DNA of 64,000 nt from a virus. The DNA is taken from the IMG/VR virus record IMGVR_UViG_3300000176_000008, positions 1-64,000 of that record; one strand, 5' to 3'. The notes beneath the pieces are model-generated. The model did not search any database. It was not told the DNA's origin and saw only the letters and a list, made by a program, of their open reading frames with translations. Every line of letters starts with the position of its first letter. Position 1 is the first letter of the stretch. Positions 1 through 64,000 of the stretch are shown piece after piece. A program made the position numbers and the translations under genes.

Positions 1-1449
1 AGCAACACCAACACCGCCGGCAACTGTTAATGCGCCGCCGTTGGCAGCACCAGCACCTGCTGTTCCTGATACAGATACATTAGTAGCAGTTAATACAGTA
101 CCATTAAATGTTAGACCAGCGTTAAAGCCAGTAGCACCTGCGGCTGTTTGATAAGGAATTTGATTAGCAACACCGCCTACAATATTATTAGCCTGCGATG
201 CATAACCAACATTTAATGTAGAAGTTGTAACAAACGATGCAGTAGTTGCACCCATTTGTAGGATAGAACCTTGAGTACCTGCACCGATAAATGCAGTTTG
301 ACCAGCAGCGGTTTGATATGGAATACTACCGGTTGCTCCGCCTGCTAAATTAGTAGCAGTCCCAGCAAATGAAGCAGTATTAGCATATGCTGCAGTACCG
401 CTCATATTACCACTGAAGCTACCGCTGAAGTTTGTAGCAGTGATTGTACCACCAACAAATAATCCGCCACTGATACCAACACCACCGGCAATGGTCAACG
501 CACCGGTTGTTGTAGATACTGTGCTAGCAGTAGAACTTACTTTAATCCCACCGCTTGATACCCAGTTTGCACTACCATCATAGGTTAAACTGATGTATTG
601 GCTGCTTGTAGATTGACCAATGATCAATCCGGCACCTTGTGCTAGAGCAGCGCTGGTAGAGCCAGTGCTCAAAACAATTGCTTGATCACCAGTAGCGATA
701 CTAGACTTGTTGACAATGGTCTGTGAACCGTCTACATATAAGTCGCCAGTAATATATAAACTACCACCAACACCTAAATTGGAGTCGAAGAAAGAAGCAC
801 CCTTGACCCCTAAACCGCCGGAAGTAACAACTAGACTTTGACCACTAGCAGTTGTTTGACTGCCTGTACCGCTAGTTGCTTGAACATTTGTAGCATATTG
901 AGGAGCACTTGCACCTGCAACTAATAAACTGCCAGCAGTTCCACTTAGCGATAAAAATGTTGTTACATTGGCAGCACTTTGATAATGGATACTACCTGCA
1001 GCTCCGCCGGAAATGTTATTTGCTAGGCAAGCTGAACCAACTTGGATACTAGAAGTATTAACATATAACGGAGCACTTGTTCCTTGACTAACTAAAATTT
1101 GACCAAGTGTACCGGGGCCTGTAAAACTAGTTACTCCGGGAGCAGTTTGATAAACTAATTGGCCTGCGGTACCGCCAGCAATATTTGTAGCTGTAGATGA
1201 TGCATTGGCCAGCGTACCGTAAATCATGCCGCCTACATACAAGTTCTGTCCAACCCCAACTCCACCAATAACCTGTAATGCACCACTTGTAGTCGAAGTT
1301 GCATTAATGTTACCGTATACATTTAATGTATTGGTAGAAGTTACTTGCCCTGCAAGTCGTGTCCACGAGTTGCTCGATGAACTATATTGATAGGTAATAT
1401 TGTTTATTACCGCTGTTTGGCCGTTTGTTGGTGATGTTGGAAAAGACAT
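1..1449 (-). CDS. Fibre-like virion protein, C terminus beyond left edge
   Basis: The reading frame opens at an ATG at 1447-1449 and runs 483 codons to the window edge with no stop that I could find, so the C terminus is missing. The N terminus (MSFPTSPTNGQTAVINN) has the P-x-x-P-T-x-G-Q opening also seen in the fibre genes at 1508-4105 and 16376-18256. The body carries several copies of the shared cassette, for example STVSTTTGALTIAGG and NATSTTSGALQVIGG, plus repeated units of the type A-G-G-x-x-G-x-I-x-Y-Q-T-A-A-G-x-T. Such Gly/Ser/Thr-rich repeats fit an elongated beta-structured tail fibre or virion surface protein. It is the last visible gene of the minus-strand fibre block, with its own candidate late promoter at 1483-1490. 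No catalytic motif was seen. Function is inferred from composition and neighbours. Confidence 0.75.
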   Translation of the reverse strand, partial: MSFPTSPTNGQTAVINNITYQYSSSSNSWTRLAGQVTSTNTLNVYGNINATSTTSGALQVIGGVGVGQNLYVGGMIYGTLANASSTATNIAGGTAGQLVYQTAPGVTSFTGPGTLGQILVSQGTSAPLYVNTSSIQVGSACLANNISGGAAGSIHYQSAANVTTFLSLSGTAGSLLVAGASAPQYATNVQATSGTGSQTTASGQSLVVTSGGLGVKGASFFDSNLGVGGSLYITGDLYVDGSQTIVNKSSIATGDQAIVLSTGSTSAALAQGAGLIIGQSTSSQYISLTYDGSANWVSSGGIKVSSTASTVSTTTGALTIAGGVGISGGLFVGGTITATNFSGSFSGNMSGTAAYANTASFAGTATNLAGGATGSIPYQTAAGQTAFIGAGTQGSILQMGATTASFVTTSTLNVGYASQANNIVGGVANQIPYQTAAGATGFNAGLTFNGTVLTATNVSVSGTAGAGAANGGALTVAGGVGVA

Positions 1450-1482
1450 AGTTTAGTATCCCGGTTAGTCAATGTTATATGT

Positions 1483-1490
1483 TATTTATT
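1483..1490 (-). promoter_or_regulatory. Candidate late promoter (AATAAATA)
   Basis: On the minus strand the box AATAAATA sits in GAATAAATAACAT, 33 bases upstream of the ATG at 1449. The same GAATAAATAAC string recurs at 37414-37424 ahead of the tape-measure-like gene. It matches the NATAAATA late promoter of T4-like phages, read by the gp55 sigma factor encoded at 45270-46184. Confidence 0.55.
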
Positions 1491-1507
1491 CAAATTGTTA
1501 AATGCTT

Positions 1508-4105
1508 TTAGGGCACTACTGTGGTTTTTACTACAGGTCCCGTAATGTCAATCCAAAATGAATTAACGCCGTCGTTGGTATATCTATAGATAGCATCATT
1601 ATTAGTGTTATACCAAATATCACCAACTACTGGTACAGGACTAGTCGGTGCGGTAGAACTGCTAGTAGTTCTAACGCCGCCTGCTACAATAGATGCTGCA
1701 GTAATTGCACCACCTACATTTAAATTTCCGCCGATGCCGGCACCACCGTTAACAATTAATGCCCCAGTAGTTGTACTGACGCTGTCAGTTGTTGTAGTAA
1801 TATGAGCACTACCATTGGCAACTTTTAAAGAAACAGCGTTAGGAACTGTTAGAGAAATATTTGCTGTGCCTACTGAACCAACACCAGTACCGTTAGGTGT
1901 TGCAGATAATAAGAATCTAGTAGCACTCAATACAGCAATTACATAATAAGTAGTATTTGCAGTTAACCCGAGCCCGCTCGATGCAGGTGTAACTGCTTCA
2001 CCGCCTATAAAGTTAGTAGTAGAGTTACTTTGGAAACTAACTCCATTGTAGCCAATGATCGATAACCCAGAAGAATTTCCCAGTACAGTGACTGCGCCAC
2101 CTACTTGTAGATTATTAGTTACACCTGCACTATTAATTACAGCAGTGCCACCGATATTGACACATCCACCAATACCCACGCCACCTGTGACTATGACAGC
2201 ACCTGTAGTGGTACTTGTACTTGTAGCGGTACTATTAAAGTTTGCTACATTTTCCACTCGCAATCCAGGAGCATAACCTGCTGTACTTGGAATATTTCCG
2301 GTACCTACAGTCCCTACACCAACACCGTTAGTAGTTGTTGATAGAACAAATTTAGTAGGACCAAGCACACCGGTAACATAATAAGTGATGCCCAATGATA
2401 ACCCTAGTCCAGAAGATTGGGGAATTAATCCCTCGCCACCTACAAATCCAGTGACTTCTTTACTTTGGAAACAAACACCGTTATAACTAATAATAGTAAC
2501 AACGACACTACCACCACTGATTACCAATGTTCCACCGACTTCTACATTGTCAACTACACTAATACTATTAGCAGTTAATAGATTACTAACAGTAATAGCA
2601 TCGGTAGTTGTAGAACCACCGTCAGTAACACTTTGTAATGTAGGAGTAGATACCACTGAAGAGATATTTGCTACACCGTTGATCACGGTAGCTGTTGTAC
2701 CTGTGGTAAAATTCAGTGTAGTTGCATTGCCGATTACAGTACCGTTGACTTCAATTGTGGTACTAGTTGATAGCTTAGAACCACCGATGCATAAAGAACT
2801 AGCAACAATACCACCTGCTACCTGCAGTGCATTGGTTGCTGTGCTGGTAATAACAGTGGTTGTGGAATAAATGTAGGTACCGCTGGTAGCAATGGACAAC
2901 ATTTTAGTAATGTTGCTAGTAGTTGTACCTGTGGGTGTAATCCATAACTCTGCACGAGTACCTTGAGCAGTGCCTAATTGGTGCTCGTCGGCAACAAAAT
3001 CCATTCTAGCATTACTGATTGGAGTCCAACCTGCAGTATTGTAACTTGTACCGCCGAATCTAGCAATGATATCGTTGTTGTTTAGTTCAGTTGGACTTGC
3101 AGTAGTGCCATTATAGTGGCGGCCGATGTAGGCAGCATAGTTGCCCGTGCCCTGTCCATCATTGTATACACGGCTCGGTGCTTCGACCTGACCAGTTAAC
3201 TGCAACATTACACCTAGATTTTGTGGTGCTTGACGACTATTATCTGCATTGCCGGAAATATTAACAACACCTGTGTAAGTAGACACAGCAGAGGCCACGC
3301 TTAAATAGCCGGTGATGCTGGTTGCAGCACCGACCATTAATGTATCAGCAACAAATAAATTCTGTCCAATACCAACACCGCCTAGTACCTGTAGGTCGCC
3401 TGTAGTGGTATTGCCAGTGTTAGGATGTCCGCTGCTTAATATTAATTGACCGGTTTGAAATGTACCGTAGGTAGCAGTACTAAAATTGTCAGTGGCAGTA
3501 TTGCTAGCACCTGTTCCGTACCATGTTAATCGTTGAGTACCGTCGGCTAATACTAGAGCAGCATTTTCGTCAGCTGATTTAGCACGATTATAGTAGTGGA
3601 AGCGGAATCCAATATCATTACCATCGTCTAATGTCCAATGATCGCCAACACCGCCCGGAGGAGTATGTAGTTCTAACAGTGCGGAGGTATAGTAGGTGTT
3701 GGTGCTGGCAACAAAGGTAGCGGTATTTTGGAATACAACGTTGCCGCCGAATAGTGTAGTTCCGCCCACATACAGAGTTTTAGTAATGTAGGCGCCGCCC
3801 TGTGTGTACAAACTATTGCTCGCACCTGTGCCAGTGCTGGCAGCACCGCTGGTAATGTTTAGATTACCAGAAAGATATTCGTTACCTGCAACATATAAGT
3901 CACTGCCAACACCTGCGCCACCTTCGACAACCAGCGCACCTGTAGTAGGGCTTGTAGCATTGGTTGGGCTAGTTACAGTTAAGTTTGTAGTAGCAGTAAC
4001 ATAGGCTGCAACACGCAACCAACGATTGTTGGTTGTGTTATACTGGTACTGTATGCCGTCTACTACAGCAATTTGACCGGTTGTTGGATTCTGTGGAAAT
4101 GCCAT
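1508..4105 (-). CDS. Tail fibre-like virion protein (865 aa)
   Basis: The N terminus MAFPQNPTTGQIAVVDG shares the P-x-x-P-T-x-G-Q-x-x-V module of the gene at 1-1449. At least five copies of the GGxGIGxxLxVGG cassette follow, for example STSTTTGAVIVTGGVGIGG. The C terminus carries a V-G-D-I-W-Y-N-T...Y-R-Y-T-N-D-G...W-I-D-I-T-G module that recurs in the genes at 4116-10037 and 18266-21085. Around residues 530-760 a module of about 145 residues is duplicated (one copy has YNGVCFQSKEVTGFVGGEG, the other YNGVSFQSNSTTNFIGGEA). The protein is almost entirely G, S, T, V, A and N, as expected of a beta-rich fibre. It lies 10 bases downstream of the 1973-aa fibre gene, so the two are probably cotranscribed. 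A role as tail fibre or adhesin is inferred; no receptor-binding domain was recognised. Confidence 0.78.
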   Translation of the reverse strand: MAFPQNPTTGQIAVVDGIQYQYNTTNNRWLRVAAYVTATTNLTVTSPTNATSPTTGALVVEGGAGVGSDLYVAGNEYLSGNLNITSGAASTGTGASNSLYTQGGAYITKTLYVGGTTLFGGNVVFQNTATFVASTNTYYTSALLELHTPPGGVGDHWTLDDGNDIGFRFHYYNRAKSADENAALVLADGTQRLTWYGTGASNTATDNFSTATYGTFQTGQLILSSGHPNTGNTTTGDLQVLGGVGIGQNLFVADTLMVGAATSITGYLSVASAVSTYTGVVNISGNADNSRQAPQNLGVMLQLTGQVEAPSRVYNDGQGTGNYAAYIGRHYNGTTASPTELNNNDIIARFGGTSYNTAGWTPISNARMDFVADEHQLGTAQGTRAELWITPTGTTTSNITKMLSIATSGTYIYSTTTVITSTATNALQVAGGIVASSLCIGGSKLSTSTTIEVNGTVIGNATTLNFTTGTTATVINGVANISSVVSTPTLQSVTDGGSTTTDAITVSNLLTANSISVVDNVEVGGTLVISGGSVVVTIISYNGVCFQSKEVTGFVGGEGLIPQSSGLGLSLGITYYVTGVLGPTKFVLSTTTNGVGVGTVGTGNIPSTAGYAPGLRVENVANFNSTATSTSTTTGAVIVTGGVGIGGCVNIGGTAVINSAGVTNNLQVGGAVTVLGNSSGLSIIGYNGVSFQSNSTTNFIGGEAVTPASSGLGLTANTTYYVIAVLSATRFLLSATPNGTGVGSVGTANISLTVPNAVSLKVANGSAHITTTTDSVSTTTGALIVNGGAGIGGNLNVGGAITAASIVAGGVRTTSSSTAPTSPVPVVGDIWYNTNNDAIYRYTNDGVNSFWIDITGPVVKTTVVP
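1845..2500 (-). repeat. Duplicated ~145-aa module within fibre gene
   Basis: Two diverged copies are read from the minus strand, one near 2285-2500 and one near 1845-2065. Both encode Y-N-G-V-x-F-Q-S...G-G-E...S-S-G-L-G-L...T-Y-Y-V...R/K-F-x-L-S...N-G-x-G-V-G-x-V-G-T-x-N-I. The copies are separated by one GGVGIGGCVNIGG cassette, so the duplicated unit is module plus cassette. Confidence 0.75.
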
Positions 4106-4115
4106 CTATGTTCTC

Positions 4116-7100
4116 TTATTGATATGTTACTGATACAAATACATTTGCTAGGTTGCTGTCTATGCAGAAGTATTCTAAATAAACTGTTTGACTCTTAAGG
4201 TTAGGAGTCGACTGTGCTCCACCTAGTGTACTATTACCTGTATTAGTTCCAAAATTTACTTTAATATTACTGCTAGTTGTTATATTTACTATAACTCTAA
4301 CAATGGCTCCCGGAGTGTAATTGGCAAATGCCACTGTTAGAGCTTGTTGCTGGCCTGATACATATACCACTTGATCAGTGGAGAAGTCTATAGTCAATGT
4401 AGCAGGATTGGCCACAGTTCTCACCGCACGAATCATTGTGCTGCTGATGGTCACTGCACCAGTAGATGTATTGATAGTTGTGCCAGTGCCGGCTACGATA
4501 CTGGTCACAGCATTAGCAGAATTAAAGGCCCGCTGTTGAACACTGCCATCACCGAAGGTCAATGTTTTGCTGCTGGCCAGTACCATATTGCGATTTACTA
4601 TAAAGTTAGCAGTGTCGCCGGTATAGCCCAATTGAATAGCAATATTACTGGAAGTTGATTCAATGGTATTGTCAACAAACTTCAACTGGCCGACTTGTAG
4701 TTGGTTAGCACCCTGTACCTGTAGAACACCGTTGGCAACAGTTAAGCCAGCATTTTGATGTGTAACACTGTCTTGAATGTATAGCGTGCCAGTACCGACA
4801 TAGATAGCACTCCAACGATGTGTGGCATCACCTAGTGTATAGGTAACATCAGTGGTTGGAATTAAGTTAGCACCTATGGTAGTAGCAGTCATTCCCACGG
4901 TGCTGGCATTGGACACTGCGGCGCCGGTAATGTCTAACCAGAATGTGCTAGAACTATCATAGGTAAAACGGTTGACTGTGTCAGTAACTGTATCATACCA
5001 AATGTCGCCCACTGTGGGATTGGCGGGCGCTGTACTGGTTGTAGTTGAACGAACGCCACCGCCAGTAATTGTACCACCTACACTTAAATTACCACCAACA
5101 GTAACTCCGCCAGCAACATTTAATGCATTGCTAGCGGTATTAAGAATACTAATTGTGTTGGTTGTGCTATTGCCGCTGCCTGTGACCGACTGCAAATTAT
5201 TCAATGCAGTATCTACAGTAACAGTTACAACACCTGCGCTATAAGAAGCGTTAGTACCTGTGGCAAAATTAATTGTATTAGCAGCGCCAATAGTTGCACC
5301 ATTATACTCAACTGACAGTGCTGTTGCAGTACTTACAGCATAGCCATTGGATATTAATTGTGTAGCAACCAGTGTGCCGCCAACATACAAACTGCCACTG
5401 ATGCCTACACCACCTGCAACGGTTAGCGCACCGTTGTTGACATTGGTTGCACTAGAAGTATTGGCAATATTGATAGCATTGGTAGTACTTGCACCGCGAC
5501 CTGTTACAGTTTGTAGTGTGCTGGTATTATTAATTACTGTGTTACCGGTAGCAGTGGTAACAGCGATATCAGTACCACCGGTGATAGAGTCAATACCAAT
5601 GTTGGTAATTATAACTGTGCCAGTAGTACCGGGAGTGACACTAATACCAGTACCGCCTACGATGTTAGTAATGGTACTAACAGCAAATCCATTTTGAAAA
5701 ATAACTGTGGCAGATACAGTATTAGCATATAGTGTCTGTACAATTTCAACATTAGTAGCAGTAACATTACTGGCACTAACATTGCCAGCACTAACTGTGC
5801 CTGTGGTTGCAACATTACCTGCAGTAACGGTACCGGTTGAATTTACATTACCAGAATTAATAGTTCCTGCACTGACAGTACCAGTCGATACTAAATTACC
5901 AGTAGTAACTGTATTTGCACTGACAGTACCAGTTGATACTAAATTACCAGTAGTAACTGTATTTGCACTAACAGTACCAGTTGAATTAACATTGCCTGTA
6001 TTAATATTAGTTGATGTAACAGTGTTAGCACTGACAGTACCAGTAGTTGAAACATTGCCTGCAGTAACGGTGCCAGTTGAATTTACATTACCAGCAGTAA
6101 CTGTACCGGTAGAAGTAACATTACCAGCATTGACATTACCCGCAGTAACGGTGCCAGTTGAATTTACATTACCTGTGTTAACATTAGTAGATGTAAGTGT
6201 ATTAGCACTGACTGTGCCAGAGGACGAAATATTTGTAGTATTAAGGTTGGTAGATGTAACAGTATTAGCACTAACAGTACCTGTCGAACTAACATTGCCG
6301 CCAACATTTAAACAACCAGTAATACCAGTACCGCCGTGAACAACCACAGCACCTGTGCAAGGGCTTGAGCTACCTGCACCACCAACAACATTTAAATTAT
6401 TAGAAGTGTTTGGATTGGTATTAACAAACGGTGTTGAATAAAGCGTAAACGCCTGACTTTGGCTCTGAGGAACTTGGTCTGTAACTGTAATAACATAAGT
6501 TGCTGTGGCTGCAGATACCGAAGCTGATCCACTAATTGCACCACTTGAAGTATTAAAGGTTAAGCCAGAAGGAATTGAGCTAGGATATATTGCATAAGTA
6601 TAGCCAGGAACACCGCCAGCACCTACTACAGGAGTAGAACTAGCTGCTACATTAACATTGAATGTTACTGCAGGTACCTGTAGTACTGCTTGCAGTGCCG
6701 GTGGTGGATCAGGATTAACAATTAAATTAAAATTAGCTGATACACTTTGTCCGTCCTGGTCAGCAACAGTAACTGTATAGGATGTTGTCGATAGTGTCTG
6801 CGCCGGTGTACCTGTAATCTGTCCAGTACCGTTGTTAAAAGTTAATCCAAAGTATTGAGAGAAGCTAGGACTAATAGTGTAACTTAATGTGCCATATCCG
6901 CCCTGACCTTGAACAGGAGTGAATGGTGTTATTGCAGAATATTGTACTTCAACAATAGATGGATAGTTGAGTTTGTAGGTCAATGCTACAGGCTTCACTA
7001 TTAGATTAAAACTACCGCTGGTAGTTTGTGAAATACTATCAGTAACCGTTACCGTATATGGTGTGTTATTAGACAGAGCATTTGGTGTTCCTGAAAGTTG

Positions 7101-10037
7101 CCCGGTGTTGGCATTAAAGTTTAATCCACTGGGTAAAGGTGGGCTAATGCTGTAGCTAATAGGAGCAACACCGCCTAAAGATCCTACAGGAATTATTGCT
7201 GCAATTGCCTGCGTTATTGTTGTAACAATATTTGTAGCATTGGTTACACGAGTCAGTGGTGTAGGTGCCGGTATATAAACTCTAATAGAAGTACTAGATG
7301 TAGCACCGGTACCGTCATTAACAGTAATAGTATATGTTGTAGTGTTAAGGCTAGCAGTAGGAGTACCGCTGATTACACTAGTCACTGTATTAAATGTTAA
7401 TCCTTGATCTATTGAAGGACTAATACTGTAATTGTAAATTCCACTTCCACCGATGGCTGTTACAGGCGTAAATGGCGTTACCGCATAATATTCTGTAAAT
7501 GAATAGATGTAAGAACTAGATGTTGTAGCTGTAAGTGTTAATAACGGATTAGTAACTGCCAGTGTAAACTGTGTGCTACTATTTTGACTGATACTGTCTG
7601 AGACAATAACAGTATAAGTAGCAGTTGAGCTGACCACACTAGGAGTACCTGTAATTCTACCGTTAGCACTGTTAAAGCTCAATCCTGTAGGCAGAGTAGG
7701 ACTGACAAAGAAACTTAGGCTACCATAGCCACCATAGGCTCCTACCGGACTAAAACTAGCATTGGTTACTAGTTTTACCAGCGAAGTTGCGGTGGTTATA
7801 ATGTATGTAGAAACAGGAGTAGGATTTAATACAGTTAAGTTGAATACCTGTGAACTGGTATTACTCAATGTATCAGTTATTGTGATTGTATAATTGGTTG
7901 CACTGGTAGAAGTAGTTGCTGTACCGTAAATTTGACCACTACTGGTAATAAAATTTAGCCCACTAGGCAGACTAGGCGTAATTGAGAATGTATAAACTCC
8001 GGTACCGCCCACTACCGTTACCGGAGCAAACTGCGTAACCGCAATACTTCGATATGCAGATATTGACGGAACAGCCAGTGTAGTTACCAGCGCCGGAGTA
8101 GCAACCTGTAGTCTAAATGATGCTGTACTAGATTGACTTAAAGAATCAGAAACAGTAACTGTGTAATTGGTTAGATTAGAATATGTAGAAGCTGACCCGC
8201 TAATAATTCCAGTACCGTTGCCGTACAACAATCCACTAGGTAGAGTTGGAGTAATTGCATAGCTTAGTGTTCCATAACCACCGACGGCAGTTACAGGGGC
8301 AAATGGTGTGAATACTATATTCTGTGATAGAGTTGTAACGCTGATTACAGTAGTTGCTGTAACTGCATTTGGATTGTTAACTGTTAATCTAAAACTTGAT
8401 GTACTAGTCTGCGGTGTTTGATCAGTTACTGATACTACATATGTTGTAGCCGCACTAGAAGTAGAAGTAACACCTGCAACCTGTCCATTAGCAGTATTAA
8501 AAGTTAATCCGGTAGGTAATCCGGGACTAACAGCCCAAGTAAATGTTCCAAACCCGCCTGTGGCAGTTACAGGAGTAAAAGGAGTAAATGTTACTAATCT
8601 AGTTAACGATGTAGAAGGTACCGCAGTGGTCACTGTCAGCGGAACAGAACTTACGCTTAGACTAAATGATTTGCTGCTAGTTTGGGTAGCCTGGTCATTA
8701 ACGGTAACTGTATAAGTTGCTACAGAACTGGCTACTGTAGGAGTTCCTAAAATTGCACCAGTACTGGTACTGAACAACAACCCTGTAGGCAGTGCCGGGC
8801 TGATGGCATAATTTAATCCAAGATATCCGCCACTGGCCGCTACAGGTGTAAAACTAACTGCAGTATTACGAGTTAGAGAATTAGTAGGGCTAACCAATGT
8901 TGTAGTTAACAACGGTAGTGCGTTGACTACTAGGGTAAAGGACTTAGAGCTACTTTGGGGCGTAGTGGGGTTACTATCCGTAACAGTTACAGTATAACTG
9001 GTACTAGGAATAGAGGTACTAGGGGTTCCGCTGATTGCACCTGTAGTGGCACTGAATGATAAACCAACCGGTAAGCTAGGACTGATGGCATAGTTTAATG
9101 CGCCAATACCGCCTGATGCTGTTACAGGAGTAAATGTTGTAATAGCAATACTCTGAATAGCAGTAAAACTAGGAACAACCAGTACCGTTGATACTAATAC
9201 AGGATTAACTGTTAAAGAAAAAGACTGACTGCTGTTTTGTCCTACAGTATCAGTGACTGTAACTGCAAAAGTAGTTGGGCTAATAATAGCGGTAGGATTA
9301 CCACTGATAGCCCCAGTGGATGTACTCATTGCTAGTCCAGTAGGTAGATTAGGACTGATAGTGAATTTTAATGCACCAGTACCGCCCGTAGCTGTTACAG
9401 GTGTAAATGTAGTAGCAGTGGTATATTCTACTAATGTTTGACTAGGAATTGCTAGTGTTGTAGTAACTGGAACGCTACCTGCAGCCGAAACAGTTAAACT
9501 AAACGATGCATTACTAACCAGTCCGCTAGCATCTGTAAAAGAAACGACATAGGTTGTTACTGGTACAGCCACCGTTGGCGTACCTGTTACAGAAACATTA
9601 ACTGAGTTATAATACCTAGAAATACCGTCTGAGCCAACAACTGTAACAACGCTTGGAGTAGATGTTAGAGTCAATCCAGTGGGCAATGCTGGACTAACTG
9701 TAGTAGATAATCCTACCAATGTGCCACTAGTGGTATAAGATGTAGCAACAGCGGCGCCGCCTGTAGCACCCACTGGCGTAAAATTAACTACTTGACCTGT
9801 AGAAACCTGTGTGCTAGGAACTAGGGTACTGGCAGTAATTGCAGGAATAACTTCAGTACCGCCCGCACCTGCAACTAGCGGACTAGCAGCAGTATACTTG
9901 GTCCAGGCATTGGTCAGTGCACCTTTGGTTAATTGGAACGCAGCACCAGCGCTGGTTACATAAAAATCGCCGAGTTGGTATTGAGATAGTTTAGTACTAG
10001 GCGTCGTTGCTGGATAGGGTGAGAAATAAATTGCCAT
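4116..10037 (-). CDS. Giant fibre protein with 12 Ig-like repeats (1973 aa)
   Basis: This is the largest fully contained gene. After a short unique N terminus (MAIYFSPYPATTPSTKLSQY), residues about 85-1190 hold twelve tandem repeats of roughly 90 residues with the signature P-x-L-P-x-G-L-x-F-x-x-x-T-G-x-I-x-G-T-P...Y-T-V-T-V-x-D...S-F-x-L-x-V, characteristic of the putative Ig-like (He_PIG, cadherin-like) family. Next come the shared GGTGITGCLNVGG cassette, a run of short S-T-G-T-V-x-A-x-x-V repeats (about 1230-1450), more cassettes, a V-G-D-I-W-Y-D-T module near residue 1700, and a C-terminal part with F-G-D-G-S-V-Q-x-R-A that is also found in the 220-aa protein at 10044-10706. Ig-like strings in phage virions usually act as spacers or carbohydrate-binding decorations. 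The overall architecture suggests a long adhesive tail fibre; this is inferred. Confidence 0.8.
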   Translation of the reverse strand: MAIYFSPYPATTPSTKLSQYQLGDFYVTSAGAAFQLTKGALTNAWTKYTAASPLVAGAGGTEVIPAITASTLVPSTQVSTGQVVNFTPVGATGGAAVATSYTTSGTLVGLSTTVSPALPTGLTLTSTPSVVTVVGSDGISRYYNSVNVSVTGTPTVAVPVTTYVVSFTDASGLVSNASFSLTVSAAGSVPVTTTLAIPSQTLVEYTTATTFTPVTATGGTGALKFTISPNLPTGLAMSTSTGAISGNPTAIISPTTFAVTVTDTVGQNSSQSFSLTVNPVLVSTVLVVPSFTAIQSIAITTFTPVTASGGIGALNYAISPSLPVGLSFSATTGAISGTPSTSIPSTSYTVTVTDSNPTTPQSSSKSFTLVVNALPLLTTTLVSPTNSLTRNTAVSFTPVAASGGYLGLNYAISPALPTGLLFSTSTGAILGTPTVASSVATYTVTVNDQATQTSSKSFSLSVSSVPLTVTTAVPSTSLTRLVTFTPFTPVTATGGFGTFTWAVSPGLPTGLTFNTANGQVAGVTSTSSAATTYVVSVTDQTPQTSTSSFRLTVNNPNAVTATTVISVTTLSQNIVFTPFAPVTAVGGYGTLSYAITPTLPSGLLYGNGTGIISGSASTYSNLTNYTVTVSDSLSQSSTASFRLQVATPALVTTLAVPSISAYRSIAVTQFAPVTVVGGTGVYTFSITPSLPSGLNFITSSGQIYGTATTSTSATNYTITITDTLSNTSSQVFNLTVLNPTPVSTYIITTATSLVKLVTNASFSPVGAYGGYGSLSFFVSPTLPTGLSFNSANGRITGTPSVVSSTATYTVIVSDSISQNSSTQFTLAVTNPLLTLTATTSSSYIYSFTEYYAVTPFTPVTAIGGSGIYNYSISPSIDQGLTFNTVTSVISGTPTASLNTTTYTITVNDGTGATSSTSIRVYIPAPTPLTRVTNATNIVTTITQAIAAIIPVGSLGGVAPISYSISPPLPSGLNFNANTGQLSGTPNALSNNTPYTVTVTDSISQTTSGSFNLIVKPVALTYKLNYPSIVEVQYSAITPFTPVQGQGGYGTLSYTISPSFSQYFGLTFNNGTGQITGTPAQTLSTTSYTVTVADQDGQSVSANFNLIVNPDPPPALQAVLQVPAVTFNVNVAASSTPVVGAGGVPGYTYAIYPSSIPSGLTFNTSSGAISGSASVSAATATYVITVTDQVPQSQSQAFTLYSTPFVNTNPNTSNNLNVVGGAGSSSPCTGAVVVHGGTGITGCLNVGGNVSSTGTVSANTVTSTNLNTTNISSSGTVSANTLTSTNVNTGNVNSTGTVTAGNVNAGNVTSTGTVTAGNVNSTGTVTAGNVSTTGTVSANTVTSTNINTGNVNSTGTVSANTVTTGNLVSTGTVSANTVTTGNLVSTGTVSAGTINSGNVNSTGTVTAGNVATTGTVSAGNVSASNVTATNVEIVQTLYANTVSATVIFQNGFAVSTITNIVGGTGISVTPGTTGTVIITNIGIDSITGGTDIAVTTATGNTVINNTSTLQTVTGRGASTTNAINIANTSSATNVNNGALTVAGGVGISGSLYVGGTLVATQLISNGYAVSTATALSVEYNGATIGAANTINFATGTNASYSAGVVTVTVDTALNNLQSVTGSGNSTTNTISILNTASNALNVAGGVTVGGNLSVGGTITGGGVRSTTTSTAPANPTVGDIWYDTVTDTVNRFTYDSSSTFWLDITGAAVSNASTVGMTATTIGANLIPTTDVTYTLGDATHRWSAIYVGTGTLYIQDSVTHQNAGLTVANGVLQVQGANQLQVGQLKFVDNTIESTSSNIAIQLGYTGDTANFIVNRNMVLASSKTLTFGDGSVQQRAFNSANAVTSIVAGTGTTINTSTGAVTISSTMIRAVRTVANPATLTIDFSTDQVVYVSGQQQALTVAFANYTPGAIVRVIVNITTSSNIKVNFGTNTGNSTLGGAQSTPNLKSQTVYLEYFCIDSNLANVFVSVTYQ
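5710..6330 (-). repeat. Short-period repeats S-T-G-T-V-x-A in fibre gene
   Basis: About a dozen tandem units of 11-16 codons encode variants of NSTGTVTAGNV and STGTVSANTVTTGNL. The clearest DNA-level duplication has a 48-bp period: the unit starting at 5869 recurs at 5917 with a single visible substitution (gtcgat versus gttgat). In-frame units of 33 or 48 bp would allow length change by slippage or recombination without breaking the frame. Confidence 0.8.
6440..9800 (-). repeat. Twelve tandem Ig-like repeat units
   Basis: Diverged repeats of about 270 bp each encode one Ig-like domain per unit. Hallmark segments include LPTGLSFNSANGRITGTPS, LPSGLNFNANTGQLSGTPN and IPSGLTFNTSSGAISGSAS, each followed by a Y-x-V-x-V-x-D strand. 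Unit 1 is longer, with an inserted segment, and unit 9 lacks the LPxGL core (it has IDQGLTF). Divergence between units indicates an old expansion rather than recent amplification. Confidence 0.82.
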
Positions 10038-10043
10038 GATGTA

Positions 10044-10706
10044 TTAGAATATAGGATTAAATTGGACGTTACCGCACCCTTGATTGATCATAATGTATAG
10101 AGCGCCAACGGTATTATCATAATACATATCGCCTACTGCTATTTGTCCGCCGCAGGTTGTTGGTAGTACAAAACAACCTGTGCATATTCCAGCAGCACCT
10201 GCGGCTGCTATAATTGAACAATTCGTCCATAATACTCCTGCTCGTGTAGTTTGTATAGATCCATCACCGAATGTAATGCTACCGGAACTAGTAGTAATAT
10301 TAAAACTAGGGGCTGATATAGCACCTTGTGTAGTTACTCCATCATAAAATGTTGCTGTACCGTGGAAGTTTGCTTCTTTGCCGACATTTAGTGCGCCGCC
10401 GATACCAACTCCGCCGCAGACAACCAGTGCACCAGTAGTTGTACTGGTACTGGCTGTGGTATTGGTTATTTCGAATTTGTCCGGACTTTGGACTAGAGTT
10501 TGAGTAACTGTAGTGAGTTCTACTACTAACTTGGTAGCATTAATGGTACCGCCAACATACAAATTTCCAGCAATACCTGCGCCACCTTGAACAACCAAGG
10601 CACCGGATGATGTTGAGTATGAGTTATAATGACCTTCGACTGTGGCAGTCGTAGAGACCACAAGGCCATTCTTGACTACAAAGTCTTTATTATTGACGGT
10701 TGCCAT
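10044..10706 (-). CDS. Small fibre-like virion protein (220 aa)
   Basis: The N terminus MATVNNKDFVVKNGLVV matches the K-D-F-V-V-x-x-G-L-V-V opening of the 1330-aa gene at 10834-14826. Two GGxGIxGxLxVGG cassettes follow (residues about 35-55 and 85-115). A F-G-D-G-S-I-Q-T-T-R-A motif follows near 145, as in the C-terminal part of the 1973-aa fibre. The tail has several cysteines (CSII, GICTGCF, TTCGGQ). The gene is isolated from the one upstream by a terminator at 10791-10816 and has a perfect TATAAATA late box at 10763-10770, so it starts a new transcript that probably continues into the 1973-aa and 865-aa genes. It looks like a minimal version of the larger fibres, perhaps a connector or short fibre subunit. 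Confidence 0.72.
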   Translation of the reverse strand: MATVNNKDFVVKNGLVVSTTATVEGHYNSYSTSSGALVVQGGAGIAGNLYVGGTINATKLVVELTTVTQTLVQSPDKFEITNTTASTSTTTGALVVCGGVGIGGALNVGKEANFHGTATFYDGVTTQGAISAPSFNITTSSGSITFGDGSIQTTRAGVLWTNCSIIAAAGAAGICTGCFVLPTTCGGQIAVGDMYYDNTVGALYIMINQGCGNVQFNPIF

Positions 10707-10762
10707 TAGTCTTCGCTTCCCTTTCCACGTTAGTAACGGCAGTTACTTAAATTTTAATAGTG

Positions 10763-10770
10763 TATTTATA
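10763..10770 (-). promoter_or_regulatory. Late promoter, perfect TATAAATA
   Basis: The minus-strand box TATAAATA lies 56 bases upstream of the ATG at 10706 and just downstream of the terminator at 10791-10816. It is identical to the T4 late promoter consensus. This placement makes it the likely start of the 10706-to-1508 fibre transcript. Confidence 0.72.
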
Positions 10771-10790
10771 TAATATTACAAAAGCCTAAA

Positions 10791-10816
10791 AAAATAGGAC
10801 CCGAAGGTCCTATTTT
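10791..10816 (-). terminator. Intrinsic terminator with UUCG loop
   Basis: An 11-bp stem (AAAATAGGACC paired with GGTCCTATTTT) encloses a TTCG loop on the minus strand and is followed by a run of seven T on that strand. It ends the transcript of the 1330-aa fibre gene, whose stop lies 18 bases upstream. The stem is symmetrical, but the T run is better on the minus strand. Confidence 0.88.
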
Positions 10817-10833
10817 GTAGATCAACTTATTGA

Positions 10834-13800
10834 TTAATAAGTTGGAATAGCTGACAAGATGCTTTGACGAACAACTTGAACTGTTAGGCTAGTTGCACCA
10901 GTTGGAGTAAATGTTAATTCAACAACACTACCACTAATATCAGCATCAAATTGTCCTAATTCGCCGTTGTTTGTAACAACACTGAATTGGTTCATGTAAA
11001 CATTAGTACCGTCTTGGATTAACAAGATTTCTTCAGTGTGGATGTTAGCTCCGTCGACTAATTGAATTAGGTATTTGGCACTGGCATAGTCTGTACTGAA
11101 TGTGTCAATAGTAACTTTGCTCGCTCCGCTGATACCGCTTTGTCCAATAGCAGCTTGTACGTTGTTGACGATAAAGATACCATTTGTACCAGTATGTCCT
11201 ACGTTGTTAGTAGCATCACCTGCAACAACTACACCACCAATAACAATGTCTTTACCGGCACGTAGGCCGCCTTCGGTAACAATGCTAGCAGCACATGCTG
11301 TGGTATAGCCTTGGCCGATTACACTAGATGCAATGTGTCCAACAGCACTCATGAACTGTGCGCCATCAGTGCTTGTAATGTACAAATCGCCAGTTAGTGA
11401 AGCGCTTGTAGCTGTAACGTGTGCTAGTGTTGTACCACCAGTTACTGTTAAGTTGTTTAATGTAGAGTTGCCTGTTACATTTAAACTTGTAGCAGTTGTA
11501 CCAGCTAGATAAGCATCACCAGTTACTGTTACGGTGTTCAATGTAGAGTTGCCTGTTACATTTAAACTTGTAGCAGTTGTACCAGCTAGGTATGTATCAC
11601 CAGTCACATTGAATGTACTTGTAACTGTTGTTACAGCATTGAATATAGCAGAGTGAGTTACTGTTAAGTTAGTCAATGTAGCATTGGTCAATACCAATTG
11701 TGCTAAATTAACTGGACCAGTTACTGTCAAGCTGGTAGCTGTGATAGCATTTGCAAATACTGTACCTGTAGATACAATGTCTTGGAATGTACCAGTACTG
11801 CCACTTACGCTGTCAAGTCCGCTTAGGTTTTGTCCTTTTACAAACAATGTACCATCAACATAGACATTGCCGTTGAATATAGCACAGCCGCCAACTAACA
11901 AGTTCTTGCTAATACCAACACCACCGCTGACTGCAAGAGCATTACTAGATGTTGTACTTGTGCTAGTAGCACTGCATTGTACAATAACATTCTTAGCAAT
12001 GTTAGCACCGCCAGTTACATACAATGCACCAGTAGATGCACCGCAGGCTGCTGTTGCACAATTAACAATAACATTCTTGCCAACATATGCGCCACCAGTT
12101 ACAACTAGTGCACCAGTTCCGCAAGCACTAGTCGAAGCTGCTGTGCAGTTTGTAACCTTGGCTTTTGGTGTTGTTAGTGTAGAACTAGCATATGTAAAAC
12201 CAGTAGAGTCAGTTAGTTTACCGCATATACCAGCATAAACAACGCCGCCTGCTACACATTTTAGACTTGTAACATTGACACATGCTGCTGTAATGGTATT
12301 TCCAGAAACACCTACACATGTACCTACAATGCCGTTAGTACTATCATAAGTTAATACTTTAGCGGGTGTTGTAATACTAGTAACTTTAACTTTATTACCA
12401 GTTACTGTTCCGCAAGCAGCAGATAAATTAGTTGCCGATAATGTAGCACCATTCCAAGTAAATGCCGAGCAATCTGTTAATGTACCACATACCCCGGTAT
12501 AAACAACTTTTCCGCAACCGCCTAAACTTGTAACTTTTGCATTAAGGGTAGTGAAATTGGTGCTAACACAGATATTAGGAACATTTAATGTAGAGCCAAA
12601 AAATGTAAAGCTGCTATTACCAGCTAAAGAACCGCAACTACCGCAAGCGTATACAATCTGTGTATTAGCTAAAGTAGTAACATCAACATTAGCAGCTTTT
12701 AATGTACCGCAGCTAACTGTAACAGATGTATCGCTTACAATAGTACCGCAGGCATTAGAATATAATAAACCATTAGCACTGACTAAGCTGCTAGATTTGA
12801 AATGTCCTGCAGTAATGCAATTAACAGCGCTGATACAATTAGCACCACTAATTGTTCCGCCAGTCATTGTAATAGATCCGCCAATACCATTAACTTGTAA
12901 CTGTGTGCCAACTGTTAGGTTTCCGGATCCATTATAACTTAATCCGGAATCGCTTTCTAATACACCACAAGCACCAGCATAAACTACTCCGCCGCATTTG
13001 TTAGTTAATCCAGTAACTTTAACAGCAGGTGCACAAACATAAGCTGAACCGCCACTCAATGTAACATTGCCAGAAGTAAGATTAATACTACCGTTGTTTA
13101 ATGTTAATGCGCCTGTGTTATCAAAGATCGCTGTGTTGATACCGCTAGAACCGGTTGCTAGTGTAACACCAGCCGAATCTGCAGTTACCGCAGCCGCATT
13201 GTTGTAATTCAACTGTGCAGATGCACCAGAATAAACTGTTGTAGCATTAGTTCCGCCGGAGAATACTACCGGTTTACATGCCACTGGACCATTACCGCAA
13301 CCGTAGACTTTAGCGTTGCCAACAGTTAATGTTACTGCAGTAGCACTGAATGCAAAGTTAGAACTGAATGTTGTCGAGCTTGTACCAGATTGGAATGGAA
13401 TCTCGTTTTGATAACCCCAAGCAATGTTAGTTGCTGTGCCAGAGTAGCAGGCAAATTTACTTGCTGAACTTACTTTCCAAGTAGCTGTGCTATTAGCACT
13501 ACACCAGGTTAGTAGTTGATTATTTGCTGTAGCAGCAGGAATAAATGTTGTTACACCACTAGCTGCTTGGATTGGAATTTGACCTAATGCACCGCCGGTT
13601 ATGTTATCGGCTGAAGTAACTGTACCCCAAATATGACCACCAACTTGTAAGTCGCTGGCAATGTATGCGCCACCGGCAACTTGTAAAGCACCGCTTGAAC
13701 TACCTGTAGTTACATTAGTAGTGTCGTGTGCGTTTACAGAACCTAGATCCAATGCAGCATATGAACCGTTGTTTACTAGGTCGGCATTTGGAATTGGTTC

Positions 13801-14826
13801 GCTAGAACCAGGATCAATATTTGTACGTAATACCAAGTGGCCTGTAGTATCATTACGACCAACAAACATGTGGCTGTTTGTGCTACCGCTATAGTAGTTA
13901 ATCAACAAACCACGGTTCATACCGTCGTCTGTGGTTAAGTTAGCACCACATGCGCCGCCACCGACACTGAATACAGGATCTTGGATATATGTAGCTGTGC
14001 TGTTAATAACAGTTTGTACGCCTAGTACAGTTAAGTCGCCTGCAATAACTGCATTGCCGCCGACTGCCAAGCATTTAGCAATACCAGCACCGCCTGCTGT
14101 GTACAAGCTATTACTTGCTGTGTTAGATGTACTAGAACATGTACCGCTGACATACAAGTTTTTCTTAATGTATGCGCCGCCTTGGGCAACAATCAATGCA
14201 CCAGCGCCGGCGCTTGTAGCAGCAGCACAGTTATCAATTAATGCAGCACCGTTAACATATAAACCGCCAGCTTGGATAGAAACTGCTGCTGTACTTGTGT
14301 TGCTTCCGCCGGTAACATTACCTGTGCCAGCAACAACAACATTCTTATCAACAAATACACCACCTGACTTAACAACCAATGCACCTGCTGGTGTAACACC
14401 GCCTGCCGCTGTTGTACTATCGTCAATGGTTAATACACCGTTTGATTCAACTGTGCTACCAAAGTAAGCAGCACCAGAAGCAGTAAACAAGTTATTAACT
14501 TGAGCATTATTATTAAATGTAGCATCGCCGTTGACTTTTAAAGTACTACCTAAATAGGTTGCACCCGAAGCAGTAAACAGGTTAGTAACACTAACATTAT
14601 TGCCAAATACAGCATCGCTAGATACATTTAATGTGTTATATAAATTGGTAGGACCCCAAACACTTGCGGTGCTGCCAATCATTAAATTTTGTGGTGTTGC
14701 AATACCGGAATAAACCTGGAGTGCCCCTGGATTAGAACCCGATGTTGTTGTCGTAACTGCCTTTGTTCCCTCGACAACCAGACCGGCTCTTACGACGAAG
14801 TCTTTAGTTAGTGATGTTAGTGCCAT
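10834..14826 (-). CDS. Cysteine-rich long fibre protein (1330 aa)
   Basis: It opens with the K-D-F-V-V-R-A-G-L-V-V module shared with the 220-aa protein. Many GGxxIxKNLxVxG-type cassettes follow, then from about residue 600 to 880 a second repeat class of roughly 40 residues with the core V-V-Y-A-G-x-C-G-x-L-T-D-S-x-x-F-T-Y...T-L. Cysteine is unusually frequent for a phage structural protein and clusters in CG pairs at turn positions (for example YACGSCGSL). Residues about 1080-1160 carry T-S-L-N-V-T-G-N-S-T-L-N repeats with a 50-bp exact DNA duplication. The last 100 residues (from VTIDTFSTDYASAKYLIQL) are homologous to the C terminus of the 503-aa protein, suggesting a common folding or tip domain. 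A tail-fibre role is inferred. Confidence 0.78.
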   Translation of the reverse strand: MALTSLTKDFVVRAGLVVEGTKAVTTTTSGSNPGALQVYSGIATPQNLMIGSTASVWGPTNLYNTLNVSSDAVFGNNVSVTNLFTASGATYLGSTLKVNGDATFNNNAQVNNLFTASGAAYFGSTVESNGVLTIDDSTTAAGGVTPAGALVVKSGGVFVDKNVVVAGTGNVTGGSNTSTAAVSIQAGGLYVNGAALIDNCAAATSAGAGALIVAQGGAYIKKNLYVSGTCSSTSNTASNSLYTAGGAGIAKCLAVGGNAVIAGDLTVLGVQTVINSTATYIQDPVFSVGGGACGANLTTDDGMNRGLLINYYSGSTNSHMFVGRNDTTGHLVLRTNIDPGSSEPIPNADLVNNGSYAALDLGSVNAHDTTNVTTGSSSGALQVAGGAYIASDLQVGGHIWGTVTSADNITGGALGQIPIQAASGVTTFIPAATANNQLLTWCSANSTATWKVSSASKFACYSGTATNIAWGYQNEIPFQSGTSSTTFSSNFAFSATAVTLTVGNAKVYGCGNGPVACKPVVFSGGTNATTVYSGASAQLNYNNAAAVTADSAGVTLATGSSGINTAIFDNTGALTLNNGSINLTSGNVTLSGGSAYVCAPAVKVTGLTNKCGGVVYAGACGVLESDSGLSYNGSGNLTVGTQLQVNGIGGSITMTGGTISGANCISAVNCITAGHFKSSSLVSANGLLYSNACGTIVSDTSVTVSCGTLKAANVDVTTLANTQIVYACGSCGSLAGNSSFTFFGSTLNVPNICVSTNFTTLNAKVTSLGGCGKVVYTGVCGTLTDCSAFTWNGATLSATNLSAACGTVTGNKVKVTSITTPAKVLTYDSTNGIVGTCVGVSGNTITAACVNVTSLKCVAGGVVYAGICGKLTDSTGFTYASSTLTTPKAKVTNCTAASTSACGTGALVVTGGAYVGKNVIVNCATAACGASTGALYVTGGANIAKNVIVQCSATSTSTTSSNALAVSGGVGISKNLLVGGCAIFNGNVYVDGTLFVKGQNLSGLDSVSGSTGTFQDIVSTGTVFANAITATSLTVTGPVNLAQLVLTNATLTNLTVTHSAIFNAVTTVTSTFNVTGDTYLAGTTATSLNVTGNSTLNTVTVTGDAYLAGTTATSLNVTGNSTLNNLTVTGGTTLAHVTATSASLTGDLYITSTDGAQFMSAVGHIASSVIGQGYTTACAASIVTEGGLRAGKDIVIGGVVVAGDATNNVGHTGTNGIFIVNNVQAAIGQSGISGASKVTIDTFSTDYASAKYLIQLVDGANIHTEEILLIQDGTNVYMNQFSVVTNNGELGQFDADISGSVVELTFTPTGATSLTVQVVRQSILSAIPTY
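11459..11589 (-). repeat. 50-bp exact direct repeat, 81-bp period
   Basis: The segments at 11459-11508 and 11540-11589 are identical over 50 bases and offset by 81 bases (27 codons). They encode the T-T-A-T-S-L-N-V-T-G-N-S-T-L-N unit of the 1330-aa fibre. Exact identity next to diverged units points to a recent duplication or gene conversion. Confidence 0.88.
12180..13030 (-). repeat. Cys-containing Y-x-G-x-C-G-x-L repeats
   Basis: Roughly six diverged units of about 40 codons lie within the 1330-aa gene. Each has an A-G/T-G-x-C-G-x-L core, a short F-T-Y/W strand and a T-L or N-V turn. Examples are VVYAGICGKLTDSTGFTY and VVYTGVCGTLTDCSAFTW. Confidence 0.7.
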
Positions 14827-14846
14827 TTATTTTTATCTCCAAATTT

Positions 14847-16358
14847 TTATGCTGTTAATGCAGTTCTGTATAAGGTAAATGTTAACGGTAAATTTACATA
14901 GTTATATGCTGAAAAGTACAAATTAACACTAGTTCCAGTTGTCTCCGCTGCAAAATCTCCCATTTCTCCGTTTGTTGTAACCTGTCCAAACTCTGTTGCA
15001 TATACCGTTCCTTGATTATCGATCAGCAACAAAAGCTCAATTACTTCAAAATTTGCCCCAGACCCTGTCTGCTCTCCTACTTGTATTAGGTACTTTGCAG
15101 ACCTAAATAGACTTGTAGAAAAACTATCGACGATCGTCGGCGTTGTTGTATTTATGATGACCGACGTAGAATTGGTGATTGCGTTATGAATTTGGATAGT
15201 ATGATCAACATACAGCTCGCCACTAATACTTACACCACCCTGTACAATCACCGCTCCAGTACTAGTTCCTGTTGAGGTAGCTGTAGAATTTACATATAAC
15301 CCGCCGTTTATAGTGGTATTTCCACCTATTGATGCACATCCTCCTGCATTAATAGACCCACCAATACCAACGCCGCCGGGCACTATTAAAGCACCTGTAG
15401 TAGTACTAGTCGACGACGCTGTACTGGTTATATCAAGAGATTTTACAGTGATTAACCCGCCGATATTAACACATCCGCCTATTCCAACGCCGCCTGCAAC
15501 CACCAATGATCCCGAAGTTGAGGATGCACTAGTTTGTGTAGAATACACAAAAACATTAGAAGCAGATACTTTTCCGCCGCTATAGATATCTAAACCTACT
15601 CCTATACCGCCCGCTACAGTTAACGCACCAGTAGTAGTACTGGTTGAATTTTGATTGCCGTTGATCACAGCATAGTAGCTGGTCATTGTACCACCTACGT
15701 AGACATTTCCACCTACTCCCATTCCGCCCGCAACTACTAAAGCACCTGAACTTGTACCAGTAGAACTAGCTGTACTAGAAGCATTTAATTGATTACTGAC
15801 ATTTAAATTGCCAGTGCTGGTACTAATTCCCAGTGTGCCCGCATAGCTATACCCTGCAATAAAAATAGCCTTGCCCGCTGATAACGCAGTAGGAATATTA
15901 GTATCAGCAAAATATAGAACACCTGCTTGATAATCAAATTCGTAGGAGTCGCTGTTGCCCGAACCGTCGGTAGGCAATAGTGTTCCCGATGTCTGCGGAG
16001 TTGTTGTACTAGTAGAAGCAGCATAGACTTTAATAGCATAGCTAGCACCAAATTGCGGAGGAATCCAGTTTTTAACTCCTGTGATCCAGGCTCTATTTAG
16101 AGTAGAAGTAGGATCCTCTGTAGCTTTAACAGTAGTAGAACTAGCATCGTTATAGACCATTACAAGACTACTCGATGTGACAGGGGCCACCGCAGGTAGT
16201 TCGGCTGCCTGTGCCCAAACTAAGTCTCCGCGAATTAATAAGGGACTATTAATAGCTTCGTTACTAGGGCTTTTGTTAGCCGCACAATTGGTAGTAGTTA
16301 CTCCGTAGATTAACTTCTTATACAATATGTCAACTTGTTGATTAATCGAAATAGCCAT
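14847..16358 (-). CDS. Tail fibre-like virion protein (503 aa)
   Basis: A distinct N-terminal domain (MAISINQQVDILYKKLIYGV) spans about 190 residues. It is followed by five or six copies of the STSTTTGALxVxGGxGIGG cassette (about 195-390). The C-terminal domain, starting near TIVDSFSTSLFRSAKYLIQV, is homologous to the end of the 1330-aa fibre. That domain has conserved elements S-A-K-Y-L-I-Q, E-L-L-L-I-D, V-Y-x-x-E-F-G-x-V and T-N-G-E-M-G-x-F. The gene lies 17 bases downstream of the 626-aa gene and 20 bases upstream of the 1330-aa gene, so all three are likely cotranscribed. The SD for the next gene is a clear GGAGA. A modular fibre subunit is the best inference. Confidence 0.75.
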   Translation of the reverse strand: MAISINQQVDILYKKLIYGVTTTNCAANKSPSNEAINSPLLIRGDLVWAQAAELPAVAPVTSSSLVMVYNDASSTTVKATEDPTSTLNRAWITGVKNWIPPQFGASYAIKVYAASTSTTTPQTSGTLLPTDGSGNSDSYEFDYQAGVLYFADTNIPTALSAGKAIFIAGYSYAGTLGISTSTGNLNVSNQLNASSTASSTGTSSGALVVAGGMGVGGNVYVGGTMTSYYAVINGNQNSTSTTTGALTVAGGIGVGLDIYSGGKVSASNVFVYSTQTSASSTSGSLVVAGGVGIGGCVNIGGLITVKSLDITSTASSTSTTTGALIVPGGVGIGGSINAGGCASIGGNTTINGGLYVNSTATSTGTSTGAVIVQGGVSISGELYVDHTIQIHNAITNSTSVIINTTTPTIVDSFSTSLFRSAKYLIQVGEQTGSGANFEVIELLLLIDNQGTVYATEFGQVTTNGEMGDFAAETTGTSVNLYFSAYNYVNLPLTFTLYRTALTA

Positions 16359-16375
16359 TTTATTCTGTCTCTATA

Positions 16376-18256
16376 TTAGTTAGTTGGATTAGGGAAACTT
16401 AATGCTGTTATACTGCATCCGCTGGTCATTTGGAATCGAACATATATGTAATTGTTGGTGCTATTAGAGCTAGATTCTGTACCAAACGTCACTGTAATGT
16501 TTTGTGAGCCTGAACTGTTCTTTACCATAGTGCCTGCTAGCGAACATCCTAGAGATCCATTGCCGCCAGTTCCGTCTCCGGGCACACCTGCACCTGTATA
16601 GGCAATGGTAGGAGTAATCCATCCATGCGTAGATGCTGCAGTTGTATCAAGGCTAGTACCTGGCATCGACACCCAGCAGTCTGCAATTTTACCAGTAAAA
16701 GAAATATTAAACTTACTAACACCTGCACGTTGTATTCTAAATGTTATGTATTGTGTAGCGTTTTGATTAGTAAGATTAGGGCCTGCAGGGAAATATCCTG
16801 TAGAATAATTTGTTTGATCAAACTTAATAACACCAGCAACAACAGTAGCATCAGTGGCTTGAATACTGGCATTGCTAGTCCACGCAGCAATAGCATTAGT
16901 TACTGGAGTTACTGAGCTGCCAGATAGACCCCCAACACGAACAGCATACGAACTTCCCCCTGCACCAAAGCTGCCGACAATAATGTTGTTTTCGTTAGGC
17001 ACACTGGTATCCGTGGGATTAATTGACAGCACCGTACCGCTGGGACTAAAAGATAAAGAGCCGCTATTATACCCATTGCTTGCTCTGACACTGGGCCCAG
17101 AGGAACTAGAAGCAGTTACATTAGATATAGACACTGTGGTTGTAAATGTTGCTTGACCAGAACTGACATATAAATTTCTAGCTAGAGGTGTAGACACTCC
17201 TGCTGCTGAATAATTTACACTAGCAGGACTAGCAAATACTCCTCCACTAGATCCTGTTAGGAATGTATCCGAGTTAGGATACATATCACCGCTCAATTTA
17301 TTAACAGTACCTACCATAGTCCAAACAGCGCTGCTAGTATAGTGAGGGACTCCTGAACTATAAGCAACAGCAACGGTAGAAGTTGTGAAGCTAGTTTGCG
17401 ATATCACAGGAGTTCCTGGATTACTTGCATCATAGTACCAAGTTGAAGTATTTGTATGTCCGGCTGCAGAATCTGTCATAGAAATATTGTTCCAACCACT
17501 AGACACAGTGCCCGATGCTGCGGCGGTAAAACACCACCAGAAACCTAAAGTTTTGCCGTCGATTGTGCCGTAATCGACATAATTACTGATGATTAAATTG
17601 CCAAATGTTCCCTGATTTGTCGAGGTACTAGCTAACTGTATTCCGTTGCTGCCGGTAGCGGTATTATTAACCAAAACGGCTACAGTTCCTGTATCACCGG
17701 GCCCAACATTAGGAATAGAATTAGTACTGAATGATGCCGATCTTAGATAGTTCGACACACTGGTACCAGACGAAACTTGATTACCTCCACTGGGCGTATT
17801 ATCAATTTGTGTAAATCCTGTCATACGCAAAGTGCCTGCCGGAGCAAGCCCGTTGATAGATAAACTAACTCCATTGGGGAATGCCGGAGGTTGCGGAGGA
17901 ATTAATTTGCCTAACAATTGATTCAATTGGTCGATGGCATCAGTAACATAGGTAGTTGTTAACCAAGTTGCAATCGCAGGATTATTATTTGTTAACGACC
18001 CGTCGGCGGGTATTCCTAACGGTATTTCTTCTCCAGTAATTGTAGCTGTGGTTAAAATTACAGCACCGTTAACTGTTGCTGTGCCTACTACATTTAAACT
18101 TTGAGTTTGAATACTAGTAGCAGTAACATCCGAAAAAGTTTGGGCAGCCGGTGCTGGTTGAATGGCCCAGCCGTGTCCGTTCCATACATAGGTTCTATTT
18201 GCTGTTTGATATGTTTGACCTACTGTGGGGTTGATTGGAAAGCCTAATCCTGCCAT
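16376..18256 (-). CDS. Virion adhesin-like protein (626 aa)
   Basis: The N terminus (MAGLGFPINPTVGQTYQT, then Y-V-W-N-G-H-G-W) has the P-x-N-P-T-x-G-Q module of other fibres in this block. After about residue 75 the protein differs from its neighbours: it lacks the repeated GGVGIGG cassette. Instead it has I-D-Q-L-N-Q-L-L-G-K-L-I-P-P-Q-P-P at about 110-130 and a long Ser/Thr/Asn-rich beta-type region. This resembles structural proteins of marine T4-like phages that carry a globular receptor-binding or decoration domain, but I cannot name the family with confidence. Two pairs of cysteines lie near the C terminus. The unique body between repeat-built neighbours makes it a candidate receptor-binding component. 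Confidence 0.65.
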   Translation of the reverse strand: MAGLGFPINPTVGQTYQTANRTYVWNGHGWAIQPAPAAQTFSDVTATSIQTQSLNVVGTATVNGAVILTTATITGEEIPLGIPADGSLTNNNPAIATWLTTTYVTDAIDQLNQLLGKLIPPQPPAFPNGVSLSINGLAPAGTLRMTGFTQIDNTPSGGNQVSSGTSVSNYLRSASFSTNSIPNVGPGDTGTVAVLVNNTATGSNGIQLASTSTNQGTFGNLIISNYVDYGTIDGKTLGFWWCFTAAASGTVSSGWNNISMTDSAAGHTNTSTWYYDASNPGTPVISQTSFTTSTVAVAYSSGVPHYTSSAVWTMVGTVNKLSGDMYPNSDTFLTGSSGGVFASPASVNYSAAGVSTPLARNLYVSSGQATFTTTVSISNVTASSSSGPSVRASNGYNSGSLSFSPSGTVLSINPTDTSVPNENNIIVGSFGAGGSSYAVRVGGLSGSSVTPVTNAIAAWTSNASIQATDATVVAGVIKFDQTNYSTGYFPAGPNLTNQNATQYITFRIQRAGVSKFNISFTGKIADCWVSMPGTSLDTTAASTHGWITPTIAYTGAGVPGDGTGGNGSLGCSLAGTMVKNSSGSQNITVTFGTESSSNSTNNYIYVRFQMTSGCSITALSFPNPTN

Positions 18257-18265
18257 ATTAATCTC

Positions 18266-21085
18266 TTATAAAACTGTTATTTGCAACCAATAAGCATTGC
18301 CTGCATCATTGATATATTGATATAGCGCACTACTACCTTGGTCGGCCCAGAAATCGCCAACTCTAGGAGTGACACCATCTAACACTGTATAGTCGCCTAC
18401 TAGAACTCGAGGTGTGTATAATAAATTATTTTCTTGACTATTACCTTCGTTGCTATAGATGCTGCCTGGTACATTCAACATAGATGTACCTGAGTTCCAA
18501 ATTACTGCTCCCGAACTTGTACCTGTAGTTACTACATAGGTTAAGTTTGGATCACCAATTTCTGGACTTATTCCATTGATAACATTAACTAATGGAACAT
18601 ATAATGTTGCATCACCACATCTAGGATAAACATAAGAATTTAATGCATTGGTTGCTGTGATCGAGAATGTGGCACTATTAGCTGCACTGACACTATAACC
18701 AGACACAACTGTTTGCAAAGAACCCCAGAACGGTTCACACCCATTACTAATCAATACTGTGTTTAAATTACCCGGTGCTAGGAATGTTGTATTACACGCT
18801 GCTGCTTGTAATAATAGCGAGCCTGCAGTACCTCCAGCAACATGCGTAGCTTTGTCAGCAGCACCGTAGATATGGCCGCAAACATACAAATCGCCGCTAA
18901 TACATGCGCCGCCGCCACCTACGATCTGTAATGCACCAGTACAGCCACCAAGAGCATGGATTCCTGAATTGAGAATTAATGATCCCATAGTAGCCGTTAC
19001 AAATCCAGCAGGACTGGTAATGGTTATATTATTTGCATCAGGTGATCCTATTGATACTGTACCTAGATACAAAGTTTGTCCCGAAAGATATAATGCTCCA
19101 AAGGCATGGCAAGCATTGCCTAATGTAAGTCCGGTAGTTGTTGGTATTAGTGAATTACCAAAATTGCTAAGGCCTTTAACGCATAATCCGCCGCAAACAG
19201 TTATTGACCCTGCAAAAGCATTATTTCCGCACCCTGCAACAGATATATTATTGCCAACTGTTAATCCTTTACCAATGGCAGTATTACATTGAACAGTTAA
19301 GTTAGCAGACAATCCACACAAAACATTGCCAACAAATAAATTACCGCTTACAACTGCGCCGCCGACAACTAACAATGCAGCAGCACAACATGCTCCGCAG
19401 GGATTAGCCGGAGTGCCCACCTGCCCCATTTGAACATTAGAATTAATAAATGTTTCGCCTTGGCCATTGTAATAAAATACAGCACCTAAACTTATTTGAT
19501 TACTCTGCCCATCTTGCAGCGTGTCACCGTTGATGGAAATATTATTATCACCGTGAGTGAACGATTGTGTAGCACACGGGCCAAATATGAAATTATAATT
19601 TCCGTTTTGTAAAGTTGGCGCAGCATTATTTCCTAACAGCACATTGCCAGTACCGCAAAGCAAAGACTTACCAGCACGATAACCTATTGCCACATTGCCT
19701 TGAGTATTCGGGCTTAGAGCTGTTAGAGAGCAATTACCAATAGCAACAGTATTTCCAATACAAGTAGCAACACCTAGAGCATTATTTCCTATTGCAATAG
19801 TATTAGTATTATTTGCCCCTACATCGAAACTAGCACCTAGGCCAATCTTAATGTTGCTATCTGTAGGTCCCGGAACGCCGCCAACTGTTGAAGTGCCAGC
19901 AATAATAATATTTTGTGTGCCTGTGCCGCGGCCAATAGTTATACAATTAACATGTATATCTTGTGCAGCCCAGATGCTTCCTCCAACGCCAGCGCCCCCA
20001 CCGACTACTAGTGCGCCAGTGTTAGTCGATGTGCTAGAGGCAGTGCTAAAAATTTGAGCAAGTCCGCCGATATATAAATTTTCACCTAGTCCAAGACCTC
20101 CGCCGACTACTAATGCTCCGGTGTTAGTCGATGTACTAGATGCTGTACTTAAAATTTTTCCGCTACCACCAACATTTATATTTTTACCAATACCGACGCC
20201 GCCACGGACAACAATGGCTCCAGTATCAGTTGATATAGATTGGGTGGTATTGGTTACTGTAAAGACTCTGCCAAAGGGAGCCGTGACAATAATGTTTCCA
20301 AATACAAAACTATCGGTGCCTAGAAATGCAGCACCTCCGACATTTAAACAACCGCCGATACCAACGCCGCCGGCTACTTTCAAAGCGCCGGAAGCAGTAT
20401 CAATACTAGTTGTAGTATTATTAATTGCTAGCGTAGAAGTTGTTACTGCAGTTATAATAAGGGAATTATTGATATAGCTATTTGTTCCAATGAACACAGC
20501 ACCACCAATATTAACACACAGACCAATACCTGCACCACCTGCTATAACCAATGCACCTGTAGTTGTTGAAAAACTATTGGCTGTACTATGAAGAGATAAT
20601 GTTCCACCGAGGTTTAAATTACCGCCAATACCAACACCGCCAGTAACGGTTACAGCACCAGTATTAGTTGATGTACTTTGAGAAGAACTAATAAATGTAG
20701 ATGTTCCTACTACATTTAAACTATCTCCGATGCCAGCTTTACCGCCAACATTTAAGCATCCGCTGATTCCAACACCACCACTGACTACTAATGCTCCTGT
20801 ATTAGTACCAGTAGATTGATTGCTACCTATAACAATAATAGTGCCAGTACCTGTTCCCACTAAACGAATGCTTTGATCAGGAGTATAACTATAAAGCGTA
20901 CCAGAACTAACTTGAATATTACCTAGGCTCGATTCCCAATGCGATGTTAATGTGGAATCAACTATTAAAGTATAGCCTGTGTCGACAGTAGGAGACGGCG
21001 GAATTTGAAACATTGCCTCCGGCAGATTAATATAGGTACCTGTGGTTCCTTTCTTTAATACTGATCCGCTTAATAACTTTGGCAT
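18266..21085 (-). CDS. Fibre protein with YadA-head-like segment (939 aa)
   Basis: The first ~380 residues carry eight or so GGxGIGxxLNVGG cassettes, two of them near-duplicates (FSTASSTSTNTGALVVGGG and the preceding unit). Residues about 405-500 contain short N-x-x-A-I-G-x-x-A/S-L and N-V-A-I-G-Y-R-A-G-K-S-L repeats, the pattern of the left-handed beta-roll head of trimeric autotransporter adhesins (YadA/Hep_Hag), which also occurs in phage fibres. Further cassettes and Cys-rich segments follow (VCGGLCVKG, NPCGACCAAALLVVGG). The C terminus is a V-G-D-F-W-A-D...Y-Q-Y-I-N-D-A-G-N-A-Y-W-L-Q module. No S74-type autocleavage domain was seen. A trimeric fibre role follows from the beta-roll motif; receptor and position are unknown. 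Confidence 0.77.
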   Translation of the reverse strand: MPKLLSGSVLKKGTTGTYINLPEAMFQIPPSPTVDTGYTLIVDSTLTSHWESSLGNIQVSSGTLYSYTPDQSIRLVGTGTGTIIVIGSNQSTGTNTGALVVSGGVGISGCLNVGGKAGIGDSLNVVGTSTFISSSQSTSTNTGAVTVTGGVGIGGNLNLGGTLSLHSTANSFSTTTGALVIAGGAGIGLCVNIGGAVFIGTNSYINNSLIITAVTTSTLAINNTTTSIDTASGALKVAGGVGIGGCLNVGGAAFLGTDSFVFGNIIVTAPFGRVFTVTNTTQSISTDTGAIVVRGGVGIGKNINVGGSGKILSTASSTSTNTGALVVGGGLGLGENLYIGGLAQIFSTASSTSTNTGALVVGGGAGVGGSIWAAQDIHVNCITIGRGTGTQNIIIAGTSTVGGVPGPTDSNIKIGLGASFDVGANNTNTIAIGNNALGVATCIGNTVAIGNCSLTALSPNTQGNVAIGYRAGKSLLCGTGNVLLGNNAAPTLQNGNYNFIFGPCATQSFTHGDNNISINGDTLQDGQSNQISLGAVFYYNGQGETFINSNVQMGQVGTPANPCGACCAAALLVVGGAVVSGNLFVGNVLCGLSANLTVQCNTAIGKGLTVGNNISVAGCGNNAFAGSITVCGGLCVKGLSNFGNSLIPTTTGLTLGNACHAFGALYLSGQTLYLGTVSIGSPDANNITITSPAGFVTATMGSLILNSGIHALGGCTGALQIVGGGGACISGDLYVCGHIYGAADKATHVAGGTAGSLLLQAAACNTTFLAPGNLNTVLISNGCEPFWGSLQTVVSGYSVSAANSATFSITATNALNSYVYPRCGDATLYVPLVNVINGISPEIGDPNLTYVVTTGTSSGAVIWNSGTSMLNVPGSIYSNEGNSQENNLLYTPRVLVGDYTVLDGVTPRVGDFWADQGSSALYQYINDAGNAYWLQITVL
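19550..19860 (-). repeat. A-I-G-x-x-A repeats, YadA-head type
   Basis: Tandem ~14-residue units in the 939-aa fibre: NTIAIGNNALGVAT, NTVAIGNCSLTALS, GNVAIGYRAGKSLL and GNVLLGNNA. The A-I-G core at constant spacing is the hallmark of trimeric beta-roll head domains. Confidence 0.7.
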
Positions 21086-21097
21086 TCCCGTTTCCTA

Positions 21098-21481
21098 TTA
21101 TGAATTTGCAGTTTCTAAAATACTTAACACTAATTGCATGGTGCCTGTTGAGTCTGCATAGGCTCTAATACTATCTAAACTTTCTACAATTAACTTTCCC
21201 GATATAGGAATGCCAGCATCGTTGCTAGGAACTCCATAGTGCTTGACTAATACACTATCAGTATTTCCCTGTTGCGAGCCATTACCTTGAGCATCTGGTA
21301 GAACTGGTAAATTTCTATGATGAACAAAGGTAACATAGTGAGTTGCTGTGTCTAAATTTGCAACCTGGGCCATGAGAATAATTGAAGTAACACCAATCGG
21401 CGCAGTATAAACTGTAGCTGTAGTTGTTGTTGTCAACATTGCAGTTTTAGTTTTGAATGTATTTAATGGTAGTGATGCCAT
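21098..21481 (-). CDS. Small virion protein (127 aa)
   Basis: A compact protein with mostly beta-strand-like sequence (VTSIILMAQVANLD, THYVTFVHHRNLP, KLIVESLDSIRAYAD, MQLVLSILET) and no repeats. It lies between two large fibre genes with 12-base and 9-base gaps, in the same operon. It begins MASLPLNTFKTKTAML after a clear AAGGA-type SD. Its size and composition would fit a single beta-sandwich attachment or adaptor subunit of the fibre assembly. I do not recognise the family securely, so the function is inferred only from context. Confidence 0.65.
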   Translation of the reverse strand: MASLPLNTFKTKTAMLTTTTTATVYTAPIGVTSIILMAQVANLDTATHYVTFVHHRNLPVLPDAQGNGSQQGNTDSVLVKHYGVPSNDAGIPISGKLIVESLDSIRAYADSTGTMQLVLSILETANS

Positions 21482-21490
21482 GTTATGTCC

Positions 21491-24400
21491 TTAAGATCCG
21501 CCTTCGATGGCTAGAATAAACGGTGTCATGTTTGCAAACAATGATTGTGTAAATGCTCTACCAGATATCACACCGTTGGCTTGACTGATAACTAATTCAG
21601 GACCAATGCGGAAGTCACCGTTTTGGTCTGTTGATGTAAAGAATACTTTGCCGCCGTTGAGTGCAACAGTTTCTTGTGCTTGTATAGGATCAGCAACACC
21701 GTTCTGAGGTAGTGCACCGTAGTTGCTGCCTGCTCCGACATATTCAAACAAGTATCCGCTGGCACTAATGTAACTACGTTGATAGAAGTTTACTGTTGCG
21801 CCATCGGGGAATAGGTTGTTGTCTGTTACATATTCTTCTAATTCTACAATATGATATGTGCCAGGACGACTCCAATAGCTCAATCCCGAATAGACAGCAT
21901 TATAATTTCCGCCAGACTGTAAATCATAGATAAGCTGTTGCAGAATCAGTGCAACATCACGAGCACATTTATTATACTGATAGCTACTGGTGCTGGCATT
22001 TAATGCTGTGTTATCTGCCGAAGTATCTAAAATGTAATGATAAATTTCATCACTTATAAAATTAATATTTTTTTCTATTAATACAATTGCATCTCCAGCC
22101 CCGGGCACATCAGGACCACTAGTAGTAATAGATGCTTGCGGTACTACAGCTTGTGCTGCTGTTAAATTAGCTGCCCCTACAATATTTTTTATTGTAGTAA
22201 ACTCGTTGCTAATAAAAGTTGTTGCAGATGAACCGTGGGTACGATTAGTATCTTTAACCTGTGTTGAGGTTGTTCCAGCACTAGTAGTAAATGTAGTGTT
22301 AGAAACTACAGCCGATACTAGTGTGTTCATGTAGGTCAGTACATCTAAATGTGCAGCAATTTGGCTTACTGAAGGTCCTTGGAAGTTAGGATCTGTATTT
22401 GCTGCCAAGATATTAGTACCAGGTGCATACGGCTGTGCTGCAACTTCACTGGTCAGTACAGTATAATAGGCATTACCGCTTACATACATGGTAAAATATG
22501 TAGGGTCATTAGAAGACCCACCGCTGGTTAACGCTTGATTTAATGTAATTGAATTATATTGTACATCGATTACAGTAGTACCAGTTGCAGCATATAATAC
22601 GCCATTGCTGTCTGTTTGAGAACCTAAACCGTCAGTAATATAAACGCTGTTTCCTACATAGACACCGTTTGTACTTAGGCCGGTAATAGTAACAGTACCC
22701 GTAGTAAATGTACTTGTGCTAGGTTGTGCATTTAAAAATCCCGGTAATCCTGCTTTATTGATGTAGGTTGTAGGAGGAACAATCTCCATGATCAAACTTA
22801 TATGTGGCCTATTGATTAAATCTGGTGTAAAAATTTCTACTAGACTACCCTTCGACGGCCAAAAGCCATTAGGATAATACGGATCCAACAATCCGGGACT
22901 AAAAGGATATGCACGATTAGCAGGATTATAAACAGTTCCACTAAACTTACGTGGTCCATATCCGTTAGCGACCAGCGCTAATCTACCAAAATTACTATTA
23001 CTATTTGTAATACTAACAATACCACCGTTGTCTACCTGTACAGCAGTATCGCAGAAGATGGTAAACACAGAAACTAATTGTGCATATCCATTGTTAGTAA
23101 CACGAACACCGATGCCGCCTTGTGATAATTGTGTAAATGCATCATAAACAAAAGATTGTACAGGACTGCGGGCACTAACCTGTGCACCGTCAACTAGACT
23201 TCCGCCCATACCACCAATTGGATCTACCTTGCGGCTTGCCCATGTGCTGGTATTTCCAGTTACAGAATAGCTAAGAGCATCCATATCGCTGTCTTGTAAA
23301 GGCCATCCATAGGTATTGCCAAAATACAAAGTTGCATTTGTTCCTGAACCTATTGTAGGAGTGCTCAAGCCAATTCTGTAAACGCCCGAGCTTTGTGTAG
23401 TAACACTAGTAACTGTAGTCGCAACTCTAGTATCAGCAGCATTAACACCTGTGGCAGCAAACAAACTACTACCTTCATATACTATAGGAGCGGCACTAGG
23501 ACCGTTGTTTATAATAGAGGTGATAATATCGTAATTGCGAGCAACTGCTTGTCTAGGAATATAAGCACTTCCGTACTGATAGAATGTGTTAAGTACCTGA
23601 GAACTAGTAGATCCGGGAGCTAAGGAAGCTTCGACATTACCAATAATTTCTAAAGAAATATCTCTAGCGTAAGAAATAGCGTCAGTAGTAGTTGTTATTT
23701 CGGTAGCCACAGCATTAACACCGTAGTTCCAATAAGCTAGACCTGCTTCAACACTACGTCGATTGCCACCTAGTAGTATATCTTGACTAACGGCGTCAAC
23801 AATTAATCCAACATCTCTAAAACAAGCAGTGGTGTTGTAGGTAAATGTAGGATACTTGTTGTTAATATAACTAACAACCTGATCTTGAATAAAACTACGA
23901 TTAGATTGTAGTAAAACTTCTGCACTAACATAGGCAGCATCGGGCCCAGCGCCATTATAAACATCAGGAGCAGCACTAGGGCCTGTGGTAATGATGCTGG
24001 TAATGATACCAAACAAAGCAGTTATTGAGCTAGTAGCAACACCGCCTCCAGTTAATGCTGTGTTAATAACCTGTGCAGCGGTTATTGCAGATAATCCTGT
24101 AGATGTATTTGCAATAATGTCTAAACACCATGTTAGCAGTTGATTTATTGCTGCAACAGTTTGTGTAGTTTCACCTTGAATTACACTGGTAGTACCGCGC
24201 CAGTAGGCCAGTCCGGAAGCAACACTATTTGCATTGCCACCGAAGGCAGCATCATAGGCAACATTTTCTACAATAATGCCAACATCTCTATAGCAGTAGG
24301 CAGTGTTATAAACAAAACTAGGATAGGTAGTGCTGATCCAAGCAATAATTTGTTCTTGTAGGAACTTTTTATTGGCCAATAACAATGTACGAGCATTAAA

Positions 24401-25816
24401 GAATCCGGGATTTTGCTGTCCTTGGTTAATGGTCATGCCCACTGTGAGTTGACCAGAAGAAGTTGTAATTACAATGCTACTGGTATTTGCAATCCATGTA
24501 CCTGTTCCTACGGCCAGTGGTAGTTGAACTGTTTGATTAGGTACAAACAATGTACCATCTTTTAACCAAGGTCCAGTTAGGTTGGTACAGTTTTGTATGT
24601 AGGGACTGTGATAAATGTCAATTAATGTACTGGTATCAGTACTGATGCTGATAGGAAATGCCGTTGCATACGCACCACGGTTATAACCAGTGTCATAGCG
24701 ACCCGGTAGTAGGCCACTGCGGCCATTTAAGAACTGCATGTTGCTGAGATAGCAGCCAGATGTTAAATGGAATAAATCCTGTGTCTTATTAATTGGCTCA
24801 ATGCTGGTTGTTCTTAAGTCGCTACCTACTACACTGGTATAGGGCTTTAATAGAATAGGATTATTTTCTAGATATTTTCCAGGACTAACTTTAATCTGTG
24901 TACCTGATTGATAGAACGGACTGCGAATAGCGCCACTGATAGTGCGGCAAGCACGACTAGGATCTTGTGCACGCCCATCGTTGGTATCATCACCGTCCAT
25001 GGTAACGTATAAGATATTAGTTACAACCGGTGCAGTACCAATTGGATTCTTACCACGAACACGAAGGTCACCGAATACATCAGTTGTGCCTGCACCTATG
25101 GCTACATTGCCCGAGCTAGCAGGTAGTTTTAAGAAGTTTTCATAGACTGTGGTTAGATAATCATCGGCAAAAGTTTCCCCTGCATACAATACACCGCCTA
25201 GAGTAATATCTCCGCCTATGCCAACACCGCCATCTACTACTAGTGCACCACTGTCTGTGCTAGTCGTAGCAGTAGTTGATGATATTAAAACTTTCGATGC
25301 AGTTAATCTGCCTGTAGCTGCATTATAAGTTAATGCAGCATTACCCCAAAGATAAGCATCACTGTTTAAACTATCAGTGAATGAAATATAGTAGTCTTGA
25401 TTGCTACTTGTAGAGTAAACAAATATAGAATCAGTAGCAGTACTAATACCACCGTTGGTAGCACGAGCAAGACGTCCGTAGATGTATCCACCTACAGCTA
25501 GATCTTTTTCAACACCAACTCCGCCGCCAAAATAGGCCTGCGCCATTTGACGTTGAGCGGTGGTACTGTAGTAAGTTCCTTGATCAATACCCATAGGGTC
25601 TTGACCCTGTGGACTGCAAGAACTACCAACATTGGGATTTGTATTACCTGTGGTACCTACAGTGGTGAATGAATTACTGACTACTAAATGACCAGTTGCA
25701 CTAGTAACTAGTTGAATATTTCCGTAAGGCGACTGAATAGACTGATTGCTAGATCCTTGTCCATTCTGTGCACTTGGGGGGATTATTCTTGTGCCTGATA
25801 CCCGTGTTCCTGACAT
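21491..25816 (-). CDS. Large virion protein with beta-helix-like domain (1441 aa)
   Basis: The N-terminal 200 residues carry linker-like sequence and one GGVGIGGDITLGG cassette. Residues about 265-480 resemble a right-handed beta-helix (pectate-lyase-like): TMDGDDTNDGRAQDPSRACR, then K-V-S-P-G-K-Y-L-E-N-N-P and S-V-V-G-S-D-L-R, the usual P-G-x-Y and V-x-G pattern. A large alpha/beta middle repeats motifs such as Y-C-Y-R-D-V-G-I-I-V, C-F-R-D-V-G-L-I-V-D-A-V and C-A-R-D-V-A-L-I-L, each followed by G-G-N...S-G-L-A-Y-W. That is a threefold internal repeat of about 150 residues. The C terminus ends N-G-D-F-R-I-G-P-E-L...A-F-T-Q-S-L-F-A-N-M. Comparable large structural proteins occur in marine T4-like phages. 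A tail-spike or fibre-base role is inferred. Confidence 0.72.
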   Translation of the reverse strand: MSGTRVSGTRIIPPSAQNGQGSSNQSIQSPYGNIQLVTSATGHLVVSNSFTTVGTTGNTNPNVGSSCSPQGQDPMGIDQGTYYSTTAQRQMAQAYFGGGVGVEKDLAVGGYIYGRLARATNGGISTATDSIFVYSTSSNQDYYISFTDSLNSDAYLWGNAALTYNAATGRLTASKVLISSTTATTSTDSGALVVDGGVGIGGDITLGGVLYAGETFADDYLTTVYENFLKLPASSGNVAIGAGTTDVFGDLRVRGKNPIGTAPVVTNILYVTMDGDDTNDGRAQDPSRACRTISGAIRSPFYQSGTQIKVSPGKYLENNPILLKPYTSVVGSDLRTTSIEPINKTQDLFHLTSGCYLSNMQFLNGRSGLLPGRYDTGYNRGAYATAFPISISTDTSTLIDIYHSPYIQNCTNLTGPWLKDGTLFVPNQTVQLPLAVGTGTWIANTSSIVITTSSGQLTVGMTINQGQQNPGFFNARTLLLANKKFLQEQIIAWISTTYPSFVYNTAYCYRDVGIIVENVAYDAAFGGNANSVASGLAYWRGTTSVIQGETTQTVAAINQLLTWCLDIIANTSTGLSAITAAQVINTALTGGGVATSSITALFGIITSIITTGPSAAPDVYNGAGPDAAYVSAEVLLQSNRSFIQDQVVSYINNKYPTFTYNTTACFRDVGLIVDAVSQDILLGGNRRSVEAGLAYWNYGVNAVATEITTTTDAISYARDISLEIIGNVEASLAPGSTSSQVLNTFYQYGSAYIPRQAVARNYDIITSIINNGPSAAPIVYEGSSLFAATGVNAADTRVATTVTSVTTQSSGVYRIGLSTPTIGSGTNATLYFGNTYGWPLQDSDMDALSYSVTGNTSTWASRKVDPIGGMGGSLVDGAQVSARSPVQSFVYDAFTQLSQGGIGVRVTNNGYAQLVSVFTIFCDTAVQVDNGGIVSITNSNSNFGRLALVANGYGPRKFSGTVYNPANRAYPFSPGLLDPYYPNGFWPSKGSLVEIFTPDLINRPHISLIMEIVPPTTYINKAGLPGFLNAQPSTSTFTTGTVTITGLSTNGVYVGNSVYITDGLGSQTDSNGVLYAATGTTVIDVQYNSITLNQALTSGGSSNDPTYFTMYVSGNAYYTVLTSEVAAQPYAPGTNILAANTDPNFQGPSVSQIAAHLDVLTYMNTLVSAVVSNTTFTTSAGTTSTQVKDTNRTHGSSATTFISNEFTTIKNIVGAANLTAAQAVVPQASITTSGPDVPGAGDAIVLIEKNINFISDEIYHYILDTSADNTALNASTSSYQYNKCARDVALILQQLIYDLQSGGNYNAVYSGLSYWSRPGTYHIVELEEYVTDNNLFPDGATVNFYQRSYISASGYLFEYVGAGSNYGALPQNGVADPIQAQETVALNGGKVFFTSTDQNGDFRIGPELVISQANGVISGRAFTQSLFANMTPFILAIEGGS

Positions 25817-25835
25817 TTATTACATTCCTTTAGAG

Positions 25836-25843
25836 TATTTATT
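25836..25843 (-). promoter_or_regulatory. Candidate late promoter (AATAAATA)
   Basis: A minus-strand AATAAATA lies 19 bases upstream of the ATG of the 1441-aa gene. It would give a very short leader, with transcription starting close to the AAAGGAA SD at 25825-25831. It matches NATAAATA, but the short spacing lowers confidence. Confidence 0.4.
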
Positions 25844-25846
25844 GGT

Positions 25847-26350
25847 TCAGCTTACCTGCATATCAATCGACCTAATGATAGGAACAGTGCTGTGCGGCCA
25901 ACGAGGATGGCTTTGATATCTTAACAGTAAACCAAAGCTAGAATCTTGAACCATTGCTGCAGATAGGTTCTTAACCTTCCAGGTATTAGTAACTCCGCCA
26001 TAAACTGTAGTAGGATCCCAAGTTAAAAATGCAAGATTCTCGCCAATGGGTTCATCCTGATAACACAATTGAACAGTATCATCTGTGACTCTACCATGTC
26101 TTTCCATGGCAATGGTTACAGTGATGCCGGAAATTTGTTGAGGGAGATTGGTAAAATTAAATCCTGTGGCCTTTATATACCAAGTCTGCATGGTAATGTC
26201 ATTTCTTGGTTGGCGACTAATATGCAATAAAGGCTTAACGGTGCTAACTCCTATAACACCTGCACTATATTTTAAATCAGTTATATTGTTATTCCACTCA
26301 ATGTGAGACGAATCTTCTGCATATTGAGATACAATGGTAGGAGTGGTCAT
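25847..26350 (-). CDS. Virion protein, beta-sandwich-like (167 aa)
   Basis: I place the start at the ATG at 26350 (MTTPTIVSQYAEDSSHIEWN). The frame extends upstream to a TTG at 26389, but that would start against the terminator at 26391-26412. The sequence is rich in beta-strand-like segments (TMQTWYIKATGFNF, GITVTIAMERHGRV, PIIRSIDMQVS) with few helices, fitting a jelly-roll or sandwich virion subunit. It lies between the fibre block and the capsid block, with no visible enzyme motif. Because a terminator precedes it, it needs either read-through or its own promoter; an AT-rich ATATAAAAA stretch lies just upstream. Function is not recognised. Confidence 0.62.
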   Translation of the reverse strand: MTTPTIVSQYAEDSSHIEWNNNITDLKYSAGVIGVSTVKPLLHISRQPRNDITMQTWYIKATGFNFTNLPQQISGITVTIAMERHGRVTDDTVQLCYQDEPIGENLAFLTWDPTTVYGGVTNTWKVKNLSAAMVQDSSFGLLLRYQSHPRWPHSTVPIIRSIDMQVS

Positions 26351-26390
26351 CCTATATTTACCATAATTTTTTATATGTAGATAAAACAAA

Positions 26391-26412
26391 AAAGGACTCC
26401 GAAGAGTCCTTT
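26391..26412 (-). terminator. Intrinsic terminator with UUCG loop
   Basis: A 9-bp stem (AAAGGACTC paired with GAGTCCTTT) surrounds a TTCG loop read on the minus strand, followed by TTTGTTTT. It lies just past the stop of the 299-aa gene at 26434. Confidence 0.86.
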
Positions 26413-26433
26413 CTAATTAGCAGTAAAATCTAA

Positions 26434-27333
26434 TTAATTAGATTGAATACCAACTTTGGTAGAGGTAGCATTAGCCCATCCTAGAACCCAACCAGCAACT
26501 GAGTCATTGGCAAATAACCAAGCGTTAGCACCGTTTTGTGTTTTGCGCCATAGGCTGGCTTTTTTGCCTGTTAGCTTTTGAACTGTATAGCTATTACCAT
26601 TGCCATCTTTGGCAACAATTTGCATTGTGCCAGCTACGACTGTAGAAGTAGTTAATTTAACAACACCGCGACCTTGATCGCTTTCTACTAGATAGCTACG
26701 AGCACCGTGTTGTTTAAGGATAGCAGATGCCGTTGCGCTGCTGCCTGTTGACAAATAAGCTGTAGCAGCAATTGTTCCAACATCAGTTTCTAAGTGTGTT
26801 AGACCAGTTGCGAATACTGCACCAGTACCAGCATCGCTGAATACTAGGTTAGTTGCACTAGACCAAGAACCGTTGTTGTTTTGTGTAGAAGAAATGATGT
26901 TGCCGTTGATAGCAGTAATATAACCGCTGATACCAGTTGCAGCACCAGAAATCAACATACCTACACTAAGTCCGGCAGTTGTTGATACAGTAAATGTATT
27001 TCTTGTATTGACACCAGAGGTAGCTCCGGCAAAGTTTACAGTAGCAGGTTTAATAATACTAACTGTAGGATTGCTAGAATAACCAGCACCTGGATTAGTG
27101 ATTGTAGCACCAGTAATGCCGCCGTTGGCAGTAGGCGAAGCAATAGTAATAGAAGCTGTGGCATTTACACTATCACCAGATGCGTCTGGACCAGAAATTA
27201 CAATAGTAGCAGCTTGTGAATAGTGCGAACCTGTGTTTGATACCGCAATTGTAACACCTTCATATTTTACTGCATAGCTAGTGTCTTTAGCACCGCTTTT
27301 TACGAAATATCTTGCTTTTAGAGGACGTCCCAT
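26434..27333 (-). CDS. Capsid-associated virion protein (299 aa)
   Basis: The opening MGRPLKARYFVKSGA and the C-terminal half (S-Y-L-V-E-S-D-Q-G-R-G, then G-T-M-Q-I-V-A-K-D-G-N-G-N and V-Q-K-L-T-G-K-K-A) resemble a small virion protein found close to gp23 in marine T4-like phages. A middle insertion (about 20-140) carries Gly/Asn-rich repeats of the P-G-A-G-Y-S-S-N-P-T-V type, as in beta-solenoid linkers, and makes it longer than I would expect. It has a strong AAGGAG SD, its own terminator at 26391-26412, and an 88-base leader containing two small hairpins. That suggests a separately controlled, abundantly made protein. A decoration or vertex function is inferred from context. Confidence 0.6.
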   Translation of the reverse strand: MGRPLKARYFVKSGAKDTSYAVKYEGVTIAVSNTGSHYSQAATIVISGPDASGDSVNATASITIASPTANGGITGATITNPGAGYSSNPTVSIIKPATVNFAGATSGVNTRNTFTVSTTAGLSVGMLISGAATGISGYITAINGNIISSTQNNNGSWSSATNLVFSDAGTGAVFATGLTHLETDVGTIAATAYLSTGSSATASAILKQHGARSYLVESDQGRGVVKLTTSTVVAGTMQIVAKDGNGNSYTVQKLTGKKASLWRKTQNGANAWLFANDSVAGWVLGWANATSTKVGIQSN

Positions 27334-27419
27334 TTTGTTTTCTCCTTAATGTTTAAGACCGTTCTATGATCTACGCAGTTGGATTTCTGCATAAACTCTC
27401 CGTTAAGAGCGAACAGTGT

Positions 27420-27427
27420 TATTTAGT
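27420..27427 (-). promoter_or_regulatory. Possible variant late promoter (ACTAAATA)
   Basis: The minus-strand ACTAAATA differs from NATAAATA at one position and overlaps the stop codon of the 61-aa gene. It would give a leader of about 80 bases before the 299-aa gene. That leader contains CTCT-TAACGG-AGAG and GCAG-N8-CTGC mini-hairpins. The variant base makes this tentative. Confidence 0.3.
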
Positions 27428-27612
27428 CAATCCTCAAGATAGGGCAATCCGCTAGGTATTATTGTAGTCGAACCGTCTTTTAAGTTAAGTTCATATTCCG
27501 TTCTATCTGCACTTAAACTAATACCATTACAATCTGCAATGCTAATACCTGCTTGTTCCAAAGCTTCATTTAATACATCTCTCATCATTTTTTCATATTG
27601 CCTTGAGTTCAT
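27427..27612 (-). CDS. Small hypothetical protein (61 aa)
   Basis: A short acidic protein: MNSRQYEKMMRDVLNEALEQ at the N terminus predicts an amphipathic helix. It is followed by a beta-rich segment (EYELNLKDGSTTIIPSG). Its ATG overlaps the TGA of the upstream endonuclease gene (ATGA), so translation is probably coupled, with AAAGGA upstream as SD. No family was recognised. It lies between the homing endonuclease and the 299-aa virion gene and may have arrived with the endonuclease. Confidence 0.5.
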   Translation of the reverse strand: MNSRQYEKMMRDVLNEALEQAGISIADCNGISLSADRTEYELNLKDGSTTIIPSGLPYLED

Positions 27613-28403
27613 TTTGTTTTTCCTTTACATTTATCACCATGCCATCTTACGTACATACCTATACTAGATTCTTTACCGCAATGCTCACATATTTTCTTTT
27701 GTTGACTTGGATGTCGTCCTTCGGCTAATCTTTTAAGATTGCTTTCACTACCTACAAAATTATGTGTACCTTCTGCAATACGTTTATTATTAAGTTCAGC
27801 ACCTAGAAAGTTATGTCGACCTTCTTCAACTAATTTCTTATTTAATTTTCCATCAGCGTTTGGACTTTTTCCATCTTGCCAATGGTGTATACCTTGTTCG
27901 CTGCGCCATATACTAGGATTATTAGTTTGAAAGATATTTCTTCCTTGTTTAACAGTATTTCGCGATACTGATCCGCCTTTATTTGGATGATCTTTAGACC
28001 ATACATGAATACCTTTTTTATATTTTTCTATTTGTAGATCTCTGATCTGTTCACGTTTTTCTGGTTGTGTATGAGTCCAATGATTATCACCTTTAAACTT
28101 TTCCTTAACTTCGGATCGTTTCATAGGATTTGAATCGCCAACGGGGGCACCAGTACCTCTATTACTCATATTCATACAATTTAGTTTTCCGAAATGTTCT
28201 GCAAGATACCTATCTTCAGCCTCTATTAAAGACTGTTGATCTGAAAAATATTCCAATATTTCTCTGGTAAGAATGGATTTATCTTTTATAGAACTCGGCC
28301 AGCGTCCTGAACCAATATATCCGTCGTTTTCATTATCAGTACTATGTCTACCAATATAGTATTTTCCATTAGGATGGGATGTTTTATATATGAAATGTTT
28401 CAT
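27609..28403 (-). CDS. GIY-YIG homing endonuclease with zinc finger
   Basis: The protein begins MKHFIYKTSHPNGKYYIGRH, a clear GIY-YIG nuclease signature (F-I-Y-K-T...K-Y-Y-I-G) followed by G-Y-I-G-S-G. The central part repeats DNA-binding units of the type G-x-H-N-F-x-x-x-E-x-N-x-K-R-L/I-A-E-G (at least three). The C terminus is a zinc finger (CEHCGKESSIGMYVRWHGDK then C), spacing C-x2-C-x12-H-x3-C. Such enzymes cut at intronless alleles or target sites and spread by recombination. It sits immediately downstream of gp23, a highly conserved gene, a typical free-standing HEG site. The frame extends nine codons to an ATG at 28430. I prefer 28403 because the nuclease domain starts there, but neither start has a clear SD. 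Confidence 0.82.
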   Translation of the reverse strand: MKHFIYKTSHPNGKYYIGRHSTDNENDGYIGSGRWPSSIKDKSILTREILEYFSDQQSLIEAEDRYLAEHFGKLNCMNMSNRGTGAPVGDSNPMKRSEVKEKFKGDNHWTHTQPEKREQIRDLQIEKYKKGIHVWSKDHPNKGGSVSRNTVKQGRNIFQTNNPSIWRSEQGIHHWQDGKSPNADGKLNKKLVEEGRHNFLGAELNNKRIAEGTHNFVGSESNLKRLAEGRHPSQQKKICEHCGKESSIGMYVRWHGDKCKGKTK

Positions 28404-28467
28404 ACTATTATTTAGTATAGTCTGCTGCATTACATATTATAATAGATACAAAACAAACAGTCAAAAG

Positions 28468-28489
28468 AAAACCCGCCGAAGCGGGTTTT
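28468..28489 (-). terminator. Intrinsic terminator after gp23, UUCG loop
   Basis: A 9-bp GC-rich stem (AAAACCCGC paired with GCGGGTTTT) with a TTCG loop on the minus strand lies 20 bases beyond the gp23 stop. A-rich and T-rich flanks on both sides could make it work in both directions. Confidence 0.9.
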
Positions 28490-28509
28490 TAGAAATCCAG
28501 GTAAATGGA

Positions 28510-29697
28510 TTATTGGAAGCTAACTGTGCTAGAGTTGATAGAAACTTTAGCTAGGTAGTCAGCTGCATTTCCTAGGCTCGAGGCCGTGTTATTCAATTCT
28601 ACGTACCCATAGCGAGTCAAGAAGCCAACTACTGGTTCGAAAGTAGCTGGATCTAGAACAACACCAGAGCTCATTAGAGGAATGTAAGGGCAATAGAACG
28701 CAGCAGCGTCAGCTTCTGAAGCGCCTTTGTAGCCTAACAATACTTGGTTGTCTTGAATGCTTTGTGAACCGCTATCTTGTAGATAAGCGTCAACATAAAC
28801 ACGCATAGAACCATTCAATGTACCAACAAACTTGGTGTTTGTAGGAGCTTCGAATGTACCTTCTGTAGTACGAGCGAAAGCACTGGTAGTAGCAGATTGT
28901 AGAATTGTAAGAGCTTGGTTAGAAATAACAGCCCAGTTAGCAGCACCACGACGTGTACGTTGAGCGATCAAGTTAGCAGCACGGTTGATCATGATGGCCA
29001 AAGCGGCGTGTTCATCACCAACGAATGTAGCTGTACCAGAAACCAACGATTGGTCATAAGTCTGTTCAACTGTAGCCAAGCCACGTAGGCTAGCTAGGAT
29101 TTCTTGATCGATTTCAGCTGTGATTTCTTGAGCTAGAGCAGCCATGATTTCAGCTTCGATATCGATACCTTGTTGAGCTTGTGCATCTTGAGCAGCTTCG
29201 AAGGTCCAACGTGCGCTTAGTTTGCGTGATTTGGCTTCAACGCTGGCTTTCAAGATTTGAATGCTCATGCGGTTACCTGGTTGACCTTCAAGTGTGCTAG
29301 TAGCAGCAGCGCCTGGTGTGGTGCTGTTGTTGTTACCAGAATAGGCTTGAGCGATCTTGAATGGGCTTAATGCTTCTTCACCAGCTACTACTTCGTTGCT
29401 AGAATCAGCATAACGAACACGTAGTGTGTGGATTTGACCAACTGGACCAGTCATTGGTTGAACACCGATGATTTCGTTGGCAATAACTGTAGGCATAACA
29501 CGACGGATAACAGGTAGAATAACACGGTTTAGTGTTGCTACGTTACCAGCACTTGTTGCACCAGCAGTTGCGCTTTCAGCCAAATACTTACGTGTGTTTT
29601 CTAAGCAAACTTGCATAGAAGAACGACGTGTACCAGATAGGCCTTCAAGCAGAGCGTCTTTGGTCTCTGACCATCTTTCGTTTAATAGTTGTGACAT
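28510..29697 (-). CDS. 23: Major capsid protein gp23
   Basis: It forms the hexameric T4-type capsid lattice. The N terminus (MSQLLNERWSETKDALLEGL) and the downstream L-N-R-V-I-L-P-V-I-R-R-V-M-P...V-Q-P-M-T-G-P motif are typical of T4-like gp23. A L-A-E sequence at residues 39-41 matches the L/I-x-E site cut by the gp21 protease, so a propeptide of about 41 residues should be removed. At 395 residues it is much shorter than T4 gp23 (521) and probably lacks most of the insertion domain. It follows gp22 by 25 bases, with a strong AAGGAGA SD, and is closed by a terminator. It is the most conserved marker in the window. Confidence 0.95.
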   Translation of the reverse strand: MSQLLNERWSETKDALLEGLSGTRRSSMQVCLENTRKYLAESATAGATSAGNVATLNRVILPVIRRVMPTVIANEIIGVQPMTGPVGQIHTLRVRYADSSNEVVAGEEALSPFKIAQAYSGNNNSTTPGAAATSTLEGQPGNRMSIQILKASVEAKSRKLSARWTFEAAQDAQAQQGIDIEAEIMAALAQEITAEIDQEILASLRGLATVEQTYDQSLVSGTATFVGDEHAALAIMINRAANLIAQRTRRGAANWAVISNQALTILQSATTSAFARTTEGTFEAPTNTKFVGTLNGSMRVYVDAYLQDSGSQSIQDNQVLLGYKGASEADAAAFYCPYIPLMSSGVVLDPATFEPVVGFLTRYGYVELNNTASSLGNAADYLAKVSINSSTVSFQ

Positions 29698-29722
29698 TTT
29701 ATTTGTCTCCTTGAATTATAAA

Positions 29723-30817
29723 TTATTTGGATAGGCCCGCCAACTTGCGGATGTCCAAAATATTGTCTAAGCCTACCTCGGCTTTCATTTCACGATTTCC
29801 AGTTACTTCAGCACTTTCACTTAACATAGCTTTCTTAGGAGCTACTTTACGTGATTGTCCTTCCATCACTGCTGGTAGGTATTTGTCAAAAGATTCATTT
29901 AGTTTCTTAGTTGGAACAGATTCCAACAATTCCTTCATGATCTCTCTCTTATCGGCACCTAACGGAGCCAACAACTCGCCTAATGCAGCTTTGCGTTCCA
30001 TCAAATCTTTTGTAACACGAAGGTCGCGTTGTGTGGATTCTACTAGATGCGCTTTTTCTTCAACGGCTTGTTTTGCTTCTGCTAGTTCTTGTTCTTTCTT
30101 TTCGATGATCTTTAACAATTTACTTGTTTCAGATTTTTCGTTAAGGAAGGAACCAGCAAACTCTTGTGCAAATGCTTCATAGATCTTACGACCAAAGTCA
30201 TTGTTACGAGCAGAGTCAATGTCTTCTTTCAATTGCTTGATTTCAGATGTTAACTTACGAGTAACAGTGGCTTCAACGACCTTGGCAGAGCGTTGAATGA
30301 AGTCTTGCTTAATTTCACTAAACTTGCTTTTTGCTTCACGAACTAGCTTGACTTTAGTTTCAGCTAGGTCCTTCTTATCAGCGGCAAATTCATTGATTTC
30401 TTTAGATAGAGCGTGAACTACGAATTGCTCTAACTTGTTAAAGTTCTCAGAAACTTTTTTACGGTCTCCTTGGAACTCAACCAATTCTTTTCCAAGTTGC
30501 TTGATTACAAAACCTTCTAGTTTTTTAGCATCTTCTGCAACCTTAGTACGGTATGCAGCTTTTGCTTCAGCTAGGGCCTTTTTGTCTTCATGCAATTCAG
30601 ACATCTCAGCGGTTAGGCGATCGCTTAACATCTTGTCGATTGCTTCTACCATAACTTGTTTGTCATGTGTATACTTTTGTGCAAACTCTTCACGAAGTTC
30701 AGCAGTCACTTGGTCGCGTGTTTCTTGTAGTTTAGTTGCAAGGGCAGTTTCGACAACTTGTTGTGTCTCTACTGTCATTACACCTGACTCTACTAATTGT
30801 TTGAATGCGTCCAACAT
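29723..30817 (-). CDS. 22: Prohead scaffold protein gp22
   Basis: It is the main scaffolding core protein of the T4-type prohead, removed by the gp21 protease during maturation. The 364-residue sequence is almost entirely charged helix/coiled coil (for example EFAADKKDLAETKVKLVREA and IEKKEQELAEAKQAVEEKA), with alternating Lys/Glu heptads and no cysteine, as expected. It lies between gp21 and gp23 in the T4 order, with a GAGGAGA SD. The C terminus (DNILDIRKLAGLSK) is short and conserved-looking. It is longer than T4 gp22 (269 residues). Confidence 0.9.
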   Translation of the reverse strand: MLDAFKQLVESGVMTVETQQVVETALATKLQETRDQVTAELREEFAQKYTHDKQVMVEAIDKMLSDRLTAEMSELHEDKKALAEAKAAYRTKVAEDAKKLEGFVIKQLGKELVEFQGDRKKVSENFNKLEQFVVHALSKEINEFAADKKDLAETKVKLVREAKSKFSEIKQDFIQRSAKVVEATVTRKLTSEIKQLKEDIDSARNNDFGRKIYEAFAQEFAGSFLNEKSETSKLLKIIEKKEQELAEAKQAVEEKAHLVESTQRDLRVTKDLMERKAALGELLAPLGADKREIMKELLESVPTKKLNESFDKYLPAVMEGQSRKVAPKKAMLSESAEVTGNREMKAEVGLDNILDIRKLAGLSK

Positions 30818-30833
30818 TTATTTCTCCTCGGGC

Positions 30834-31466
30834 TTATTTTAGACCTTTAATAATATTCAAGAGCGATTCTTGAAGATATTTCTGGGCCTTTGGATCTTCT
30901 TTTACTTCTTGTGCTACACGGAATGCTCTTGCACCACCACGAGCATTCATTAAATGTTCGTAAACTGGTGTAGGGTACGCTCCAGGAGCACTTGGTTGGG
31001 CAACTACGTCTACTGTGATAATCTCGAAGTCGGATACATGGCCGTTCATGTCGTTGACATTGCCGCTACCACGAGAACTTACGCCAAGTTTTACACCTGC
31101 TTCAAGCATAGTACGTACTAAGTTTCCCATTGGTGTAGGTAAAATTTTCATCTTACCATAACCATTTGGACCTTCCATCCACATTTGAGTGATCATATGG
31201 GATACACGGTCTAAATTTACTTTTAGATCATCAGGATGATCAACTTCTCCTAGCACTGAATAACCATTTTTAATTTGGTCATTTAATGCATTAACTGCAC
31301 GTTCAATTTCATCTACAGGATAGACTCGTTGATTGGCATTACGGATACCACCTTGAATGGCAATACCTTTTAGGTAAAGACTTTTGCCATCCTTGTCGTC
31401 AGACTCCATAACAATGGAAGCCTGGTCGAAGCTTAGATGTTCACGTAAGTAGGAGAATTTGCTCAT
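30834..31466 (-). CDS. 21: Prohead core protease gp21
   Basis: A serine protease of the T4 gp21 family that cuts the scaffold and the capsid protein propeptides at L/I-x-E sites, then itself. The sequence shows A-N-Q-R-V-Y-P near residue 40, a histidine in G-E-V-D-H-P-D-D (about 77) and a serine in G-V-S-S-R-G-S-G (about 129), the expected catalytic pair. Its length of 210 residues matches the family (T4, 212). It lies directly upstream of gp22 and gp23 in the same operon. The start follows AGAGAACACGG, a weaker SD than its neighbours, fitting the low amount needed. Confidence 0.93.
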   Translation of the reverse strand: MSKFSYLREHLSFDQASIVMESDDKDGKSLYLKGIAIQGGIRNANQRVYPVDEIERAVNALNDQIKNGYSVLGEVDHPDDLKVNLDRVSHMITQMWMEGPNGYGKMKILPTPMGNLVRTMLEAGVKLGVSSRGSGNVNDMNGHVSDFEIITVDVVAQPSAPGAYPTPVYEHLMNARGGARAFRVAQEVKEDPKAQKYLQESLLNIIKGLK

Positions 31467-31479
31467 CCGTGTTCTCTAA

Positions 31480-32502
31480 TTATTTTGTATGTTGTGGAAG
31501 GAATTGACCTTTGGATCCATTAGCATCGCTAGTTTGACCCGCTTTGTCACCTTTACCGGAACCAACTGGACCTGGGGTCTTGTTGTTTCCTGGATATCCA
31601 GAACCTTGTTTCTTCAAGTTTTTAACACCAGCTTTACCGCCTGGGGCGCTGTTGGTTTCCCAATCTTTACCAGTAAACTGTTCGCCGCTGTCTTTAGCAA
31701 TACCTTTGTTTACTTTGTTAGGTGTAGTACCTGTGGTATGGCCTTCTGTAGTGCTCATATCGCCTAGGATGTTGCTGGCATTAGCACCTGTGTTAGGTTT
31801 GCCTTTACCAGAACTTACTGGGCTACGACCTTCTACTGGACGGCTTTGTGTTTCACCGCTAGCAGCACCGGCGTAGTCGCCTTGTTGTTTTTGTGTGTTG
31901 CCACCGTAGTTGTGACCAACTTTTTCAACGTATTCGCGTGTCATACGACGCCCTTCGAATGCTGGTTGACCCATCATTTCGTCTTCGCCTTCTTCATCAC
32001 CAAACTCGTTGTCCATACCCATTTCGGCTTCTTCGCCGCCTTGAGCACGTTCTAGTTCTGCGAAAGCAGCTTCTAGTTCAGCAATAGCGTTCTTGATATC
32101 ATAGATAGCAGAATCTTCTTGACCTTCATGACCGTGTTCGTCATCTTCTGGACCGTTAGCGCCGATTTCACCACCAAACTCGTCAGCAGCATCACCTTCT
32201 TCGCCGCCTTCGAAACCGTCGGCACCGTCCATCATGTAAGAATCTTCTAATTCTTCTTCGGATTCATCCATTTCTTCTTCGTCCATGGACTCGTCGACTT
32301 TATCTTCGTCTTCTTCGTCTTTGGCTTCATCCATTTCTTCGTCTTCTGCAGACTCTTCCATTTCCTCATCTTCTTCTTCAGCGATAAGGTTTTCGTAGAT
32401 TGTACGTGACTTCTCAACAACGATTTCGTGGAATAGAGCGTTAGCACCTTCCATGTCTTCGTTTACAAGTAAGTCTAATAATTGTTCAAATTTTGTAGAC
32501 AT
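31480..32502 (-). CDS. 67: gp67-like prohead core protein, extended
   Basis: The first 45 residues (FEQLLDLLVNEDMEGANALF, then E-I-V-V-E-K-S-R-T-I-Y-E-N-L-I-A) resemble the helical start of T4 gp67. A very acidic stretch of D/E/M follows (about 45-135), as in gp67. Unlike T4 gp67 (80 residues), this protein continues for about 200 residues of disordered Gly/Asn/Lys/Pro-rich sequence. An M-x-x-E-Y/R-E-Y-V-E-K-V-G-H-N-Y-G motif near residue 190 may be a conserved island. Position between portal and gp21 agrees with T4 gp67/gp68. The strong AGGAGA SD suggests high expression. Assignment rests on position plus the acidic N-terminal pattern. Confidence 0.7.
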   Translation of the reverse strand: MSTKFEQLLDLLVNEDMEGANALFHEIVVEKSRTIYENLIAEEEDEEMEESAEDEEMDEAKDEEDEDKVDESMDEEEMDESEEELEDSYMMDGADGFEGGEEGDAADEFGGEIGANGPEDDEHGHEGQEDSAIYDIKNAIAELEAAFAELERAQGGEEAEMGMDNEFGDEEGEDEMMGQPAFEGRRMTREYVEKVGHNYGGNTQKQQGDYAGAASGETQSRPVEGRSPVSSGKGKPNTGANASNILGDMSTTEGHTTGTTPNKVNKGIAKDSGEQFTGKDWETNSAPGGKAGVKNLKKQGSGYPGNNKTPGPVGSGKGDKAGQTSDANGSKGQFLPQHTK

Positions 32503-32685
32503 GTTATAAATTTCTCCTATTAGGGTAGCGGCAAGGCTGTATGGTATTTACTATACCGCGGAAATTTATATACGAAATAGGCCTAAAACGAGCCGTTTTG
32601 ACCTTGATGACGCAGAATTACTTCTGGTTTTTGAATTTTTCTGTCTAAAATATTTAGTTTTTAGACCGCACAGTTATCTTTGTAC
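32503..32685 (-). other. Leader/intergenic region before gp67-like gene
   Basis: This 183-base gap has no open frame of note. On the minus strand it holds hairpins: GTCTAAAA...TTTTAGAC near 32642-32665, AAAACG-GCT-CGTTTT at 32583-32597, and GGTAT-AGTAA-ATACC at 32543-32557. It also holds the late-promoter-like TATAAATT. The first hairpins may slow or end transcription coming from the portal, and the promoter restarts it for the head-protein operon. Confidence 0.5.
32563..32570 (-). promoter_or_regulatory. Candidate late promoter (TATAAATT)
   Basis: On the minus strand TATAAATT differs from TATAAATA only in the last base. It lies 60 bases upstream of the gp67-like start, in the only sizeable gap of the head operon. 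It would boost gp67, gp21, gp22 and gp23 independently of the portal gene. Confidence 0.5.
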
Positions 32686-32934
32686 TTATTGTGCTGCCGC
32701 TTCTGGCGGAGGAGCAGCGTACATTTTTCTCACTAACCCTAGTTCTTTACGATGTTCTTTGTCATGAGATTCGCTGGCTTTGCGTATATCATTGATCATT
32801 CTCAATGTTAAACGAGTCTTGCGAAGGTCTTTTTGCTTCAGAACATTGGTAGTATCATTCTGGCTGAGATACCTGCTGTCATCCTGAGGATCAGCATGTT
32901 CACGGTCAAAATAGATAAACTCTCTTAAAATCAT
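32686..32934 (-). CDS. Small hypothetical protein (82 aa)
   Basis: MILREFIYFDREHADPQDDS opens the protein; a highly charged helix (KDLRKTRLTLRMINDIRKAS) fills the middle and a Pro/Ala tail ends it. It sits between the portal and the gp67-like gene, 8 bases from the portal stop. T4 has no gene exactly here; its small head-core gene 68 lies on the other side of gp67. A role in head assembly is likely from context only. I do not assign a symbol. Confidence 0.6.
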   Translation of the reverse strand: MILREFIYFDREHADPQDDSRYLSQNDTTNVLKQKDLRKTRLTLRMINDIRKASESHDKEHRKELGLVRKMYAAPPPEAAAQ

Positions 32935-32942
32935 AGTAGTAT

Positions 32943-34691
32943 TTATGCTTCAGCACCACCTGTAGCAGGAGCGCCTGTGCCAGCATCTCCGCCTGGAGCT
33001 TGACCTGCAGGTGCGCCTGCAGCATCATCTTCCATACCTGCATCAGGTGTAGGAGAACTTAAATCCCCAATATCGCCGCTCATACCGCCAGCTGTGATAC
33101 CGGCACTACGAAGTTCGCTGCTAGCACTTAAGAATTGATCTTCGTCAACATTTTCTTCTTTCCACTGTGTTTCGTTCTGTGCAATTTCTTCTTTGGTCAA
33201 TCCTAGGAAGCGTTCTAGTGCAAAGCGTTTGCTGATAAAGGGCACAGCAACCATGGTGTTAAAGGTGTTAACACGAGCAGTATCCATTTCAGCTTGTCTG
33301 TAGCTAGCAAAGTTTTGTGGTGGATTAAATTTAAGATCGAAAATATTGCTGTCAACATTGATACCAGAACTACTCAAGTATTGTTTAAACTCAAGATCAA
33401 ACGGCTCTGTAATTAGGCTTTGTAATCGTTCGCAGTATTTGTTGAATCGCAATTCTTGTATATAGGCTGTCCCAACTCGTCCGTCATTGAAGCTGCTTCC
33501 TCCGTCGTCCGAACCAGTAGGTAGATAAGAACTAGGGATACGCAGAGCTCTAAACAGTTTATTAGTAAAGTAGCGTAGGTCATCAATTTCTCCTAGATTC
33601 TGCCCGCCTTGTAGAATTTCAACTTTACTTCCTCTACCTTCAGCGGTTTGTGGGAAGAAGTAATCTTCGTTAATGCTCAATGGATTATAACTTGCATCTA
33701 TAACACTTTGTCCACCACCTGTAACACTAGGAATACGGCGTTGATTTACTTCGTTCTTAACACGCTCAACAAAGCTCATAGCCAAGTGGCTAGGCATATT
33801 ACCTACGTCAATATAGAACACACGGCGTTCAGGAGCACGCTGTATACGATAGATTAAGATGGCATCTTCAAGTAGTTCTTTTTGTTTGAATACCTTAAAG
33901 ATACTTTCCATTAAACTATTACCAAATGGGAAGTTGTTGTCTAACCCTTCACTCATTGAGATGTGAATAACGTGACGAGCATCGATAGCGTATTGGTTTT
34001 GATTTTCGGAGAATCTGCTACCGTTGGCAGTTGTAGGGAACGAGCCAGTCATACCTCTCGAACCACCAGCACCTCCGCCGCCCGAACCATAGCTTCCGCC
34101 AAATTGATTGCCACCGCCGTTTTGATTGCTAGGTTGAATAGCAGTTGTAGCTAGTGTTTCAAAGTTGGGATTAAAATCACGAATGAAATATTGTTCAGGC
34201 TTCTTACCTTCTGATTCATTGACAATAATCTTGTCAACTTTAGCAGGATCTACATACATCCACTTTTGATTTTCAGGATCGCGAACAAAGAAACTATCAC
34301 CAAACTTAAATGCATTTCGTACGATTTTAAACATACGAACTGGGAATTTATTGATCTTGCACCATTGTTGTAGGTACTTTTTAATGATCTTAATTTCAGT
34401 TGTAGTAGCTTGTTCCTTGAATTTGATTTGAAAAGGTGTGCCGTTTTCTTCGTTTAATTGCGTACAAAACTCTGCTAAAATATCAAAGGCAGCATTAACT
34501 TCACTGTCGCTGTCCATAGTGTCATACTGACCATAACGCTCTAAACGATTAGGATGGCCAGCATAGACATCAGGCAAATAGCTGGAATAATTAGTGCGGC
34601 TAGGATTGCTACCCATACTGGTACTACCGCTAATCGGGCTTAATTTACCCGATACGTTAATGGGTGTAAAATACTTTTTCCATCCGGACAT
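32943..34691 (-). CDS. 20: Portal vertex protein gp20
   Basis: It forms the dodecameric ring through which DNA enters and to which the tail attaches. Features typical of T4-type portals are S-E-V-N-A-A-F-D-I-L-A-E-F-C near residue 60, a V-R-N-A-F-K-F-G-D-S-F-F-V-R-D region, R-A-P-E-R-R-V-F-Y-I-D-V-G-N, and L-R-I-P-S-S-Y-L-P. The protein is 582 residues against 524 in T4. The extra length is partly a Gly/Asn/Ser-rich insertion at about 185-230 (GGGNQFGGSYGSGGGGAGG) and partly a Pro/Ala/Gly tail. It has an AAAGGAA SD and lies directly downstream of the tape-measure-like gene. Confidence 0.93.
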   Translation of the reverse strand: MSGWKKYFTPINVSGKLSPISGSTSMGSNPSRTNYSSYLPDVYAGHPNRLERYGQYDTMDSDSEVNAAFDILAEFCTQLNEENGTPFQIKFKEQATTTEIKIIKKYLQQWCKINKFPVRMFKIVRNAFKFGDSFFVRDPENQKWMYVDPAKVDKIIVNESEGKKPEQYFIRDFNPNFETLATTAIQPSNQNGGGNQFGGSYGSGGGGAGGSRGMTGSFPTTANGSRFSENQNQYAIDARHVIHISMSEGLDNNFPFGNSLMESIFKVFKQKELLEDAILIYRIQRAPERRVFYIDVGNMPSHLAMSFVERVKNEVNQRRIPSVTGGGQSVIDASYNPLSINEDYFFPQTAEGRGSKVEILQGGQNLGEIDDLRYFTNKLFRALRIPSSYLPTGSDDGGSSFNDGRVGTAYIQELRFNKYCERLQSLITEPFDLEFKQYLSSSGINVDSNIFDLKFNPPQNFASYRQAEMDTARVNTFNTMVAVPFISKRFALERFLGLTKEEIAQNETQWKEENVDEDQFLSASSELRSAGITAGGMSGDIGDLSSPTPDAGMEDDAAGAPAGQAPGGDAGTGAPATGGAEA

Positions 34692-34708
34692 TAGATCATT
34701 CCTTTAAT

Positions 34709-37357
34709 TTAAGCTGCCCATAAATTTCCATTTAAGGACTTGGCAGCTCTGTGAGTTTTGTCGGTATTTTCGGCAGTATCCTTCATATACTTAACTAACT
34801 CTTTCATTGTACTATTTAATGATTCTAGCTGTGCTGCGGTTTTTTCTTCTGTTGACTTTCCGCCGGTGGCAATCTTAGTAACTGCTTGAATCATTTGTGC
34901 CCCAGCATTAGATAGTGCTTCTGCTGCAGTAGGACCTTTTAACACAGATTTTAGTTTTTCTGCTTTGATGAGATCTACTGAATTGACTGCTTTGCCAAAT
35001 GCTGTAATACCTTGAGCATAGGTGTTTAGCGCAGGACCTAGTGTTGATACGCTCTTAATTCCAGATTCTGACATTTTAATGCCAGTACCTAAAGACAATA
35101 ACGAAACTCCTAATCCAGCAATAGGACCTGTTAGTTTTAATAAATCAAGGGCACTAACATCACTTAGCATTATTAGCCCTTTGGCTAAGTTTTGCATTTG
35201 CGGGCCAGCTAGTGCAACTGATACTCCGAACGGAACCATTGCTAGACCTAGTGCACCTATGGCTAGAGCGCCGGTTAAAATCAAGGGACTAGCAAAACTT
35301 AATACCGCTGCTACCGCTCCTAAACCTAATAGTGTAACAAATCCCTTGCCCATTTCTGCCCAGCTTACCTTGGCAAATTCTTGGAATCCTTTGGCAGCAA
35401 TAAAGATAGTACCTGCTAATAGACCTAGCGTAACTCCACCTAATAATACTCTAGGATTGCCCAGTGCACTTAACCCAGATGCAAGGCCTTTTAGCACACC
35501 TTTGATAGCATCGCCTATACCTTTACCTACCCCGGCTAGTGATGATCCTATACCACCAACTTTACCTGCAGCAGTTTGTGCGGCTCCTAGACCGGGTACA
35601 CCTGCACCCTTACCTCCTGCTGCTCCTGTAGCGGCATTTGTTATCCCGCTAAGAACGCCGCCTTTACCACCCCCTGCTACATTACCAGCAATGTTAGCCA
35701 GTGTCGATTTAGCCTTAACAACTACTAAACCTGCAATAATCAACCCGATAGAAGCAATTACACCTTTAATAACTTCACCAGTTTGTCCAAACCCTGCAAG
35801 TAAATTATTCAAATACTTTAAGCCGCCGGTGAGAGATTCAGCTAATTTTCCTACTAAGAACGAAGCTAGTTTAATCAATGGACTAAAGAAATCTAATAGT
35901 GCTGCACCTAATTCTTTTAGTGCACTAGTAGTTGCAGCCATTTGTGCTGCTTCGCTATGCTCTTGTGCTGCTTTTGTTTTTTGTCGTTGTATTTCGGCTT
36001 CATCTAATGCTGCTTTAGTTGTCATACCAGCCATTTGATCTTTTGCAGCCTGGCTTGCAGCTTTTTCATTTCCTTTAAGGGCATTGGTAGTTGATCCTAT
36101 TACCCCAGAAAATCTCATAAACTCACTGCCATTATTCAGTCTGGCTCGATCTTCGGCATCGCGTGCTTGTTGACTTTTTGCCCCGTATTTCATTGTAGCA
36201 TTATACTGATCTTGCAGAGACTTAGTGGCCATAGGAGCCAGTGCAGCATATTTTTTGCCAGCTTCAGTGGTAACTGCTCTACCTTGTGCTGCTGCAAGAA
36301 CATTATCAGCAGCACCTTGACCGTATTTTGCCAGTGCATCATTATACACTGCTGTAAATTTTTCTCGATCTGCTGTGCTCAATGATGCTTTATATAATTC
36401 CATATCTGCTGTATCTTGTTTTTGTTTAAATTCAGCAGCAAGTTGATCTCTACTTTTACCTGTGATATCTGCAAGTCTATCTAGTTGTTCTAAGTAATCT
36501 TTAGTACCTTGTGTTATTTTAGCAGTATCCTGTAGTTCTGCCTTGGTTCTACCTCCAGTGATAGTAAGGTAGTCAGCCATACCCTGGTTAACTTCTTGAG
36601 CAGAATAACCTAGAGCCATTAAGTCTTGACCAGCTGAACTTTGAATAAGGCTACGAGACATTCTAAAAAATGCCTGTGCTCCTTCATTAGCCGAACCACC
36701 TAGGGTAGCTAGGGTTTGAGAATTGTTTTTAATTATTCCGGTAAATTCATCTAAAGTCAAATAAGAATTTGCAGCAGCCATTCTCATAGATGTTAAACTA
36801 CCGCTAAAGTTTACACCCGAAGCCGATATCTTTTGATATGCTTGAAAATTTTCTTCCTGTATGCCAACTAGTTTAGAAAACCCCTGAAACAAAAGTCCAA
36901 TTATAGGATACTTTAAAGTAAGTGCTGTGCCAAAAGTATTGAGCATACCGCTGGCCGTAGCAGTACCTTGCAGTAGTTTGGTTATTTCATTATGTAATAA
37001 TGTAAAATTATCAACTGTTGCTTGAGCAGCATCTACCTGTGATTGTCTAAAATCATCTGTAGCAGCAGTAGTTTGTCTGACGGTATCTGTGTTGCTTTTA
37101 GTAGCAACATTTATGGCGTCTGTAGCAGAAGTTCCTTGCTTAACACTAGCAGTATTGCTTTGTGTTGCAGCAGTAGCAGCAGCAATAGTTGCAGGATCAA
37201 TACCTGCAGATCCTGCTAGGCCGGCAACTTTTAAAACCGCCGAGCCCCCTGCAATGGATTTCATAGAAGCCAATAGGGCCGCTAATGTAGTCTCTGTAGC
37301 TGCATTATTCAGTTCTACTTGTTCGTTGCCTATAAAGCCTGATACATTACCTGCCAT
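34709..37357 (-). CDS. Putative tail tape measure protein (882 aa)
   Basis: A long Ala/Gly/Lys-rich helical protein with coiled-coil stretches in the N-terminal half. Between residues about 480 and 760 lie hydrophobic segments (GVIASIGLIIAGLVVVKAKS; LLGGVTLGLLAGTIFIAAKG; VLSFASPLILTGALAIGALG), the combination usual for tail tape measures. It ends in a charged helix (LESLNSTMKELVKYMKDTAE). A gp26-like gene, related to tail/hub assembly, is transcribed away from the same bidirectional promoter, which fits a tape-measure and chaperone pairing. T4 gp29 is 590 residues and encoded elsewhere. Homology to gp29 is not visible by eye, so the call rests on composition and context. Confidence 0.6.
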   Translation of the reverse strand: MAGNVSGFIGNEQVELNNAATETTLAALLASMKSIAGGSAVLKVAGLAGSAGIDPATIAAATAATQSNTASVKQGTSATDAINVATKSNTDTVRQTTAATDDFRQSQVDAAQATVDNFTLLHNEITKLLQGTATASGMLNTFGTALTLKYPIIGLLFQGFSKLVGIQEENFQAYQKISASGVNFSGSLTSMRMAAANSYLTLDEFTGIIKNNSQTLATLGGSANEGAQAFFRMSRSLIQSSAGQDLMALGYSAQEVNQGMADYLTITGGRTKAELQDTAKITQGTKDYLEQLDRLADITGKSRDQLAAEFKQKQDTADMELYKASLSTADREKFTAVYNDALAKYGQGAADNVLAAAQGRAVTTEAGKKYAALAPMATKSLQDQYNATMKYGAKSQQARDAEDRARLNNGSEFMRFSGVIGSTTNALKGNEKAASQAAKDQMAGMTTKAALDEAEIQRQKTKAAQEHSEAAQMAATTSALKELGAALLDFFSPLIKLASFLVGKLAESLTGGLKYLNNLLAGFGQTGEVIKGVIASIGLIIAGLVVVKAKSTLANIAGNVAGGGKGGVLSGITNAATGAAGGKGAGVPGLGAAQTAAGKVGGIGSSLAGVGKGIGDAIKGVLKGLASGLSALGNPRVLLGGVTLGLLAGTIFIAAKGFQEFAKVSWAEMGKGFVTLLGLGAVAAVLSFASPLILTGALAIGALGLAMVPFGVSVALAGPQMQNLAKGLIMLSDVSALDLLKLTGPIAGLGVSLLSLGTGIKMSESGIKSVSTLGPALNTYAQGITAFGKAVNSVDLIKAEKLKSVLKGPTAAEALSNAGAQMIQAVTKIATGGKSTEEKTAAQLESLNSTMKELVKYMKDTAENTDKTHRAAKSLNGNLWAA

Positions 37358-37381
37358 TGTTTTTCCGTGGTTTTATGCGTA

Positions 37382-37389
37382 TATAAATA
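37382..37389 (+). promoter_or_regulatory. Late promoter, perfect TATAAATA (plus)
   Basis: TATAAATA lies 45 bases upstream of the gp26-like ATG. It is paired with the oppositely oriented box at 37415-37422. The two boxes are symmetric about a 6-bp hairpin at 37394-37408, so the two transcripts begin inside each other's leader. Confidence 0.7.
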
Positions 37390-37393
37390 CTAG

Positions 37394-37408
37394 AAAGATG
37401 ATATCTTT
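37394..37408. promoter_or_regulatory. Dyad/hairpin at centre of divergent late promoters
   Basis: AAAGAT-GAT-ATCTTT forms a perfect 6-bp inverted repeat. Its centre (37401) is within one base of the midpoint between the two late boxes. It falls at or just after both expected start sites, so both mRNAs would begin with the same hairpin. Confidence 0.6.
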
Positions 37409-37414
37409 ATAAGT

Positions 37415-37422
37415 TATTTATT
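37415..37422 (-). promoter_or_regulatory. Late promoter (AATAAATA), minus
   Basis: AATAAATA in the context GAATAAATAACTT lies 57 bases upstream of the tape-measure-like ATG at 37357. The context GAATAAATAAC is shared with the box at 1483-1490. It would drive the tape-measure and portal genes. Confidence 0.65.
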
Positions 37423-37434
37423 CGGAGAAAAACT

Positions 37435-38292
37435 ATGAATTCGCCAGCAAACCCACTATCAATGTTTATGCGTCAACCTAAGATCTATATCAGGTTGCCT
37501 AGCGGTGGGCAATATTGGCCTCAAGGTAGTCTAACTCCTACAGAAACCGGAGAGTACCCTGTTTACTCAATGACTGCTAAAGATGAGCTAATGCTCAAGG
37601 TGCCCGACGCTCTTATGAACGGGCAGGCTGTTGTTGATGTTATTCAACACTGTATTCCTAATATTAAAAATGCTTGGGATGTCCCATCCATTGATGTTGA
37701 TGTTATTCTAATTGCCATTCGTCTAGCAACCTACGGTGAAATGATGACTACTCCTGTAACATTTGGAGAGGATCTAGAGTTAGAATATCAACTAGATCTA
37801 AGAGTTGTAATGGATACATTAATGCAACAAATTCACTGGAATCCCATTGTACCGGTTACCGACGATCTAACAGTATTTGTAAAACCGTTAAACTATCGTC
37901 AAATTAGTTCAGCGGCAATTAAAACATTCGAAACTCAAAAGATGATGAGTATCGTAAATAACGACAAACTTACAGAAGAAGATAAAATTTCGTTATTCAA
38001 AGCCAGTTTCAAGAGCCTAAGTGATGCTACCCTAGGTACCATTACAGATAGTATTGATAAAATTGACAGCAGTCAAGGCAGTACAGATAATCCTAAATTT
38101 ATCAAAGAGTTTGTAGAAAACATCGACAAAGAAATCTTTAACAAGATTCAACAACATCTCGAAATCCTTAGAGATAACAATTCTATCAAACCTATGACAG
38201 TTGCAGTAACTGACGAAATGCGAGAAAAAGGTGTAACAGGCGATACTGTCGAAGTTCCTATTACATTCGATCCGTCTACTTTTTTCGTATAA
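37435..38292 (+). CDS. 26: gp26-like baseplate hub / tail assembly protein
   Basis: The N terminus (FMRQPKIYIRLPSGGQYWPQ) and the segments Y-S-M-T-A-K-D-E-L-M-L-K-x-P-D-A-L-M-N-G and C-I-P-N-I-K-N-A-W-D-V-P-x-I-D-V-D match the T4 gp26 (T4_baseplate) family, which acts in assembly of the baseplate hub and tail. It is 285 residues against 208 in T4. It has a GGAG SD eight bases before the ATG. The last sense codons read ACT-TTT-TTC-GTA-TAA, containing a TTTTTTC slippery heptamer two codons before the stop. A -1 shift would add 76 residues from the next frame and give a 360-residue product. That organisation resembles the G/GT-type tail assembly chaperones of lambda-like phages. Confidence 0.82.
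   Translation: MNSPANPLSMFMRQPKIYIRLPSGGQYWPQGSLTPTETGEYPVYSMTAKDELMLKVPDALMNGQAVVDVIQHCIPNIKNAWDVPSIDVDVILIAIRLATYGEMMTTPVTFGEDLELEYQLDLRVVMDTLMQQIHWNPIVPVTDDLTVFVKPLNYRQISSAAIKTFETQKMMSIVNNDKLTEEDKISLFKASFKSLSDATLGTITDSIDKIDSSQGSTDNPKFIKEFVENIDKEIFNKIQQHLEILRDNNSIKPMTVAVTDEMREKGVTGDTVEVPITFDPSTFFV
38280..38286 (+). promoter_or_regulatory. Candidate -1 ribosomal frameshift site
   Basis: T-TTT-TTC is in the zero frame of the gp26-like gene and fits the X-XXY-YYZ rule. The zero-frame stop TAA follows one codon later (38290-38292). The -1 frame is open from at least 38277 to 38516. A weak stem is possible downstream (GCTTTT at 38294-38299 with GAAGGC at 38313-38318, allowing G-U pairs). Confidence 0.6.
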
Positions 38293-38297
38293 GGCTT

Positions 38298-38516
38298 TTG
38301 CATCTTGATCTAGAAGGCATTAACCAGCTGGTCAAAGATTACGAGTTAGATTCAAAAGCCATCAAAGACGAACTTTTTAGGATATGCTGGTATATGAGGG
38401 GAGGACTCTCATATTCTGAAAGTATGCTATTAGGTTTTGAAGACCGAGAAATCATCGGTCGCATTATTGAAAAGAATTTGGAAACCACGAAAGAAAGTGG
38501 TCTTCCTTTCTTTTAA
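38298..38516 (+). CDS. Second frame of gp26-like gene (frameshift extension)
   Basis: The frame encodes LDLEGINQLVKDYELDSKAI then F-R-I-C-W-Y-M-R-G-G-L-S-Y-S-E-S-M-L-L-G-F-E-D-R-E and ends LETTKESGLPFF. The W-Y-M-R-G-G motif followed by a helix and a P-F-F end is typical of the second part of tail assembly chaperones. Its only start is a TTG at 38298 behind a weak AAGG, so it is more likely read as a -1 frameshift extension from 38286 (adding RIRLL before H-L-D-L-E). Independent reinitiation after the stop at 38292 is the alternative. Its stop overlaps the stop of the convergent gene at 38513. Confidence 0.72.
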   Translation: MHLDLEGINQLVKDYELDSKAIKDELFRICWYMRGGLSYSESMLLGFEDREIIGRIIEKNLETTKESGLPFF

Positions 38517-39259
38517 AGATTCATTCCTAGAAACCGACTGTAACCTACATCCTCGTTATATCCTCTAACTATATTAGGATTGTCATCTTCTGGCTCAGGT
38601 GCAGGCTTGACTGGTGCAGTAGCCGGTTTAGTATTAGCGTTAAACGAATAATTAACTTTTGGAACAGCACCTTGAGTCTGCCCTCCACCGTAATTAGTAG
38701 CTGTTGGTTTTGCAGGTTGTGTTGTTTGGGCCGATTGTGCTTGGTCTGTATTTGTTGGTTTTGCAGGTTGTGTTGGTTGCGTAGCAGGTTCTGCTTGAGC
38801 TGCAGGTTCTGCTTGAGTTGTAGGTTTTGCTTGTTGAGTATCAGCAGATTGTGTTGGTTGCGTAGCAGGTTCTGCTTGAGCTGCAGGTTCTGCTTGAATT
38901 TTACTTACAATATCTTTTTTAGCATCAGGATTTAATTTAGATACTAGTTGTAAAATTTGGTCAACTTCATTATCTCCACCTGTAGGAGCAGCCGCTGCTG
39001 CTATCGGTGCAGCAGTAGCAGGTCGACCTTGTCCTGTAGGAATAGGCGCTGCCCAACTAGGACCTTGACTTTGATTAGCATCAGGTTTTAATGCAGTTTG
39101 TCCTGCTTGGTATCCTTGCTTGGCACCATTCCATACATTTTTAAGTCCTTGAACTACTCCCCCAGCAACTGCACCAGGAACTCTGCCAAGGCCTTGCCCT
39201 AGTCCTTTAAGACTTAATTCGTCTAATTGATCTTCAGTTAATATTTCGTTGATTCTCAT
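38513..39259 (-). CDS. Low-complexity virion-like protein (248 aa)
   Basis: The first 60 residues (MRINEILTEDQLDELSLKGL, then G-R-V-P-G-A-V-A-G-G) look ordered. The rest is Ala/Pro/Gln/Thr-rich with tandem repeats of A-E-P-A-A-Q-A-E-P-A-T-Q-P-T-Q, ending in a short tail F-L-G-M-N-L. Its ATG shares one base with the TAA of the upstream gene (TAATG), so translation is coupled. The M-R/K-I-N-E-I-L-T-E start is common among virion-internal and core proteins of marine T4-like phages, but I cannot name a function. The repeats are the kind that vary in length between relatives. Confidence 0.6.
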   Translation of the reverse strand: MRINEILTEDQLDELSLKGLGQGLGRVPGAVAGGVVQGLKNVWNGAKQGYQAGQTALKPDANQSQGPSWAAPIPTGQGRPATAAPIAAAAAPTGGDNEVDQILQLVSKLNPDAKKDIVSKIQAEPAAQAEPATQPTQSADTQQAKPTTQAEPAAQAEPATQPTQPAKPTNTDQAQSAQTTQPAKPTATNYGGGQTQGAVPKVNYSFNANTKPATAPVKPAPEPEDDNPNIVRGYNEDVGYSRFLGMNL

Positions 39260-40494
39260 TATACAGTTCCTAATGCGGCTAATACTTTTTGCTGATCGGC
39301 TGGTGGTAATTTTTTAATTCTAGCAACAATGTCATCAATATTTATATTTTGAGCAGCAGGAGTAGCAGAAGGTACAGGTATTTGCATATCTCCAAATACC
39401 TTGTTGATAACAGTATCATCTACACCGGCTTGTCGCAGTATGTTGGCCACTGCATCACTATCTGTAGGACTTCCTGCTTTCTTCCAAGCAGATTGTAGTT
39501 TGTCTGCGGTGATTTTGGTGGTTAAGTTCTTGCCTACAGTAGCGGCCTTTTGTTTAATTGTATCCCAAACACCCTCATCAAGTTTACGCTGACGGGCAAC
39601 AACTTTGCCAATTATCAAGGCAATTGCCGATTCTGACAAGTTAATTGATTCCTGTGTAGCCTGTTGTTTTGCTAGATCGTAAGCAGCTTGAACAGCAGGG
39701 CTAAGTTTATTGCCGTTTTGTATTGACATATCGGCTAAGGCCATTTGTGTAGGATTTAATGGTTGTCCAGGGATAACCGGCATACCACCTATAGCAGTTC
39801 CGCTATAATTACTAGCATATTGTCCGGGACCAGTTTGTCCCACTAATTCATTTTCGCCAGGACGAGTACCGTACTGATGATCCAAAGGTTGTGCCTGTTG
39901 CCCTTGTAGTGCTTTGCCGATTTGTCCAGCGGCATAAGCAGTGGCGCCTGTTTTAGCGCCTGCATAAGCAGCACTGCTAAACTTCTCACCTTGAAGTAGT
40001 TTGTCTACCATTTTAAATAGGCCCAGTGCTGCTGCACCACCTAATCCAGCACCACTGATACCTGCGGCTGCAATCAACGCTGAATAAATTAAACTCTGTG
40101 CAATTGGATGTGCTTTGGCAAAATCTCTGTACTTTTGCACATACTTCATTACGCCTTGATCACCACCTGTAGCTTGTTTTAACTTTTCAGCAGCTTGATC
40201 GTATTTGGCATCCAATCCTTTGATAGGACCAGAGTTTTGTATTTTAGTTTTTAGATCTTCCCACGCCCTATTAACTGTTGAAGCTATATCTTTACCTTGC
40301 CCAATCATAGTTCTATTAGAACCCGAGGCTGTAGCACCTGCTTCTATTTGTTGAAATAGTTGATTTATTTGATCAGGAGTAAGAGCAGCTTCTTTGATTA
40401 AAATACCTGCGTGTTCCCATAATCTCACAGAACGAATAGATGGTTTGTCTAGTCCTTCATAGAGATAGTCGTTGTAAATGTGATTGAGCTTCAT
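39259..40494 (-). CDS. Hypothetical membrane-active/virion protein (411 aa)
   Basis: The N terminus (MKLNHIYNDYLYEGLDKPSI) and a helical domain (about 45-130) precede a hydrophobic Ala/Gly helix at about 140-165 (SLIYSALIAAAGISGAGLGG). A Gln-rich middle and a second helical domain near the C terminus (D-T-I-K-Q-K-A-A-T-V-G-K-N-L-T-T-K and D-D-I-V-A-R-I-K-K-L-P-P-A-D-Q-Q-K) follow. It is transcribed from a perfect TATAAATA box 20 bases upstream and coupled to the 248-aa gene. Late expression plus a glycine-zipper-like helix suggest an internal virion or ejection protein; this is inference. Confidence 0.6.
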   Translation of the reverse strand: MKLNHIYNDYLYEGLDKPSIRSVRLWEHAGILIKEAALTPDQINQLFQQIEAGATASGSNRTMIGQGKDIASTVNRAWEDLKTKIQNSGPIKGLDAKYDQAAEKLKQATGGDQGVMKYVQKYRDFAKAHPIAQSLIYSALIAAAGISGAGLGGAAALGLFKMVDKLLQGEKFSSAAYAGAKTGATAYAAGQIGKALQGQQAQPLDHQYGTRPGENELVGQTGPGQYASNYSGTAIGGMPVIPGQPLNPTQMALADMSIQNGNKLSPAVQAAYDLAKQQATQESINLSESAIALIIGKVVARQRKLDEGVWDTIKQKAATVGKNLTTKITADKLQSAWKKAGSPTDSDAVANILRQAGVDDTVINKVFGDMQIPVPSATPAAQNINIDDIVARIKKLPPADQQKVLAALGTV

Positions 40495-40985
40495 AGAATT
40501 AAGATTTAATCATCTATTTATAAACGAACTGCGTTCGTTTGATCTATCGCTCACGCTCAGATCAGTTGTTTCGTCGAAGACGTTTTTAATATTATCCAGA
40601 TTGTTTGGTCACACTTCGCCCGCACAGGGCGAAGAACATTATCCGAGTTACCTCAGTCACACAGTGTTAGAGCATTACAGTGGCGGTTGACCGGTACCAC
40701 GAGCTCCGTCTTCATCTCAACGGCAGCTTACATATACACACTATCGCATATGTAAACCCAGGGTTTTTCTCCCTTCTTTTTTGCCTTTTCTACTATCTTC
40801 TAACAATCAAACCGCGGCTATTTGCGATCTTGGTCCTGTAAAGGATACTGATTGAGAACTCTTAACGGCAAGAGATTTCCGTCCCTGTGATCCGAGATCC
40901 AGGTCTAGGGCGCACGATATTGGCTTGCGCTTGCTTTTGTTACCGTTTAAGGTGCCTAAATTTTATTTCTAATGTGGGAGCCATG
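40495..40985 (-). other. 490-bp orphan region, hairpin-rich, no clear gene
   Basis: I see no start-supported gene here. On the minus strand it contains CTTCGCCC-TGTGC-GGGCGAAG (40614-40634, an 8-bp stem), CTGAG-GTAA-CTCGG (40642-40655, a GNRA-type loop), TGATCT-N13-AGATCA, and AACGAA-CGCAG-TTCGTT next to the late box. Clustered palindromic hexamers (ACCGGT, GGTACC, GAGCTC) lie at 40690-40708. A 45-codon frame without a start (GNKSKRKPISCALDLDLGSQ and onward, ending SQIAAV) runs from about 40942 to 40804 after a 14-codon ATG frame. The region looks GC-richer than its neighbours. It could be a structured RNA, a decayed gene or a mobile-element remnant beside the endonuclease. Confidence 0.55.
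40515..40522 (-). promoter_or_regulatory. Late promoter, perfect TATAAATA
   Basis: TATAAATA on the minus strand lies 20 bases upstream of the 411-aa start and abuts the AACGAA-CGCAG-TTCGTT hairpin. Confidence 0.68.
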
Positions 40986-41579
40986 TCAATGTAACTTACC
41001 CGCAACCATTCCTTCTGGAATAACAGACTTACGATAATTTCTAATACCGTCGTTACACCATTTTAAGGAGGACATTTTCTCGGACATCCGTTCTCGGTAT
41101 CCTGGAATATTCCAATTAGCTGCTAGTTGGTTACATCTTTTTTTATAATTTTCTGGAATTGCTAGATATTCTTTTGTTTTTTTACTTAGATGTTGTGCCT
41201 GTTTTTGTTGTGCTTCTTTATATTTCTTCTTAGATTCTTCTGTATGTTTTTTGCCTTTATTTGTCCTTGAAAGTTTTTGTCTGCTTTCAATGGTCCACGG
41301 CATAGCGCCACCGTCTCCCATCTCTGGGACAATATTAGCAAATTCTTTGGATTCTACAATATTCCATAAATTTGAATAGTAAATTCCGGCTTCTTTAATT
41401 TCAGATGGATTAGTAGTTTCAAGCAAAATTTCAGTAGTTACATCATATCCGTGTTTTTTGATATGTTGCCTCCAAACGGTGCCCGAACCTTGATATAAAT
41501 GCGGATCAATAGAAATAGTCTTGCCAAGATATTTTAACCCAGTTTTGTTGTGGGTTTTTACATAGAGGTAAATAGGCAT
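40986..41579 (-). CDS. GIY-YIG homing endonuclease, Seg-like
   Basis: I start at the ATG at 41579, behind GAAGGAA, because the product then begins MPIYLYVKTHNKTGLKYLGK, the GIY-YIG motif (Y-L-Y-V-K-T...K-Y-L-G-K). The longer frame to 41687 adds a Ser/Thr-rich lead with no SD. Downstream come Y-Q-G-S-G...H-I-K-K-H-G-Y-D, a Lys/Glu/Gln-rich linker (KHTEESKKKYKEAQQKQAQ), and a DNA-binding tail with S-S-L-K-W-C-N-D-G-I-R-N-Y. This resembles free-standing Seg-type homing endonucleases of T4. It has its own late-type box at 41642-41649, which is common for phage HEGs. It sits beside the orphan region at 40495-40985. Confidence 0.8.
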   Translation of the reverse strand: MPIYLYVKTHNKTGLKYLGKTISIDPHLYQGSGTVWRQHIKKHGYDVTTEILLETTNPSEIKEAGIYYSNLWNIVESKEFANIVPEMGDGGAMPWTIESRQKLSRTNKGKKHTEESKKKYKEAQQKQAQHLSKKTKEYLAIPENYKKRCNQLAANWNIPGYRERMSEKMSSLKWCNDGIRNYRKSVIPEGMVAGKLH

Positions 41580-41641
41580 GCTGATAGTTCCTTCATAACT
41601 GTTAGAGTCAGTGGATGTTGACGCATCGCGACTGGCACTAA

Positions 41642-41649
41642 TATTTATT
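41642..41649 (-). promoter_or_regulatory. Candidate late promoter (AATAAATA)
   Basis: AATAAATA on the minus strand overlaps the stop of the upstream GIY-YIG gene and lies 62 bases before the endonuclease ATG at 41579. Late expression of the nuclease independent of the upstream recombination operon would follow. Confidence 0.45.
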
Positions 41650-42073
41650 AAATCTTGCCTTTTATATGTGATTGGTGTATCCTGCAACTTATCTGTCCGT
41701 TATAATAATCATCTGATTCTAATACTTTTCTTTCAAACTGGGTTCTTGCTTCTACATAAGTGCATTCACTTTTACTTTTGCAATAGAATAATATTTCTCT
41801 TGTAAAATTATTCTGGCCAAGCAATTCGATATCTTTTTTAAGTTCGTCTGAGCTAGACCAATATGTTTGCCAGTCGCTTGATATTTTGCTTCTAATTTTC
41901 TTCTTCTTTTTAGTGCCATTCTTTAGTGTAACAGTTTTATATGTTGTTTTAGAGAACTTTGCTAGTTTTTTGCCTATATATTTTCTACCATTGGTCAAGT
42001 TCGTGATAAGATATACAAATCCTACACAATCTTCAGGAAGAGTCTCCACTGCTTGATTTTGGTATGTCCACAT
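41648..42073 (-). CDS. GIY-YIG nuclease-domain protein (141 aa)
   Basis: The motif F-V-Y-L-I-T-N-L-T-N-G-R-K-Y-I-G-K-K (residues about 19-36) is a GIY-YIG core. It is followed by a basic loop (KNGTKKKKKIRSK), W-x-x-Y-W-S-S-S-D-E-L, and a C terminus with E-A-R-x-Q-F-E-R-K-V-L-E-S-D-D-Y-Y-N-G. It is a compact single-domain protein without the helix-rich DNA-binding tail of the neighbouring HEG. It overlaps the preceding zinc-finger gene by 41 bases and is part of the gp47-gp46 operon. That placement suggests a stably kept nuclease with a job in DNA metabolism, or an HEG that has settled in the operon. Confidence 0.72.
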   Translation of the reverse strand: MWTYQNQAVETLPEDCVGFVYLITNLTNGRKYIGKKLAKFSKTTYKTVTLKNGTKKKKKIRSKISSDWQTYWSSSDELKKDIELLGQNNFTREILFYCKSKSECTYVEARTQFERKVLESDDYYNGQISCRIHQSHIKGKI

Positions 42074-42446
42074 TCTTCTTTTTATACTTCTTTGGTGGCT
42101 CTTTGGCCTCTACTTCTCGTTTCTTCTTATCAAATGCCTCGGCCATATCTTTGCTTCGGTTTCTTAGAACGATACACAATTTCTGTAGTCTAACCACAGT
42201 ATGCCTAAACTCGGTACCTGATCTAAGGGCACTAGATTTAAGGAACCTACGATGATAGTTATTAACTTCTACAAGTGCAGCCACAAAATCTGAGTATGCT
42301 TGCGTATACTCGGCTCGTGTCCGTACGATTTCCGAGTCATCTAGCAAAATACATTGGGCACCGTGATACCGTTTGTAAGTTAGCTTAGACACTCGACTAC
42401 CGCACTTTTCGCAGGTTACATGGTCTTTTGTAGATTCAAGCCACAT
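42033..42446 (-). CDS. Zinc-finger protein (137 aa)
   Basis: The N terminus has C-E-K-C-G-S...K-R-Y-H-G-A-Q-C with spacing C-x2-C-x12-H-x3-C (residues 11-31). This is the same spacing and several identical positions as the zinc finger of the homing endonuclease at 27609-28403. A helical middle (F-V-A-A-L-V-E-V-N-N-Y-H-R-R-F-L-K-S) and a basic tail (PPKKYKKKNVDIPKSS) follow. Its ATG overlaps the gp46 stop by 11 bases, so translation is coupled. DNA binding is likely; the partner or target is unknown. Confidence 0.65.
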   Translation of the reverse strand: MWLESTKDHVTCEKCGSRVSKLTYKRYHGAQCILLDDSEIVRTRAEYTQAYSDFVAALVEVNNYHRRFLKSSALRSGTEFRHTVVRLQKLCIVLRNRSKDMAEAFDKKKREVEAKEPPKKYKKKNVDIPKSSSGDSS

Positions 42447-44220
42447 ATTCTAAATCATTATTATACGAAGTAAAGCCGTTCTCTTTTACCACCCGGAGGA
42501 CACTATTTACACGGCCCACTAATTCATCCTTGTGAGATATAAGGTAAATGTTCTTATTTCGTTCTCGAGCCATTTTCTTCAGCACGGCTAGCGCACTTTC
42601 CACACCCGCTGAGTCCATACCGGCATCAACAAGCTCGTCGATGAACAACAGGTTAATGCTCTGGTACAGCCCTTCCCATACATCTCTAAAGGCAAAGCTC
42701 ATAGAAAGAATCAATCGATTACGCTCGCCTCGGCTTAAATTATCAAAGTCTAAATCTTGACCTAGTTGAGTAATTTCCACATTTAGGTCATTTTGGAATA
42801 CCACAGCATGTGGCAATCCTAGCTTGTCGATGTAATAACTCAAGCGTTTGTTCAAGTAGTTTAAATTCTGATCAATGATCTTTTTGCGAATAAAGCTGTC
42901 TTTATTGGTCAGAAGTTTTAGCAGGAACTCTTGATGTTCTTTAATTCTAGTCAACTCGTTAATGGTGTCCCACGAAATTTCTTGTAGGGCACTTTTCTTT
43001 AGTTCTTCAACCTGTTCGGCATAGGGGTTAGTTTCTTCTGCTCGTTGATTCAATCGAGCTTCTAGGCTATCCAAGTTATTTTTATGACCCAGTGCTTCTG
43101 CTTCTGTATCGTAGAATGTAATAGGTCGTTTAGGTTGTTCACCGATGGCAGTTATTTCGTCTACAATCTTTTGATAATCAGCTGATACTTTTTCTAGATA
43201 TGTATAAGCATCGGTAATATTTTTAGTAACAGTGGCAGTCATTTCTTCGTGCTTGTGATCGTGAAGATCCTGTTCACAAGCCGGGCATTGTTTGGTTTCT
43301 AACTTTTCTAATTCTTTATTATACTTGGTGAGAGTTTTGTCTGCTTGCGTTACAGCACTTTCTAGAGTGGACTTTTGTTTCTGTAGGCTGATAATCTTGC
43401 TGTTGTTATCTTCCCATACTTTTAATTGAGCGTGAGCAGCAAGTTCGTTATTGATATCCACGGTGACCAGTGTTTGTATGTTGTTTACTAGGCTGGTTAA
43501 ATCTTGTTCTTTCTTGGTTTCCCAAGCATTGCCGCGGGTGATTAGGCTGTCAATGCTCTTCTGAATATTCTCATTGGACTTCTTAACAGTTTCAATCCGA
43601 GCAGTTTCTAATACAATGGCATCCTTGGTTTCTTTGACCAAGGCCTTTAGTGTTTCTGCTTTTTCACTTAATTGAGTAATACCTAGCAGTTGTTCGATGA
43701 CTTCTCGTTGATCAGCAGCTCGCATAGCCAGGAACGGCTCAGTATAGGTATTCAACGCCACTAGATGTTTAAACATAGTATGGCTCATACCCAGCATCTG
43801 CTCAATGGCCTTTTGTGTTTCTCGGCTATCGCCCTGACTATCGTCTTCTAATTCTTCAGTTTTAATCTGATCATTGTTGACAAACAGCTTGAGCACATTG
43901 GGTTTGCGACCGCGTTCAATTCTATAAAGATTACCACCTTTTTCAAACTCAACAGTGACCAACATGGCCTTGCTGTTGGTTTTATTGATTAAGTTTTCTT
44001 TCTTAATGTTGGTAAGTGCTTGACCGTACAGAGCATAACTTAGAGCATTAATAATGGTAGTCTTGCCAGTGCCATTTCTAGAACCGGTATCATCGCCGCC
44101 TAGATCTAGATTAGAACCTAAAACCAAAGTCAAGGATTCGCGATCAAAATCTACTGCCTGGGTATTTTGACCCACGCTCATAAAATTCTTTACGGTTAAA
44201 TTCTTTATATTAAAGTTCAT
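42436..44220 (-). CDS. 46: Recombination endonuclease subunit gp46
   Basis: The SbcC/Rad50-type ATPase of T4-like phages works with gp47 to resect DNA ends for recombination-dependent replication and host DNA breakdown. Walker A is G-S-R-N-G-T-G-K-T-T (about 47-56), after a Gly/Asp-rich stretch. The long coiled coil carries a CPAC zinc hook at about 311-314, the ABC signature L-S-R-G-E-R-N-R at about 494, and Walker B L-L-F-I-D-E-L-V-D-A-G near 525. The length of 594 residues is close to T4 (560). Its ATG overlaps the gp47 stop by 11 bases. Confidence 0.95.
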   Translation of the reverse strand: MNFNIKNLTVKNFMSVGQNTQAVDFDRESLTLVLGSNLDLGGDDTGSRNGTGKTTIINALSYALYGQALTNIKKENLINKTNSKAMLVTVEFEKGGNLYRIERGRKPNVLKLFVNNDQIKTEELEDDSQGDSRETQKAIEQMLGMSHTMFKHLVALNTYTEPFLAMRAADQREVIEQLLGITQLSEKAETLKALVKETKDAIVLETARIETVKKSNENIQKSIDSLITRGNAWETKKEQDLTSLVNNIQTLVTVDINNELAAHAQLKVWEDNNSKIISLQKQKSTLESAVTQADKTLTKYNKELEKLETKQCPACEQDLHDHKHEEMTATVTKNITDAYTYLEKVSADYQKIVDEITAIGEQPKRPITFYDTEAEALGHKNNLDSLEARLNQRAEETNPYAEQVEELKKSALQEISWDTINELTRIKEHQEFLLKLLTNKDSFIRKKIIDQNLNYLNKRLSYYIDKLGLPHAVVFQNDLNVEITQLGQDLDFDNLSRGERNRLILSMSFAFRDVWEGLYQSINLLFIDELVDAGMDSAGVESALAVLKKMARERNKNIYLISHKDELVGRVNSVLRVVKENGFTSYNNDLEYVA

Positions 44221-45223
44221 TGTAAATTTCTAGTAGAGTGTTGATGTTGTATTGATCGGAATTGATACTGAGTAACTGTTCAGTGACAATTTGGTCTACT
44301 GATTCAAACTTGGCATCTTGGCTTTCTTCGATGATGCCGTCTAAGTTGTTTTTATCCTGAGTTAGACTGATTTCTCGAATATCATAATTCTTATTGAATT
44401 CTTCTTTGATAAAATTTGCTTCTTCGTAGCTGATATCGATGTCTAAGTTTACCCGTAGGTGCATCTTAGATTTCATAATGCTGTCTTTCTGATCAATAAG
44501 GTCAGACAGTTTAACCACACGATACTTGGGACAATTTGGCCAGTTGATAAACTCGGGTTCTCCGCCCCACTCTAGAACCATCATACCTCGGTCGTCATCC
44601 CAGTTGTCGGCAAAGTTGTGGGGAAAGGCATTGCCAATATAGACAATCTTTCCTCGTTGTTGTCGCTTGTGGAAATGTCCGCTGAACACATAATCTTGGT
44701 GTTTAAAATGTTCTGCTTGTAATTCACCGTGATCGGGCATCTGCACCATGGCATTCATATAGAACAGGGGTAATTCAAAGTGCCCGAACATATATCGGCT
44801 CTTTACCTTGCTGATATCTTTCCACTCTTCCCCAACAAGCCACGGGACTAGGGTGACATCATCAAGAGTTGTTACACCCTCTATGACGGTGACTCCTGGA
44901 ATGTGGCGGCCAAAGGCGCTGGAATGAATGTCACGCTTGTCTTTGTAGAACAAATCGTGGTTGCCGGGAAACCAAAAGAACTGCTCAAAGGCAGCACCTA
45001 ATTTTTCTAAACATCTTAAACTAGAATTCAAAGTGAATAAGTTTAAGCTGTTTCGATTGTGACTCCAATCGCCAAGGAATATGCAAGTTTCACACCCTTG
45101 CTCCTTGGCGGTTGAAATAAACCAATCTACGAATTCCTCACAGTCCTGCAAATGTGTTGCTGAGTTGGACTTAAGACCAAAATGAATATCTGTCATCGCA
45201 GCAACTTTTTTAAATAGACCCAT
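44210..45223 (-). CDS. 47: Recombination endonuclease subunit gp47
   Basis: The SbcD/Mre11-type nuclease partner of gp46. Metallophosphoesterase motifs are in order: D-I-H (residues 12-14), G-D-W-S-H-N-R (about 48), G-N-H-D (about 91) and G-H-F-H (about 184), with the metal ligands intact. Length 337 residues (T4, 339). It has an AGGAGA SD and a sigma70-type promoter at 45245-45273 whose -35 element overlaps the gp55 stop. Translation of gp46 is coupled to it. Confidence 0.95.
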   Translation of the reverse strand: MGLFKKVAAMTDIHFGLKSNSATHLQDCEEFVDWFISTAKEQGCETCIFLGDWSHNRNSLNLFTLNSSLRCLEKLGAAFEQFFWFPGNHDLFYKDKRDIHSSAFGRHIPGVTVIEGVTTLDDVTLVPWLVGEEWKDISKVKSRYMFGHFELPLFYMNAMVQMPDHGELQAEHFKHQDYVFSGHFHKRQQRGKIVYIGNAFPHNFADNWDDDRGMMVLEWGGEPEFINWPNCPKYRVVKLSDLIDQKDSIMKSKMHLRVNLDIDISYEEANFIKEEFNKNYDIREISLTQDKNNLDGIIEESQDAKFESVDQIVTEQLLSINSDQYNINTLLEIYNEL

Positions 45224-45244
45224 TATTATAGTTCTCCTATAAAA

Positions 45245-45273
45245 AGTATAGCGAGTCTAACTATAAAAGTCAA
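45245..45273 (-). promoter_or_regulatory. Sigma70-type promoter for gp47-gp46
   Basis: On the minus strand TTGACT (45273-45268) and TATACT (45250-45245) are spaced by 17 bases. The -35 box overlaps the TGA stop of gp55. Transcription would start about 15 bases before the gp47 start, just ahead of the AGGAGA SD. Confidence 0.72.
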
Positions 45274-46184
45274 GGAATAATATCTTCGTTTTCTATTTCT
45301 TCTTCTTCAGAAACTTCTTCACTCTTGGGCATACGCATATTCTTGTATAGTTCTGCCTGACGAGCAATTTCTTCTGCATACTCTTGACTGTTTTGACGAG
45401 TCAAACTCGGTGTTAGACCTGCTTCTTCTAATAGGTCATCTCGGATATTTTGACTCTTCTTTTCGATGTTTAGAATACGAGTAAAGCTATTTGTTACCGC
45501 TGCGGTATAGTAGGCAAATGGGTTTTCTGATTTGCTTTCGTCAAACTGCAAACCAATTTGGCTTAATTGTAGGATAGCCTGTCCCTTCATTTCGTCGATA
45601 TAGGTATAACCACGCCAGTTTGATCGTTGGGCATAGCGTTCGCTTAACTTGATAAACATCTTACCAAGGTTTTCTGTGATGCGCCCGTGGTCCTTGCTAA
45701 AGTGGCCCTTGTCCACACCGCCTTTCCAATGTGATTTCCCTACACAGATTAATTCATCTTCGTCGTTGAATTTCCAATGTTGGTAGGGTGGAAAGTTTAC
45801 TTTTTCGTGACTGTCTGCAGTATTCTTGACAGTTTTCTTACGACCCGGAGCCAATGGAATGTGCTCAAAGGTCATAATACGGATTACGATGTCCGTTTTG
45901 GCAATGGTTTTGTAATCAGGTGTACAGTCTGCTAGTTTAGTTTTCTTGTCACCTGACATACGAGCTGCAGCAAATGCAGCAATGCCTATTCTTTTAGCCC
46001 TGGCTCGTTTTGCATCAGCAACAGTTCTAATGTTAATTTTATCGAGACTGGTTAAAATAATGTCGTGCTGTTGGTATTCAGGTTGTGTAAAACTTGAAAA
46101 AGAACATTTTGAACGGTGTATTTCTGCTAATAGGTCTCGGTTGTTTAGGTACTTCTGCTTTCTTATTGTGAATCCAATAGTCAT
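45270..46184 (-). CDS. 55: Late-transcription sigma factor gp55
   Basis: A phage sigma factor that directs host RNA polymerase to TATAAATA-type late promoters. The C-terminal half holds the typical segments: L-G-K-M-F-I-K-L-S-E-R-Y, Y-T-Y-I-D-E-M-K-G-Q-A-I-L (promoter -10 recognition region) and N-P-F-A-Y-Y-T-A-A-V-T-N-S-F-T-R-I-L-N-I-E-K-K. The N-terminal piece has K-Y-L-N-N-R-D-L-L-A-E-I, as in phage gp55 proteins. At 304 residues it is longer than T4 gp55 (185) by a basic central insertion (about 60-150) of unknown role. It is preceded by a strong sigma70 promoter and a GATAAATA late box. Confidence 0.85.
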   Translation of the reverse strand: MTIGFTIRKQKYLNNRDLLAEIHRSKCSFSSFTQPEYQQHDIILTSLDKINIRTVADAKRARAKRIGIAAFAAARMSGDKKTKLADCTPDYKTIAKTDIVIRIMTFEHIPLAPGRKKTVKNTADSHEKVNFPPYQHWKFNDEDELICVGKSHWKGGVDKGHFSKDHGRITENLGKMFIKLSERYAQRSNWRGYTYIDEMKGQAILQLSQIGLQFDESKSENPFAYYTAAVTNSFTRILNIEKKSQNIRDDLLEEAGLTPSLTRQNSQEYAEEIARQAELYKNMRMPKSEEVSEEEEIENEDIIP

Positions 46185-46210
46185 CTTATTATTATTATCC
46201 TTTAATATTG

Positions 46211-46238
46211 ATTATAACATATGAATGGGCAGTGTCAA
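46211..46238 (-). promoter_or_regulatory. Strong sigma70-type promoter for gp55
   Basis: TTGACA (46238-46233) and TATAAT (46216-46211), both perfect consensus hexamers, with a 16-base spacer. It lies 27 bases upstream of the gp55 ATG. It should be used by unmodified host polymerase early in infection. Confidence 0.85.
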
Positions 46239-46261
46239 CCATTGTTATTAAAATAGCACAT

Positions 46262-46269
46262 TATTTATC
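46262..46269 (-). promoter_or_regulatory. Candidate late promoter (GATAAATA) upstream of gp55
   Basis: GATAAATA on the minus strand lies 77 bases upstream of the gp55 start, behind the sigma70 promoter. If active it would let gp55 feed its own expression late in infection. Confidence 0.4.
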
Positions 46270-46271
46270 TG

Positions 46272-46279
46272 GTTAAATA
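46272..46279 (+). promoter_or_regulatory. Possible variant late promoter (GTTAAATA)
   Basis: GTTAAATA differs from NATAAATA at one base. It lies 23 bases upstream of the first baseplate gene (46303), the expected start of the plus-strand late operon. No better box was seen in the 118-base divergent gap. Confidence 0.35.
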
Positions 46280-46302
46280 AGAGATAAAGGAATATTTCTC
46301 AT

Positions 46303-47097
46303 ATGCCCGACCAAATACTAGGAGCCGAAAGCCCTATCTTTCCTACAGCTCCAACAGCTCCTACATTCCCAACGGCACCAGTTGGCCCTTTAAGGGATCT
46401 AGCAGGAATTCGACCCGGTGCAATTCCGAAGATTCTTAAACCTGCAACTGATGTTAATATGCGGTTCATGAATGATGTAACTATTACTGATTCTCGCCCA
46501 GGTAGCGATATGAGAGTTACTATAAAAGTTCCTACTGATTATCTAACAGCTCTTACTAAAGGTTCAGGTGCTTCCGAGTTTTCGACACTAGGCGGAATTG
46601 TATTTCCTTATACACCTACAATCAGTTTAGAACACAAAGCTGATTATACCACTCAGACTCCTACTCATAGCAACTATTCTATTAATTTCTTTAAAGCTAG
46701 TTCGGTTGTCGATATTAGTATTTCGGGTTTATTCACTGTACAAAATCCACAAGATGCAGCAGTATATTTGTCGGCAGTGAATTTACTGCGTGCCTTGACC
46801 AAAATGAGATTTAGTACAGATCCTGATGCAGGAGCTCCTCCGCCTATCTGTAGATTAAATGCCTACGGTAACTATATGTTGAATAATATTCCTGTAACAA
46901 TAACTAGCTTTAAAAATGATATGCCTAATGATGTTGATTTTTATGAATTACTTCCTGGACAAGGAAATTCTTTCGGACATCATCTAGTTCCTACAAAATC
47001 TACTATTTCTATTAATTGCAAAATAATGTATAGTAGACAGGAAATGTTAAATGCATCAGTAACTGACTGGTTAAGTGGCGGCGGCTTGGGAGTGTAA
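46303..47097 (+). CDS. Baseplate/tail-tube junction protein (gp48/gp54-like)
   Basis: It is the first gene of the plus-strand baseplate operon. After a Pro/Thr-rich N terminus comes a tube-like domain: R-V-T-I-K-V-P, G-G-I-V-F-P-Y-T-P-T-I-S-L-E-H, Y-S-I-N-F-F-K-A-S-S-V-V-D-I-S-I-S-G-L-F-T-V-Q-N, and L-L-R-A-L-T-K-M-R-F. These are features of the tail-tube fold used by the tube and by the tube-capping baseplate proteins gp48 and gp54. It is 264 residues; T4 gp48 is 364 and gp54 320. Which of the two it replaces cannot be told from sequence. The SD AAAGGAA lies further from the ATG than usual. Confidence 0.65.
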   Translation: MPDQILGAESPIFPTAPTAPTFPTAPVGPLRDLAGIRPGAIPKILKPATDVNMRFMNDVTITDSRPGSDMRVTIKVPTDYLTALTKGSGASEFSTLGGIVFPYTPTISLEHKADYTTQTPTHSNYSINFFKASSVVDISISGLFTVQNPQDAAVYLSAVNLLRALTKMRFSTDPDAGAPPPICRLNAYGNYMLNNIPVTITSFKNDMPNDVDFYELLPGQGNSFGHHLVPTKSTISINCKIMYSRQEMLNASVTDWLSGGGLGV

Positions 47098-47098
47098 T

Positions 47099-47401
47099 AT
47101 GTCAGTACCTTATTCTAAATATAGTCCATATTATAGTACTGATCAAACCAGTGGTTATTTAGACATATGGAAAGCTCCGGGTATTCCGGCCTTGGCCAAT
47201 GATATCCTATTCACCGTGACTAAGAGTTATGAATATAGACCCGATCTGTTGGCCTATGATCTCTACGGAGAAGTAGGATTGTGGTGGGTATTTGCTGTGA
47301 GAAATTTAAACACCATACAAGATCCTATATTTGATTTGCAGGCAGGTACTAAAATATATCTGCCACAATTAACTACACTTAGATCTGCATTAGGAATTTA
47401 A
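47099..47401 (+). CDS. 53: Baseplate wedge protein, gp53-like (100 aa)
   Basis: I choose the ATG at 47099, right after the upstream TAA (TAATATG) and behind GGGAGTG. The longer frame adds eight residues with no SD. The sequence has I-L-F-T-V-T-K-S-Y-E-Y-R-P-D-L-L-A-Y-D-L-Y-G and L-W-W-V-F-A-V-R-N-L-N, matching the conserved core of gp53 (R-P-D-x-x-A-Y-x-L-Y-G-x-x-x-L-x-W-V). A LysM-like end (D-L-Q-A-G-T-K-I-Y-L-P) follows. T4 gp53 is 196 residues, so this is a short version. Confidence 0.68.
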   Translation: MSVPYSKYSPYYSTDQTSGYLDIWKAPGIPALANDILFTVTKSYEYRPDLLAYDLYGEVGLWWVFAVRNLNTIQDPIFDLQAGTKIYLPQLTTLRSALGI

Positions 47402-47402
47402 T

Positions 47403-50400
47403 ATGGGATTTTTTTCCAGCCTGCTTAATAATAGTTCGAGTGTAGAAAATAAAACAGCCAAAGTATCTACTGCTACATCTATAGTGTCGCCGCCTACACC
47501 GTCTGATTCTAAAAATCCCGATGTTGTTCAAGGCACTGAAAAAAATGTATTGAATAATTTTAGATCTTCGACCTATATTTTTACATTGGCAGCATTAGAT
47601 TCTCAAGAAGTTAATGATCCTGATGCATATAGATCTAAGCCATTAAAATATGTTATTTTAAAATCGGGTGGGAAAGGTACTGCAGGCATTAGTAATAAAA
47701 TTGTTCCTGTAGAAAGAACATATCAAGAACAATCAGAAACAACTACATCTGATGTTAAGACAGGTAAAGTTAAATCGGTATCTACTTCTACAACAAATAA
47801 AACTTGGTCAGATGCCAGCGGCGGTGCATTAGTTGACGGATTTAATAAAGACAGTCCTGGAAGGTTCGATATGTTTATCGATAATCTAGAGATTGAAAGT
47901 CTAATGTCAAGTAATGAAAAAGCACCATCTAGTCAACCGACCGGTATTAAATTTGATGTGGTTGAGCCATATAGTATCAATGGATTTATTGAAGCACTAC
48001 AGGTTGCTTCAGTTGCTGCTGGATATCCTACATACACCCAAGCTAGTTTTTTATTAAAGATGCAGTTTGCAGGGTATCCCGATGGAGATGGACTGCCGGC
48101 AGTTGTTCCAGAAATAGATCATGCTACAAGATATTATGTAATTAGATTTACAGGTGTTGATGTATCCATTGACGAAAAAGGTACAATGTATAAATGTTCG
48201 GCAATTCCATTCAATGAACAGGCATTTGGTAATATAGGAACATTAAAAAAATCTACTAAAATGACAGGTAAAACAGTTTATGAGATTTTAACCAATCTTA
48301 TGGATAAGATGACAACTCAGGTTGCTGAAGATGATAAAAAAAGTAAAAATGGCGACCAAAGTGTTCACGACGAGTATAAAATAAAATTTCCTACTTTTGA
48401 TTCTACCAACGGATTTGTTGGCGGCGACTCGGCGGGTACTAGTAATGATTTCGGTAAATCAGAGATTACTGATCTAAGTTACAATAACAATTATGTAATG
48501 CCCGACCCTGCAAAGACTACACAGCCCAATGCAACACAGGCCAAGGGACAAACCAAACCTACACCCGAACAAAATGCCAAAGCACCGGCATCTTTTAAAA
48601 TATCGCCAACAACTGGACCTACGGCACAATTTGCAGAAGGTGTTGGTTTACTAGATTGTATTAATGCAATTCTTACAGATTGTAAAAAATCAAGAGATAT
48701 TATTAAAAAATTAAGCACAGAAACTAAAGATGGTAAAGTAGCTCCTGTTCCTGGCCTAATAGATGAATATGGAATGATAGACTATTTTTTAGTCAAAGCA
48801 GAAATTACAAATAAAAATAAAATAAATCCCGACACAAGAAAACCTTATCAAATTTATACATTTGTTGTCACACCTTACAAAGTTCATTACTCTCGAATTC
48901 CAAGATACGGAAATCCTATTGAAGATGAATCAAAATTAAAAAAATATAGTATTCGTGAATACAATTATATCTACACAGGGAAAAATGTTGATCTTTTAAG
49001 TTTTAAATTAAATTTTAACACACTATTCTTTGAAGCTATTCCGTCGGCAATGGGTCAAGACCAGGGCCCTCCATCGCGAGATGCGATTTCAAAGACAAAT
49101 CAAACTGCTCCTAAATCTAATCCCGATTCAGTAACCATTGCAAAGAATAATCCTATAGGAACGGGTTCTGTACAAACTACACCAGATAATACACAGGTGA
49201 ATAAAAATTCTGGAACAACACGACAAGATGATCCCTATCTTGTACTAGCTAGAAATATGCACAATGCTATTGTTAATTCTACCAGCGGTATGTTAACAGG
49301 AGAAGTGGATATACTAGGAGATCCATTTTTCCTAGTAACAGGTGGTATAGGCAACTACAACCCCAAACCTGCAAGTTCTACTAATCCTCAGGTAACTGAA
49401 AATGGAGAAGCTAATCACAATCAAGGTGAAGTTTGGGTTACTCTAAAGTTTAGAAATCCGATTGATATAGATCCTACCACTGGAAAATATAATTTTGATC
49501 CTAGACTAGTTCCTTTTAGCGGAGTCTATCGAATTCTTAAAGTAGTTTCTACTTTCAAAGACGGTGTGTTTAAACAGAAATTAGATATTCTTCGAGTACC
49601 CGGTCAATTATTAGATAGTAGTTTACCTCCAACAAACCCTGCTACGGTAATGACCAGCGAACCAAATCCTCTAGATCAAAAGCAAGAAGATACTTCTCCA
49701 CCGGATAAAGTTGTTAGCGATACTTCGGAACAATCTAGCAATCGTCCTGATACTTTTAATCTGTTAAATCAACAAGATCGTGGACTACCTAGTCCCGGCT
49801 TACCCGGACAATTAAGCAATTTTACCAATGCATCTGGAGGGCTCGGCGGTACTACTAATGCTTTGCTAACACAGGTCAGCGGTGCAACTCCTAACCTTGC
49901 TGGCATAGGAAGATCTGCTACACAGATATATGGTGGTGTAATACCCGGCGGAATCAATCAGTCTGCTCTAGGAATACCATTGCAGGCATCGGGTATTGCA
50001 TCCCTGCAACAGAAAGCATTGGGGCCTGCAGCACTATTAAATCAAGTTTCAAATACTTTAAGAGCAGGCGGTATTAGCGCACCTACCTTACAACTAGCAA
50101 ATTCAATTGTGTCTCAGGCTAGCAATATTATTAATCAGGTCAGTGTACCTGGTTCAGGAATAGGTAAAGGAGCATTTGTGTCATACACTCCTGCTACGCC
50201 GGTTAGTACCTTAATTGCTGCAGGCGGCACTATTACTGCTCAAGATGTTATTGCACAGAATTCAACAATGCCTACAAATATTACTGCAATCTCAGGCGCC
50301 GCCAAAGGCCTGGGTATTAATGCTATATCTGCAGTGGCTAATTTAGGACCAGCTAGTGCTATCTTATCCGGTGGTGCTCAATGTATTCCTACAAAAGCAG

Positions 50401-51062
50401 GATTAACATCTGCAGCGGATCCTTTGGCAATTGCTGTAAGACTTGGAGTTAATCCGTCTCAGATTGCAGGTTTAAGTTCAAATCTACAGAGCAAAGTTTT
50501 ATCGCAGTTTGCTAGTATTGCAAATAATGTGCCTGTTAATACTAATTTGTCACAAACCGCAGCACAAGGTGTAAACTTAAATTCTTTATCTCCCTCGGGT
50601 CTAGCAGCGCTGCCGGCGACTTCTCCCTATACTACAGCACCTGACCCCCAACCTGATACGCAGTATATTAATTATGTTGCTCAAACAGGCGGTAAAATGG
50701 CCTTAGCTAGATCCTATGCTGTAAATGATGTTTTGGCTATACCACAGTCTGAATTACCTCCTAGTGCAGTAACCGCAGCATTATCTTCAGTGCCTGCAGC
50801 TATTAAAAATCCTCTAGGGTCTTTGACTAATTTACCCGGAGTTAATATTGCTGCCAATGCTGGTCGCTTATTTTCTGCGGCTTCTCAACTATCATCTCTC
50901 ACCGGGAATGTTGATGCTGTAGAAACTAAACAGAGTCTTGTAAATTCTTCTCTAGGATCAATGATCAATAACGGGGGCAATCTAACTAAATCTGTTACTT
51001 CGCAGTTTGGTAGCCTGGGTGCAGCTTCAAACCCGCTAGATAAAATAATGTTAAATCGATAA
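47403..51062 (+). CDS. Large baseplate hub protein (1219 aa), gp27 position
   Basis: It lies immediately before gp5, where a hub subunit is expected. The N-terminal ~730 residues have mixed beta-rich domains (F-D-M-F-I-D-N-L-E-I-E-S-L, Y-Y-V-I-R-F-T-G-V-D-V-S-I-D-E-K-G, K-Y-S-I-R-E-Y-N-Y-I-Y-T-G-K-N-V-D-L-L-S-F) and a G-V-Y-R-I-L-K-V-V-S-T-F-K-D-G-V-F-K-Q-K-L segment at about 700-720. Such features suit a hub that wraps the spike and contacts the tube. From about 740 onward it is Ala/Gly/Ser/Asn-rich with short N-x-x-x-S-x-L-x-x-G-G repeats, ending in G-S-L-G-A-A-S-N-P-L-D-K-I-M-L-N-R. T4 gp27 is 391 residues; no direct gp27 identity is visible to me. Confidence 0.6.
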   Translation: MGFFSSLLNNSSSVENKTAKVSTATSIVSPPTPSDSKNPDVVQGTEKNVLNNFRSSTYIFTLAALDSQEVNDPDAYRSKPLKYVILKSGGKGTAGISNKIVPVERTYQEQSETTTSDVKTGKVKSVSTSTTNKTWSDASGGALVDGFNKDSPGRFDMFIDNLEIESLMSSNEKAPSSQPTGIKFDVVEPYSINGFIEALQVASVAAGYPTYTQASFLLKMQFAGYPDGDGLPAVVPEIDHATRYYVIRFTGVDVSIDEKGTMYKCSAIPFNEQAFGNIGTLKKSTKMTGKTVYEILTNLMDKMTTQVAEDDKKSKNGDQSVHDEYKIKFPTFDSTNGFVGGDSAGTSNDFGKSEITDLSYNNNYVMPDPAKTTQPNATQAKGQTKPTPEQNAKAPASFKISPTTGPTAQFAEGVGLLDCINAILTDCKKSRDIIKKLSTETKDGKVAPVPGLIDEYGMIDYFLVKAEITNKNKINPDTRKPYQIYTFVVTPYKVHYSRIPRYGNPIEDESKLKKYSIREYNYIYTGKNVDLLSFKLNFNTLFFEAIPSAMGQDQGPPSRDAISKTNQTAPKSNPDSVTIAKNNPIGTGSVQTTPDNTQVNKNSGTTRQDDPYLVLARNMHNAIVNSTSGMLTGEVDILGDPFFLVTGGIGNYNPKPASSTNPQVTENGEANHNQGEVWVTLKFRNPIDIDPTTGKYNFDPRLVPFSGVYRILKVVSTFKDGVFKQKLDILRVPGQLLDSSLPPTNPATVMTSEPNPLDQKQEDTSPPDKVVSDTSEQSSNRPDTFNLLNQQDRGLPSPGLPGQLSNFTNASGGLGGTTNALLTQVSGATPNLAGIGRSATQIYGGVIPGGINQSALGIPLQASGIASLQQKALGPAALLNQVSNTLRAGGISAPTLQLANSIVSQASNIINQVSVPGSGIGKGAFVSYTPATPVSTLIAAGGTITAQDVIAQNSTMPTNITAISGAAKGLGINAISAVANLGPASAILSGGAQCIPTKAGLTSAADPLAIAVRLGVNPSQIAGLSSNLQSKVLSQFASIANNVPVNTNLSQTAAQGVNLNSLSPSGLAALPATSPYTTAPDPQPDTQYINYVAQTGGKMALARSYAVNDVLAIPQSELPPSAVTAALSSVPAAIKNPLGSLTNLPGVNIAANAGRLFSAASQLSSLTGNVDAVETKQSLVNSSLGSMINNGGNLTKSVTSQFGSLGAASNPLDKIMLNR

Positions 51063-51074
51063 GGTGTATTATAA

Positions 51075-53417
51075 ATGGCAATAGATAAAAGAAAACGAGG
51101 AGCTCTTCCGACACCGGGGCCCTTTGTTGCAGAAATTACCAATCATCTAGATACTACCTATATGGGTATGCTAGAAGTTGCTCTTATTAAAAATATTCAA
51201 AATCCTATACAGGACCAGGGTAATACCTACATCGTTAGATATCTAAGTCCTTTTTCGGGGAATACCAGTCCTAGATTTGAGGGTAATAATGCCAGCAATT
51301 TTAACGATGTTCAAAAGAGCTATGGTATGTGGATGATCCCACCGGATGTAGGTACTCGTGTTTTAGTTATATTTGTCGACGGTGATCCTAATCAAGGATA
51401 CTGGATAGGGTGTATACAGGACATGTTCCAAAATCACATGGTCCCGGGTATTGCTGCAAGCCAGTATACTTCAATGACCCAAGAACAATTTAACAGATAT
51501 GGTACAACTTATTTGCCTGTTGCTGAATATAATAAAACTGTAGCAGATCAGAATTCCTTGAATCCTAACACGATGAAAAAGCCAATACATCCTTTTGCAG
51601 ATAGATTGTTGGCACAAGGATTATTGTTAGACACAATACGAGGTGTTACAACTACAAGTGCTCGCAGAGAAGTACCTAGTCAGGTATTTGGTATCAGTAC
51701 ACCTGGTCCGTTAGATACTAGTCCTGGAGCTAAGACAGGAAAGATTGGCTATGATGCAGGTATAGATGCTCCTGTGAGCAGGCTAGGTGGCAGTACATTT
51801 GTAATGGATGATGGGGATATCAACGGACAAAATGAATTGGTAAGAATTCGTACTAGAACAGGTCATCAAATACTTTTACATAATTCTAGCGACTTAATCT
51901 ACATTGCTAACAGCAAAGGTACTGCTTGGTTAGAAATGACCAGCAACGGTAAAATAGATATCTACGCCAAAGACAGCGTTAGCATACATAGCGAAGCTGA
52001 TTTTAACTTTAGAGCAGATAGAGATATCAACTTAGAAGCGGGTAGAAATATTAATGTTCGTGCTGTGGGAAATATGGAAACTAATGTTACTGGTTATTAT
52101 TTCCTATTAGTAGACGACTACGGCAAAATAGCTATTAGAAACGATCTTGACCACACCGTCGGCGGAACTGTTAGAAATACTGTTGCTCAAGACTTAAACT
52201 TTTCTGTAGTAAAAGATTTAAAAATTACCACCGGTCACGAAGTAAATGTTATTTCTGGAGAAAATTTTAAGATAGGTTCGGGTGGTAATTTTAGTATTGA
52301 TGCTAATGGCAATATAATACAGACCGGTTCTAAGATTCATATGAATGGGCCTGCTGCACCTGCACCTAATACAGCAGATGCTGCTACACTACCACCACCG
52401 TTGTCTATCTTTAGTTTACCTAATCGAAATCCTGCAACCAGCTGGGCTTTAAAAAGTAACAAATATAAAACTACAGATATTAAATCTATAATGCAGCGTG
52501 TACCTACACACGAGCCGTGGGACCAACACGAAAATATTAATCCCAGTCAATTTAGTTCTACAGCAACTGATGTTACACTACAAACAACTCCTACATCACC
52601 AAGGGCTGCTGCAGGAGTACCGCCGAGTCCTGATGCAGGAATTCAACCGCCTGCTAATACTCCTGATGTTATACCGGATACCTGCGATCCTAAGTATGCT
52701 AAAGATATCAATGCTCCTGCAAGCCAGGCAGGTATTAGTGCTCTTAAGGCCGCCGCCTCACAACTAGGATTAACATCTCCTTATGCTGTTGCTAGTTTGT
52801 TGGGTATTGCTGGTGGAGAAAGCCGTTGGAAAGTGGTTACGGAAAGTTTTAACTACACATCAGCAGCCAGATTGTTACAGGTATTTCCAACGGTGTTTAA
52901 AGGCGACCAATCATTGGCTCAACAATATGTTGGCAATCCTAACAATAGCCTGCCTGAATTTTTATACGGATCTAATACTGCCAAAGGCAAAGGCTTGGGC
53001 AATACACAATCGGGAGATGGCAGTGCATTTATCGGTCGCGGATTTATACAGCTAACTGGCCGAGCAAATTATGCCAAGTATAGTCAGTTGATGTATAAAA
53101 AAGGATTAGTGTCTAGTCCTACAGCATTGACCGATAAACCTGACATGTTGTCGGACCCAACTATTGCTGCTCAGGTCAGTGTGCTATATTTCTTAGATCG
53201 TGTTAAGGTTGCACAAACTGATGCTGGTTATTTTGAAGCAGCTTGCCAAGCAGTGGGGTTCAATACTCCCGACATACACGCTACAAAATTAGGATTCTAT
53301 CAATGTTTCTTAGGACAACTGCAACCTAGCAGTAGTACTCCTTCAAATGCTGTCAAAACAGGTACTGGTGGTATCTTAACCGATAGCCAAGGACACCCAG
53401 TAACTACAGGACAATAA
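51075..53417 (+). CDS. 5: Baseplate hub spike gp5 with C-terminal GH19-type lysin
   Basis: The N-terminal OB-fold region (about 15-125: F-V-A-E-I-T-N-H-L-D, V-R-Y-L-S-P-F-S-G, P-P-D-V-G-T-R-V-L-V-I-F-V-D-G-D-P-N-Q-G-Y-W-I-G) matches T4 gp5. A triple-stranded beta-helix stem of V/I-alternating strands lies at about 290-430 (S-V-S-I-H-S-E-A-D-F-N-F-R-A-D-R-D-I-N-L-E-A). A Pro/Ala/Thr linker leads to a GH19 chitinase/endolysin-like domain (about 555-750). That domain has G-I-A-G-G-E-S-R-W (E582), E590 in T-E-S-F-N-Y, L-Q-V-F-P-T-V-F and G-R-G-F-I-Q-L-T-G-R-A-N-Y. In T4 the lysozyme is inserted between OB fold and helix; here it is at the end and of another family. Confidence 0.88.
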   Translation: MAIDKRKRGALPTPGPFVAEITNHLDTTYMGMLEVALIKNIQNPIQDQGNTYIVRYLSPFSGNTSPRFEGNNASNFNDVQKSYGMWMIPPDVGTRVLVIFVDGDPNQGYWIGCIQDMFQNHMVPGIAASQYTSMTQEQFNRYGTTYLPVAEYNKTVADQNSLNPNTMKKPIHPFADRLLAQGLLLDTIRGVTTTSARREVPSQVFGISTPGPLDTSPGAKTGKIGYDAGIDAPVSRLGGSTFVMDDGDINGQNELVRIRTRTGHQILLHNSSDLIYIANSKGTAWLEMTSNGKIDIYAKDSVSIHSEADFNFRADRDINLEAGRNINVRAVGNMETNVTGYYFLLVDDYGKIAIRNDLDHTVGGTVRNTVAQDLNFSVVKDLKITTGHEVNVISGENFKIGSGGNFSIDANGNIIQTGSKIHMNGPAAPAPNTADAATLPPPLSIFSLPNRNPATSWALKSNKYKTTDIKSIMQRVPTHEPWDQHENINPSQFSSTATDVTLQTTPTSPRAAAGVPPSPDAGIQPPANTPDVIPDTCDPKYAKDINAPASQAGISALKAAASQLGLTSPYAVASLLGIAGGESRWKVVTESFNYTSAARLLQVFPTVFKGDQSLAQQYVGNPNNSLPEFLYGSNTAKGKGLGNTQSGDGSAFIGRGFIQLTGRANYAKYSQLMYKKGLVSSPTALTDKPDMLSDPTIAAQVSVLYFLDRVKVAQTDAGYFEAACQAVGFNTPDIHATKLGFYQCFLGQLQPSSSTPSNAVKTGTGGILTDSQGHPVTTGQ

Positions 53418-53427
53418 ATATTATATC

Positions 53428-53871
53428 ATGCCATACAAGTCAATTGAAATATCTAATGCTAATGCAGTACAACAGCAGGTAACTAAAACCAGTCAGTTTT
53501 ATGTTGGCTTCAGCACACAAAATCCTGCCAATACTACATCAAAGCTCTTTGACCTTGATTTGATTGCACAGGATATCTTAAATCAATTCAATACTCGAAA
53601 AGGCGAAAGGGTGATGAAGCCTGCCTTTGGTAGTATTATCTGGGATGCTATAATGGAACCAATGACTCCTCAATTACGAGAAGCATTGAATCAAGATATT
53701 AAAACTATCTGCACTAGCGATCCTAGAGCTACTCCAACACAAATTAAATTAACAGAGTATAATACTGGATATATCATAGAAGTAACTCTCGTGCTCAATG
53801 GTACTGACCAGTCTACTAATTTAAAACTAACCTTTGATCAAAACATTGGTTTAACGGTACAGCAACAATAA
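53428..53871 (+). CDS. 25: Baseplate wedge protein gp25
   Basis: The gp25/lysozyme-like baseplate family initiates sheath assembly. The diagnostic region reads D-I-L-N-Q-F-N-T-R-K-G-E-R-V-M-K-P-A-F-G-S-I-I-W-D, followed by E-P-M-T-P-Q-L-R-E and a beta-rich end. Length 147 residues (T4, 132). It starts 10 bases after gp5. No clear SD is seen before the ATG; coupling to gp5 translation is likely. Confidence 0.93.
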   Translation: MPYKSIEISNANAVQQQVTKTSQFYVGFSTQNPANTTSKLFDLDLIAQDILNQFNTRKGERVMKPAFGSIIWDAIMEPMTPQLREALNQDIKTICTSDPRATPTQIKLTEYNTGYIIEVTLVLNGTDQSTNLKLTFDQNIGLTVQQQ

Positions 53872-53891
53872 TGTACCAAGTTTATGCATAC

Positions 53892-53899
53892 AATAAATA
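53892..53899 (+). promoter_or_regulatory. Candidate late promoter (AATAAATA) before gp6
   Basis: AATAAATA in CAATAAATACGG, 17 bases upstream of the gp6 ATG, lies in the 45-base gap after gp25. It is consistent with NATAAATA but gives a short leader. Confidence 0.42.
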
Positions 53900-53916
53900 C
53901 GGTATAGAGCAATAAT

Positions 53917-56900
53917 ATGACCATTCCAGCAACAAACTCACAGCTACTAGTTACAGAAGATTGGACCAAAATATATCAATCCTTTCGTAACGCAGACTTT
54001 CAAAGTTACGATTTTGACACTATTCGTCGTATTTTAATTTCTTATCTACAAGAAAACTATCCCGAAGATTTTAATGACTTCATTGATAGCAGTGAATATA
54101 TTGCTCTAGTCGATCTTATTGCCTATATGGGGCAAAATTTAAGTTTCCGTATTGACTTAAATGCCCGTGAAAATTTCTTAGAAACTGCCCAACGTCGAGA
54201 TAGCATACTACGTTTGGCTCAACTAGTTGGTTATGTTCCTAAGCGGAATATTCCTGCTAGTGGATTGTTAAAGATAACCAGTGTTTCTACTACAGAAAAT
54301 GTCATTGATGCAACGGGAGTTAATCTCGCCAATGTTAGTGTTGCATGGAACGATCCTTCAAATACTAATTGGTACCAACAATTTATTGCGGTTATGAACG
54401 CGGCCATGCCCGGGTCTACAGCATTTGGTGTACCTAATGATCGTAATGAAAATTTAAACGGAATTTATACAGAACAATATCTGATCAATAGTTCTAATGT
54501 TGATGTACCTGCTTATAGTTTTAGCCAAAACATAAATGGTACCTATATGAATTTTGAAATTGTACCTGCTACATTTTCTGGCAAAGATTTTATATATGAA
54601 TCTGCCCCTGCCCCTAGAACTGCAGTGAGCCTCATTTATCAAAATGATAATCAAGGTTCTGGTAGTGCAAACACCGGCTTCTTTGCATTTTTCAAACAAG
54701 GTGCTTTAGCCTTGAGCAATTTTACAATTAATAATCCAGTACCTGATGAAATTATTGGTATCAATGTCAGTGGTATTAATAATACTGATGTTTGGCTATG
54801 GCAATTAAATGCAGACGGTACATATCCGTCTGCACCTTGGACACAGGTTCCTAATGTCATCGGTAATAATGTTATCTATAATAGTCTTAAACAAAATGTT
54901 AGAAATGTATATAGTGTGACTAACAGAGATACGGATCAGATAGATTTAAATTTTGCCGACGGTAGTTTTGGAAATTTACCTAAAGGGCAGTTTGTTTTAT
55001 ACTATAGACAAAGTAACGGTCTTGTATATTCTATCACTCCCCAACAAATGAGCGGTATAAGCGTTGATATTCCTTATATTAACAAAGCAGGACAACCTAA
55101 CAAATTAACATTAACACTAGGTCTTCAATATACCGTTAATAATAGTGCGGCCACTGAAACTAATGCTAGTATTCAACAAAATGCCCCTCAAAACTATTAT
55201 CTACAGAACCGTATGGTCACTGCTGAGGATTATAATATTGCTCCACTGACAGTTACCAGTAATGTATTGAAAGTTAAAAGCGTTGCTCGAGTTTCTAGCG
55301 GAGTAAGCAAATACTTTGAATTAAGTGATGTTAGTGGAAAATACAGCTCTACTAATATATTTGCTGACGACGGAGTATTATATAAAAATATCTCTCAAAA
55401 TAGTTTTGAATTTTCTTTTATCAGCAATAATCAAATTTTTACTGCTATAAAAAAACACCTAGAACCTATTATTGCTAGTAGATCTTTATTGTCTTTCTAT
55501 TTAGATCAATACAGAAAATCCAGCTATGCAATTACTGCCAGCGGATATACTTGGAATCTAACTAATGCTGTTGCAGGTCAAAGTCGCGGTTATTTTAAAG
55601 CCGGCACTACTCCTCAACCTGTAGGATCGAGTGCCTATGCTCCTTTATCTTATATAACTGCCGGATCGATGATTAAGTTTGTTCCACCGGCTGGTAGTTA
55701 CTTTTTACCTAACGGAAAAATAACATCGATTCAATCGAGTAAAACTGTTAGCTATATGTGGACCACAGTATTGCAGGTAATAGGAGACGGTGCTAATAAC
55801 GGCCTGGGAAATCTAAATGACGGAACTGGTCCTGTTATTTTCAGCAATAATATAGGTAATGGTGCTGTTCCAACAGAAATTATTCCGGCATTTATTAGTT
55901 CTTTTTCTTATTCGTTTGAATCAGATATTGTAAATTTATGCTTGACTCAAACTAACTTTGGTTTAAGTTTTGATGTTGTTAATAGAACCTGGAATGTTAT
56001 TCTAGATACTAATTTAAACCTAGCTGATTCGTTTAGTCTCACTAATCAAAATGATGATACTAATACAAATAAAGATTCAAGCTGGTTAGTGGCATTTACC
56101 TGGACAGGAATTTCTTATAAAGTATTGTATAGAACCTGCAACTATATATTTGAAAGTATAAAACAAACTGGATTTATGGTAGATTCTGCTAGTGTAAATT
56201 TTGACTATACCAATAATTCTGTTGTTAAAGATCAAATTGACGTATTATCAGTAAATGCTGCTCCTAACACTAGCTCGGCACTTGGTGTTGATTATAAATG
56301 GCAAATTGATGACTCGATTGTCGAGTCTGACGGTTATGTTGATCCTAGCAAAGTATTGGTTAGTTTCTATACCTACGAAGGATCAGGCACTGTTAGTGAA
56401 ATGACCAATCCTGATACATTTAATAATATTGTAGGCAGCATCAATACAGGTACTTCGGATTCTTATGTAATGTTTGAACTAGGATCCGACGGCTTAACAT
56501 ATAACTTATTAGACAGTTCGTTGTATATTGTTTATAACACAGAACAAGATGCATTAAACGCAGGTCTTGATAGTGATTATCTATATTATATAGTCAATGA
56601 CGGTGCAGTAAAAAATGTAAGTGCTAACGGATTGCAATTGGTTTATAACCCTAATTATCTATGTTATGCCGGTCGTAGTGGATTGAAATTCCAGTATCAA
56701 CATAACACTGGTCAAGATTACAGAATTGATCCTAGTAAGAGTAATATCATTGATGTTTACATGTTGACTACAGCCTATGATACTGCATTTAGAAACTGGT
56801 TATCTACAGGCAACGGAACCCAACCTTTACCGCCTACTAGTCAAAGTCTTGCATCAAACTACTCCAGTGACTTAGAACCTATTAAAACAATCAGCGACGA

Positions 56901-57315
56901 GATCATTTACCAACCGGTAACATATAAAGTTCTATTTGGCAGTTCTGCTCCTGCTAGTTTGCAAGGTACTTTTAAAGCTGTTCAATCAGCTTCTAGCACA
57001 AAGAGTCAGAATGAAATTATTGCTAGTATTTTATCTGCAATCAATCAATTCTTTGCATTAGAAAATTGGGACTTTGGTCAGAGTTTTTACTTCAGTGAAT
57101 TATCTGCTTATGTTATGAACTTGTTAACACCTGATATTACTAACTTTGTTATTGTACCTACTGTTAATAACTTTGGAAGTTTATATGAAGTTGCTTGTCA
57201 AAGTAACGAAATTTTTATAAGTGGAGCAACTGCTGCTGATATAAAAGTTATATCAGCTATTACTGCCAGCCAATTGAATACTACTTCTATTATAACCAAC
57301 GCTAATAATTCTTAA
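53917..57315 (+). CDS. 6: Baseplate wedge protein gp6
   Basis: Gp6 forms the continuous ring of the T4-type baseplate. The N terminus has W-T-K-I-Y-Q-S-F-R-N-A-D-F-Q-S-Y-D-F-D-T-I-R-R-I and Y-P-E-D-F-N-D-F-I-D-S-S-E-Y-I-A-L-V-D-L-I-A-Y-M-G-Q-N-L-S-F-R-I-D-L-N-A-R-E-N-F-L-E-T-A, diagnostic for gp6. A further conserved segment (V-T-A-E-D-Y-N) occurs near residue 430. At 1132 residues it is much longer than T4 gp6 (660), with extra beta-rich domains in the C-terminal half. It is followed two bases later by the next gene. Confidence 0.93.
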   Translation: MTIPATNSQLLVTEDWTKIYQSFRNADFQSYDFDTIRRILISYLQENYPEDFNDFIDSSEYIALVDLIAYMGQNLSFRIDLNARENFLETAQRRDSILRLAQLVGYVPKRNIPASGLLKITSVSTTENVIDATGVNLANVSVAWNDPSNTNWYQQFIAVMNAAMPGSTAFGVPNDRNENLNGIYTEQYLINSSNVDVPAYSFSQNINGTYMNFEIVPATFSGKDFIYESAPAPRTAVSLIYQNDNQGSGSANTGFFAFFKQGALALSNFTINNPVPDEIIGINVSGINNTDVWLWQLNADGTYPSAPWTQVPNVIGNNVIYNSLKQNVRNVYSVTNRDTDQIDLNFADGSFGNLPKGQFVLYYRQSNGLVYSITPQQMSGISVDIPYINKAGQPNKLTLTLGLQYTVNNSAATETNASIQQNAPQNYYLQNRMVTAEDYNIAPLTVTSNVLKVKSVARVSSGVSKYFELSDVSGKYSSTNIFADDGVLYKNISQNSFEFSFISNNQIFTAIKKHLEPIIASRSLLSFYLDQYRKSSYAITASGYTWNLTNAVAGQSRGYFKAGTTPQPVGSSAYAPLSYITAGSMIKFVPPAGSYFLPNGKITSIQSSKTVSYMWTTVLQVIGDGANNGLGNLNDGTGPVIFSNNIGNGAVPTEIIPAFISSFSYSFESDIVNLCLTQTNFGLSFDVVNRTWNVILDTNLNLADSFSLTNQNDDTNTNKDSSWLVAFTWTGISYKVLYRTCNYIFESIKQTGFMVDSASVNFDYTNNSVVKDQIDVLSVNAAPNTSSALGVDYKWQIDDSIVESDGYVDPSKVLVSFYTYEGSGTVSEMTNPDTFNNIVGSINTGTSDSYVMFELGSDGLTYNLLDSSLYIVYNTEQDALNAGLDSDYLYYIVNDGAVKNVSANGLQLVYNPNYLCYAGRSGLKFQYQHNTGQDYRIDPSKSNIIDVYMLTTAYDTAFRNWLSTGNGTQPLPPTSQSLASNYSSDLEPIKTISDEIIYQPVTYKVLFGSSAPASLQGTFKAVQSASSTKSQNEIIASILSAINQFFALENWDFGQSFYFSELSAYVMNLLTPDITNFVIVPTVNNFGSLYEVACQSNEIFISGATAADIKVISAITASQLNTTSIITNANNS

Positions 57316-57317
57316 TA

Positions 57318-60300
57318 ATGACAACCGCAACTATTCGATCAGTTAATTTTTTACCTATCACTTTGCAAACTGATAGAAATGCAAAATTTCTAGCCAGCAC
57401 GCTGGATCAAATGATTCAACCTGCTCAGTTGGAACGCATCGACGGCTATATCGGTTCTAAGTTAACACCTACTTACAACTCTACCAGTGATGTTTACATT
57501 GCTGAAAATACGGAATTAAGACGAGATTATCAGCTAGATCCTGCTCTAGTAACTAGAGATGCTCTTAGCAACATACAAGATGTGCAAGGTTACGACGATC
57601 TTATCAACGAACTTGGTGTAAAAGGTGCAAATACTAATAATTTAGATAGATTGTTTAGATCTGAAATTTATTCTTACAATCCTCATATCGATTGGGATAA
57701 ACTTGTTAACTATCAGCACTACTACTGGATGGGTACAGATACTACAGAAGTTATTGAAATTATTACTCCTGGGTTGGATGTTGACAGAGATATTGTAGGA
57801 CAACCTTCTTATACTTTTACAGCTACAGTCACTGGATTAAATGTTACATTGTCTAATGGTATGATAGTGACATTTAGTAATCCTGAAGTGAATAAAAAAT
57901 ATTGGCGTAATGAATACTATGTAGAGGGTGTAGGCACCAGCATTACTCTAGTACTACTTGACGATCTTGTAGTCTCTGCCAATACCTATACAGAATATGT
58001 TAGCTATTCGTCAGTTTACAGAGACCAATTTGACGGTGATTCTTTTGCAAACTTTGGTTTTGATTCTAACAGACGCTTGCCGGTTAATCCTGAATATATT
58101 ACAATCAATCGTGCCAGCCCCGATTTAAATCCTTGGTCTAGATATAATCGCTGGGTGCATCGAGATGTTATTATTGCAAGTGCAGCAGCTAATGGAATAC
58201 CGCCAGTTCTTCCTGCTGATAAACGAGCACAGCGACCTATTGTAGAATTTAATGCAGGAATTCAGCTTTATAATTTTGGATCAATTGGTATAGAGCCAGT
58301 TGACTTTATTGACACCACCAGTGTTTTTCCTTTTAATGATATAGACGGTGTCCTTGTTAATCCTAGAACAGGTCTTTCATTGGTGTATGTTGATGGAGTG
58401 ATGCTAGAACCCGGTCATCGTATTATTTTTAATGCCGCCGAAGATCCTCGCATCGTTGGAAAAATATATGAAGTGGTATTTGTTTCTATTAACGGAAAAT
58501 TAACCGTTACTTTACAACCTACCTATGACAATGTTCCTAGCGTTTCTGATGTAGTAACAATTACTAATGGATCAACTTATGCAGGATCTAGTTGGTGGTA
58601 TAATGGCAGCACTTGGATTTTTGCACAACAAAAAACTAAATTAAATCAGGCTCCCTTATTTGATTTATTCGACGAGTCTGGCAACAGCTATAGCGATACT
58701 GATTATTACTTAGACAATTTTACTGGTAATCAAATTTTTGGTTATCAAGTGGGTACAGGCGAAGCAGATCCTTATCTAGGATTCCCTCTTTCATATAGAA
58801 ATATCAATGCCATAGGTAGTTTCTTGTTTGCTAATTACTTTAGTAATGATAAAATTAATGTTGTAATTAATTCATTAGAATCGTATTCTATTCCAACCTC
58901 TATTACATACTTTAAAGTAGGAAATAATTTTTATAATATCTGGGATAGTGTTCCTAATTATCATTTACCTATTTTACAGGTCACAACACCTAAGTTTTCT
59001 ACATCAACAATACAACTGACATCAGTTAATAGCCCGTTATTGGATAAAGATTTAATCACAGATGTATACCTAAATAATTCTCAAATAAAATTAACCAACG
59101 ACAAATACTCGATAACAACAAGTTCTGTCGGCGGATATTTCATAAATTTTAACAATACATTAACTAATTCTGATGTTGTATTAATTGAAGCTTACACTTC
59201 TCAGACTCCTACAAATTCTGGATACTATTTAGAGTCTCTAAGTTTAACTAACAATCCGTTAAATGGTTCTATATCGTCTTTTACACTCAGTGAATTAACA
59301 GAACATGTTAATACTATGATTAATAAATTGCCTAATTATCAAACTACAATGTTAGGCGGTACTAATCTTAGAGACATGGGCAATTATAGCCACCTCGGTA
59401 CTCAATTGATATCTAATGCAAATCCTATTTCTTTTGCACACATGTTTATTGGTAAAAAAGAACATAGCATTATAGATGCAATTACCAAGGCTAGTGATCA
59501 ATATAATCAATTTAAATTTGGTTTAATAAATCAATTAACTAAATCTAGTAATCAAACAGATACTATTGCTGCCCTAGATCAAGCACTGACTACAATGAAT
59601 GTTAGTCAGGGTCCTCTAAGTCCGTATTATCAATCAGATATGTTGGCCTACGGCAATGATGCTAAATTAAGATCTTGGGTAGTAGCAGATATTAATGTTA
59701 CAAGCTATCCATTATTCACAGAATTTGATCTAAACTCGTTGAGTCAACGATCTGTGTTGGTATATGTAAACGGAAAACAATTAGTCTACGGCAGAGATTA
59801 TACGTTTGATACTGTTGATCCGTTGGTAAACATTTTAATAAAATTAAATTTTGGTGATAAAATTTTATTAAAGGACTATGCAGATACTCGCGGATCTTTT
59901 ATTCCGCCTACTCCTAGCAAGCTGGGTCTATATCCTAAGTATGTTCCATCTATTTTTATCGATACTACTTATGTGGTACATCAGCGAGTCATACAAGGAC
60001 ACGACGGCAGTATTACTGTTGCCTACGGCGATTATAGAGATGATGCAATTTTAGAGTTTGAAAAGCGTGTCTATAATAATATAAAGGTAGGATACAATCC
60101 CGACCTATTAGATGTTAATACAATTATACCTGGTGCATTTAGAACAACAGACTATTCCATTGACGAAATTAATGCAATAGTCACTGAAGATTTTACAAGA
60201 TGGGCTGGAAAATACAGCATTGACTATACAGACAATACTAAATTTTTCAGTGCATCTACCCCAAAGACTTGGAATTATTCTAAATCCTACAGCTCACTAT

Positions 60301-63300
60301 TAGACAGCCCTGTATCAGGATCTTGGAGATCGTTGTTTAAATATTTCTACGACACTGATCGCCCTCATATTTGTCCTTGGGAAATGCTAGGATTCAGTGT
60401 TATGCCCGACTGGTGGGAAGATAGATACGGACCTGCCCCGTATACTTCCGGTAATGGAATTTTATGGAATGATTTAGAACAAGGATATATTGCCGATGGT
60501 CCTACTAAAGGAGTTCATGCTTTTTATGCTCGTCCTGGTCTAAGCGAAATTATACCTGTGGATGACTATGGCAAGTTGTTATCACCGATTGATAATCTTG
60601 TCACTGCCGGAGCACCGCCTGATATACGCCGCGACTGGCAAGCAGGCGACCAAGGTCCTCAAGAAACTGCTTGGCGTAGAAGTAGTTACTGGCCATTTGC
60701 ACTACAAAAATTGTTAGCATTGACTAGACCATTAGTCTACGCATCATATATGTATGACCCTAGTCGAATGTTTAAAAATTCTGCAGGTCAGTGGACATAT
60801 GGATCTGAATATAAGTTTTTAAATATTAACTCCGTTCCTATCTTTGAAAAAAATAATGCATTGACTAATGGTTATAGTGTGTTAGTTTCAGAAGTAGGAC
60901 AACAAAGATCTACTAATTATCTCAATGAATTGCAACAAGATTTATCTTATGCAAACTATAATCTATTCTTTAAGGTAGGCGGATTTGTTGATCAATCAAC
61001 CTTGCAAGTTATTATTGATGCATATGAACCTACTACTAGAGATCCGGGTGCATTGTTACCTAATCAGAATTATACTCTTAGACTAAATTCTAGCAACCCT
61101 ATTTTATCGCTAGGAGTGTCTGGAATTATTATAGAAAAAAATAATGGAAATTTTGTAATCAAAGGGTACGACACTCAAGAGCCATATTTTAATTGTTATG
61201 CTCCTTTAAGAAATTCTAATACTCGTACAATAACCATTGGCGGGGTTACTGAGCCATATGTTACCTGGAGTCCTAGCGGGTCTCAAGGAGCTACTGGTTT
61301 ATCTACCGAACAAGTTACCACTGCCAAGGCAGGCAATTCTACAAACTTCTATCCTGTAGGTCAAATTGTTCAATATGGTAGTAATTATTATAGAGTTACT
61401 GTAGCACATCAAGCAGAACAAGTGTTTAATTCTGCGTTATATCAAATTCTACCTAGCTTGCCTACCAAGGGCGGTGCTACGGTTCAAATAGCTTTAAACT
61501 TTAATCCTACTCCGACTCGTGTGCTGTATGGAACAGAATTTACATCTATACAGGAAGTATATGATTTCATTCTAGGCTACGGTCGCTGGTTAACTGATCA
61601 AGGATTTATATTCGACGAACATAATATTGATCTAGATGTAGTTTTAGATTGGAATTTTTCTGCCAATGAGTTCCTCTTTTGGTCGACACAAAATTGGGGC
61701 GACACTAGCGTACTCACAATAAGTCCATTTGCTGATAAAATTAAATTCCAAGCTGACCGAGTGGTAGTTGATAATTTGTTTAACAATTTTTATCAATATA
61801 GTATATTAAAAGCTGACGGCAATCCGTATCCTCAAAAGGATCTAACTATTTCTAGATTAAATGGATTGTGCACAATTGCTACCCTACCTAATACGGCTGG
61901 CATATATTTTGCTAGATTAAATTGCATACAAAAAGAACACGGAATTATATTTGATAATAAAGATGATTTTGGCGATGTTATTTTTAATATTGAAACTGGC
62001 AGTCGTCAACACAGAATGAAATTAGTAGGTTTTAGAACTGCTAATTGGAACGGTGATATTTATAGTCCCGGATTTATCTATGATCAAGCAATAACCAGCG
62101 TATGGTCTCCGTATGTTTCGTATCGTCCTGGGGATGTTGTTTATTACAACGGAAATTATTACAGTGCAATTAATGCAATAGGTGCTACACCGGCATTTGA
62201 TGCAACACAGTGGAATACACTAACAGGTAAACCAAAGCCTAAATTATTACCAAACTTTAATTATAAAACTAATCAGTTCCAAGATTTCTATAGCCTAGAC
62301 ATCGATAACTTTGATGTTGGTCAAGAAAAAATGGCACAGCATTTAACAGGATACACTCCTCGAGTATATCTAAACAATGTCTTTACTGATCCTATTGCAC
62401 AATATAAATTCTATCAAGGATTTATTAAAGAAAAAGGTACAGAGAATGCCATTGCCAAATTAGGCAAAGCTAGCCTACAAAATCTACAAGGTGATATTAC
62501 CTATAACGAAGAATGGGCATTCCGCGTAGGCCATTATGGCTCTTATTCTACCTATCAAGAAATAGAGATTCCTTTAACTGAAGGAACATTTATAGAAAAT
62601 CCGCAAATCATCAGTCTAGTAGATTCGGTCCCGACTTCAAATCCTAATGATTCTATACACTATGTTACTCCTAGTGATTTAGAAATTCTACCAAAGAATT
62701 ATACGGCTAGTCAATCATTTATTACAACATCAACGACTGATATAATAAAATTATTGTCAGCAGGTTATGTAAGACTTGATGATGTTACTGCCACAGCCTA
62801 CAACGAAAACAGTTTATTGGATATTGCAAATAACAATAAACTAAACAGCGGTGACACGGTGTGGCTAGGATTTACACAAGATGGCAACTGGGATGTTTTA
62901 CGTTATACAAAATCACCTGCGCAAGTAGTAGGAGTATATGTCAGCAGCCCAGTAAGTCGTATTACATTTACCACAGACAGGGCGCATAATTTATCAGCAG
63001 GCACGGTTGTATCTGTTGTTAATTTCAATGGACAAGTGGACGGTGTATATATTGTTCAAGAAATACCTCAGTATACCCAATTCTCTGTTGCTAGCACACT
63101 GGCTTCTATTACCAATGCGCCGTTGTTGTCGCCAGGACAACTATTTGAATTTGTCAGTGCTAGATATACGTCTTTTGATGCCCTACCTAGTGATGCAGAT
63201 CTTTATCTAAACAATGAAGGATCTCTATACTGGGTAGACGGTGCTCAAGACGGCTCTACTCCTTGGGCAGTATACGAAAAAGTAAACAACTATACTTCCG

Positions 63301-64000
63301 AAGCCTATTTGGCATCTGATACACCAACGGGGCAAGGACACGGATATAGCATAGATCTATCATCTGATGGAACCGTATTGGTATCCGGCTCGCCTTATTT
63401 TGATCCAAATGACGGTGCCGGTCGTGTATTTGTCTACAATGTTAACAACAAAAATCTTTCACTATTGACTCAATATGATCCAGATTTTGACAATGGTCTA
63501 GGATTAGGCTATTCTGTAGCCTATGATAGTCTACCTTATTCAACATCAGCTTATGGATTAATCTTTGCGGGCGCTCCAGGATCTTCTAGTAATAGGGGTG
63601 CTGTAAAAATCAGTGGCATTAATCAGTATCTAGAAGAACAGTCTCTAGTAGTAATAACAGGCCCTGAAGCAAACGGTAATTTTGGTTCTAGCTTATTTGT
63701 ACAAAAAAATGTTGCCAGTAAAACAATGCTGGTGGGAGCACCTAATGCAAACTCCACCGGTGCTGTACACCAATACAAGGTTGAAGGTGTTCCTTTAACA
63801 GCAACATCTCGTAGTACACTAACACCAGTGGGTATCAGTTTATCGAGCGGCGATCAATGGGGTTATTCGATTAGCGGTGCAGACAACGGCAGTTATGTTG
63901 CAATTAGTGCCCCGGGGCATTCGACGGGAATTGTTTCTGTATTCAATTATTTTTACTATCAATCACAATTGATTACATCGCCATTTGAGAATGGACAAGC
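57318..64000 (+). CDS. Giant baseplate/virion protein in gp7 position, partial
   Basis: The frame starts at the ATG at 57318, two bases after the gp6 stop, and stays open to the edge in every stretch I translated, so at least 2,227 residues are present. The start (MTTATIRSVNFLPITLQTDR) and R-S-E-I-Y-S-Y-N-P-H-I-D-W-D-K-L-V-N-Y-Q-H-Y-Y-W resemble the large protein downstream of gp6 in marine T4-like phages. The segment after 63300 has FG-GAP-like units (G-Q-G-H-G-Y-S-I-D-L-S-S-D-G...L-V-S-G-S-P; G-L-G-Y-S-V-A-Y...F-A-G-A-P-G-S; W-G-Y-S-I-S-G-A), the pattern of integrin-type beta-propellers. Position suggests the gp7 role in the wedge, but T4 gp7 is only 1032 residues, so a fused adhesive domain is likely. 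Confidence 0.75.
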   Translation, partial: MTTATIRSVNFLPITLQTDRNAKFLASTLDQMIQPAQLERIDGYIGSKLTPTYNSTSDVYIAENTELRRDYQLDPALVTRDALSNIQDVQGYDDLINELGVKGANTNNLDRLFRSEIYSYNPHIDWDKLVNYQHYYWMGTDTTEVIEIITPGLDVDRDIVGQPSYTFTATVTGLNVTLSNGMIVTFSNPEVNKKYWRNEYYVEGVGTSITLVLLDDLVVSANTYTEYVSYSSVYRDQFDGDSFANFGFDSNRRLPVNPEYITINRASPDLNPWSRYNRWVHRDVIIASAAANGIPPVLPADKRAQRPIVEFNAGIQLYNFGSIGIEPVDFIDTTSVFPFNDIDGVLVNPRTGLSLVYVDGVMLEPGHRIIFNAAEDPRIVGKIYEVVFVSINGKLTVTLQPTYDNVPSVSDVVTITNGSTYAGSSWWYNGSTWIFAQQKTKLNQAPLFDLFDESGNSYSDTDYYLDNFTGNQIFGYQVGTGEADPYLGFPLSYRNINAIGSFLFANYFSNDKINVVINSLESYSIPTSITYFKVGNNFYNIWDSVPNYHLPILQVTTPKFSTSTIQLTSVNSPLLDKDLITDVYLNNSQIKLTNDKYSITTSSVGGYFINFNNTLTNSDVVLIEAYTSQTPTNSGYYLESLSLTNNPLNGSISSFTLSELTEHVNTMINKLPNYQTTMLGGTNLRDMGNYSHLGTQLISNANPISFAHMFIGKKEHSIIDAITKASDQYNQFKFGLINQLTKSSNQTDTIAALDQALTTMNVSQGPLSPYYQSDMLAYGNDAKLRSWVVADINVTSYPLFTEFDLNSLSQRSVLVYVNGKQLVYGRDYTFDTVDPLVNILIKLNFGDKILLKDYADTRGSFIPPTPSKLGLYPKYVPSIFIDTTYVVHQRVIQGHDGSITVAYGDYRDDAILEFEKRVYNNIKVGYNPDLLDVNTIIPGAFRTTDYSIDEINAIVTEDFTRWAGKYSIDYTDNTKFFSASTPKTWNYSKSYSSLLDSPVSGSWRSLFKYFYDTDRPHICPWEMLGFSVMPDWWEDRYGPAPYTSGNGILWNDLEQGYIADGPTKGVHAFYARPGLSEIIPVDDYGKLLSPIDNLVTAGAPPDIRRDWQAGDQGPQETAWRRSSYWPFALQKLLALTRPLVYASYMYDPSRMFKNSAGQWTYGSEYKFLNINSVPIFEKNNALTNGYSVLVSEVGQQRSTNYLNELQQDLSYANYNLFFKVGGFVDQSTLQVIIDAYEPTTRDPGALLPNQNYTLRLNSSNPILSLGVSGIIIEKNNGNFVIKGYDTQEPYFNCYAPLRNSNTRTITIGGVTEPYVTWSPSGSQGATGLSTEQVTTAKAGNSTNFYPVGQIVQYGSNYYRVTVAHQAEQVFNSALYQILPSLPTKGGATVQIALNFNPTPTRVLYGTEFTSIQEVYDFILGYGRWLTDQGFIFDEHNIDLDVVLDWNFSANEFLFWSTQNWGDTSVLTISPFADKIKFQADRVVVDNLFNNFYQYSILKADGNPYPQKDLTISRLNGLCTIATLPNTAGIYFARLNCIQKEHGIIFDNKDDFGDVIFNIETGSRQHRMKLVGFRTANWNGDIYSPGFIYDQAITSVWSPYVSYRPGDVVYYNGNYYSAINAIGATPAFDATQWNTLTGKPKPKLLPNFNYKTNQFQDFYSLDIDNFDVGQEKMAQHLTGYTPRVYLNNVFTDPIAQYKFYQGFIKEKGTENAIAKLGKASLQNLQGDITYNEEWAFRVGHYGSYSTYQEIEIPLTEGTFIENPQIISLVDSVPTSNPNDSIHYVTPSDLEILPKNYTASQSFITTSTTDIIKLLSAGYVRLDDVTATAYNENSLLDIANNNKLNSGDTVWLGFTQDGNWDVLRYTKSPAQVVGVYVSSPVSRITFTTDRAHNLSAGTVVSVVNFNGQVDGVYIVQEIPQYTQFSVASTLASITNAPLLSPGQLFEFVSARYTSFDALPSDADLYLNNEGSLYWVDGAQDGSTPWAVYEKVNNYTSEAYLASDTPTGQGHGYSIDLSSDGTVLVSGSPYFDPNDGAGRVFVYNVNNKNLSLLTQYDPDFDNGLGLGYSVAYDSLPYSTSAYGLIFAGAPGSSSNRGAVKISGINQYLEEQSLVVITGPEANGNFGSSLFVQKNVASKTMLVGAPNANSTGAVHQYKVEGVPLTATSRSTLTPVGISLSSGDQWGYSISGADNGSYVAISAPGHSTGIVSVFNYFYYQSQLITSPFENGQ

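Follow-up and report, generated by a model that had tools for sequence, protein, structure and literature searches.

By means of a single gene, the T4-related bacteriophage that is the source of this DNA appears to produce two forms of a protein that helps to build the tail. The window (the whole stretch of 64,000 nucleotides that was analyzed) belongs to a virus record of 69.6 kb, in which a T4-type portal gene was present. A gp26-like gene in this window ends in a slippery heptamer (Table 1) that, judging from comparative sequence evidence, is almost certainly a working -1 programmed ribosomal frameshift site. It is very likely that this frameshift operates and that its products are also a pair of tail assembly chaperones.

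Table 1. Features of the gp26-like frameshift locus in the window
Feature	Positions	Strand	Remarks
gp26-like gene, zero frame	37435-38292	+	encodes the short product (285 aa), a proposed tail assembly chaperone of the short type
Slippery heptamer T_TTT_TTC	38280-38286	+	88 window-branch copies; 78/79 cyanophage-type relatives
Spacer GTATAA, 6 nt	38287-38292	+	includes zero-frame stop TAA, 38290-38292
Stimulator stem, 5′ arm	38293-38305	+	core GGCUUUUG = GGCTTTTG, 38293-38300; covariation with slid and shuffled controls, RNAalifold, MFE fold
Stimulator stem, 3′ arm	38348-38360	+	core CAAAAGCC, 38353-38360; covariation, RNAalifold, MFE fold
-1 frame extension	38286-38516	+	76 aa following FF, then stop TAA; would form the C-terminal domain of the long product
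Divergent neighbor	34709-37357	-	882 aa, possible tape measure protein; own profile matches weak

The zero-frame protein matched PF12322 (E-value 7e-10; 39.4 bits, above the Pfam curated cut-off of 24.5) and phrog_150 (E-value 1e-13), and was supported by an alignment of 39 sequences. The zero-frame protein and the extension were modelled as separate halves. The former gave a model with a pLDDT of 88 that matched predicted T4-like baseplate hub assembly proteins, and the latter was predicted to be helical (pLDDT 91). The zero frame of the gene ends with ACT TTT TTC GTA TAA, so that the heptamer lies one codon before the stop, as the sequence-only reading had proposed. From a point 66 nt before the heptamer, the -1 frame runs without interruption through the slip site to a stop at 38514-38516 (last coding nucleotide, 38513), and after the shared FF it encodes the previously described 76-residue extension with a WYMRGG motif and a PFF end. 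The predicted fusion would contain 284 + 76 = 360 residues.

Homologs were drawn from annotated phages and IMG/VR contigs, and loci with a readable 3′ end were counted. T_TTT_TTC ends the gp26-like gene in 88 distinct copies of the window's branch (the window and 87 others), which represented 49 clusters at <70% identity, with identity to the window as low as 25%. Two exceptions to an in-frame TTTTTTC were detected among the readable loci. In Xanthomonas phage XacN1 (L013, near 3790-3800), T_TTT_TTT replaces the heptamer and the -1 extension, with VYFMRG, is retained; Mel-JY01, a member of another branch, has its extension in the +1 frame. The codon preceding TTT was ACT, AAT, GAT, AGT, CAT, TAT, GCT or CGT, always ending in T. 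Based on each gene's own codon usage, the chance of finding N-N-T TTT TTC in all 49 clusters was log10 P ~ -50, a value that is overstated and indicative only because clusters were treated as independent. At other Phe-Phe pairs of gp26-like proteins, T_TTT_TTC was not used once (0 of 17). These observations indicate that the heptamer is conserved beyond the amino-acid constraint. The sequence-based tests by which the sequence-only reading might have been refuted did not do so: homologs retained both the heptamer and the open -1 frame. Conservation in 49 clusters also ruled out a pseudogene or a sequencing error.

Downstream of the heptamer, the -1 frame was open for 71-79 codons, and both other frames were stopped, in every copy with a complete extension (87 in the tally, in which the window was entered twice). 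Substitutions at codon positions 1, 2 and 3 numbered 583, 304 and 1005, respectively, over 32 non-independent pairs, pointing to protein-coding selection on the -1 frame 3′ of the zero-frame stop. Residues W37, R40 and G41 of the WYMRGG motif were invariant in the alignment of the near branch, and P76 was nearly invariant. Since the zero-frame stop is located 3 to 33 nt past the heptamer, behind variable residues, conservation beyond the heptamer is that of the -1 frame.

How ribosomes might enter this frame was assessed from the distribution of start codons. The extension could instead be translated as an independent small protein, through termination-reinitiation or from its own weak start, with the heptamer being incidental. 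Such an arrangement would fit the ATG that overlaps the zero-frame stop as ATGA in 7 of the 49 clusters (e.g., L001, L004 and L037), the separate hypothetical gene listed for the extension in GenBank records of several phages, and the TAATG overlap in Pseudomonas phage Cygsa01, which has no heptamer. However, 13 of the 49 clusters had no ATG, GTG or TTG in the -1 frame up to codon 25, the start position varied in the rest, and no start codon was conserved for the extension among the 49 clusters. In 41 clusters, this frame had a stop 0-9 nt ahead of the heptamer. In the window, no stand-alone start other than the TTG noted from the sequence (38298) was present near the beginning of the frame, and this TTG had no Shine-Dalgarno match; a strong ATG with a Shine-Dalgarno sequence, named in the sequence-only reading as evidence against a shift, was not conserved among homologs. 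Within these sequences, entry at the heptamer is the sole route common to all copies. Reinitiation also leaves unexplained the invariant T-TTT-TTC with its varying preceding codon and the stem at a fixed 5-6 nt spacer, and we consider it very improbable.

The stem downstream of the heptamer had been described as poor, which was incorrect. A helix of up to 13 positions with a long loop starts 6 nt past the heptamer, where the 5′ core pairs with the 3′ core about 50 nt further downstream and inner pairs are added. The fold of the window sequence had an energy of -20.3 kcal/mol (z -2.5), and RNAalifold recovered the same helix unaided. In an alignment of 50 of 72 sequences, picked for having the stem arms in the same register (all 72 were tallied separately), 92.3% of stem cells were paired, compared with 29-56% when the partner was slid. 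Changes on both sides were found at 8 of 13 pairs, and none of 500 shuffles equalled the covariation score. For example, two adjacent pairs changed from G-C to A-U in L040, and pairs 22-73 and 23-72 swapped among AU, UA and CG. Lineages lacking the window-type partner formed a different helix from the same 5′ position (e.g., L001, L003, L056, L063, L067, L074, L089 and L092). When the best helix at a 5-7 nt spacer was compared with dinucleotide shuffles, p was ≤0.01 in 33 of 49 clusters and ≤0.05 in 40. A significant simple stem was not found in the other nine of the 49, mostly jumbo phages (L005, L006, L010, L012, L014, L045, L069, L072 and L076); downstream RNA structure at 5-9 nt spacing is usual, not obligatory, for -1 frameshifting.

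The nature of the site as a T run, with seven T in XacN1 and in one cyanophage-type contig, raises the question of whether RNA polymerase slips on the six T, producing mRNAs with an added or lost base that encode the fusion. Six T are short for efficient transcriptional slippage. Nearly all copies contained exactly six T followed by C in a fixed phase, although a longer run would slip better, and slippage by the polymerase leaves unexplained a downstream RNA stem at ribosomal spacing. We regard this explanation as having only a slight chance of being correct. Both reinitiation and transcriptional slippage were rejected as main explanations on the start-codon, heptamer-invariance and stem evidence.

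In programmed -1 frameshifting, which we favor, most ribosomes would read ACT TTT TTC GTA and then stop, yielding the 285-residue protein. The stem 6 nt past T_TTT_TTC would hold up some ribosomes, the two tRNA-Phe would shift back by one base to pair with TTT TTT, and CGT would be the next codon read, generating the 360-residue fusion with its 76-residue, predicted helical C-terminal domain. What the sequences show is the site, its conservation, the coding extension and the covarying stem; slippage in the cell and its efficiency are inferred, as are the chaperone role of the products, their ratio and their binding partners.

The simplest account of the pair would be that the 285-residue protein is a short tail assembly chaperone and the 360-residue fusion a long one. 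Judging from the homology with T4 gp26 and gp51 and the analogy with lambda G and GT, the tape measure protein would be coated by the short form, and the long form, the less abundant of the two, would recruit tail tube subunits. The likeness to lambda G/GT that the sequence-only reading had put forward was backed by homology of the gp26 family to both T4 gp26 and gp51 and by a split between one-gene and two-gene phages (see below). Fold searches of both halves against PDB detected nothing significant and no solved tail assembly chaperone, PDB sequence searches returned only chance matches, and in BFVD the extension hit named chaperones (BonaeVitae and Moogle), though not significantly.

A different function could be proposed for a genuine frameshift: the gp26-like protein may be a part of the baseplate hub and the long form a minor structural variant, with no chaperone pair acting on the tape measure. 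The family is labelled 'baseplate hub' in many records and in phrog_150, and T4 studies disagree over gp26 as a hub part (PMC3004832). However, PMC3004832 lists T4 gp26 and gp51 among the chaperones of hub assembly, with gp51 missing from the particle. SP-15 and immuto carry their gp26 gene between the tail tube and tape measure genes, and tail assembly chaperones were named in T4-like phages by Vladimirov et al. 2022, as later papers cite that work. We consider a hub part unlikely, and a chaperone pair is the preferred reading.

Gene neighborhood was also examined. The divergent neighbor adjoins gp26 in most related jumbo phages; its counterpart is annotated as 'putative tape measure protein' in pEa_SNUABM_47 and was likened to a tape measure protein in RaK2. 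On the other side of the gp26-like gene, the extension lies tail to tail, with a 4 nt overlap, with a gene on the minus strand (38513-39259) coding for a protein with repeated P-T-Q/A-E-P stretches. Further downstream (40986-42073, minus strand), two adjacent open reading frames that resemble GIY-YIG endonucleases by eye were present beside gp46-like and gp47-like genes. In jumbo phage records (RaK2, L007; PA5oct, L002; Cassandra, L003; and others), the extension was omitted or listed as a separate hypothetical gene, and no joined gp26-like/extension product was annotated in the records examined. Among the papers that could be searched, none was found to describe the heptamer site in these jumbo phages. 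The finding would correct many jumbo phage annotations.

The site was also detected outside of the window's branch. In cyanophage DSL-LC02 and Aeromonas phage Ah1 (Straboviridae), gp26 ends with GAT TTT TTC, one codon and a stop, and -1 extensions are present. Among 79 readable cyanophage-type contigs, 78 had TTTTTTC as the heptamer and the remaining one had TTTTTTT. The extensions of DSL-LC02 and Ah1, together with a small protein of Cygsa01, matched the C-terminal part of T4 gp51 (hhalign, 97%, E-value 4e-11); they also matched phrog_634, labelled 'baseplate hub assembly catalyst', and the final part of phrog_150. The window extension matched T4 gp51 weakly (hhalign probability 58%), and no PHROG match was detected for the window-branch extension. 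No link emerged when the profile of the window family was compared directly with individual T4 sequences by hhalign; the connection runs via Pfam and the cyanophage profile.

T4 gp26 (residues 1-206) and gp51 (1-201) both match PF12322 end to end, and gp51 contains approximately 48 more residues beyond this part. Genome searches revealed one PF12322 gene in each of 13 complete -1 frameshift phages and two (gp26 and gp51) in T4, 44RR2.8t, EC-F2 and MD-2021a, all four of which lack the site. Cygsa01 (L105, 2072-2982) has one PF12322 gene, which overlaps, at the TAATG, a 57-residue gp51-like gene, and thereby represents yet another arrangement within this family. Because most gp26-type phages inspected keep a lambda-style frameshift and T4 is without it, T4 looks like an exception.

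At the same Phe-rich site, which there reads TTT C or TTT T, SP-15 (L099), RM378 (L098), GXN1 (L106), immuto (L096), LR756508 (L097) and Mel-JY01 (L011) carry an extension-like sequence whose frame is +1 (or -2). This sequence pattern suggests that the branch containing these phages uses +1 frameshifting. A scan of viral contigs for SP-15 relatives found only SP-15 itself. Frameshifting may be the ancestral two-chaperone mode of the whole T4 gp26 family, lost in T4-type phages when a duplication (gp26 and gp51) took over, with a separate branch (SP-15, RM378, Mel-JY01, immuto and others) using +1 slippage at the same aligned site. We give this scenario an even chance of being right; if true, -1 shifting, +1 shifting and duplication would stand as alternatives to each other at a single homologous site.

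A review reports that the ratio of gpG to gpGT in lambda is about 30:1, that G binds the tape measure whereas T binds the subunit of the tail tube, and that this type of frameshift is widely conserved in long-tailed phages 'except T4' (PMC5009743). The sequence-only reading held that the site would unite gp26-type proteins with this system. The link stood, but it is not new, because two citing papers (PMC10885494 and PMC12846349) credit Vladimirov et al. 2022 with having already identified the tail assembly chaperones in T4-like phages. PMC10885494 reports from that work that some T4-like phages have one short and one longer fused gene in place of a frameshift, and PMC12846349 describes -1 signals of the poly-T type as known from the TAC-N genes of such phages. 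The frameshift principle in T4-like chaperone genes is therefore already published; Vladimirov et al. 2022 may also cover the jumbo and freshwater lineages, the covarying stem, the breadth of conservation, the split between one-gene and two-gene phages, and the +1 branch.

Compared to these systems, the window locus shares with lambda gpG/gpGT a probable -1 frameshift, proposed tail assembly chaperones and the adjoining of a possible tape measure gene. It differs in that no sequence homology to the lambda proteins was shown, the zero-frame protein is larger and belongs to the T4 gp26 family, the downstream stem is strong and covarying, and the possible tape measure gene is divergent rather than located 3′ of the gp26-like gene. 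With the TAC-N/TAC-NC proteins of T4-like phages (Vladimirov, Gautam, Davidson 2022, as given in the two citing papers), the likeness lies in T4-like short and long chaperones, which for the window are proposed. With T4 itself, PF12322 is common to the window zero frame, gp26 and residues 1-201 of gp51; where the window protein would have its extension, gp51 has an additional C-terminal part. In contrast, the short and long T4 forms are two separate genes with no frameshift. A frameshift arrangement known from lambda proves to be retained over a very broad range of T4-related phages, with a strong stimulator stem and a natural case of frameshifting and gene duplication replacing each other.
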